A stretch of 32,291 nucleotides of DNA, taken from NCBI GenBank assembly GCA_031256895.1, contig JAIRPR010000205.1, positions 1-32,291 of the forward strand, read 5' to 3'. Within the stretch, counting starts at the first letter, position 1; each line of letters begins with the position of its first letter. The DNA is from Coriobacteriaceae bacterium (GTDB lineage Bacteria; Actinomycetota; Coriobacteriia; Coriobacteriales; Eggerthellaceae). The notes beneath the pieces were generated by a model, which worked only from the letters and a program-made list of their open reading frames with translations, searched no databases and had not been told where the DNA came from. Both the position numbers and the translations under genes were made by a program. This document shows, in pieces, positions 1 to 32,291 of this stretch.

Positions 1-246
1 GATATCCTTATCGACCGCCCTGGTCAAAGCGCACACAACGGCAGAATCGCCCGCCAGTTCGGCTATGCGGCGCACGCTCTCGAAATCACCGGGGCTCGAG
101 ATAGGGAATCCCGCCTCTATCACATCCACCTTGAGGCGGAGAAGCTCCCGTGCCACCACCAGCTTCTCTTCAGTGTTCATGGAGGCGCCTGGCGATTGCT
201 CGCCGTCGCGCAAGGTGGTGTCGAAGATGGCGATCTTTCGGGACAT
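1..246 (-). CDS. leuA: 2-isopropylmalate synthase, N-terminal part (cut by window edge)
   Basis: This is the first 82 codons of LeuA, which condenses acetyl-CoA with 2-oxoisovalerate to give 2-isopropylmalate, the committed step to leucine. It is absent from the ORF track because it runs off the left edge. The reverse complement reads [20 protein letters not shown] and continues with the family signatures [15 protein letters not shown] and [21 protein letters not shown] supplies the substrate- and metal-binding Arg and Asp of the HMGL-like TIM barrel. The ATG at 246 is preceded by GAAAGGAAA, a good ribosome binding site. The gene lies downstream of serA and is the last visible gene of the ilv-ser-leu operon. 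The SSPGDFE block favours LeuA over citramalate or homocitrate synthase, but the C-terminal regulatory domain is outside the window. Confidence 0.93.
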
Positions 247-269
247 AGGTCGGTTTCCTTTCGTGTAGC

Positions 270-533
270 TGTTCGCCCGCGCCCCCCCGCAACGCCCGGT
301 GCCCTTACACTTCGGTGTAGAAGGTGCCCGGCGATTGCAGGGGGCGCGAGGGTCGAGCGCGGCGTACACAAGGTACGTGAGCGCCCCCCGCAGCGCCCCT
401 CGCTCTGCCCGGCACCCTTACACTAAAGTAGAAGGTGCCCGGCGGTTGCAGGGGGCGCGAGGGTCGAGCGCGGCGTACACAAGGTACGTGAGCGAGCTTC
501 GCAGCGCCCCCTGTAACGCCCGGCACCTTCTAC
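270..533. repeat. Tandem palindromic repeat units between serA and leuA
   Basis: The gap holds two near-identical 67-nt direct repeats (317-383 and 428-494, one mismatch seen) inside units of about 110 nt, plus a degenerate half unit at about 270-316. The right unit is bounded by a perfect 12-nt inverted repeat, GTAGAAGGTGCC at 428-439 and GGCACCTTCTAC at 522-533. The centre carries CGTAC-N5-GTACG. On the minus strand the serA TAG stop forms the start of the right unit, and the other copies have TAA at the equivalent position. The transcript would fold into long GC-rich hairpins between serA and leuA. A related core lies after hydA at 26.4 kb. It could be a REP/MITE-like element or an RNA processing or stability signal; no tract of U that would mark a classical terminator is visible. 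Confidence 0.85.
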
Positions 534-2107
534 AAGCGGATGTGCCAGAGTTTGCGTAACTCCAGCGCCCCGCGCAGCTTGTCCAGGATCTCTTCGGTCA
601 CATCGCCTTCCACATTCATGAACACAAGGGCGTGCTTCTCTTCGGGCTTCATGCCAACCTGCATGGTGGTGATGTTGATATCGGCAGCCCCCAGGATAGA
701 GCCGATGGTGCCGATCTTGCCGGGGGAATCGAAATACTCGAAGATAAGGGAGTTCGCGGTGGGCACGACCTCCATCTGGTAACCGAGCAGCGATACGATG
801 CGGGGGGTGTGGGCGCTGCCTGCTATCGTGCAGGCGGCTTCTTGGCCATCGGCGCTTATGGCAACCGTCGAGGCGTATTCGGCGGCATCGCTCTTCGACG
901 CGGTGCTGACCTCGATGCCAAAGCGCTTTGCCACGGCTTCTGCGTTGACGGGCGTCACCGCGGTGATGCCGCGGTCGGCAAGCAGGCCGCCCAAAGCCCC
1001 CACGGAAAGGATGGAAAGGTCGGACCCGGCCAAAGCTCCTGCGGCGGTGATCTTCAGGTACTTGGGAAGCTCGCCGCTTACCTGGGCAAGCAGCGCACCC
1101 AACATCTGGCAGGCCGGCACATAGGGGCCGACCACGTCCATGACCTCGGGTGGCACGGGCGCCATGTTCACGGCAGTCGGCACGATGGAGCCGTTGAGGC
1201 CGGCCGCCACGTACTCGGCAATCTGGGTGCCTGCCCTGACCTGCGCCTCTTTGGTGGAGGCGCCCAGGTGCGGGGTCAGGATCACGTTGTCGAACTCGTG
1301 CAGGGGGCTGGTCGTGCAGGGCTCCTTCTCGTACACGTCGATACCGGCTGCGCCGATCTTGCCCGCCGCGACGAAATCGGCAAGGGAAGCCACGTTGTAG
1401 ATGCCCCCGCGCGCGGTGTTCACCAGAACGACGCCATCCTTCATGGCCGCATACTGCTCTGGCCCGAACATGCCTATGGTCTCTTTGGTCTTGGGCAGGT
1501 GAACGGTGATGAAATCGGCCAGGGGGACTATCTCGTCTACGGTGTCATACAGGGTGACGCCCATCTCTTGGGCGCGTGCCGGGCTGCAATAGGGGTCGTA
1601 GCCTATCAGCTTCATACCGAATGCCCGCGCCCTTTCGGCCACCAGCGAGCCGATGCGGCCCAGGCCGAAGATGGCAAGCGTCTTCTCATAGAGCTCCAGC
1701 CCCATGAACTTGGAACGTTCCCACTTGCCTGCGTGCATCGAGTTGTAGGCTTGGGGGGTCTTGCGTGCGCAGGCAAGCATCAGGCACATGGTCTGCTCTG
1801 CTGCCGAGACGATGTTCGAAAAGGGGGCGTTGCACACGATGATGCCCCGCTCGGTGGCCGCCTCGACATCGACATTGTCGATGCCGACGCCGGCGCGGCC
1901 TATCACCTTGAGGGCAACCCCCGCCTCGATGACCTCCCGGGTGGCCTGGGTGGCGCTCCTCACGATGAGGGCATGGTAAGGCACTATGGCCGCCACCAGC
2001 TCTTCGGGGGTCAGATCCAGTTTGACATCGACCTCGAAGCCGTGGTCGCGCAGTATCTGGATGCCTTCCTCTGCCAGTTTTTCCGCTATCAATACCTTGT
2101 CAGCCAT
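530..2107 (-). CDS. serA: D-3-phosphoglycerate dehydrogenase, long form with ACT domain
   Basis: SerA oxidises 3-phosphoglycerate to 3-phosphohydroxypyruvate with NAD, the entry step of serine synthesis. The 525-residue product has the long-form architecture: a substrate domain at both ends of the catalytic core, an NAD-binding Rossmann domain with GLGRIGSLVAERA at about residue 150, the catalytic-region motif LTPHLGAST, an intervening (ASB) domain and a C-terminal ACT domain starting near FEYFDSPGKIGTIGSIL. ACT domains commonly bind serine for feedback inhibition. The ATG at 2107 has GGAGG about 7 nt upstream. It lies in one transcriptional direction with the upstream aminotransferase and downstream leuA. 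The stop codon TAG coincides with the first bases of the palindromic repeat. Identification is secure. Confidence 0.96.
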   Translation of the reverse strand: MADKVLIAEKLAEEGIQILRDHGFEVDVKLDLTPEELVAAIVPYHALIVRSATQATREVIEAGVALKVIGRAGVGIDNVDVEAATERGIIVCNAPFSNIVSAAEQTMCLMLACARKTPQAYNSMHAGKWERSKFMGLELYEKTLAIFGLGRIGSLVAERARAFGMKLIGYDPYCSPARAQEMGVTLYDTVDEIVPLADFITVHLPKTKETIGMFGPEQYAAMKDGVVLVNTARGGIYNVASLADFVAAGKIGAAGIDVYEKEPCTTSPLHEFDNVILTPHLGASTKEAQVRAGTQIAEYVAAGLNGSIVPTAVNMAPVPPEVMDVVGPYVPACQMLGALLAQVSGELPKYLKITAAGALAGSDLSILSVGALGGLLADRGITAVTPVNAEAVAKRFGIEVSTASKSDAAEYASTVAISADGQEAACTIAGSAHTPRIVSLLGYQMEVVPTANSLIFEYFDSPGKIGTIGSILGAADINITTMQVGMKPEEKHALVFMNVEGDVTEEILDKLRGALELRKLWHIRL

Positions 2108-2373
2108 GGGTCAAGCCTCCGTTCCGCCGCCAGGTCGGCAGCATGTTCTCACCGGGTAAAGCAACGCTGAGCTGTTGTCGCTCATACGTTGTCCCTTTTC
2201 TGTTGTACCTCATACCTTGTGCTTCCTGCGGTGCCTCATACCTTGTACCTCATACCTTGTGCTTCCTGCGGCGCAGGGTGTGCTTCCTGCGGTGCCTCAT
2301 GCAGTGCTTCCTGCGGCGCCGGATGCGCTTCCTGCGGCGCAGGATGCGCTTCCTGTGGCACGCTTCAGGGCAC
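2108..2373. repeat. Aminotransferase-serA spacer: degenerate short tandem repeats
   Basis: The 266-bp gap is mostly low-complexity repeats, read here on the plus strand. CCTCATACCTTGT occurs three times at about 2208-2260. GCTTCCTGCGGYGC or close variants occur about six times between 2221 and 2360. The array begins within roughly 10-15 nt of the stop codon of the upstream aminotransferase gene. The rest of the gap, about 2108-2185, holds the serA ribosome binding site and no obvious promoter. ORFs called here (for example 2297..2620 -) are products of the repeats and shadows. Confidence 0.8.
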
Positions 2374-3519
2374 TCATCCCATCAAGACGGCTTCGGCCGC
2401 CTTGATGCCCGCGCCCGCCTCGAAGACGTAGCCGAGCTCCTTGAGTGCCATCTCGAGTGCGGCAAGCACCACGATGACGTCGAAATCGCCGACATAGCCC
2501 AGGTGGCCTACCCGGAAGATCCTTCCGGCATAATCGTCCTGGCCTCCGGCTATGGTGACGCCGTATTTGTTCTTGAGCGTGCTGACCAGCTTCTTCCCGT
2601 CGATGCCTTCGGGCACCCACACCGGGGTGACCGCATTGCCACGGCCCTCGGGCGGGGCGAAGAGCTCAAGGCCCAAAGCCACGCAGCCCTGACGGGTGGC
2701 CTCGGCCAGCTTCGCGTGACGGGCTATCACGTTCTCGATGCCCTCTTCGCGGATGAGGCGCAGCGCCTCGGCAAGGCCTATCATGAGCGAGACGGCCGGG
2801 GTGAAGGGCGTGGTGTCGTCCTTGAGGCTCTTGCGGTACTTGCCCCAATCGAAGTAGAACTTGGGCAAGGTCGAACGCTCGTAAGCCTTCCATGCCTTCG
2901 GCGAGACCGTGCAGGCAGCAAGCCCCGGAGGCAGCATGAGGCCTTTCTGGGAGCCGGTCATGACCACATCGAGGCCCCATTCGTCCGTCTTGCATTCGAC
3001 AGCGCCGATGCCGGTGATGGAATCGACGATGAGCACACATTCGGGGTAGGCCCGCACGATGGCACCGACTGCCTCCACATCGTTCAGGACGCCCGACGAG
3101 GTCTCCGATTGGGTCACAATGACGCCACGGGTGTCGGGGGCGGCAGCCAGGGCATCAGCGATGTCTTGGGGATCGACGCATTGCTGCCAGCCGTAGGAAA
3201 GTGTCGTGACCTCAAGCCCATAGGCCTTCGAGAGCGATTCCATGCGCTGGCCGAACTTGCCGTTGTAGCACACTATCACCTTGTCGCCCGGGCAGAAGCA
3301 GTTGACGATGGCCGATTCCATAGCGCCCGTGCCCGAAGAGGCAAACATGAGCACATCGCTCAGCTCGGTCTGGAACACGTACTTGAGCCCTTCGGCGCAC
3401 TCGCGCACGCACGCATTGAAGTCGGGGGTGCGGTGGTGGATCATGGGGCGGGCCTGCGCAAGCAGCACTTCGCTGGGGACCGTGGTCGGCCCTGGAGTCA
3501 TCAGGTACTTCTTCTGCAT
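2374..3519 (-). CDS. Class V PLP aminotransferase (alanine/serine-glyoxylate or phosphoserine type)
   Basis: A 381-residue fold-type I, class V aminotransferase of the serine-pyruvate/alanine-glyoxylate group. Visible features are the N-terminal MTPGPTTVP motif, SSGTGAMES for cofactor phosphate binding near residue 61, the Asp of VDSITGIGAVE, and GSQKGLMLPPG with the PLP-binding Lys at about 192. The family has broad specificity (Ser, Ala, Asp, phosphoserine; glyoxylate or pyruvate as acceptors). Because it sits directly before serA and no serC is present in the window, it may supply the transamination step of serine synthesis; this is inference from context. An alternative role is in glyoxylate/glycine metabolism. 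The ATG at 3519 follows AGAAAGGAAAGCC. A repeat-rich spacer follows its stop codon. Confidence 0.88.
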   Translation of the reverse strand: MQKKYLMTPGPTTVPSEVLLAQARPMIHHRTPDFNACVRECAEGLKYVFQTELSDVLMFASSGTGAMESAIVNCFCPGDKVIVCYNGKFGQRMESLSKAYGLEVTTLSYGWQQCVDPQDIADALAAAPDTRGVIVTQSETSSGVLNDVEAVGAIVRAYPECVLIVDSITGIGAVECKTDEWGLDVVMTGSQKGLMLPPGLAACTVSPKAWKAYERSTLPKFYFDWGKYRKSLKDDTTPFTPAVSLMIGLAEALRLIREEGIENVIARHAKLAEATRQGCVALGLELFAPPEGRGNAVTPVWVPEGIDGKKLVSTLKNKYGVTIAGGQDDYAGRIFRVGHLGYVGDFDVIVVLAALEMALKELGYVFEAGAGIKAAEAVLMG

Positions 3520-3899
3520 GATAGGCTTTCCTTTCTGGGACGCACTTCTCTGGGCAACTCATGCCTGCCACACGCGCGGCGGTTCTCGGGCAGCTGGGGA
3601 AGCCCCGGCCGCCTGCGTTCGTCCGATCGGCGGGAAGGGGGGCTTCTTGTCCACTTCCCCACCAATTCGTGTAGCCCTCCTATGGTAAGGCTTCTGCGGT
3701 GCCTGAGTGCCGTAAAGCGCCATTTTTCCGCAGAAGGTAGGCCTATGCCGGCGGGTTCAGACGACTTGATGGGCATCATTGCTCCAGGGCATCGGGAAGG
3801 ATGCCGCGAGGAAGGCTCGAACAAGCACCTCTTCTGTTCCTTTGCGGGAGACCAGGGAACAGGTGCGGGCGCGGATCGGGGCATAGTGCCGATGCTTGC
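3520..3899. other. ilvC-aminotransferase spacer with partial copy of the ilvC 3' end
   Basis: I see no convincing gene in this 380-bp gap. Around 3833-3885 there is a diverged copy of the last 50 or so bases of ilvC (3902-3955). Both contain CCTTTGCGGG, AGGGAAC and TGCGGGCGC in the same order, and on the minus strand both would encode a similar tail (RTCSLVSRKG against [10 protein letters not shown]). CTTCTGCGG at about 3690 and CCGCAGAAG at about 3728 form a 9-bp inverted repeat with a long loop. The region 3570-3660 contains further GC-rich hairpins such as GGGGAAGCCCC. The 127-aa ORF 3501..3884 matches no family I recognise and overlaps these repeats. Confidence 0.6.
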
Positions 3900-4910
<1,011 letters not shown>

Positions 4911-5161
4911 CCTTTCCTTGGTTTGTGCCTGTGCGGAGCGGCTTATGCACTGGTAGGCGTTCTTCGCTGCCTTGCACACTGTCCTCGCGTTCCGTTCCTC
5001 ACACTGTCTTCCTCACGTTGTCCTGCACACACTGTCCTCATGTTTCAGTCCTCATGCTTCCTGCCTTCACGTTGCGTTCCTCACACTGTCTTCCTCACGT
5101 TGCGTTCCTCACGTTCCGTTCCTCATGCGTTCCTCACGTTGCGTTCCTCATGCTGTCCTCA
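4911..5161. repeat. ilvN-ilvC spacer: 14-nt degenerate tandem array
   Basis: About 180 nt (roughly 4980-5161) consist of a degenerate array. On the minus strand the unit is close to TGAGGAACGCAACG, 14 nt, with variants such as TGAGGAAGACAGTG and TGAGGACTGAAACA, in about a dozen copies. The first copy contains the ilvN stop codon, and GGAAGCATGAGGAC at the gene end recurs inside the array near 5055. Every unit carries a Shine-Dalgarno-like GAGGA. The remaining 4911-4980 holds the ilvC ribosome binding site. I see no terminator. Confidence 0.85.
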
Positions 5162-5644
5162 TGCTTCCTTGCTGTTGCGCGACATCGCTATCTTGCCGGT
5201 CCGGATTATCTCTTTGATGCCGTAGGCGCGGAAGAGGTCCTCCATGCCTCGCAGCTTGTTCTCGTCCCCTGTCGCCTCGATGGTGAGCGAGCTTCCGCCC
5301 ACATCAACTATCTTCGCGCGGAACACGTTCGCTATCTCGATTATCTCACCCCTTCGGTCAGGGGCTGCGCACACCTTGAACAGCACCAGCTCGCGCTCGA
5401 TCGCGGCATCGTTGGTGAGGTCGCTTATCTTGTGGACCGAGATGAGCTTGTGGAGCTGCTTGGTTATCTGCTCATAGGCCAGCTCATCGGCAGAGACGAT
5501 GGCCGTGACTCGCGACATCGTGGCGTCTTCCGTAGGCCCTACCGTGAGCGACTCTATGTTGAAGCCGCGCCGCGATATCAGGCCGGTCACCCGGCTCAGC
5601 ACGCCGGGCTTGTTCTCAACAAGGACCGAAAGCACATGCCTCAT
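5159..5644 (-). CDS. ilvN: Acetolactate synthase, regulatory (small) subunit
   Basis: This 161-residue protein is the regulatory subunit of acetohydroxyacid synthase, which raises activity of the large subunit and confers valine feedback inhibition. It opens with a typical ACT domain (MRHVLSVLVENKPGVLSRVTG, followed by RRGFNIESLTVGPTED) and ends with the ALS_ss_C-type domain (FRAKIVDVG, LTIEATGDENKL, ELAR-like helix, GIKEIIRTGKIAM). Length is normal for the IlvH/IlvN family. The ATG at 5644 has a strong AAAGGAGG about 6 nt upstream. It follows ilvB by 67 nt on the same strand. Its stop TGA is also the first bases of the tandem array in the spacer to ilvC. Confidence 0.95.
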   Translation of the reverse strand: MRHVLSVLVENKPGVLSRVTGLISRRGFNIESLTVGPTEDATMSRVTAIVSADELAYEQITKQLHKLISVHKISDLTNDAAIERELVLFKVCAAPDRRGEIIEIANVFRAKIVDVGGSSLTIEATGDENKLRGMEDLFRAYGIKEIIRTGKIAMSRNSKEA

Positions 5645-5711
5645 TGCAAGCCTCCTTTCTTCCCTTCCCCAATGCCTGTGCCAACAGGCCTCCCTAACGG
5701 GTTGAAGCCCC

Positions 5712-7639
<1,928 letters not shown>

Positions 7640-7643
<4 letters not shown>

Positions 7644-9346
7644 AACAGGATCGCCCCCTTGTCTGCAGAACTGACCTGCCGGGCATAGCGCGCCAGCACC
7701 CCTTGTGTGAAGCGGGGCTTTGGCGGGTGCCAGGCCTGCGCCCTTTGCGCCAGATCTTCTTCACTGACATCCAGACTCAACACGCCACCCTCGATGTCAA
7801 CCGTGATGTCATCGCCTTCCCTGACCAGGGCTAGAGGGCCGCCGACAGCAGCTTCGGGACTGACGTGCCCCACCGCAGGCCCTTTGGTGGCGCCCGAGAA
7901 GCGCCCGTCGGTGACCAAGGCCACCGAAGAGGAAAGCCCCCTGCCCACGATGGCCGAGGTGGGCGCAAGCATCTCGCGCATGCCGGGGCCGCCCCGCGGG
8001 CCTTCGTAGCGGATGACCACCACGTCGCCCGGCACGATGCGGCCTTCTCCGATAGCCGCACAGGCTGCTTCCTCGCTGTCGAACACCCGGGCAGGACCTG
8101 TGTGGCAAAGCATGGCGCCCGCAACGGCACCCTTCTTCACCACAGCGCCATCGGGGGCAAGGTTGCCCTTCAGCACCTTCAGGGCTCCTTGGGGCGAAAA
8201 GGGGTCGTCATGGCGGCGGCAGACCCGCGGATCGGCAGCAGGCCCGCTGTCGGGAAGCGACGAAACGTCAGGTGCAACAACTGTCGCCAGGTAGTCGGCA
8301 AGCGTTCCCACGCAGGTCTGGGCGTGCAGGTCGAGCAGGCCGAGCGCGGCCAATTCGCGCATCACCACCGGCACGCCCCCCGCCTCATGCAAGGCCAGAA
8401 GCGGAAGCGGGCCAGAAGGCTGGATCTTGACCAGATGAGGGGTCGCCTGGCTGACAGCCTCCCAATCGTCCAAGGTGATAGGATGCCCTGCCTCGGCGGC
8501 TATGGCGGTCAGGTGGAGAACCGTGTTCGTGGAGCCGCCAAAGGCCATGTCGCATTCCATGGCGTTATGGATGGCAGCAGGGCTTATGATGTCTTTCAGA
8601 CAGACGTCCTGCGCCAGAAGGGCCATCACCTTCTTCCCTGCCTGCTTTGCCAGGCGGATGCGCTGCGCATAGACAGCCGGTATGGTGCCGTTGCCCGGAA
8701 GCGCCACGCCCAAGGCCTCACAAAGGCAGTTCATCGAGTTCGCCGTGAACATGCCCGAGCAGCTTCCGCAGGTGGGGCATGCGGTCTCTTCGTAATAGCG
8801 CAGCTTGGCTTCATCCATAGTGCCTGCCGCGACCGCCGCCGCGCCATCGAAGAGGGTGTTGAGGTCGGTCGTTTCCGCCGTATCGCCGAAGCCCTTGCCT
8901 GGCAGCATGGGCCCGCCCGAACAGAAGACGGTGGGGATGTTCACCCGCAAGGCGCCCATCAGCATGCCCGGTACCACCTTGTCGCAGTTGGGTATGCATA
9001 CCATCGCGTCGAAACGGTGTGCGGCAACAGCGCATTCGAGCGAATCGGCGATCGCTTCGCGGGATGCCAGGGAATAATGCATCCCTTCGTGGTTCATGGC
9101 TATCCCGTCGCAGATGCCGATGGTGGAAAGCTCGAAGGGGATGCCGCCTGCCTGGTAGATGCCTGCCTTGACCGCCTCGGCTATGGCACCCAAGCCCAAG
9201 TGCCCGGGTATGATGTCGCTGCGGGAGCCCACCACCGCGACAAAGGGGCGGGCCATCTCGTCATCGGTAATGCCGCAGGCTTTGAGCAGGCTTCGGTGGG
9301 GGGCACGTGCAATGCCTTGCTTTATTGCTTCGCTTCTCATTCCCAT
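7640..9346 (-). CDS. ilvD: Dihydroxy-acid dehydratase
   Basis: IlvD dehydrates 2,3-dihydroxy acids to the 2-oxo acids that precede valine and isoleucine, using an iron-sulfur cluster. The 568-residue product has normal length for the IlvD/Edd family. It shows the N-terminal [12 protein letters not shown], the cluster cysteines in [13 protein letters not shown] and [15 protein letters not shown], the middle block [14 protein letters not shown], and the C-terminal [25 protein letters not shown]. It is the first structural gene after the T-box leader. The ATG at 9346 is preceded by AAGGAAGGAAAG; a second ATG two codons in (9340) is possible. It overlaps ilvB by 4 nt (ATGA). Confidence 0.96.
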
Positions 9347-9414
9347 CAGGCTTTCTTTCCTTCCTTGAACCGTGCGCGGAGTCCTTGGTGCCTTCAGGGG
9401 GGCGTTTGCGGGGG

Positions 9415-9500
9415 CAATAAAAAAATCCCGACACGCAAAGCCGCGCCAGGACTACCCGAAACCTCAGGCACACGCACCTTCCTGGCAGGCCAGGGATTGT
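9415..9500 (-). terminator. Intrinsic terminator of the T-box leader
   Basis: On the minus strand the leader ends with GTGTCGGGATTTTTTTATTG. The GGGATT can pair with AATCCC just after the T-box motif, enclosing a branched GC-rich structure that includes CCTGGCC-TGCCAGG and CCTGAGGTTTCGGG. The AATCCC segment would be shared with the antiterminator, as expected for transcriptional attenuation. The ilvD ribosome binding site lies about 60 nt further on. Confidence 0.78.
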
Positions 9501-9757
9501 ACCCCCCTTGCTCCCTTGCGAGCAAGAGAAAGGCATGACATGCGCCTTCGCAAAAGACTGATAACGGTAGCCGCCGGTTCGGCTTACTGGCTCCCCTTGG
9601 TCTTGGAGTTCGTCCAAGTACCGCAGGAAACGTTCACGCCAAACTGCTCGGAGGTGGCTTTCAGACCGTCCACCATCGGCTCGCAGCGACCGCCGACTCT
9701 CTGAAGATGGATGCGCCCTTACTTTCCTCGTCAAGGCATTTAGGACTATTGGTTTGT
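9415..9757 (-). ncRNA. T-box leader (tRNA-sensing riboswitch) of the ilv-ser-leu operon
   Basis: The minus-strand leader upstream of ilvD has the ordered landmarks of a T-box. These are GAGGAAAGTA near its start, then CAGAGAGTCGGCGG and GCTGCGAGCCGA (Stem I), GGTCTGAAAGCCACC, then CCAGTAAGCCGAACCGGCGG with ACCGTTATCAG (Stem II region), a 7-bp Stem III hairpin CTTGCTC/GAGCAAG, the T-box-like AAGGGGGGTAC, and finally an intrinsic terminator. T-boxes test charging of a cognate tRNA and permit readthrough when it is uncharged. Candidate specifier positions are in GTGAACGTTTCC and GGACGAACTCC. Val (GTT) and Leu (CTC) codons can be read there, but I cannot fix the codon by eye. The usual TGGN bulge reads GGGT here. 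Confidence 0.82.
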
Positions 9758-9763
9758 AAAGGC

Positions 9764-9793
9764 AGTATACTCCCCCCTGCACAGAGGGCGTCC
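9764..9793 (-). promoter_or_regulatory. Promoter for the T-box leader and ilv operon
   Basis: A TATACT -10 hexamer lies at 9764-9769 on the minus strand, directly before the T-box leader. The -35 region at 17 nt spacing (GACGCC or GGACGC) is poor, so this is a -10-driven assignment. The predicted start near 9757 gives a leader of about 410 nt to ilvD. Confidence 0.6.
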
Positions 9794-9981
9794 GCACAGG
9801 AAAGGCTTAAGGCTTCCTCCACAGATTCCACACAGAATCATACGCTCGGATACGTGCAGGTTGTCTGCGCGGTGGAGGTGCAGGCCTTTCGGGGACGCCG
9901 GCTTTTCGCCCTGAAACGGTGTTGTGACCAACGCGAGAGGCTTCCGGGCAGCGGCCTTTCGGGCTTGACGTCCTTTCGCCC
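9794..9981. other. Gap between DUF2344 gene and ilv promoter
   Basis: No gene is supported here. After the DUF2344 stop codon the minus strand has recurring GGGCGAAAGG-like blocks (GGGCGAAAGG, GCCCGAAAGGCC, GGGCGAAAAGCC, CCCCGAAAGGCC) over about 90 nt. They give several small GAAA-loop hairpins that may end the mre transcript. The 61-aa ORF 9746..9931 contains six cysteines but crosses the promoter and is probably chance. Confidence 0.5.
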
Positions 9982-10680
9982 TTACACGGGGCGTTGGGCT
10001 ATGCGGGTTATGGCTGAGGCTTCAAGGTCGGGGTGGGCCGCCAACAGGGCTGCCACGAAGGCATCGACACGCAAAGATCCGCTCGCATGCGCCCTTAAGC
10101 TGAAGCGCAGCATGTTTCCTTCCCCCTCCAAAGGCCCGACCAGGAAATCGGCGCTCGCCAGTTCCTTTTCGCCGTTCTTGCGCTTGACCAGCACGGTTTC
10201 AGGCGGTACCAGAAGCTCGGCACTCACACAAGGCTTATTCAGCCCTTCCGCCCTGCCCGGTTCCTTGTCTTCCGTCCCTCCAGGTTCCCCCTTCTTGGGC
10301 AAGAAAGCCAATTCTACCAGGTAGGTACTCACCGGATAGGCCACCGATGGCGCAGGGGCTTTGTTGCCCAGATACTCACAGGAACTTGGCATGAGGTCTG
10401 CCACGCTGGCCGCTTCAAGGGCTTCCCGTGCCTTTTCAGGGGCGATGTAGCGGGTCAGGTACAGGTCGAAGCATTCCTGGGTGCCCCCCACCCCCACCGG
10501 CAAGGCAGCGCCGAAGGCTATCTTCATATGGGGGGAAAAGCCCTGGGAGACCGCAAAGGGAAGGCCAGCCCTGCGCACGGTCCGTTCCAGGGCGCGTGCC
10601 ACTTCCAAATGGGACAAAAGGGCAAGTCGCCCGCTCTTGCGAAAGGTGACCCTCAAACGGAACGCTTGGGCCTCACTCAT
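9982..10680 (-). CDS. DUF2344 / TIGR03936-type radical SAM-linked protein
   Basis: A 232-residue protein of the TIGR03936/DUF2344 family, which is nearly always encoded beside or fused to a TIGR03960 radical SAM protein. The family N-terminus is visible: RLRVTFRKSGRLALLSHLEVARALERTVRRAGLPFAVSQGFSPH, followed by IAFGAALPVGVGGTQECFDL. The biochemical role is not known to me. In many anaerobes the pair sits next to rodA and before genes for RNase G and ribosomal protein L21, so a link to RNA or ribosome modification has been suspected; that is speculation. The ATG at 10680 overlaps the end of the radical SAM gene by 8 nt, suggesting coupled translation. A Gly/Glu-rich stretch near residue 130 is variable. 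Confidence 0.85.
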   Translation of the reverse strand: MSEAQAFRLRVTFRKSGRLALLSHLEVARALERTVRRAGLPFAVSQGFSPHMKIAFGAALPVGVGGTQECFDLYLTRYIAPEKAREALEAASVADLMPSSCEYLGNKAPAPSVAYPVSTYLVELAFLPKKGEPGGTEDKEPGRAEGLNKPCVSAELLVPPETVLVKRKNGEKELASADFLVGPLEGEGNMLRFSLRAHASGSLRVDAFVAALLAAHPDLEASAITRIAQRPV

Positions 10681-12730
10681 GGGACGCCTCCTTGCGGGGT
10701 TCCTGGGTCATCGGCTCCACCTGGTAACGGGGGCACAGGCCGCAGGCCTCACAACTACCGAAAGAGCAATCCGGCGTGGTCTGCCCCAGGGCTGCCCGCT
10801 GCCGCTCGCGCCGCAAAAAGCCTGTCTCCACGCCGCAGTCTATGTGGCTCCAGGGTGGAATGAAGGCCGTGTCCCAGCTGCGCGAGGCTGCCTCAGCCGG
10901 TGTGAAGCCCAGCGTGACGGCAGCATCTTCCCAGGTTTGCGCATTGAAGCATTCCGACCAGGCGTCGAAACGGGCACCGCGCCTCCAAGCCCCCTCTATC
11001 CAGGCGGCACATTCGCGTCCGCCCCTGCTCAAGGCCGCCTCTATAAGGCTTGTGGCTGGATCGTGCCAGTTCACCGTGATGGCACGGTACTTCACCGAGG
11101 ACCGCAGCAGGTTCACACGCCGCATGGCCTCGTCAGGCGGTATCTGCCCGTCCCACTGGAAGGGGGTGTGCGGCTTGGGCACGAAAAGGGCGCAGGACAC
11201 GCTCATCTTGATGCTGCCGCGCATTCCGGGCGGCACCGCTTCACGCGCCCGGTCATATGCCCGTTGGGCCAAGCTTGCGATGCCCTTGACGTCATCGTCG
11301 GTCTCGGTGGGAAGCCCCAGCATGAAATAGAGCTTGCAATGGCGCCAACCGGCGGCAAAGGCTGCATCGATGGCATTGAACAGGTCGTCCTCGGTCACGT
11401 TCTTATTGATGACGTCGCGCAGGCGCTGGGTCCCCGCTTCGGGCGCAAAGGTCAGGCCCCCCTTCTTGCGGCCTGCCACCAGTCCGGCCATGCTGACCCC
11501 GAAGGCATCGAGGCGCTGCGAGGGGATGGATATGCGGATGCCCTTTCCCTCACACGCCTGGTTCAGACGGGTCAGGATAGCGGCTATCTGGGAATGGTCG
11601 GTGGTCGAAAGCGAGGTCAGGCTGACCTCGTCGTAGCCGGTGGCCTCAAGGCCTTCCAACACCGCAGACACGATCTGTTCAGCCGGCCGCTCCCGTACAG
11701 GGCGGTATATCATGCCAGCCTGGCAGAAGCGGCAGCCCCGGGTGCAGCCGCGCAGCACCTCGACATTCAGGCGGTCATGGACTGTTTCAATGAAGGGCAC
11801 CACACAGGGCTCCCAGGCGGGGCTTTGGGAGAATCCCGTGAAGATGCGCCGACGAAAGACCGGGACGGTGTCCCGGCTCAGGGTGTCCCGGCTCAGGGTG
11901 TCCTGGCGCGGGGCTTCCTGGCACGGGGCGTCCTGGCGCGGGGCTTCCCGGCTCAGGGCATCCTGGCGCGGAGCGGGCACAAGCCAAGTGCCGCGTGCCT
12001 GGGCCTCTTCTTGTCCCAAGCCGACATAGAGCGAGGGCACGTAGGTCCCCGGTACCAGCGCAAGCCTGCGCAAGGTATCAGCACGGCCCATGCCCGCCTG
12101 CTTGCAGCGGCGATGCTCGTGCAAGAGCTCAGGCACGGATTCCTCGCCTTCCCCCAAGGAAAAAGCATCAAAGAACAGATGGAAGGGCTCAGGGTTGTAG
12201 GCGACCGGCCCGCCCCCGATGACCAGGGGGTGGCTATCGTCTCGGTCGGCGGCATGGAGCGGGATGCCTGCCAGGTCAAGCACCTCTAGAATGTTGCTTG
12301 CCACCAGTTCGTGCGACAGGGTGATGCCCAATGCGTCGAACTGCGCCAATGGTGCGCAGCCTTCGAGCGAGAAAAGGGGAAGCCCTTCTTGGCGCATCAG
12401 GTCGCAGAAGTCAGGTGCGGGAAGGAAGGCACGTTCGGCCGACATGCCCTCTTGGGCGTTGACCGCTTTGCACAGTATCCGGAGCGCCTGGTTCGGCTGG
12501 CCGAGCTCGTAGGTGTCCGGATAAACCATGCAGAACCGGTAGACCCCTGGCACGGGGGCCGACATGCCCGAAGCCGTTATCGAGGCCCCAAGACCAAGGT
12601 CAGGCGTTGCAGGTTCCCGATAGGAAGTCCCCGGCACCGGGGCGGTAGCCCCCCATTCGTGATTGATATAGCGCGCAGGCCTTTCGGCCTGCGCGAGAAG
12701 CCGGGCAAGGCGCGGCCAGAGGTCGGTCAT
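10673..12730 (-). CDS. B12-binding-type radical SAM protein, TIGR03960 family
   Basis: A protein of about 685 residues of the TIGR03960 family. The N-terminal B12-binding-like region runs from VYRFCMVYPDTYELGQPNQALRIL to LVIGGGPVAYNPEPF. The radical SAM core starts with LNVEVLRGCTRGCRFCQAG, whose CxxxCxxC binds the [4Fe-4S] cluster that cleaves SAM. The C-terminus has the typical CSFGSCEACGLCPRY cysteine cluster. The track start at 12748 is GTG. The ATG at 12730 is better because GAAGGGAAGG lies 6 nt upstream. Before the core there is an in-frame expansion of five-residue units (RQDAL, SREAP, RQDAP and so on). The substrate is unknown. It follows the DUF697 gene and is coupled to the DUF2344 gene. 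Confidence 0.88.
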   Translation of the reverse strand: MTDLWPRLARLLAQAERPARYINHEWGATAPVPGTSYREPATPDLGLGASITASGMSAPVPGVYRFCMVYPDTYELGQPNQALRILCKAVNAQEGMSAERAFLPAPDFCDLMRQEGLPLFSLEGCAPLAQFDALGITLSHELVASNILEVLDLAGIPLHAADRDDSHPLVIGGGPVAYNPEPFHLFFDAFSLGEGEESVPELLHEHRRCKQAGMGRADTLRRLALVPGTYVPSLYVGLGQEEAQARGTWLVPAPRQDALSREAPRQDAPCQEAPRQDTLSRDTLSRDTVPVFRRRIFTGFSQSPAWEPCVVPFIETVHDRLNVEVLRGCTRGCRFCQAGMIYRPVRERPAEQIVSAVLEGLEATGYDEVSLTSLSTTDHSQIAAILTRLNQACEGKGIRISIPSQRLDAFGVSMAGLVAGRKKGGLTFAPEAGTQRLRDVINKNVTEDDLFNAIDAAFAAGWRHCKLYFMLGLPTETDDDVKGIASLAQRAYDRAREAVPPGMRGSIKMSVSCALFVPKPHTPFQWDGQIPPDEAMRRVNLLRSSVKYRAITVNWHDPATSLIEAALSRGGRECAAWIEGAWRRGARFDAWSECFNAQTWEDAAVTLGFTPAEAASRSWDTAFIPPWSHIDCGVETGFLRRERQRAALGQTTPDCSFGSCEACGLCPRYQVEPMTQEPRKEASHE
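11862..11976 (-). repeat. In-frame 15-nt repeats in the radical SAM gene
   Basis: About seven 15-nt units (plus-strand forms GGTGTCCCGGCTCAG and GGCTTCCTGGCGCGG) encode RQDAL/SREAP-type pentapeptides between the N-terminal domain and the radical SAM core. The frame is kept, and the insert lies in what should be an interdomain linker. Confidence 0.85.
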
Positions 12731-12744
12731 CGGGCGCCTTCCCT

Positions 12745-13998
12745 TCACATGCCGGGGGTGGGGCCTGAGGCCTTATGTGTCAATTGGGCACCGATTGATT
12801 GGGCCTTCGCCAAGGCCTGAGCGACAAACGGCTGTTCTAAAACCGTTCCCGCAATGCAAAGTGCCTTGTTGCGCACCTTGGCCATCGCTGGAGGAAGCCC
12901 TTCGGGCGAACCGCCCCTCTCGAAGTACTCGATAGCGGCAAATCCCATGGCCAAGGTGCCGCTGAAGCCGACCCCTGCCTTGATGACCCAGCCCAATGCC
13001 GGAACGAAGGCCACCAGCTGCCGGGCAAGGCTTCGGCAGACGAACGCCCCACCTATCACCACGGCAAGCTCCTTCGCCCGCGCAAGCGACATCTCCTGCC
13101 CATAGGCCGCTGCCACCTGCAGCAGCATCTTTGCCTGGTTCAAGGTCATGACCGGGAGGTCTGCCCCCGGAAGGAACGCGACGAAGCCGATCCCCGCGTT
13201 CTGGAGTGCGGTCGATATGACCGCCTCAGCCGAAAGGGGCCTCACGACGAAGGGGAACGCCTGGGCAAAGGCAAGGCGTTTCGCCTTGCAGGCCGCGATG
13301 ACCCATTCCCCCATGCGCTTCTCAAGCGAAGCCTCTAAGGCCTCGTTCAGCAGGTAGGGCTCTGCCTGGTCGTTTGTGCGCCTTCCGGGCGCCACAGGGC
13401 TTCCGGGTGCCACAGGGCTTCCGGGCGCCACAGGGCTTTCGGGCGCCACAGGGCTTCCGGGCGCCTCAGGTTCGCAGGCGGCAACGGGTACCCGGGCATG
13501 CTGAGGCCTACGGCCTGGCACCTGATGGGACCCCCTGCGTGGGTCAAGGAGAGGCGCAAGGATGGATGCGCTTCCTGCTGTCGGCTGCCTTGACGCATTC
13601 TGGGCCCTCAGGTCGGGCGCGAGCACGTCTGCAGGAGGCAGCACGGTGCCTGCCGCTTGGGCGATAGCGCTCACCAGGCTGGGCATGGTGGTGACCACCA
13701 TGACCGGTACCCCTGCCTCGCGCAGGAGCGCTGCGTGGGCGCCCACCTGTTCGTTGAAGCCTGCAACAATGACGGCCATGTCTGATTCCGGGAACACCGG
13801 CAAGGCAGAACGCGAGAAATACCGCGCAATGACCTGCGCATAGGGCGATGGGCTGGTGAACACCCTGCCTATCAGGGCAACCAGGTCATCCGGGGCGGTC
13901 TCGTCCAGGTACACGCTGACCACCAGGCTGGTGGTGCGTGCCTTCTCGATATCGGTCGCCTCATCTATGACGGCCTTCACGTCCAAGGGGATCTGCAT
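12745..13998 (-). CDS. DUF697 family protein with degenerate GTPase-like N-terminus
   Basis: About 417 residues. The C-terminal half matches the DUF697 pattern (FLPGADLPVMTLNQAKMLLQVAAAYGQ, then AKELAVVIGGAFVCRSLARQL and ALGWVIKAGVGFSGTLAMG), with two or three hydrophobic helices. The N-terminal half has a Rossmann-like run (SDMAVIVAGFNEQ, VPVMVVTTMPS) but no Walker A motif, so it resembles a GTPase domain without nucleotide-binding residues. Between them lies an in-frame APGSPV repeat. The TTG start in the track (14043) is unlikely. ATG at 13998 follows AGAGAGAAGG with good spacing. It sits between rodA and the radical SAM gene in the mre cluster. Function unknown; a membrane-associated scaffold is possible. 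Confidence 0.75.
   Translation of the reverse strand: MQIPLDVKAVIDEATDIEKARTTSLVVSVYLDETAPDDLVALIGRVFTSPSPYAQVIARYFSRSALPVFPESDMAVIVAGFNEQVGAHAALLREAGVPVMVVTTMPSLVSAIAQAAGTVLPPADVLAPDLRAQNASRQPTAGSASILAPLLDPRRGSHQVPGRRPQHARVPVAACEPEAPGSPVAPESPVAPGSPVAPGSPVAPGRRTNDQAEPYLLNEALEASLEKRMGEWVIAACKAKRLAFAQAFPFVVRPLSAEAVISTALQNAGIGFVAFLPGADLPVMTLNQAKMLLQVAAAYGQEMSLARAKELAVVIGGAFVCRSLARQLVAFVPALGWVIKAGVGFSGTLAMGFAAIEYFERGGSPEGLPPAMAKVRNKALCIAGTVLEQPFVAQALAKAQSIGAQLTHKASGPTPGM
13384..13466 (-). repeat. In-frame 18-nt repeats in the DUF697 gene
   Basis: Four to five near-perfect 18-nt units (plus strand GGGCGCCACAGGGCTTCC) encode APGSPV-type hexapeptides in the linker between the two halves of the protein. 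The low divergence between units suggests recent expansion. Confidence 0.88.
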
Positions 13999-14208
13999 AG
14001 CAACCTTCTCTCTGGCTTGTTCCGCTTCCGTTTCTTTCCGCAATGCCGGGGGCTTTCTTCCCCGGCAGCTCTCCGCAAAGGGGGGGCTGCCCTTTCCTGG
14101 CGACGCTCCGCAATGCCGGGGTATCCCTTTGTCGGCGGCGCTTCGGCCATAGCCGTTTCGCGCATCCCCGGCGTGCCCGCAGTGCCGGAAGCTTCCCCGG
14201 CAAGCCCG
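13999..14208. repeat. rodA-DUF697 spacer with CCGCAATGCCGGGG repeats
   Basis: The 210-bp gap contains three spaced copies of CCGCAATGCCGGGG or close variants (about 14039, 14109 and 14179 on the plus strand), plus several GC hairpins such as GGGGCTTTCTTCCCC. No promoter or gene is evident, so the DUF697 gene may be cotranscribed with rodA. Confidence 0.7.
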
Positions 14209-15393
14209 CTAACGGCTCCCGCGCGCCCAGACCGAGCCGACAAGGCCCAACAGCATGAAGTTCACCAGCATGAACGACGAGCCATAGCTCATGAAGGGCA
14301 GGGGGATGCCGGTAATAGGCATCAATCCGCAGGTCATGCCTATGTTCTCCAAGATCTGGAAGAGCCACATGCCCAGGACGCAGAACACTATCAGGGTGCC
14401 GAAGAGGTTCCCCGCCTTGACTGCTATACGAAAGCTTATCAAAACAAGTGCTCCGTACAGAGCCAAGAGCAGCAATACACCGAAAAACCCGAGCTCTTCG
14501 GCAAGCACACAGAAGATGAAATCGGTGGGGGCTTCGGGCAGGAAGCCCAGAGTCGATTGGGTCGCGTTCGTCAAGCCCTTCCCCATCAGGCCTCCCGACC
14601 CGATGGCGATCTTCGCCTGGTTCAGGTTGTAGCCTTCGTCCGACTGGGCATAGGACTGGTCGATGAACACCAGCAGGCGTGCCCGTTGGTAATCCTTGAG
14701 CAGCTTGTATTCCCCCGTCGAGCCTTTTATCATCTCGTCGGCCAACAACAGCAGGCCCAGCGCGAGCAAGGCTGCCCCCAATGTTATCAGGAGGTATTTG
14801 AGCTTGGCCCCGCCCATGACCAAGGCGACGGCCGCGATGAAAAGATACACCAACCCGGTTCCAAGGTCGGGCTGGGTCATCACGCAGAGGAAGGGCACCA
14901 GCAGTATGCCCAAGGCCTTGCAATACTCGCGGGGGTCGTCAAGGCGCCCGCCATAGCGCGATACCACGCTGGCCGCCATCAGGATCACCGTGAGCTTTGC
15001 GAACTCGCCCGGCTGCAGCTGGAAACCGAATATGCTTATCCAGGAAGTGGCGCCTTTTGCCTCGACGCCCAGGATGGGCAGGTGTGGCGAAAGGATCAAG
15101 GCCACGTTCACGGCCAACAGCACGGTCGCGAAATCCGAGAGCAACCGATAGTCGAAGCGCCACAAAAGCGCCATCAGCACCGCACCGATGGCCACACCTT
15201 GGGCCTGGCGGCTGAAGCTGTAGTCCTCGTTCGTCAGCACCGCAGACCACACCACCAAAAGCCCATAGCCCACCACCAAGGTGATGACCGCCAGGAAGGG
15301 CAGGTTGACATAGCGGAAGAGGGGTGCGCGCTTGGTGGACGCGATCGAGGGATCGGGAGCAGCCACCGTGTTTATCTCAGGTACGCCTGCCAT
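14209..15393 (-). CDS. rodA: Rod-shape SEDS glycosyltransferase RodA
   Basis: RodA is the SEDS-family peptidoglycan glycosyltransferase of the elongation machinery and partners with PBP2 in the cytoplasmic membrane. The 394-residue product is almost entirely hydrophobic with about ten membrane spans. It shows the family motifs LQPGEFAKLTVIL, FLPEAPTDFIFCVLAEELGF and ENIGMTCGLMPITGIPLPFMSYG. Direct linkage to mrdA and mreBCD supports RodA rather than FtsW. The ATG at 15393 has TAGGAGC 6 nt upstream and starts 9 nt after the mrdA stop. Length is normal for RodA. Confidence 0.95.
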   Translation of the reverse strand: MAGVPEINTVAAPDPSIASTKRAPLFRYVNLPFLAVITLVVGYGLLVVWSAVLTNEDYSFSRQAQGVAIGAVLMALLWRFDYRLLSDFATVLLAVNVALILSPHLPILGVEAKGATSWISIFGFQLQPGEFAKLTVILMAASVVSRYGGRLDDPREYCKALGILLVPFLCVMTQPDLGTGLVYLFIAAVALVMGGAKLKYLLITLGAALLALGLLLLADEMIKGSTGEYKLLKDYQRARLLVFIDQSYAQSDEGYNLNQAKIAIGSGGLMGKGLTNATQSTLGFLPEAPTDFIFCVLAEELGFFGVLLLLALYGALVLISFRIAVKAGNLFGTLIVFCVLGMWLFQILENIGMTCGLMPITGIPLPFMSYGSSFMLVNFMLLGLVGSVWARGSR

Positions 15394-15402
15394 CGCCTGC
15401 TC

Positions 15403-17565
15403 CTAATCCGTCCTGCGGGGGCTGCCCGCGTTGTTGTCGTCGGGCAAGGGCACCGATTTGCCGCTGGAGCCGGGCACCGGTGCCAGCACGGTGCTCAGCG
15501 TGCCCTCGTCGAAGCTCAGCGCCGCGCTGAGCACCTGTGCCGAGACCGGACAGGCCGAAAGCGCCCCGGCGCCGCCCTGCTCAACCACACAGGCCACCAC
15601 GTAGCGCGGTGCGTCGAAGGGGGCATAGCAGGCGAACCAACCGTAGTCCTTCTTCCCTTTCACTTCTGCAGTTCCCGTCTTGGCTGCGGCGGGCACCCGT
15701 ATATCGTTCTCGGCGAATGCCCGCGACACGTTGGCGTCCTCTTCCGCCACGCCCTTCAGGGCATCGCGCATGATGGCCAGGTGTTCAGGGCTCACATCGA
15801 GCAACTGTTCCTCTTCAGCTTTGGCGGCAACCACGGTGTTGCCCTCTGAGTTCTTGACCTCTTTAAGAAGATGCGGCTTCACTAACCTGCCGGTCGCGAC
15901 CGCCGCGTAGCCCGCGGCCATTTGGATGGGAGTCACCAGAACGTCGCCCTGGCCGATGGACATGTTCGAGAGGTCGCCAGGCACCCACATGGAGCCTTCG
16001 GGCACGTTCCTGAACGCCTCGGTCTTCCATTCGGCATCGGGGATGCGCCCCGCCTGTTCGCCATCAAGGTCGATGCCGGTCAGGGTGCCAAAGCCGAAGC
16101 GCTTGATGAATTCCTGCAGGGCTGTCTCGCCAATGCGGTGGCGTTCGTCATAGAAGCCTTTTGCTATCTCGTAGAACACCACGTCGCAGGATACCACTAC
16201 ACCGCTACGGAAGTTCAGGTGGCCATGGCCGGAAAGGTTCCAGCATTTCTGCTCGTCGTCCTCGCCGAAGCCCGTCCAACTGCCCTGGCAGTCCCATTCG
16301 CGCGTGGCATCGGCGAAGCCATGCTCGAAGCCGGCCAGGCCGGTGAACGCCTTGAAGGTCGATGCGGCAGGATATCCGCCGGCAATGGCGCGGTTGAACA
16401 GGGGATAGAAAGATTCCGCGCTGCTGAACAGGTCCCAGACCTCCTGCGGGATGCCCCCTATGAAGCTCTCCGGCGTGTAGGTGGGGTAGTTCGCCAAGGC
16501 GATGATCCCACCGTCCGAAACGTCCATGCATACGAGCGAGGCAGCCACGCCCTTGCCCGTGCCTATGTCGCCGGTGGGCGCGACCAGGGCAGCCAGCGCC
16601 CTGTCCGCCACCTGCTGCACCGGCGCGCGCAGGGTCAGGTAGATGTCGTTCCCTTTCGTGGGGGCGGTCTCGCTTACTACCTGGCGCACCGTGCCGTCGG
16701 CATCGGCAACCACGACACGCTGCCCATGGTCGCCCGAGAGCACCGTGTCGTAGACGGCCTCGATGCCGCTCTTGCCCACGGTGTCGCCCATCTCAAGGTA
16801 GCTGCCTTCTCGAAAGGCTTTCATATCATCTTCCGAGACGGGGCCGGTATAGCCCAGCACATGGGCTGCCAGGGCGCCCCAAGGGTATTCCCGCGTGGTA
16901 CGGGTCTGGGTGGTCACGCCCGGGAAGGCGGTCGCGTGCTCGGCTATGAAGGCCACGTCGCGCAAACGCACGTTGCGTGCGACCACCCTTTGACTCTGTG
17001 CGCCGCTGCTCGAGTCCTGGATGCGCTGCCGCACGATGTTATGGGGCACGCCCAACAGCGCCGAGAGGCGCTGCACCACCGCACGGTCGCGGGCGACCTC
17101 GGCATCGGCAAGCACGGTGAGCGAGGTCCGGTTCTTCACCAGGGGTATCCCGTCGCTGTCGAAGATGTAGCCGCGCGGGGCTGTGGTGGAAACGGTGGTG
17201 AAGGTGTTCTCCTCGGCCTTCTGCCGGTACTCGTCGTTGGTGAGCACCTGCATGCCCCAGAGCCGCACGCCCAGGGAACCGAACACAGCCGCGGTGAACA
17301 CCCCCATGGCAACAAGGCGCAGACGCAGCTTCTCAAGCGGGTTTATCGCCTTCATGGGCGACTGGTTCACCTGCAGGATGCCCCGCGAGCCCTTGGCACC
17401 GCTGCCGACAGAAGAAGGCATCCCGATGGACTTGATGGACTCGACCGAATGCTTGCCCGCACTTATCTGGGAGGACTTCTTCTTCCGGGAGATGCGGTAC
17501 GCCACCAGCACGCCCACGGCGAGCGCGGTCAGGGTGATCAGGATGGCAGCAATGGCTAGGATCAT
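15403..17565 (-). CDS. mrdA: Penicillin-binding protein 2 (elongation transpeptidase)
   Basis: A class B PBP of 720 residues that cross-links lateral-wall peptidoglycan with RodA. The transpeptidase motifs are clear: the active-site STFK within PAASTFKAF near residue 400, SCD (the SxN position) near 459, and KTGTAEV near 628. The N-terminal dimerisation domain begins around TTAPRGYIFDSDGIPLVKN. The N-terminus is unusual. It has one hydrophobic segment at residues 1-25, a basic stretch and linker, and a second segment at about residues 85-105 (LVAMGVFTAAVFGSLGVRL), which is the usual PBP2 anchor. Either the protein has two spans or translation starts later, for example at MKAINPLEKL. The track start at 17565 lies 9 nt after the mreD stop, with only a weak ribosome binding site. 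Confidence 0.94.
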   Translation of the reverse strand: MILAIAAILITLTALAVGVLVAYRISRKKKSSQISAGKHSVESIKSIGMPSSVGSGAKGSRGILQVNQSPMKAINPLEKLRLRLVAMGVFTAAVFGSLGVRLWGMQVLTNDEYRQKAEENTFTTVSTTAPRGYIFDSDGIPLVKNRTSLTVLADAEVARDRAVVQRLSALLGVPHNIVRQRIQDSSSGAQSQRVVARNVRLRDVAFIAEHATAFPGVTTQTRTTREYPWGALAAHVLGYTGPVSEDDMKAFREGSYLEMGDTVGKSGIEAVYDTVLSGDHGQRVVVADADGTVRQVVSETAPTKGNDIYLTLRAPVQQVADRALAALVAPTGDIGTGKGVAASLVCMDVSDGGIIALANYPTYTPESFIGGIPQEVWDLFSSAESFYPLFNRAIAGGYPAASTFKAFTGLAGFEHGFADATREWDCQGSWTGFGEDDEQKCWNLSGHGHLNFRSGVVVSCDVVFYEIAKGFYDERHRIGETALQEFIKRFGFGTLTGIDLDGEQAGRIPDAEWKTEAFRNVPEGSMWVPGDLSNMSIGQGDVLVTPIQMAAGYAAVATGRLVKPHLLKEVKNSEGNTVVAAKAEEEQLLDVSPEHLAIMRDALKGVAEEDANVSRAFAENDIRVPAAAKTGTAEVKGKKDYGWFACYAPFDAPRYVVACVVEQGGAGALSACPVSAQVLSAALSFDEGTLSTVLAPVPGSSGKSVPLPDDNNAGSPRRTD

Positions 17566-17574
17566 GGCAAGAGC

Positions 17575-18174
17575 CTAGCGGTGGCGCATCTTGGTGATGG
17601 AAGCCTTCTTGCGCTTCCCGGGCGAAACGGCATGTACCTGGGTCGTAGGGGCGCCCAAGGCTGCCGATGGGGATCTCTTGACCGTAGGGCCGCCCCCTTG
17701 CAGCCGACTCATCAGGAAGTACAACACCACCCCGGCCACGCAATCATACAAGGCGCAGGGAAGCCCCCGGTGCACCAAGGCCTCGAAGGGGCTTTGTGCC
17801 AGGCCGAACACGATCATGAAAGCGGCATAGAGAACCTCGAGCAGCACCGCCGCAAGGGCGATGATGGTGACCGGCATGAAGAAGGTGTCGTTGTCAAGCA
17901 CCATGAAGACCCGCGACACGGCAAAGACGGCAAGCACCAGCAGGAATGCCGTGATGCCCACCGGCCCGTGCCCCATCAGGTCGTAGAGGAAGCCCAATAC
18001 GAAGGCCAGCACGAAGGTGGAAGGCATGCCGGGGCGCGTGACCGAGAGCACCAGGATGAAAGCCAGGATGAAGTTGGGGACCGCCGCAGAGACTGCGATG
18101 TTAGGCGCAATGATGACCTGCGCCAACACGGCGAAGACCAGGGCAAGCGCGGTGGCTATCAGGCTGCGGTCCAT
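17575..18174 (-). CDS. mreD: Rod shape-determining protein MreD
   Basis: A 199-residue integral membrane protein with about five or six hydrophobic segments, the family composition and its expected place between mreC and mrdA. The family hallmarks PNFILAFILVLSVTRPGMPSTFVLAFVLGFLYDLMGHGPVGI are visible. MreD helps organise the MreB-MreC-PBP2-RodA complex. The C-terminal tail of about 35 residues is basic (VKRSPSAALGAP to KRKKASITKMRHR) and longer than usual. Its ATG overlaps the mreC stop as TGATG, so translation is probably coupled. Confidence 0.92.
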   Translation of the reverse strand: MDRSLIATALALVFAVLAQVIIAPNIAVSAAVPNFILAFILVLSVTRPGMPSTFVLAFVLGFLYDLMGHGPVGITAFLLVLAVFAVSRVFMVLDNDTFFMPVTIIALAAVLLEVLYAAFMIVFGLAQSPFEALVHRGLPCALYDCVAGVVLYFLMSRLQGGGPTVKRSPSAALGAPTTQVHAVSPGKRKKASITKMRHR

Positions 18175-19118
18175 CAGAGCGACCCGCTCCCGGTGCCCGT
18201 TCCTGCGGCATTGCCGCTGCCGTCCGTGCCGTCTTCGGTCCCGGGGGCGTCCACCTTGGTGTTGATGGCGGCCTTGCCTTCCGAGTTCATCTTGGTGACC
18301 ACCAGCACGTCCTCCAAGGGCCCGGTCGTCTCGTTGGGGGCGACCACTATCTTGCGCGTCGCGCCCCCTTGGTTCTCATCGACCTTCACCACCATGCCTA
18401 TGATAAGCCCACGGGCATAGCTGCCGCCAAGACCCGAGGTCACGATGACATCGCCTACCTGCACCTTTGCTTCGTCACTGATGTTCTCGAGATAGAGCAG
18501 GCCTTCGATGGACCCCCGCACGATGCCTTCGGCACGGTTCGATTGTATCAACACCGCCACCCCGCTCTGCGGGTCGGTGAGCAGGCGCACCTCCGAGCTG
18601 AAAGGCGTGGTCGATATGACCTGGCCTACAACGCCCGCAGGGCCCATCACGGTGAGCCCCGTGATGATGCCGTCGCTCGATCCCTTGTCGATGCTGATGA
18701 CCTTTTCCCAGGCGTTCACGCTGCGGCTGCTGACGCGGGCTGCCACTGAATCGAAGTAGTAGGTGTCCTTGAGGCCGAGCAGGTCTGAGAGGCGCTGTGC
18801 CTCCTGGCGGTATTCCTCAAGCTTGGCTATCTCTTCCCGCAGCTCCTTGTTCTGAGCCTTCAAGGCGCTCAGGCTGGCCTCGTCTGCCCCTGCATCGGCC
18901 ATGGCGGTCGTAACCGCCCCTCCGCCGGCGCCCAGGCTTCCCCCCACCATCTTGAAGGGCCCGAAAAAGCCTGCCGCAGCATCCTGTGCCTGGTGGAAGG
19001 GGCCGCTATCCCCTTCGCGGAAATAAAGGGTCACCGAAATCAGGGGAAGCACCAGCAGGACAACCAACAAGACACGCCCGCCAAAAGCGTTCAGGTTCTG
19101 TTGTGGTGTCAAGGCCAT
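18174..19118 (-). CDS. mreC: Rod shape-determining protein MreC
   Basis: MreC is a bitopic membrane protein that stimulates PBP2 and links it to MreB. The 314-residue product has one N-terminal span (VLLVVLLVLPLISVTLYF), a coiled coil at about residues 80-115 (LSALKAQNKELREEIAKLEEY) and the two beta-domain core with GVVGQVISTTPFSSEVRLLTD and VQVGDVIVTSGLGG. The C-terminal 35 residues are a low-complexity tail rich in Gly, Thr and Ser, another case of repetitive sequence at a gene end. The ATG at 19118 starts 18 nt after the mreB stop. The nearest Shine-Dalgarno-like AGAGGGG is 12 nt away and overlaps that stop region. Confidence 0.94.
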   Translation of the reverse strand: MALTPQQNLNAFGGRVLLVVLLVLPLISVTLYFREGDSGPFHQAQDAAAGFFGPFKMVGGSLGAGGGAVTTAMADAGADEASLSALKAQNKELREEIAKLEEYRQEAQRLSDLLGLKDTYYFDSVAARVSSRSVNAWEKVISIDKGSSDGIITGLTVMGPAGVVGQVISTTPFSSEVRLLTDPQSGVAVLIQSNRAEGIVRGSIEGLLYLENISDEAKVQVGDVIVTSGLGGSYARGLIIGMVVKVDENQGGATRKIVVAPNETTGPLEDVLVVTKMNSEGKAAINTKVDAPGTEDGTDGSGNAAGTGTGSGSL

Positions 19119-19136
19119 AGAACGGGGGCGCCCCTC

Positions 19137-20192
19137 TTATTTTGATCGCATGAGTGTCTGTTTGAGGGCGGTCGGCGTCTCAAGCACCTTCAAGCAGCCC
19201 ACCACCACGTTGGTCAAAGCGGTCTCGCTCACCCACACGGGGATCTCCAGCTTCTCGGTGAGGTAACGGTCAAGGCCTGAGAGCAGCCCCCCGCCCCCGG
19301 TCAGCAGGATGCCGTTTTGGATGATGTCGCTTGCCAGGTCGGGGTTGGTCTTCTTGAAGGTCTCCTTGATATGCCCCACCATCTCGTCTATGGGAACCTT
19401 CAGGGCTGCCCGCACGTCCTCTGACTGAATGGTGACCTCTTTGGGCTGTTCGGTGAGCACATCCTGTCCGGAGATGAGCATGTCCCGCTCGCGCCCGTCC
19501 TCGAAGGGCAGGATGGACCCAATCTTTATCTTGATGACCTCTGCAGTGCGTTCCCCTATCTTGATGCCCAGAAGGTCGCGCAGGTACATGGCAATGGCCT
19601 CGTCCATACGGTTGCCCGCAAGACGCAGGGAAGACGAGGTCACGATGCCACCGAGCGATATGACCGCGACCTCCGTGGTGCCGCCGCCTATATCGACCAC
19701 CATGGAGCCGGTGGGCTCGGTGACCGGGAGGTCGGCCCCCATAGCGGCAGCCATGGGCTCTTCAATGAGGTAGGCCTGGCGGGCACCCGCCTGGATGGCG
19801 GCCTCGAACACCGCGCGCTTCTCGACCGAGGTGGCGCCACAGGGTATGCAGATGACGATGCGCGGCTTGGCTTGCCAGGGGTAGCGCCGCGCAACCGCCT
19901 TGTTGATGAATGCCGAGAGCATGGCCTCGGTCACATCGTAGTCGGCGATGACCCCATCGCGCAAGGGGTGCTCAGCCGAAAAGGCGTCGGGCGTGTGGTT
20001 TATCATGTTCTTTGCCTCATGGCCGACCGCCAAGACGCGGTGGGTGCTCCTTTCGATGGCAACAACCGAGGGCTCGTTGATGACGATGCCTTCGCCGGAT
20101 ATGGCTACCAGGGTATTTGCAGTTCCAAGGTCGATAGCCATGTCGGTTGACATCTGACCTGAAGCTCCTAAAAACCTATCGAATATTGACAT
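19137..20192 (-). CDS. mreB: Rod shape-determining actin-like protein MreB
   Basis: A 351-residue actin-fold ATPase that polymerises under the membrane and directs side-wall synthesis. Nucleotide-binding motifs are visible: MAIDLGTANTLV (phosphate 1), VVDIGGGTTEVAV (phosphate 2) and ILLTGGGGLLSGLDRYL (adenosine). EEPMAAAMGADLPV and ERTAEVIKIKIGS are also typical. The extra N-terminal MSIFDRFLGASGQ may be an amphipathic membrane-targeting stretch. The ATG at 20192 has AAGGGG 9 nt upstream, and a promoter lies about 40 nt further. It leads the mreBCD-mrdA-rodA cluster, so rod or coccobacillary growth is expected. Confidence 0.96.
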   Translation of the reverse strand: MSIFDRFLGASGQMSTDMAIDLGTANTLVAISGEGIVINEPSVVAIERSTHRVLAVGHEAKNMINHTPDAFSAEHPLRDGVIADYDVTEAMLSAFINKAVARRYPWQAKPRIVICIPCGATSVEKRAVFEAAIQAGARQAYLIEEPMAAAMGADLPVTEPTGSMVVDIGGGTTEVAVISLGGIVTSSSLRLAGNRMDEAIAMYLRDLLGIKIGERTAEVIKIKIGSILPFEDGRERDMLISGQDVLTEQPKEVTIQSEDVRAALKVPIDEMVGHIKETFKKTNPDLASDIIQNGILLTGGGGLLSGLDRYLTEKLEIPVWVSETALTNVVVGCLKVLETPTALKQTLMRSK

Positions 20193-20231
20193 AAAGGCAA
20201 GCCCCTTAAATCTCTAAATACACGAACCTGC

Positions 20232-20261
20232 ATTTTAACACAGGGGGGAAGCACTTGTCGA
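20232..20261 (-). promoter_or_regulatory. Promoter of the mre operon
   Basis: The minus strand has TCGACA at 20256-20261 and TAAAAT at 20232-20237, separated by 18 nt (17 nt if TTAAAA is taken as the -10). The predicted transcript starts about 30 nt before the mreB ATG. The surrounding 60 nt are AT-rich compared with the flanks. Confidence 0.7.
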
Positions 20262-20701
20262 AAATCCACAGGGCTACTAAAAAGAAGCACGTGGTCAGTA
20301 AGGTTTAGGCCTCAAATCCGCCCTGGCGCTGTTGCGCGCCCTGGGGCTTGGGGGACTTGCCGCCCTGTGGCTGTTGACCGCGCCTGCAGGCAAAAGGGCC
20401 GCCCGCAGCTCCATTGCGCAGGCTTGGCACAAGTCAACAAAAGGCCTGGAGGCAAGAGTTGGGCCGGCAAGCGGGCCAACACTCGAGAATTCCGCTGATT
20501 TGCAAGGTTTCAGACAGGTGGGCATAACCGATAATCGGGTGCCCAGCCATTGGGCGCGGACTCCAAAGCGTGCTGGTCGGGCATGGCCGTCTGAGGCAGC
20601 TCGGCTCGTTGGCGCGGCCGGCTGGGGCATGGCCGCCCACTGGCGCGGCCGAAAGCGCGGCTCCCAAAGCGTGCTGGTCGGGCTTGGCCGCCCGCAACCG
20701 C
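20262..20701. repeat. Non-coding gap upstream of mreB promoter, with hairpins and direct repeats
   Basis: This 440-bp gap holds no gene that I can support. It contains a 27-nt direct repeat starting CCAAAGCGTGCTGGTCGGGC at 20563-20589 and 20664-20690, with one mismatch. There is also a strong inverted repeat at 20519-20545, whose arms are TGGGCA/TGCCCA and CCGAT/ATCGG, and a TTGGGCCGGCAAGCGGGCCAA hairpin near 20460. Between the direct repeats, GGCGCGGCC-like and CATGGCCG words recur. The array starts within about 15 nt of the stop codon of the upstream anchored-protein gene. The hairpins may end that operon, but no T tract is seen. Confidence 0.7.
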
Positions 20702-21337
20702 TCAGCCTGCGGGAGCCACCGGCTGGGCCTCCACCACGATCACCGTGCGCAGCGGCATGTTCGAGACCAATAGCTCGAACCTGGTGTCGTCGAGGGGGCG
20801 CATGAACTCGCCGCCCTTGCCGTCAGAGAGGTTGCGGGCGAAGGGGATGTGGGTCGTGTACTCGGTGTCGGTCTTTATCGCCAGGAACATCATGCCCTCC
20901 GAGTTGGGCTCGTTCTCGACCCACAGGTAATCGTTCCAGATGAGGTAGGTGTTCTTCCTCTCGGGCACCAGCTGCATGGGCAGCAGGGGAATGCGCCCCG
21001 TCTCGCTGCCGACGTTGCGCACCTCCACCTCGAGGTCGACCACGTTCACCAGGTCGAAGCCCTCCTTGACATGCCCCTTGTCGGTGCCGTAGCGCCTGAT
21101 GAACTCGTTGTAGCTCATCAGCTTGGCGCTGTTCACCCTGATGGAGTAGCCGTGAGTGTCCTCGCTCGTGCGCGAGGTGAAGAACCTGCCCTCGAGCTCT
21201 ACCCATTCGCCCATCTGGTGGTACTCGGTCGCGATGTCCACCGCGCCTGCGTTCACCTGGCACACCCTGAAGGCCACGGCGCCTGCAAGCACCAAGGCTG
21301 CCAAGGCCAGGGCAAGCCTACGCTTCCTTTGCCGCAT
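20702..21337 (-). CDS. Membrane-anchored DUF5028-like accessory protein
   Basis: About 211 residues. The track start at 21505 is too early; I chose ATG at 21337 (MRQRKRRLALALAALVLAG), which has a purine-rich GGAGGGGGG upstream. The protein has a basic start, one membrane anchor and an extracytoplasmic beta-rich domain (YHQMGEWVELEGRFFTSRTSEDTHGYSIRV, SAKLMSYNEFIRRYG, VNVVDLEVEVRNVG). That layout resembles DUF5028/DUF4352-like proteins encoded beside peptide ABC transporters; the family name is from memory and unverified. It overlaps the ATPase gene by 20 nt and is the last gene of the five-gene operon. A substrate-binding or immunity role is inferred. Confidence 0.65.
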   Translation of the reverse strand: MRQRKRRLALALAALVLAGAVAFRVCQVNAGAVDIATEYHQMGEWVELEGRFFTSRTSEDTHGYSIRVNSAKLMSYNEFIRRYGTDKGHVKEGFDLVNVVDLEVEVRNVGSETGRIPLLPMQLVPERKNTYLIWNDYLWVENEPNSEGMMFLAIKTDTEYTTHIPFARNLSDGKGGEFMRPLDDTRFELLVSNMPLRTVIVVEAQPVAPAG

Positions 21338-21983
21338 CTCCCGCGCCCCCCTCCGCCTTCCGTACCACCCTGCCCGCCTGCAGGTAGTAGATGCTGTCCG
21401 AGAGGCGCTCCAGCACCTCGTGGTCGTGGCAGGAGAGCACGACCGCCGCGCCGCGTGCGCGCTCTTCCCGCACGATGCCTTCCAACAACGCGACGCCGTC
21501 GGCATCGAGCGCGTTGGTCGGCTCGTCGAGCAGGACGATGTCGGGAGCCTCCATGACGGCGAGGGCGATGCCCAGCCGCTGCTTCATGCCCAGGGAGTAC
21601 TTGCGGTACCTCCTCTTGTCGTCGGGGTCGAGCCCCACCCGCTCGATGGCCTGCCTGACCTGTGCCATGCCCGCCTTCTTCTTGATGGAGGCTATCATCA
21701 TGAGGTTCTCAAGGCCGGTATAGGATCCGATGAAGGCTGGCCCCTCTATCAGAAAGCCGATGCTCTCGGGGAACGAGATGTCCTTCCAAAGTGCCTTCCC
21801 GCTTATCAAGACCTCCCCCGAGCTGGGGCGTATCAAACCTGCCAGCACCCGCATCAGCATGGTCTTCCCCGAGCCGTTTATCCCGCTGAACCCGGTCACC
21901 CGCCCCGACGGTAGGGAGGCCTCGATGTCGCAGAGCACCTGCGTGCCCTGGATGGTCTTGGAGACCTTTTTTATCTCTATCAT
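21318..21983 (-). CDS. ABC transporter ATPase, BcrA/LanF type
   Basis: A 221-residue ATPase with Walker A GINGSGKTMLMRVLAG, signature YSLGMKQRLGIALA, Walker B DIVLLDEPTNALD and the switch His in SCHDHEVLERL. Short length and close similarity in layout to BcrA and lantibiotic-immunity LanF proteins suggest an ABC-2 exporter that moves peptides or protects against them. The start overlaps the upstream permease stop by 4 nt (ATGA) and the stop overlaps the next gene by 20 nt. It would act at the cytoplasmic face with the two permeases encoded upstream. Confidence 0.88.
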   Translation of the reverse strand: MIEIKKVSKTIQGTQVLCDIEASLPSGRVTGFSGINGSGKTMLMRVLAGLIRPSSGEVLISGKALWKDISFPESIGFLIEGPAFIGSYTGLENLMMIASIKKKAGMAQVRQAIERVGLDPDDKRRYRKYSLGMKQRLGIALAVMEAPDIVLLDEPTNALDADGVALLEGIVREERARGAAVVLSCHDHEVLERLSDSIYYLQAGRVVRKAEGGAGDAAKEA

Positions 21984-22828
21984 AGGATCGACTCCTTCTC
22001 AATGATGTCCATCTGCTGGACCCACGCGCGGCCTGCCACCACGCTGACAATGATGAGCGCCCCCGCAAGGACGGCCCCTGCTGCGAACCCCATCCCGCCG
22101 GTGATGAACACCTCGCTGCGCGCGGCCATGAGGTAGTTGCCCAAAAGGAAGGGTGTTTTGAAATACGATGAGAGGAACAGCAGCGAGACCGTGCAGAGGT
22201 AGCTCGGCAGGGGCTTGATGACAAGCGAGAGGAACAGCTGCAAGAGGCAAAGCGCTACCGTGGCAAGCGGCAGCAGCACCAGCAAGGGCCAGATGCCGCC
22301 CGGCTGCCCCAGCACGGCATGGCCGAAGGCCAGGACGCCCGGGGTTCTGGGAGAGACGTCCAGGGTGAAGGCACCCCCGTCGAGCAGCAAGGCCAGGCAC
22401 AGCACCGCCCCGCACACCGCATAGAACAGGCCTACGCTTGCGAGGACCCAGAGGCACTTGGCATACCACCAGCCGACACGACTCTGGGCGGCCACCACCA
22501 GGTGCCTGCCCACCCCCAAAAGGTCGCGGTAGGGGTAGTGGAGCGTGAGGTAGGCGGCCAGCAAGAAGGTGAGCAGCCAAAGGGCTGGGAAGTCGAAGGG
22601 GTTGCGGGGGTCGAAGACGTATTCCTTCATGCCCGAGAAGGCGCCCACGACGCAGTCGCCCAAGGTGAAGGGGCCCACAGATGAGGGGTACACGTCCAGG
22701 TATGCCTTACGTGCCGCGAACAAAGCGAGCACCGACAGGCAGAAGAAGGCGGCGATAGCGGCGTAGCGCCGCCAATGCCTTGCCACCCCGTTCCTCAGAT
22801 CGAAGGCAAGGATGCGGTAAAGGCTCAT
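21980..22828 (-). CDS. ABC-2 type permease (second membrane subunit)
   Basis: A 282-residue polytopic membrane protein with about six hydrophobic segments, including YAAIAAFFCLSVLALFA, LWLLTFLLAAYLTLHY, WVLASVGLFYAVCGAVLCLALLL and GFAAGAVLAGALIIVSVVAG. No sequence motif gives a substrate. Its position between another permease and a BcrA/LanF-type ATPase, with 4-nt overlaps on both sides, makes it a LanE/LanG-like subunit. This is family-level and context-based. Confidence 0.75.
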   Translation of the reverse strand: MSLYRILAFDLRNGVARHWRRYAAIAAFFCLSVLALFAARKAYLDVYPSSVGPFTLGDCVVGAFSGMKEYVFDPRNPFDFPALWLLTFLLAAYLTLHYPYRDLLGVGRHLVVAAQSRVGWWYAKCLWVLASVGLFYAVCGAVLCLALLLDGGAFTLDVSPRTPGVLAFGHAVLGQPGGIWPLLVLLPLATVALCLLQLFLSLVIKPLPSYLCTVSLLFLSSYFKTPFLLGNYLMAARSEVFITGGMGFAAGAVLAGALIIVSVVAGRAWVQQMDIIEKESIL

Positions 22829-23685
22829 AGGAAGTCCTCCCTCCTGCGCACCAGCAGCACCGCCAGCGCGAAGGCCCCCATGACAGCGAACTCAAGGGCT
22901 ATGACCCACGCGCTGGTATACTGGCTGCCGATGGGCACCGTGCGCAGGTAGAAGAAGGGCGTCAGGGCCTCGCGCAGCTCGAACAGAGTGTACAGGATGC
23001 TCTGCTCCAGCATCCGCAGCAGTACCAAGAAGAGATAGGGCAATAGCAGCAGCGCTATGCGGCTCTTCACCATCCCCGACAAGGCCATGACGGCCGATGC
23101 CCACAAGCCTGCGAACAGGAATACCAGCGCAGTGCGCAAGCCGCAGTAGAGCAGGGGCAGGTTGTAGAAGAAAATGGACCACAAGGCGTCCTCGTAGACC
23201 CCGAACATCGTTATCGCTTGGACGGTGGGCACCAACAGGGGTGCGAAGCAGATGCACAGGACGAAGTTCAGGATGAGCGGGACGGCCGCCGCAGTACCGC
23301 CGGCAATGAAGGCGGCGGCATGCTTCGCCACCAGATAGCGCGTCTTCCCCACCCGTGCGGCGAGGTGTGCGGCATAGCCGCTCCTGCGCTCGGAGAGCAG
23401 CGACCACGAAAAGGGAATTGCAGCCAACAGGGGCAACAGCAGGAAGTAGAGGTCGCCTGCCGGCTGGCTGGCATCCGCCACCATCCAATAGCCATACGCG
23501 GATACCGAAGAAGGCGGGTAATAGTACTTGGACATGTCGATTAGCCAGGGTGAGCTTTTTTCGAATTGCTGGAAGCACCCCCATGCAGCCACAGAAGCCA
23601 AAAAACAGCCGACAGACAACGCCATGGCAAACCACTTGTTGTGAAAGGCCTTGCGCAGCTCCAAAGCAAGCAGGTCGCCCATCAT
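22825..23685 (-). CDS. ABC-2 type permease (first membrane subunit)
   Basis: A 286-residue membrane protein beginning MMGDLLALELRKAFHNKWF, the usual opening of ABC-2 permeases, followed by about six spans (FAMALSVGCFLASVAAWG, LYFLLLPLLAAIPFSWSL, AAFIAGGTAAAVPLILNFVLCICF, ALVFLFAGLWASAVMALSGM and others). It overlaps its neighbours by 4 nt on each side, so the four genes from 23682 to 21318 are translated as a coupled unit. Two unequal permeases plus one ATPase is the LanFEG arrangement known from lantibiotic self-immunity; a role here is inferred. Confidence 0.78.
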   Translation of the reverse strand: MMGDLLALELRKAFHNKWFAMALSVGCFLASVAAWGCFQQFEKSSPWLIDMSKYYYPPSSVSAYGYWMVADASQPAGDLYFLLLPLLAAIPFSWSLLSERRSGYAAHLAARVGKTRYLVAKHAAAFIAGGTAAAVPLILNFVLCICFAPLLVPTVQAITMFGVYEDALWSIFFYNLPLLYCGLRTALVFLFAGLWASAVMALSGMVKSRIALLLLPYLFLVLLRMLEQSILYTLFELREALTPFFYLRTVPIGSQYTSAWVIALEFAVMGAFALAVLLVRRREDFL

Positions 23686-24383
23686 GCGCCACCGCCGCCC
23701 TGACCGAAGCCAAGCCCGAGGTCGAAGGTGTATTTCTGTCGGTAGGCAAGCCCTGCCCCGATGCAGAGCCCCTCGCGCAGCTCTTCTTTGGGGACCTCGA
23801 AGGCTATGGTGAAGGTCTTCTCCTCGCCCTTTGCAAGCCTGAACTGCGCCGCACCCTTGATTGGGTCTGCATCCGGGTCCGTCCCATCGAAATAGCAGAA
23901 TCCGGCAACACCATACGAAGGATTTCCTTTATGTATGAGATTCACATATGTTGATACGAACAAGAATCCGTCAGGATTATAGAAATCCTCGATAGCGACA
24001 TTCTTCAGTTTCACCCTGACAACAAGGAAGCTCGACCCAACAGGATCCCGCAACGGAGCGACCTTGGCTATCGGCAGCCCTGTTTCTTCCGAAGACCCAT
24101 AGAGTGTTGCCTCGGTGAGCGTCATCTCCATGATCCCGTCATACCCGAGACTCGCGTAATAAGTCCCGAATTGAAAGCACTTCTCATCTTCTTGCGAATC
24201 AAGCACCGCAGTCTCGTTCAATTGGTAGACACGGGTGCTTTGCACGATGTATTGTTCTTCAAGCTCTTTCCTGTTGCGTTCACTTTCTTGTTCATAGTTG
24301 ACATAGAACAGAGAAACAGCAATAGAAACGACAATCAGGCAGAGGCAAACAGTGATTGTAGTTTTTCTTGTCCTGTTGTGCAT
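23682..24383 (-). CDS. Membrane-anchored accessory protein of the ABC cassette
   Basis: About 233 residues. The start was moved from 24416 to ATG 24383 (MHNRTRKTTITVCLCLIVVS) because TTTTGGAG precedes it. The protein has one N-terminal membrane anchor and an outside domain with a DUF4352-like pattern of alternating beta strands (SSFLVVRVKLKNVAIEDFYNP, KGEEKTFTIAFEVPKEELREG). It is related in layout, though not obviously in sequence, to the last gene of the operon. The 5' half of the gene is AT-rich while the 3' half is GC-rich. It overlaps the first permease gene by 4 nt. The end, GFGQGGGGA, is glycine-rich. Confidence 0.65.
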   Translation of the reverse strand: MHNRTRKTTITVCLCLIVVSIAVSLFYVNYEQESERNRKELEEQYIVQSTRVYQLNETAVLDSQEDEKCFQFGTYYASLGYDGIMEMTLTEATLYGSSEETGLPIAKVAPLRDPVGSSFLVVRVKLKNVAIEDFYNPDGFLFVSTYVNLIHKGNPSYGVAGFCYFDGTDPDADPIKGAAQFRLAKGEEKTFTIAFEVPKEELREGLCIGAGLAYRQKYTFDLGLGFGQGGGGA

Positions 24384-24405
24384 AACCCAATCTCCAAAAC
24401 TAAAC

Positions 24406-24448
24406 GGCCACTGCAAACATCTTACCCCCTAGACTATTCACAGTGGCC
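24406..24448 (-). promoter_or_regulatory. Hairpin between secreted-protein gene and ABC operon
   Basis: A perfect 8-nt inverted repeat, GGCCACTG and CAGTGGCC, encloses a 27-nt loop and is followed on the minus strand by GTTTAGTTTT. It lies between the candidate promoter and the first ABC-operon gene. It could be a weak terminator, an attenuator or an RNA stability element. Confidence 0.5.
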
Positions 24449-24449
24449 A

Positions 24450-24476
24450 ACTATAGTATTGCCAAACTATTTTCAA
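24450..24476 (-). promoter_or_regulatory. Candidate promoter of the ABC operon
   Basis: The minus strand reads TTGAAA (24471-24476), 15 nt, TATAGT (24450-24455). The hexamers are good but the spacing is 2 nt short of ideal. It is located just after the secreted-protein gene and would allow separate expression of the transporter genes. Confidence 0.45.
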
Positions 24477-24505
24477 TGCTTGAGAACTCTTTGTTTTCCA
24501 ACATC

Positions 24506-25084
24506 CTAATCGCCGTTAAGGACGGTAACACCTGGCTCATAGGTATAGTCAGGACTCCAAAGCCCCTCTATATACATCGCAGTACCTGTGCTTCGCCAAG
24601 CTGTTATCTGGCATTTTGGCCATTTCCACTCGTGAACATAATTCCAAATCTCATACTTACCAATCGAATAGAGGTTAGCTTCCCCATTGTAAGTGGCATT
24701 TGTACTTACGTTTTCCTGTTGAACCCAAGCATCTACGTAGAGCTTAGCAAAAGTACCCATTGTTGTTATGTTCGCATATACAGACGACGAAGAACCCTTC
24801 TCCCTGATTTGAGAACCCCAGGTAGTATTGGAAGTAAGCAGAAGCAATAGCTGCCAATCTTCATAATCAGGTGTAGTCGGCACTTCGAACGAAACCGAAT
24901 TCGAGATATCATCATCAGAAGCATCATCATTTTCGACTTCAGACTGAACGTTCAATACAGGGTTTTCAAACGTTGAAGATTCATCACCAAAGGCAGCCAT
25001 CGATGGCATAGCGGATAGTGTCAACACCAATAAACAAACAAGAAGACCACTGCATAACTTCGTCCCAATCACTTTTGAATTCAT
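24506..25084 (-). CDS. Secreted protein of unknown function next to ABC exporter
   Basis: About 192 residues. The start was moved from 25111 to ATG 25084 (MNSKVIGTKLCSGLL), preceded by GAAGGAAGGAATAATC. A Sec signal peptide is clear (KVIG basic region, LLVCLLVLTLSAMPSM core, cleavage probably after SMA). Next comes an acidic spacer rich in Asp, Ser and Glu (about residues 35-65), and then a beta-rich domain with many aromatics (YVDAWVQQENVS, YEIWNYVHEWKWPKCQ) ending in IEGLWSPDYTYEPG. Only one Cys remains in the mature part. The gene is AT-rich relative to its surroundings, which hints at transfer. Its place before a BcrA-like exporter suggests a bacteriocin-like or exported effector; this is inference, and I do not recognise the family with confidence. 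Confidence 0.72.
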   Translation of the reverse strand: MNSKVIGTKLCSGLLVCLLVLTLSAMPSMAAFGDESSTFENPVLNVQSEVENDDASDDDISNSVSFEVPTTPDYEDWQLLLLLTSNTTWGSQIREKGSSSSVYANITTMGTFAKLYVDAWVQQENVSTNATYNGEANLYSIGKYEIWNYVHEWKWPKCQITAWRSTGTAMYIEGLWSPDYTYEPGVTVLNGD

Positions 25085-25313
25085 GATTATTCCTTCCTTC
25101 AATCCACACAATCAAATAGACACACATCTATTGAGACGAGTTCATGCTATCACAAAATGAATTACTTCATAGCGGATTCATGAATTCCTCAAACGTAGTC
25201 TATCCCTGGTTGTTGGGCGTTAAATCGCGTTAAATCGCGTTAAATCGCGTTTCAACTGCAGCACTAGGGGTTGTAAGAAGGTTGTTAGCAGTTTGTTAGC
25301 CGACCTTCACAGG
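25085..25313. repeat. Regulatory gap with three 10-nt direct repeats
   Basis: The leader of the secreted-protein gene contains GCGTTAAATC three times in perfect tandem plus a partial fourth (25217-25251), a spacing of about one helical turn. Just after the regulator gene stop there is a second short repeat, TTGTTAGC twice about 11 nt apart (near 25280-25300). A 10-nt palindrome ATTCATGAAT lies near 25180. A possible promoter is TTGAGG with TATGAA 15 nt downstream on the minus strand, but this is weak. Confidence 0.75.
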
Positions 25314-25568
25314 CTATGAGGCGTCGGAGGAATCGTCTTGCGCGTCGAAGGCTTCCAATTCGTCGTCGTCGACCAAGTCCAGGATGTCACCCGGGCCGCA
25401 ACGGAGGGTCTTGCACATCAGTTCCAGCGTCGAGAACTTGATGCCCTTCACCCTTCCCGTCTTTATCCTTGAAAGCATGACCGGTGTGAGGCCTATCCGC
25501 CGGGAAAGCTCGAGCGACGACATCTTGCGGCGGGCAAGCATGACGTCCAACCTGATGATGATGGCCAC
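25314..25568 (-). CDS. Small Xre/Cro-CI (YozG-like) transcriptional regulator
   Basis: About 84 residues from a GTG at 25568, preceded by AAGGCAGG; the track start at 25643 lies inside the upstream gene. The protein is essentially one helix-turn-helix domain (SSLELSRRIGLTPVMLSRIKTG) followed by IKFSTLELMCKTLRCGPGDIL, a pattern of the YozG-like regulators that accompany DUF2975 membrane proteins. The tail is acidic (DDDELEAFDAQDDSSDAS). It starts 10 nt after the DUF2975 stop, so the two are cotranscribed. It may bind the palindrome over the upstream promoter, or the 10-nt repeats downstream; neither is shown. Confidence 0.85.
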   Translation of the reverse strand: MAIIIRLDVMLARRKMSSLELSRRIGLTPVMLSRIKTGRVKGIKFSTLELMCKTLRCGPGDILDLVDDDELEAFDAQDDSSDAS

Positions 25569-25578
25569 GTTTCCTGCC

Positions 25579-26112
25579 TTAGAGTATCGAATCGGATTGA
25601 CGCTGCAGCTCAACGCCATAGTCGAACACGAAAGAGAGGGCATACAGGGCTATGGCCGCAAGGTATATCCCTACCGTGATGGGAGGCGCCATGGACCCTT
25701 GGCCGTTGAATCCGTCAAAGAAGAGCCGCGAGGTGAACACCATAGAGAACAGGGTGTCGAGCACCCCATAGGCGAACAGCAGATATGAGATACGCCTGAC
25801 CCTTCTTGCTTGCGCTTTGCTGAAAGGGGTCCTTCGTATCGTGACATCCTTCAAGAACGCTGAGGCAAGGCGCACCAGCACCACCATGACGGCGCCCAAC
25901 AAGACGATGGTGCCGAAATTGAAGACCGCTTTGGCCAGGCTGTCGTCGAAGAGCTCACAGACGAACAAGTCTATCGTGGACAATACGAAGAAAACAAGCC
26001 AGACCGCGAAACTCACGGCAACCACCCCGAAAAAGAAGGGGTTCATCGCGTGTAGCTTTTTATTCAACCTGTTCAACAGGTTATCATTGGTCTCGATTCT
26101 GGAATCTCCCAT
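25579..26112 (-). CDS. DUF2975-type membrane protein
   Basis: About 177 residues with four hydrophobic segments (FFFGVVAVSFAVWLVFFVLS, AVFNFGTIVLLGAVMVVLVRLA, ISYLLFAYGVLDTLFSMVF, ITVGIYLAAIALYALSFVFDYG). This size and topology next to a YozG-like regulator fit the DUF2975 family. The final VFDYGVELQRQSDSIL corresponds to the family's conserved end (FxxGxxLQ..D). I chose ATG 26112 (MGDSRIETN) because GAGGAGGAAG precedes it; the track start at 26172 would lie in the promoter region. Function is not established; it may modulate the partner regulator. Confidence 0.8.
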   Translation of the reverse strand: MGDSRIETNDNLLNRLNKKLHAMNPFFFGVVAVSFAVWLVFFVLSTIDLFVCELFDDSLAKAVFNFGTIVLLGAVMVVLVRLASAFLKDVTIRRTPFSKAQARRVRRISYLLFAYGVLDTLFSMVFTSRLFFDGFNGQGSMAPPITVGIYLAAIALYALSFVFDYGVELQRQSDSIL

Positions 26113-26172
26113 AATCGTTCTTCCTCCTCTTGCTTTTTTCTTGCCCCTGTTGTGCAGCACACCGCGGGACAT

Positions 26173-26219
26173 CTGAACGAATTGCTGTTCAGTATAATCT
26201 ATCTATCGTAAGTTTTTAA
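26173..26219 (-). promoter_or_regulatory. Promoter and palindromic candidate operator of the DUF2975-regulator pair
   Basis: The minus strand has TTAAAA (26214-26219), 17 nt, TATACT (26191-26196). Overlapping the end of the -10, at 26173-26192, is CTGAAC-N8-GTTCAG, a perfect 6-nt-arm palindrome. A repressor bound there would block initiation, consistent with autoregulation by the downstream small regulator. Confidence 0.68.
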
Positions 26220-26349
26220 TACTTGTCGCAATGTTTTCCGCTATTTTAACACAGCAAATCTATTGGCTGCCTGTTTGGCCAGCGTGTGGCCGAAAAGGAA
26301 CAAGGTGCGCCAGCCAGGAATTGTGATGCATTGGTGAAGAGCCGAGGCA

Positions 26350-26412
26350 GAAGGCCTGAAGGGAGAGCGCTGCGTACAAGGGTACGTGAGCGAAGCCTGG
26401 GGGGGCCTTATG
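26350..26412. repeat. Palindromic element after hydA, related to the serA-leuA repeats
   Basis: About 20 nt beyond the hydA stop codon lies AAGGCC...GGCCTT enclosing GCGTACAAGGGTACGTGAGCG (26372-26392). This core matches GCGTACACAAGGTACGTGAGCG at 362-383 and 473-494 except for one or two bases and an indel. The flanks differ from those copies. On the minus strand it would fold at the 3' end of the hydrogenase transcript. Confidence 0.8.
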
Positions 26413-26429
26413 CCCGGCCAGGCCCAGCC

Positions 26430-27719
26430 TCAGTGGACGCTGCAGGAGAGGCAGGGATCATACGCCCTCACCAGCTTCTCCACCCAAAGGCGAAGCTCCG
26501 CCTCGGTAACGCCTTGGGCTGCCAGCTTCTGCGCCAGTTGGCGCACATCGGCTTCAAGGTTGGCCAGGTTCTGGGCGGTGGGTGTCATGATGGTGGCCTT
26601 CACCACCTTGCCCTGCCCATCGAGCTCCAATGCGTGGAACAAGGCGCCACGGGGCGCTTCGGTGAAGCCGACGGCATACCCTGCCCTGACCGTGTAGGCA
26701 GGCGGGGTGCTGCGGCCGGGGACCTCGTTTTCGGCAAGCCTGCGGCAGATGCCGGCGCAACGTTCCAGGGCATCCACCAGCTCGACCGCTTGGGCAACGT
26801 TGTTCTTGAAGGGATTGCGCTCGGGGGGCCGAAGCCCTGCCTTGGCGGCTGCAACCTTGGCGTTGGAGCTGAGGTAAGGCCAGGAGGCGTTGACCCTTGC
26901 CAGGGCAGCGGTCATATAGGGGCTTTTCGTGGCCTTCACCCGGGCAAACAGCGCCGCTGAATGTGCCACTTCATATTCTTCGATATTGTCAGCCAGGTCA
27001 GAGGCATCAAAACTGATGCCTGCATCCAGGAAGCAGGCAATGTCAGAGCATTCGACCGGGTAATAGGCTTCCTCCACCATTGCCAGCAGGTCGCCTTCGG
27101 TGGCCATGTCGGGCACCGGGAAGGAATTGAAGACGTCCACCGTTGCCAGGGCAAAGGGGACCATCGCCTCCAGCTTGCCAGCAAGCGCCCGGTATTCCCC
27201 GGCTGAGACCTCATGCGTGAAGCCGCCCACCACTGCGGTGATGGGATGGATGGAGCGCCCCCCCACCTTGGTGCAGAGCTCGTTCCCCAAGGCCTTCAAG
27301 GCAAGGGCTTGCTCGAAGAGCTGCGGGTCGGTTTGTGCAAGCGGGAACACGCTGGGTTGGCCCAGGTAGTCCGGCGCGGCCAGCACGAAGAGGTGCGTCG
27401 CGTGGTTCTGCAGGTAGGAGCCGTAGACCAGAAGCTCGCGCAGGGCGCGGGTACGCGGGCTGGGCTCTATGCCGAAGACCCGCTCTATCGCCTTCAAATC
27501 GGTCACCACATGGCTTGCCGAACAGATGCCGCAGATGCGCGAGGCTATATAAGAGACCTCTGAATGATCGCGGCCGCGCACCATGCTCTCGAACAGGCGG
27601 GCAGGCTCGACCACGTTGACCTCGACGGTCTCGACCACCCCGTCATTGACGACGACATGGATGTTCCCATGCCCTTCGACGCGGGCTATGTGATCTACCT
27701 GTAAGGTGGTTCTTGTCAT
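26430..27719 (-). CDS. hydA: [NiFe] hydrogenase large (alpha) subunit, group 3b type
   Basis: The 429-residue catalytic subunit holds the [NiFe] site. Both metal-binding pairs are intact: L1 RICGICSASH at 61-70 and L2 DPCLSCSVH at 421-429. Other landmarks are the N-terminal VDHIARVEGHGNIHV and the EAPRGALFH motif near residue 350. The coding sequence stops directly after the His of L2, so there is no C-terminal peptide for a maturation protease to remove. Linkage to beta (iron-sulfur), gamma (FAD/2Fe-2S) and delta genes in the order of the archaeal sulfhydrogenase hydBGDA supports group 3b, a bidirectional NAD(P)-linked cytoplasmic enzyme. The ATG at 27719 follows GGAAGGGA and lies 6 nt after the hydD stop. 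Confidence 0.92.
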   Translation of the reverse strand: MTRTTLQVDHIARVEGHGNIHVVVNDGVVETVEVNVVEPARLFESMVRGRDHSEVSYIASRICGICSASHVVTDLKAIERVFGIEPSPRTRALRELLVYGSYLQNHATHLFVLAAPDYLGQPSVFPLAQTDPQLFEQALALKALGNELCTKVGGRSIHPITAVVGGFTHEVSAGEYRALAGKLEAMVPFALATVDVFNSFPVPDMATEGDLLAMVEEAYYPVECSDIACFLDAGISFDASDLADNIEEYEVAHSAALFARVKATKSPYMTAALARVNASWPYLSSNAKVAAAKAGLRPPERNPFKNNVAQAVELVDALERCAGICRRLAENEVPGRSTPPAYTVRAGYAVGFTEAPRGALFHALELDGQGKVVKATIMTPTAQNLANLEADVRQLAQKLAAQGVTEAELRLWVEKLVRAYDPCLSCSVH

Positions 27720-27725
27720 AGAGGG

Positions 27726-28625
27726 TCATTCCCTTCCGCTCAATACCGGGTTGGTCTGGTTGAAGAGTTCCAGGCGCAGATCGAAATCCTTGACGGAAAG
27801 GCCATAGCGGGCAACCGCCTCGCGCGCCGATTCCAGGTTGGCGTGCGGCGAGACGCCCCGGCAGCCGTTGCAAGGCCTGCCCAGGTTGACACAGCGGGCG
27901 TTGCACCCGGCACGGGTCACCAAGCCCAGGCACAAGCTGCCTTGGTTGTAGAAGCAGGCGGATTCGTTGCGCTTGCAATCGCCGCACATGGTCCTTGTTC
28001 CCAGGGTGCGGTTCGATCCATAGAGTGCGCGGCCCAAGGCCTCAAGGAACTCGAAGGGGTCGATGGGGCAGCAGGGCACCGCATAGTCCACCGTGATGAC
28101 CGAGGGAACCGAACGCGGGGCTATAGGCGTGCCACAAGCTTGGGGCAGGTGCTGGTACACCTCGCCCAGGCGCTCATCGAAGCGGGTGGACGCAAGCCCC
28201 GGGATTCCTGCCGTGTTGGCGCAGGCGCCTACCGTTATGACCGCCTTGGCGCGTTCACGCAGGCGAAGCACCGCTGCCAGCGATTCCTCGGTGGTCACGG
28301 CGCCTTCGATGACGGCAACGTCGAAGTCTTCGGGCATATGGCCATCCGAAGTGAGCTGCCAATACCGAAGGTCGAACTGGCCCAAGACCTCAATCAGATG
28401 GCTTTCGATGTTGGTTATCTGAAGCTGGCAGCCGAAGCAGCTTGCCAGGCCGACCACCACCACCCGGGCAAGGGCAGGCTCTGGCGGTGCAGAAGGGGCT
28501 TGCGCTTGCGGGGGCACGGGCACAGGGGCTGTTGCATGGGCCTTTGAAGCTTGCGATGCCGGTGCAGCCAAAGGCACGGCCGCAGTTCCCGCAAGGTCGG
28601 ATGAGGTGTTGCGGTTCTCGTTCAT
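27726..28625 (-). CDS. hydD: [NiFe] hydrogenase small (delta) subunit
   Basis: The 299-residue electron-transfer subunit carries three iron-sulfur clusters. The proximal cluster ligands begin with ASCFGCQLQI (Cys 63 and 66), then GACANTAG and PCCPID. The C-terminal cysteine-rich part (MCGDCKRNESACF, LCLGLVTRAGCNARC, GRPCNGCRG) would bind two more [4Fe-4S] clusters. Compared with MvhG/HydD homologues, which start close to the first hydrophobic strand (VVVVGLASCFGC here), it has an N-terminal extension of about 50 residues rich in Ala and Pro (residues 12-50). That extension is probably disordered and is another low-complexity insertion. The ATG at 28625 is 1 nt after the gamma-subunit stop. 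Confidence 0.9.
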   Translation of the reverse strand: MNENRNTSSDLAGTAAVPLAAPASQASKAHATAPVPVPPQAQAPSAPPEPALARVVVVGLASCFGCQLQITNIESHLIEVLGQFDLRYWQLTSDGHMPEDFDVAVIEGAVTTEESLAAVLRLRERAKAVITVGACANTAGIPGLASTRFDERLGEVYQHLPQACGTPIAPRSVPSVITVDYAVPCCPIDPFEFLEALGRALYGSNRTLGTRTMCGDCKRNESACFYNQGSLCLGLVTRAGCNARCVNLGRPCNGCRGVSPHANLESAREAVARYGLSVKDFDLRLELFNQTNPVLSGRE

Positions 28626-28626
28626 G

Positions 28627-29538
28627 TCACATCGACCCCTGGATATTCTTCGCTTCCCAATAGTTGAACACCGGCCCGTCGATACAGACGTACTGATGCC
28701 CTATCTGGCAATGGCCGCATTTGCCCATGCCGCACTTCATGTGTCGCTCGAAGCTCACATAGATGTGGTCGTAGCTGATGCCCTTCTTGCGCATCTCGTC
28801 TATGACGAAGCGGTACATGACCGGTGGCCCGCAGATGGCGCCGAAGGTGTTGCCCGCATCGATCGTCAGATGCTCAAAAGGCTTAGTTACCAGGCCGACT
28901 TCACCGTCCCAGGTGTCATCGGGCGTATCGACCGTCAAATAGAGGTCGAAATCCTTGCGATGTCGCCACATCTCGAACTGCTGGCGGAACATGACCTCGG
29001 CCGGCACCTTCGCCCCGTAGATGATGGTGACCTTGCCGAATTCCGAACGCTCATCATGGATGTTGTTGATGAGCGACCGCAAGGGCGCGATGCCCAAGCC
29101 GCCCGCCACCAGAAGGATGTCATGGCCTTTCATGTCTTGGAAGGGGAAGCCCCTTCCAAAGGGGCCGCGCAGACCCACGATATCGCCGCACTGCATGCGG
29201 TGCAAGGCCCGCGTGACCTCCCCTGTCCGGCGCACGCACAGCTCGATGAAACCCTGTTTCGAAGGTGAGCTCGAGATGGAGATGGGCGCCTCGCCCACCC
29301 CGAAGATGCCGACCTCGACGAACTGCCCCGGCTCATGCCTGAAGGCCTCGCGTATGCGTTCGTCTATCAAACGGAACTCGAAGAGCTTCTCGGTGGCCGT
29401 CACCTCGATGATCGAAGTGATGCGGGCAGGCCAGGGGCGGTAAGGGTTCTCCTTCATCATCTGGGCGCCCGTGAGCGGGGCGCTGTGTTCGATGCCCGGG
29501 GACACCCGGACCGTTGAAACCGCACAGCTATTCGCCAT
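28627..29538 (-). CDS. hydG: Hydrogenase gamma subunit, FAD/NAD(P)-binding with [2Fe-2S] cluster
   Basis: About 303 residues of the ferredoxin-NADP reductase family, which passes electrons between NAD(P)(H) and the iron-sulfur subunits. The FAD domain has the RxxS-like ISISSSPSKQGFIELCVRR. The nucleotide domain has DILLVAGGLGIAPLRSLI and TIIYGAKVPAEVMF. The C-terminus has the [2Fe-2S] ligands C-x4-C-x2-C-x7+-C in CGMGKCGHCQIGHQYVC. The track start at 29559 is TTG; I chose ATG 29538 because AAAGGGG lies 6 nt upstream. It overlaps the beta gene by 11 nt. This HydG is the sulfhydrogenase subunit, not the [FeFe]-hydrogenase maturase of the same name. Confidence 0.9.
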   Translation of the reverse strand: MANSCAVSTVRVSPGIEHSAPLTGAQMMKENPYRPWPARITSIIEVTATEKLFEFRLIDERIREAFRHEPGQFVEVGIFGVGEAPISISSSPSKQGFIELCVRRTGEVTRALHRMQCGDIVGLRGPFGRGFPFQDMKGHDILLVAGGLGIAPLRSLINNIHDERSEFGKVTIIYGAKVPAEVMFRQQFEMWRHRKDFDLYLTVDTPDDTWDGEVGLVTKPFEHLTIDAGNTFGAICGPPVMYRFVIDEMRKKGISYDHIYVSFERHMKCGMGKCGHCQIGHQYVCIDGPVFNYWEAKNIQGSM

Positions 29539-30565
29539 CTTCAGCCCCTTTCTGTTCAAAGAAGCGCAGGACCTCGATGGGGTTTATCCTTGCCTTGCAG
29601 GCAGTCACACAGCGGCCGCAGCCCACGCACAGCATATGGTTGTAGTTGGCCAGAAAGCCGTTGAGCTTGTGATACATCCGGTGTCGCACCCTCCCCCGTC
29701 CGTTGGCGCGGAAGTTATGGCCGCCAGCCACCTCGGCGAACTGGGGAGCCGTACAGGAATCCCAGACGCGTTCGCGCCTGCCGGTCTTCCCATCGGGGTC
29801 CAAGACGTCGCGGATATCGAAGCAGTAGCAAGTGGGGCACACTGCCGAACAGGCCGTGCAAGAAAGGCAGCGGCCTCCCAGCTCTTCCCAGAAGGGGTCC
29901 TTGTGGAAGGCGTCCATCAGCATGGCGACCTCCTGGATGTGGGGGATGTCGGGGTTGAAGGCCTCCTGACGGCGCCGGGTGGCGTGACGGAAGCTGATGC
30001 GGTCCTCGTCGGTTGCCACCCGCGGGTCGCAGGAAGCCTCAAGGATGTTTGCCGCCTCGACGCTTGATATGCTGACCAGGTAGCGCCCGCCGATATCCTG
30101 CAGGAAGAGGTCGTAGCCGAAGCGCGCCTCATCGCTGTCCCACAGATGGCAGAAGCAGTTCTTCGAGGGCGTGCAGCTGATGCCTACGATCAGGGTGGCC
30201 TTGCGCCGAGCCGTATAGTAGGGGTCGGGGTAGGGGCCGTCCTTGAACACCAGGTCCAGGCGGTTGATGGCATTGATGTCGCAGGCATGGGCGCCAAAGA
30301 TGACCCGAGGGGCTATCTCGGCTATGTAATCGGTGACCCCGTTTTCCTTCGCGTCGAACTCTAGAAGGGTCTCAGCACTGGGAAGGACGTACTTCTTCGG
30401 TGCAATGACCGTTGTGTCATAGCCCAGCTCTATGTCGCCCGCATCCTCGATACGGGCGAAGTTGTAGCACTTCCCCGTCCTGACCGGGGCTACCACCTCG
30501 TATGATTCCATGAATGCCGCCACGAGCAAGGGAAGCTCTGCCGCATCGATGACACGATATAGCAT
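29528..30565 (-). CDS. hydB: Hydrogenase beta subunit, 4Fe-4S dicluster protein
   Basis: The 345-residue subunit of the AsrA/HydB type. Two ferredoxin-like motifs near the C-terminus, CLSCTACSAVCPTCYC and CVGCGRCVTACKARI, would bind two [4Fe-4S] clusters. Upstream Cys residues (FGAHACDINA, ISCTPSKNCFC) belong to the conserved N-terminal domain of this family. It shuttles electrons between the delta and gamma subunits. It is the first gene of the hydBGDA cluster. The ATG at 30565 is preceded by GAGGAGA about 10 nt upstream. Anaerobic sulfite reductase subunit A is the closest alternative, but the three following genes settle the assignment. Confidence 0.9.
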   Translation of the reverse strand: MLYRVIDAAELPLLVAAFMESYEVVAPVRTGKCYNFARIEDAGDIELGYDTTVIAPKKYVLPSAETLLEFDAKENGVTDYIAEIAPRVIFGAHACDINAINRLDLVFKDGPYPDPYYTARRKATLIVGISCTPSKNCFCHLWDSDEARFGYDLFLQDIGGRYLVSISSVEAANILEASCDPRVATDEDRISFRHATRRRQEAFNPDIPHIQEVAMLMDAFHKDPFWEELGGRCLSCTACSAVCPTCYCFDIRDVLDPDGKTGRRERVWDSCTAPQFAEVAGGHNFRANGRGRVRHRMYHKLNGFLANYNHMLCVGCGRCVTACKARINPIEVLRFFEQKGAEDGE

Positions 30566-30955
30566 TCGCGTTGGTCTCCTCTTCTTTCACTGGGCGCTTT
30601 CGGTCCTTTTTGCCAGACATCGCTGATGCTGACCTGCGGCTTCCGCAACCATCTGTACTCGTCTGCACTCGTCTTCTGCTACCGCGAGCATCTGGGCTCG
30701 TCTTCGCCATTCAAAACCTGTACCACAACGCCCGATTGCCCGGCAGTCAAGAGACGAGCCGTTCAGACCGCCTCGTTGCACAAGCAGTCACGTTGCACAC
30801 GCGGACTTGCTGTTCAAGCGGCCGCATTGTTCGGGCGGCCGCATTGTTCGGGCGGCATCGTTGCACACGCGGACTTGCCGTTCAAACCGTCGCATTGCTC
30901 ACGCGGCCGCATCTCTCTCGCGGCCGCATCGCTCAGGCGGCTGCATTGCTCACGC
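30566..30955. repeat. ndk-hydB spacer: 18-nt tandem array plus shorter repeats
   Basis: From about 30770 to 30955 the plus strand is a degenerate array with an 18-nt period, CGCATTGCTCACGCGGCC and variants, in about seven copies. It also contains a repeated block TTGCACACGCGGACTTGC at 30788 and 30860. The last unit runs into the ndk stop codon, so TGA of ndk lies in the unit CGCGTGAGCAATGC (minus strand). Nearer hydB, AGACGAG occurs three times at 30640-30700. I see no clear promoter for the hydrogenase genes. ORFs called in this stretch encode repeats such as HCSRG and are not convincing. Confidence 0.85.
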
Positions 30956-31354
30956 GAAGAAGATGGCTATCTCGCGTTCAGCCGATACGGGCGAATCTGA
31001 GCCATGGATTACATTTTCGTCCATAACAAGCCCGAAATCACCGCGAATTGTGCCGGGGGCTGCGCTTGCCGGGTCAGTGGCACCCATCAGCTGGCGGCAT
31101 TTTGCGACAGCCCCTTCGCCCGACACCACCATCTTGACCACAGGGCCCGAGGTGATGTAGGCGATGAGCCCGGCATAGAAGGGCTTGCCTTCGTGCTCGG
31201 CATAGTTCGCCTGCGCCTGTTCAGGGGTCACGTTCCCCATCTCAAGGCGTTCGATGCCCAGGCCAGACCGCTCTATGCGGTTGACTATCTCGCCGATGTG
31301 GCGGTTCCTGACTCCGTCGGGCTTTATCATCAGGTAGGTCTTCTCAAATGCCAT
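30950..31354 (-). CDS. ndk: Nucleoside diphosphate kinase
   Basis: A 134-residue enzyme that equilibrates nucleoside di- and triphosphates through a phospho-histidine. Family landmarks are TYLMIKPDGVRNRHIGEI with the conserved Lys, FYAGLIAYITSGPVV, LMGATDPASAAPGTIRGDFG and the active-site His in NVIHGSDSPVSAEREI. Length is slightly short but normal for bacterial Ndk. The ATG at 31354 is preceded by AAGAAAGGAAGC. Its stop TGA is embedded in the first unit of the downstream array. Identification is secure. Confidence 0.96.
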   Translation of the reverse strand: MAFEKTYLMIKPDGVRNRHIGEIVNRIERSGLGIERLEMGNVTPEQAQANYAEHEGKPFYAGLIAYITSGPVVKMVVSGEGAVAKCRQLMGATDPASAAPGTIRGDFGLVMDENVIHGSDSPVSAEREIAIFFA

Positions 31355-31710
31355 GGTTGATTGCTTCCTTTCTTGGTTCTTTTTCTTGGTTCTTTTTCTT
31401 GGTATCGACGTGCGGCCACACTGCCCGTGCCGGCCGACGAAGCTTCATGTATCGAACGGCTGCGTGACGCCCTCTCAGGCTGACATTCGGCAAGGCTTGG
31501 ACGACTGCTTTGACCAGCCTGGCACGATTGGACATGCTCAGCCCGCTACATCCTGAGACACATGGCGCGAACAGCAAGGTCTGCCCAGTTCGGGGCGATA
31601 GGGCGTTCATTGCCTGTTACAGCCTGCCGCATGGGTCCCGGAAGGGCTTCACCCGACCTTGTGCAAGAGGGCTTGGGCATTGACCGCGAGAGACTGCGCC
31701 ATAAAGGGGC
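31355..31710. other. Gap upstream of ndk with 12-nt purine repeats
   Basis: Close to ndk, 31368-31402 has three copies of AAGAACCAAGAA-like sequence (minus strand), the last merging into the ribosome binding site. The rest, 31403-31710, has no repeat that stands out and no promoter I trust. An 88-aa ORF (31344..31610) runs through it and ends in the Lys/Glu repeats; I see no family match. After the membrane protein stop there is a small GGGCTGAGCCC hairpin followed by CTTT, which could be a weak terminator. Confidence 0.5.
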
Positions 31711-32291
31711 TCAGCCCGTGGTCATGCTTGAGAAGTACATCTCGACGTCAAGCACCTTCCACCCGATGAGGTCGCGCACCAGCTCGACCTTGTATTGGAC
31801 AAGGGCGCCCTGTTCGGTCTTGGCGGTAACATAGACGGTCGTGGCTCCCATAGACTTGTCCATGCCTTCAATGGTGATGGCAGTGTCCTTCACCACGGGG
31901 ACGACCTTCTCCTGCGCATTGGAGACGTCTGACGAGAACAGGCTTTGGGCAGCCGCCTGGGGGTCGGCGAAGAGCTCTTTGACCACTGTTTCCTGCGCCG
32001 GGTAGCCAAAGCCTTGGGTATAGGCGAACACGGCCGTGCCCAAGGCAAGGAACAGCAAAATGATGATGACCAGGAACACCTTAAGGCCGATGTTTCGGTG
32101 CTTGCGCTGCTGTTTGGCAAGGCCGCGGGACCATTTCTCCAGTTCTTCATCGCTTGCGTTGAAGAAGCGGTCGTCGCCCGAGGTATAGGAGTCCTGCATC
32201 CCATAGTTCTCGGGATAATAGTAGGGCTCCTGCCCATAGGCATAGGCCTCGGCCTCGGCATAGGCCGGCATGGCTTCGGCATAGGCCGGCA
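31711..32291 (-). CDS. Single-pass membrane protein of unknown function (5' end outside window)
   Basis: The frame stays open to the right edge, so the 186-residue track ORF is a minimum. The visible N-terminus is repetitive and acidic/aromatic: MPAYAEA is followed directly by MPAYAEAEAYAYGQ, a 21-nt in-frame duplication, then PYYYPENYG. A charged segment (ELEKWSRGLAKQQRKHR) precedes one membrane span (VFLVIIILLFLALGTAVFAY). The outside part of about 110 residues ends in a beta-rich stretch (ATTVYVTAKTEQGALVQYKVEL, GWKVLDVEMYF) typical of small lipoprotein-like domains. I do not recognise a family. It lies upstream of ndk on the same strand, 356 nt away. Confidence 0.6.
   Translation of the reverse strand, partial: PAYAEAMPAYAEAEAYAYGQEPYYYPENYGMQDSYTSGDDRFFNASDEELEKWSRGLAKQQRKHRNIGLKVFLVIIILLFLALGTAVFAYTQGFGYPAQETVVKELFADPQAAAQSLFSSDVSNAQEKVVPVVKDTAITIEGMDKSMGATTVYVTAKTEQGALVQYKVELVRDLIGWKVLDVEMYFSSMTTG

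Follow-up and report, generated by a model that had tools for sequence, protein, structure and literature searches.

A tandem array that begins at the ilvN stop codon in an Eggerthellaceae genus rich in intergenic repeats

In the draft genome analyzed here, the genes ilvN and ilvC are separated by a tandem array of 14 short units, the first of which opens with the stop codon of ilvN. We consider it likely that the array is a private intergenic minisatellite produced by repeated local tandem duplication, in a genus that runs or tolerates this process at about ten times the level of its family. The array itself is an ordinary kind of repeat within a remarkable genomic setting. We analyzed a 32,291-nt stretch of DNA (the window), which is contig C176 of a draft genome of 2.36 Mb in 224 contigs that is 77.5% complete. 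Relatives of its ilvN gene place the genome in the Eggerthellaceae, with 91% identity to Raoultibacter timonensis and 89% to Gordonibacter sp. An230.

Structure and origin of the ilvN-ilvC array

The array lies on the minus strand in the order ilvD, ilvB, ilvN, array, ilvC. Both ilvN and ilvB are intact. The features discussed below are as follows.

7640-9346, minus strand: ilvD
5712-7643, minus strand: ilvB
5159-5644, minus strand: ilvN, acetolactate synthase small subunit (NCBIfam NF008864, 1.2e-65; TIGR00119)
5159-5161, minus strand: ilvN stop codon TGA, inside ATGA, the opening triplet of unit 1 (sequence)
4977-5161, minus strand: the tandem array, built of 14 units that measure 11, 14 or 15 nt, with the consensus TGAGGAACGCAACG (TRF, unit spacing and unit alignment)
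5101-5161, minus strand: stop-proximal and best kept part of the array, with 2.4 copies of a (14+11)-nt block at 91% matches (TRF period 25)
4943-5162, minus strand: nine predicted mini-ORFs in a chain, each linked to the next through a 4-nt ATGA/GTGA overlap; the first opens at the ATGA of the ilvN stop codon and the last closes with a TAA (computed reading)
4899-4976, minus strand: unrepeated rest of the ilvN-ilvC spacer with the ilvC ribosome-binding region (sequence)
3900-4898, minus strand: ilvC, ketol-acid reductoisomerase, broken by an in-frame TAG (NCBIfam NF004017 on both pieces)
2203-2359, minus strand: another pair of intercistronic arrays (periods 14 and 21), in the gap that separates serA from an aminotransferase gene (TRF and gene map)
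276-527, minus strand: period-111 array starting 2 nt past the serA stop (TRF and gene map)

A preliminary description of the window had proposed that a tandem array of a dozen or so 14-nt units fills the ilvN-ilvC spacer from 4911 to 5161. TRF recovered the array in overlapping calls between 4982 and 5161, with periods of 14 (6.2 copies), 25 and 28. Counted from the T of the ilvN TGA, the units start at nt 0, 11, 25, 36, 50, 64, 78, 92, 107, 121, 132, 146, 160 and 174. Their spacing is mixed, at 11 or 14 nt and once at 15 nt. The array does start at the stop codon (5161), but it ends near 4977 rather than 4911, and the final 78 nt ahead of ilvC are unrepeated. The 11-nt units correspond to the consensus TGAGGAACGCAACG with a recurrent 3-nt deletion. 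The part nearest ilvC is the most diverged (TRF period 28 at 4982-5112, 67% matches). The word GAGGA, described as present in every unit, occurs in 12 of the 14; the two exceptions read TGAAGG and TGTGCAGGA.

Dinucleotide-matched simulated noncoding DNA gave 0-1 arrays per sample at the same threshold. Because simulated DNA yields essentially no arrays, the ilvN-ilvC array is not a product of chance, and the central claim of a tandem array in this spacer stands. Its head-to-tail units, within the range of 10-100 nt and beyond chance expectation, are those of a tandem minisatellite. Three TGAGGA words at the spacing of the array were found at no other locus in the draft genome, two congeners and three other genomes of the family.

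We scanned 76 ilvN-ilvC spacers, with lengths of up to a few hundred nt, using TRF at a score of 40. Besides the window's own, arrays were called in three records only (L010 and the pair L026/L112, apparently the same spacer twice), and these are minor, two-copy repeats unrelated to the window array. The near-absence of arrays in related spacers indicates that the window array is lineage-specific, within a spacer that is otherwise variable.

The preliminary description suggested that the array grew from the 3' end of ilvN and cited a gene-end word that reappears inside it. Only about 8 nt of the repeated word GGAAGCATGAGGAC are ilvN coding sequence. When the last 30 nt of ilvN were aligned locally with the array, 54 of 413 gene tails from the same genome matched as well or better. 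The word is therefore not significant and is no proof of a duplication of coding sequence. What points to an origin from the gene's own end at ilvN is the stop codon, with which the first unit opens; the preliminary description had placed it in that unit. At other loci the process is easier to see. A coding tail with its stop is clearly duplicated at L205, and coding tail plus stop is repeated as a 38-nt unit at L136, a 24-nt unit at L151, a 12-nt unit at L144 and a 7-nt unit, GGAATAA, at L209. Growth from a gene's 3' end is thus clear elsewhere and is not demonstrated for ilvN.

Codon 85 of ilvC is an in-frame TAG (4644-4646), and all related ilvC genes of the family have Glu at this position. 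The gene is present in a single copy in the draft genome. Two same-genus genomes gave no ilvC match and only distant ilvN matches. The TAG may reflect either a branched-chain pathway that is decaying in the genus or an error in the draft. Should the interruption be genuine, little would remain for an ilvC-serving device to support.

Tandem arrays across the genus

The sample comprised 604 kb of the window's own genome (about a quarter), 200 kb apiece from two congeners and a further 386 kb drawn from 14 other genera of the family. Arrays were called with TRF, and genes with a codon-usage script whose calls were inspected on the window; with so simple a script, starts are less sure than stops. 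Intergenic arrays numbered 1.16 per kb of noncoding DNA in the window's own genome, 1.02 and 0.86 in the congeners, and 0.12 in the 14 other genera pooled. They occupied 12.9% of gap DNA in the own genome, 6.1 and 4.5% in the congeners, and 0.8% in the other genera. Their units are largely private, as 98 of 106 intergenic arrays had no similar sequence elsewhere in the sample. That only eight resemble other sequence indicates that the arrays arose in place. One exception to this privacy is a 10-nt repeat, GCGTTAAATC (35 nt), that is identical at 25217-25251 of the window and 8125-8159 of L214.

We found no replication or repair defect specific to the genus among the genes tested (MutS1, NucS, RecJ and SbcD) across 33 Eggerthellaceae genomes. 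MutS1 had no match in any of the 33. NucS had at most a weak partial match, in five genomes, none of them of the window's genus. RecJ was present in all 33, and canonical SbcD occurred in a few scattered genomes, uncorrelated with array density. From these gene searches, the family seems to be without both known mismatch repair systems, MutS1 and NucS. We rejected mismatch repair loss as the cause of the excess in this genus because the absence of MutS is common to the whole family. A search of the accessible literature on intergenic repeats of Coriobacteriia found nothing relevant.

Array periods obey the reading frame in coding DNA. The 173 coding arrays have periods with remainders of 0, 1 and 2 modulo 3 in 168, 2 and 3 cases; for the 155 intergenic periods the counts are 67, 51 and 37. 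The window contributes two in-frame repeats to these genus-wide multiples-of-three coding arrays, one of period 18 at 13382-13470 in a gene without a Pfam match and one of period 15/30 at 11867-11971 in a radical SAM gene. A period-36 tandem repeat also occurs in ilvB (7466-7551), within an N-terminal extension of about 59 residues that precedes the family-model match.

Array density per kb was highest in convergent gaps (1.96), followed by same-strand (1.28) and divergent gaps (0.52). Stop triplets were covered by 24 arrays and start triplets by 4, with TGA, TAA and TAG all represented among the stops. The preliminary description had proposed comparing arrays near stops with arrays elsewhere in gaps. 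Among the 82 arrays contained entirely in same-strand gaps of the sample, 18 begin no more than 15 nt from the upstream stop, where 10.3 were expected (p 0.007, treating arrays as independent, as do the other p values for array positions). This enrichment persisted (p 0.02-0.04) with 40-80 nt ahead of the next gene excluded. Convergent gaps showed no excess of array starts near the stop. A looser count (28 of 92 within 15 nt, 11.8 expected) was discarded as too generous, since it included arrays entering coding DNA. The array pair at 2203-2359 of the window lies 14 nt from its upstream stop.

The stop codon itself is repeated within the unit in at least ten other arrays, and many of the 24 stop-covering arrays show it again in the following unit, with examples of TGA, TAA and TAG. 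The arrangement named in the title of the preliminary description, a unit containing the preceding stop, therefore generalizes. In some stop-covering arrays the stop is a change inside a coding repeat, for example TAG versus GAG in L207. A stop that recurs in the unit and a stop that arises within a coding repeat are thus two routes to the same picture.

Two further arrays fill intercistronic gaps. At L132 (4354-4531), an array of ~13-nt units (TGACGGAGCAACG), located through a search for arrays sharing AACGTGA, fills the whole gap from the upstream TGA, between genes for a TetR-type regulator and a DUF5692 protein. At L141 (1031-1187), a purine-rich array of the CGAAGGA type starts at the upstream TAA and fills the spacer from a glutamine amidotransferase gene to an anthranilate phosphoribosyltransferase-like gene, probably trpG and trpD.

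Neutral duplication and alternative readings

Under local duplication, units would be gained by replication slippage or unequal exchange. A duplication at or straddling a stop codon would leave the gene whole, since the first copy retains the stop and extra copies fall beyond it. In coding DNA only duplications of a multiple of three nt would persist, and close to starts and promoters duplications would be removed. Tolerance at stops combined with removal at starts and promoters would leave surviving arrays that often begin at stops and carry the stop in their unit. The position tests indicate that the association with stops is mostly as tolerance predicts, with a modest residue left. We infer the duplication mechanism and its neutrality from these patterns, and neutral slippage is the best supported of the three readings offered in the preliminary description.

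Some observations count against pure neutrality. The TGAGGA core has changed less than the remainder of the unit, with 3 of 27 substitutions in 6 of the 14 unit positions. In simulated neutral arrays, core conservation had a p of 0.007-0.024 for a prespecified block and 0.07-0.23 for any block. The argument is weakened accordingly, because neutral simulation yields some such block in 7-23% of runs. The residual same-strand excess at stops (p 0.02-0.04) also suggests that tolerance alone is not the full explanation. One could propose that the duplication process is focused on gene 3' ends, perhaps linked to termination of transcription or translation, and that the ilvN TGAGGA core, a stop plus Shine-Dalgarno sequence, was selected as a ladder of translated mini-ORFs. 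We hold this combination to be quite unlikely.

The array could also be read as a termination-reinitiation ladder. Ribosomes leaving ilvN would restart at ATGA and hop along mini-ORFs, each helped by a Shine-Dalgarno-like GAGGA 4-7 nt ahead of the following start. Translation would thereby continue through the spacer and shield it from Rho and RNases, and ribosomes would be carried towards ilvC. The nine predicted overlap-joined mini-ORFs span 216 of the 260 spacer nt, and most starts have an AGGA word 4-7 nt ahead of them. It is established that ribosomes can reinitiate at overlaps of 4 nt (PMC10666635), and the relative conservation of the TGAGGA core also favors this reading. In the own genome, nine same-strand gaps contain at least three links, versus 4.5 with swapped spacers. 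However, such a chain is automatic for any period of 2 mod 3 over NTGA, and intergenic periods show no excess of this class (37 of 155). The L132 array, which fills its gap from a stop, has a period outside the 2 mod 3 class, so the ladder register does not hold generally, and the genome has no second TGAGGA array. Moreover, the TAA that closes the chain leaves about 44 nt to ilvC, whereas translational coupling was nearly abolished by about 20 nt in reporter data (PMC10666635). Spacing typical of coupled genes (a 4-nt or 1-nt overlap or a very short distance) is present along the mini-ORF chain and absent at the step into ilvC, a target gene that is itself interrupted. The preliminary description had pointed to a ladder of Shine-Dalgarno-like sites ahead of ilvC. 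As a general feature such a ladder is not supported: Shine-Dalgarno words in the units are no commoner than in composition-matched shuffles. We likewise dropped genus-wide Shine-Dalgarno ladders as a candidate, as a sense-strand excess of these words in arrays (96:28) vanishes against composition-matched unit shuffles. On balance, a ladder at ilvN is unlikely. RNA of the spacer has unusually little structure (z +2.8), which speaks for a ladder and contradicts a stem-loop version of the 3'-end protection element suggested at the outset: 200 of 200 shuffles fold better. No Rfam family reached the gathering threshold in the window.

Three other explanations appear less probable still. A variable-number regulatory repeat, whose unit number would tune or phase-vary the downstream gene as reported for some M. 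tuberculosis repeat spacers, would sit in the same kind of place as this array. Repeat length at rnc-fpg1 correlates with fpg1 mRNA (PMC2734929), and the copy number of promoter repeats differs within populations (PMC12817950). With the downstream ilvC interrupted, and with arrays scarce in divergent gaps, where promoters sit, we find this role very unlikely. An assembly artifact or chimera might be suspected in a draft of 224 contigs and 77.5% completeness with an in-frame TAG in ilvC. However, the units differ among themselves, the array is short, the flanking ilvN and ilvB are intact and two other assemblies of the genus have the same array density, which makes an artifact highly improbable. 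Finally, the NTGA overlap at the array boundary resembles the 4-nt coupled arrangement of MIRUs (PMC12548453) and could suggest a mobile repeat family of that kind inserted at stop/start overlaps. We give this almost no credence, given that 98 of 106 arrays are private and that the draft genome contains the TGAGGA array at a single locus.

We therefore favor local, probably neutral duplication. In the three draft genomes, where intergenic arrays are about ten times as dense as in the family, the frame rule can be seen together with the stop/start asymmetry. This setting shows why stop-containing arrays should be common without a function, and the clade lends itself to asking how the rate of tandem duplication is set in bacteria that lack MutS.

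Comparison with described repeat systems

The preliminary description knew of no matching system. Intercistronic MIRU and VNTR arrays have in fact been described, and the closest cases are the mycobacterial MIRUs (PMC12548453) and the rnc-fpg1 repeat spacer (PMC2734929). Like the ilvN array, MIRUs (at senX3-regX3 and elsewhere) are operon-spacer repeats at an ATGA-like stop/start overlap and can be read as coupled short ORFs. The ilvN array shares the overlap with the upstream gene, in the ATGA at the ilvN stop. It differs in the gap of about 44 nt between its last mini-ORF and ilvC, whereas a MIRU ORF overlaps the coupled gene start by 4 nt. MIRUs are 40-100 nt long and form one dispersed, apparently mobile family with homologous copies at many loci, whereas the ilvN array has units of 11-15 nt that are private to its locus.

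At rnc-fpg1 in the M. tuberculosis complex (ETR-F/VNTR3239), a spacer that measures a few bp in related strains or species has grown into a direct-repeat array of ~300 bp between same-strand genes, which is comparable to the ilvN-ilvC spacer. That array differs in that it starts 40 bp past the stop, has 55/79-bp units and has a length that correlates with expression.

Repeat-rich intergenic DNA has been reported in other prokaryotes. Portiera of Bemisia tabaci and relatives shows a clade-specific repeat burst with enlarged spacers (PMC7821994), and in this it resembles the window's genus. The burst in this endosymbiont is linked to loss of dnaQ, whereas the window's genus has no specific loss among MutS1, NucS, RecJ and SbcD. 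In the archaea Methanococcus voltae, M. aeolicus and Natrialba magadii, tandem repeats of 6-11 bp are over-represented in intergenic but not coding DNA (PMC4060949). These organisms are unrelated to the window's genus, where most units are longer and arrays are frequent in coding DNA as well.

Follow-up and report, generated by a model that had tools for sequence, protein, structure and literature searches.

A T-box-type leader with an alanine codon in specifier position precedes ilvD in Eggerthellaceae

Introduction

The window studied here (the whole stretch of DNA that was analysed, 32,291 nucleotides) raises the question of which tRNA is read by the leader RNA in front of a set of branched-chain amino acid genes, and how that tRNA could act on the terminator. 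Wels et al., who surveyed T-boxes genome-wide, reported that the specifier codon lined up in nearly every orthologous group and agreed with gene function wherever this was verified (PMC2494555), and because of this rule an alanine codon in front of ilv genes, as described below, is unexpected. An earlier note on this DNA had proposed a T-box that places a joint branched-chain, serine and leucine operon under a branched-chain tRNA sensor.

Results

A T-box-type leader upstream of ilvD

The proposed T-box was confirmed by a significant match to the Rfam covariance model RF00230 at 9743-9489 on the minus strand (73.9 bits, E 5.1e-16), together with structural landmarks, a terminator and the recurrence of the leader in relatives, which here comprise Eggerthellaceae and other Coriobacteriia. 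A default Rfam scan of the window is nonetheless empty, because 73.9 bits is below the curated RF00230 gathering score of 93. This score is strict for the family studied: T-boxes in 7 of 140 family genomes pass it, while 129 of the 140 have a match with E ≤ 0.001, and 17 of 20 chosen relatives gave E-values from 1e-14 to 1e-4. The window leader is almost certainly a T-box-type RNA, and its main parts are as follows:

9764..9769, minus strand: TATACT, probable -10 element of the promoter for the leader, read from the sequence
9419..9757, minus strand: whole T-box-type leader RNA, running from its predicted start through the U tract
9646..9741, minus strand: Stem I, with K-turn, lower helix GAGG/CCUC, S-turn AGUA/GAA, AGAGAG bulge and distal loop (Rfam alignment)
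9577..9644, minus strand: Stem II with S-turn (GUGAACG ... CAGUAAG; alignment of leaders)
9556..9577, minus strand: Stem IIA/B with F-box CCGUUA, its loop in pseudoknot-type pairing with AGUC (alignment of leaders)

The leader is placed between the TATACT box and ilvD, and many of the relatives inspected have such a box with similar spacing upstream of Stem I; a strict -35/-10 scan for a leader promoter found none. The K-turn, AGUA/GAA S-turn, AG bulge and distal loop of Stem I recur in relatives, and the lower helices of these read GAGG/CCUC, AAGG/CCUU, GGGG/CCCC, AGGG/CCCU, GGGG/UCCC or UUGG/CCAA, which are base changes within a helix and no independent test of it, because the helix finder demands pairing.

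This long Stem I, along with Stem II, Stem IIA/B with its F-box, the terminator and the position upstream of ilv genes, resembles class I (transcriptional) T-boxes of the RF00230 type, such as the ilv-leu leaders of Firmicutes, and the window leader is predicted to be a long-Stem-I T-box that acts by transcription attenuation. It shares an actinobacterial host with the class II translational T-boxes of Actinobacteria (ileS). However, that class is defined by a short Stem I without distal domain and by Shine-Dalgarno sequestering, whereas the window has a long Stem I with distal domain and an intrinsic terminator, and terminator control is the rule in its family. The only other RF00230 match in the source genome (two in total) is a canonical GGUGGCACC T-box on contig C65, with a UGG (Trp) specifier read by eye on the minus strand.

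The gene cluster behind the leader

The genes that follow the leader are:

7640..9346, minus strand: ilvD, dihydroxy-acid dehydratase
5712..7643, minus strand: ilvB, acetolactate synthase large subunit
5159..5644, minus strand: ilvN, acetolactate synthase small subunit
3900..4895, minus strand: ilvC, ketol-acid reductoisomerase, split by an in-frame TAG at 4644-4646
2374..3519, minus strand: class V aminotransferase of the serine/alanine-glyoxylate (AGXT) group
530..2107, minus strand: serA, phosphoglycerate dehydrogenase
1..246, minus strand: leuA, 2-isopropylmalate synthase, first 82 codons only (window edge)

The joint ilvDBNC, aminotransferase, serA and leuA content given in the earlier note was recovered, but with an interrupted ilvC and with only the 82 codons of leuA at the window edge. 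The shared ilv, serine and leucine cluster also held up in relatives, where the linkage is conserved: most relatives that have ilvD carry a leader of this kind immediately upstream of it, serA comes after ilvDBNC in Gordonibacter, Adlercreutzia, Raoultibacter, Senegalimassilia, Rubneribacter and others, and leuA follows serA in several of them.

Gaps of 380, 266 and approximately 280 bp occur along the ilv-aminotransferase-serA-leuA stretch of the window, the last placing leuA beyond 111-bp repeats downstream of serA. Between ilvD and serA, minus-strand terminator-like matches were located at 6259-6242 (in ilvB) and 2184-2168 (before serA), both weak and at chance level for the scan. It is plausible that a putative control by the leader reaches serA and leuA. 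Tandem repeats with differing units fill the ilvN-ilvC (4982-5169), aminotransferase-serA (2203-2359) and serA-leuA (276-527) gaps, and repeats are also present within ilvB (7466-7551) and within a radical SAM gene (11867-11971).

The class V aminotransferase (2374-3519) occupies the position that a true serC has before serA in the Raoultibacter cluster. Its closest relatives are serine/alanine-glyoxylate aminotransferases, and no match above 35% identity was found in the 139 other family genomes. SerC was not found in the source genome, a weak empty answer in a draft that is 77% complete. The aminotransferase is a possible SerC replacement, and a SerC-like or serine-pyruvate role may be suggested for it.

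The specifier register holds an alanine codon

The specifier, previously left unsettled by eye, can now be placed by a register in which the codon stands one base before the 4-bp helix that precedes GAGC/GAGG:

9658-9656, minus strand: specifier codon GCC (alanine), from the codon + 1 nt + 4-bp helix register

When applied to other leaders of the same bacteria, this register reads the pheS leaders as UUC and almost every parsed trp leader as UGG (a trp-type leader, L026, reads UAG), and the Rfam model aligns GCC under its specifier columns both for the window and for independent relatives. GCC is found in 46 of 64 distinct leaders and forms the majority in 24 of 32 genus groups. Among these 46 leaders, the preceding base is A in 17, C in 15 and U in 14, and the following base is A in 24, C in 19 and G in three; since the neighbours vary, it is the triplet itself and not its surroundings that is kept. 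The idea that GCC pairs with a GGC at another place in the leader was rejected, as inspection by eye showed no matching changes in leaders with other triplets. Five leaders were unparsed in the tally; among them, reading by eye gives GCC for L048 and L206 and GGC for L210. The triplet AAU of L207 is a doubtful reading, and L061, called UUC by the codon script, reads GUU by eye with a 6-bp helix (GGGUGG/CCAUCC).

The codon therefore does not match the amino acids made by the regulated genes, and the branched-chain tRNA sensor proposed earlier was not upheld. A T-box for Leu, Val or Ile would suit genes that make Val, Ile and Leu, and about four leaders do have branched-chain codons (GUC in L060 and L203, GUU in L061 and CUC in L051), but the window and most relatives carry GCC, which is no branched-chain codon, and we regard this explanation as improbable. 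A Leu codon, CUC, inside CCUCCGAGC was rejected as specifier: it pairs with GAGG as the lower helix, and some relatives have lost it (CCCC in L072, UCCC in L051).

Unlike the pheS and trp leaders, the ilv leaders of relatives also have GGC, GUC, GUU, CUC, AAG, CAA, CAC, AAC, AGC and UAC in specifier position. The source genome encodes a tRNA-Ala(GGC) with discriminator A, which fits the UGGU found in the terminators of relatives (see below), and we lean towards an alanine reading of the ilv leaders in the family.

A proposed tRNA-end site inside the terminator

The 3' part of the leader contains three further features:

9419..9453, minus strand: intrinsic terminator AGUCCUGGCGCGG..CGUGUCGGGAUUUUUUU (folding and terminator scan)
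9445..9448, minus strand: UGGC in the terminator 5' arm, where relatives have UGGU/CGGU (leader alignment)
9453..9516, minus strand: 64-nt insertion present only in the source genome, which holds AGGGGGGUAC (leader alignment)

The terminator hairpin (9453-9424, followed by the U tract) folds at -18.3 kcal/mol with a z-score of -4.75. A canonical AGGGUGGNACC antiterminator with a UGGN bulge was found in none of the 28 aligned Eggerthellaceae leaders, and the Rfam model skips the antiterminator section in the relatives shown. The antiterminator that Rfam assigns to the window (AGGGGGGUAC) was rejected as part of the private insertion. Class I T-boxes differ from the window leader in both respects, as the latter lacks this antiterminator and has UGGN inside the terminator arm, and class I ilv-leu T-boxes differ further in having a branched-chain rather than an alanine codon.

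The terminator 5' arm of relatives reads GUCC[U/C]GGUGCA, and [U/C]GGU is thus located within this arm in most of them. GGUGC is unchanged in all 27 aligned relatives, while the positions opposite UGGU differ among them; this invariance is not a family-wide figure, because the 27 leaders were picked for that terminator type. Across the wider leader set, a sizeable minority of relatives have UGGU altered (UGGG in g28, g33 and g46) or missing (g8, g4, g18 and others). An extended pairing of UGGUGC with the GCACCA end of tRNA-Leu was set aside; the GC also belongs to the upper terminator helix and is conserved on both arms. Nearly all terminator-pattern matches in the 140 genomes lie before ilvD, or before ilvB in genus g45, and none lies before a clearly different gene. 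The g45 leaders (L211, L212 and L213) have the same terminator element, a shortened Stem I without the AG-bulge domain, and the triplets AGC or AAC.

Judged by sequence, the leaders combine T-box-type Stem I, Stem II and Stem IIA/B with a conserved GCC, a terminator, the absence of a canonical antiterminator and excess conservation of the GGU core. The best reading of this combination, to which we give an even chance, is a T-box that answers to uncharged tRNA-Ala(GGC) through non-canonical sensing embedded in the terminator. GCC would bind the anticodon of this tRNA and, in most relatives, its ACCA 3' end would pair with UGGU in the terminator 5' arm and keep the hairpin open, presumably by direct occlusion. 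As the tRNA end would pair within the terminator arm itself, we propose that a separate canonical antiterminator is unneeded. A shortage of alanine would then raise expression of ilvDBNC, and possibly of the serine gene pair and leuA. A physiological logic may lie in the pyruvate that alanine and the branched-chain amino acids share.

In the window, UGGC would not be expected to pair with A73 of tRNA-Ala. For the source genome alone this opens a serine reading, in which AGC in the -1 register is the codon and UGGC pairs with G73 of tRNA-Ser(GCU), in keeping with serA. UGGC is compatible with the Ser discriminator, as tRNA-Ser(GCU) has CGCCA at its end, and -1 and +1 frames were also considered in the TBDB paper (PMC7778990). 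However, relatives with an identical AAGCCA loop have UGGU (L050 and L063), and the -1 triplet varies between AGC, CGC and UGC across GCC leaders, so we consider this very unlikely; as a general serine reading, the -1 frame was rejected on account of this A/C/U variation.

State of the leader in the source genome

Given UGGC and the insertion, the switch may be altered or weakened in the source genome, where the leader may even be decaying. Loss of leader function in a lineage that is giving up branched-chain synthesis would account for these two private features, for the in-frame TAG in ilvC, for the very long IlvD branch (0.7 changes per column, compared with a median of 0.064) and for the failure to find ilvD in the other two genomes of the genus. 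Against this, ilvD, ilvB, ilvN and serA are intact and the leader terminator is strong, and we consider such decay highly improbable. The ilvC frame is intact in relatives such as L067 and L070, and the TAG reflects either a pseudogene or a draft-assembly error, the latter because the genome is an incomplete draft. The family-level conclusions are independent of the state of this particular leader.

Leaders in other Coriobacteriia

In Atopobiaceae, Coriobacteriaceae and Slackia, the ilvD leaders retain Stem I, Stem II and the F-box and have no terminator, no UGGN and no conserved triplet. Instead, CCUCGCAUUUCUC has two alternative pairing partners, an upstream GAGG and the ribosome-binding GAGAAAGCGAGG, an arrangement that resembles the translational control of class II T-boxes. 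T-box-like leaders with this Shine-Dalgarno switch were identified upstream of ilvD in L088, L090-L098, L100, L102-L113 and L115. A Collinsella leader matches RF00230 weakly (E 5e-4), and the Olsenella and Slackia loci tested gave no match to this model. L084 has a leader of the Coriobacteriaceae type before an ilvD that groups with Eggerthellaceae, perhaps through leader exchange. In Olsenella uli, a sub-threshold 6S RNA match (L091 6885-7061; 37.1 bits, E 5e-4) adjoins a tRNA gene about 2.8 kb upstream of ilvD.

These leaders bear on the main rival to the tRNA-Ala reading, a T-box-derived leader of relaxed or drifting specificity that keeps the elbow and Stem II contacts to tRNA while its codon is weakly constrained. 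Such a leader would answer to a broader pool of uncharged tRNAs, or to different tRNAs in different genera. It would explain the non-GCC triplets in 18 of 64 leaders, the changes inside single genus groups (GCC, GUC and UAC in g8; GCC and GUC in g24), the shortened Stem I of g45, and the unconserved triplets and missing UGGN of Atopobiaceae, Coriobacteriaceae and Slackia. Weak constraint sits poorly with an exact GCC between variable neighbours in the remaining leaders, including genera whose IlvD proteins are only ~64% identical, and we consider relaxed specificity rather unlikely.

Discussion

The proposed tRNA-Ala reading has a counterpart in the alanine-specific alaS T-boxes (tRNA-Ala studies in Clostridium acetobutylicum, PMC4695836), and like them the window leader is predicted to read tRNA-Ala; those T-boxes control alaS, whereas this leader precedes ilvD. 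Our literature search found no alanine T-box upstream of ilv genes.

A broader interpretation, which we offer tentatively and only as a whole, is that the ilv leader of Coriobacteriia represents a T-box lineage in which amino acid identity has become decoupled from the regulated genes, and that the RNA may sense something besides whether one cognate tRNA is charged. Under this interpretation, GCC would be the usual codon and other genera would use triplets for Val, Leu, Gly, Lys, Gln or His, a site for the tRNA end within the terminator would have taken the place of the canonical antiterminator, and both tRNA contact sites would be missing from Atopobiaceae, Coriobacteriaceae and Slackia, where the scaffold and a Shine-Dalgarno switch persist.

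Both oddities, the alanine codon and the missing or rebuilt tRNA-end-sensing part, are conserved across much of this family of gut bacteria. If the tRNA-Ala reading is true, an ilv leader that carries an alanine codon and lacks the canonical antiterminator throughout a family would break the rule of Wels et al., would provide a natural test of how much of the T-box tRNA sensing requires, and would be a caution against naming T-box targets solely by their gene context. It would also offer a testable link between alanine status and branched-chain, perhaps also serine, synthesis in common gut bacteria.
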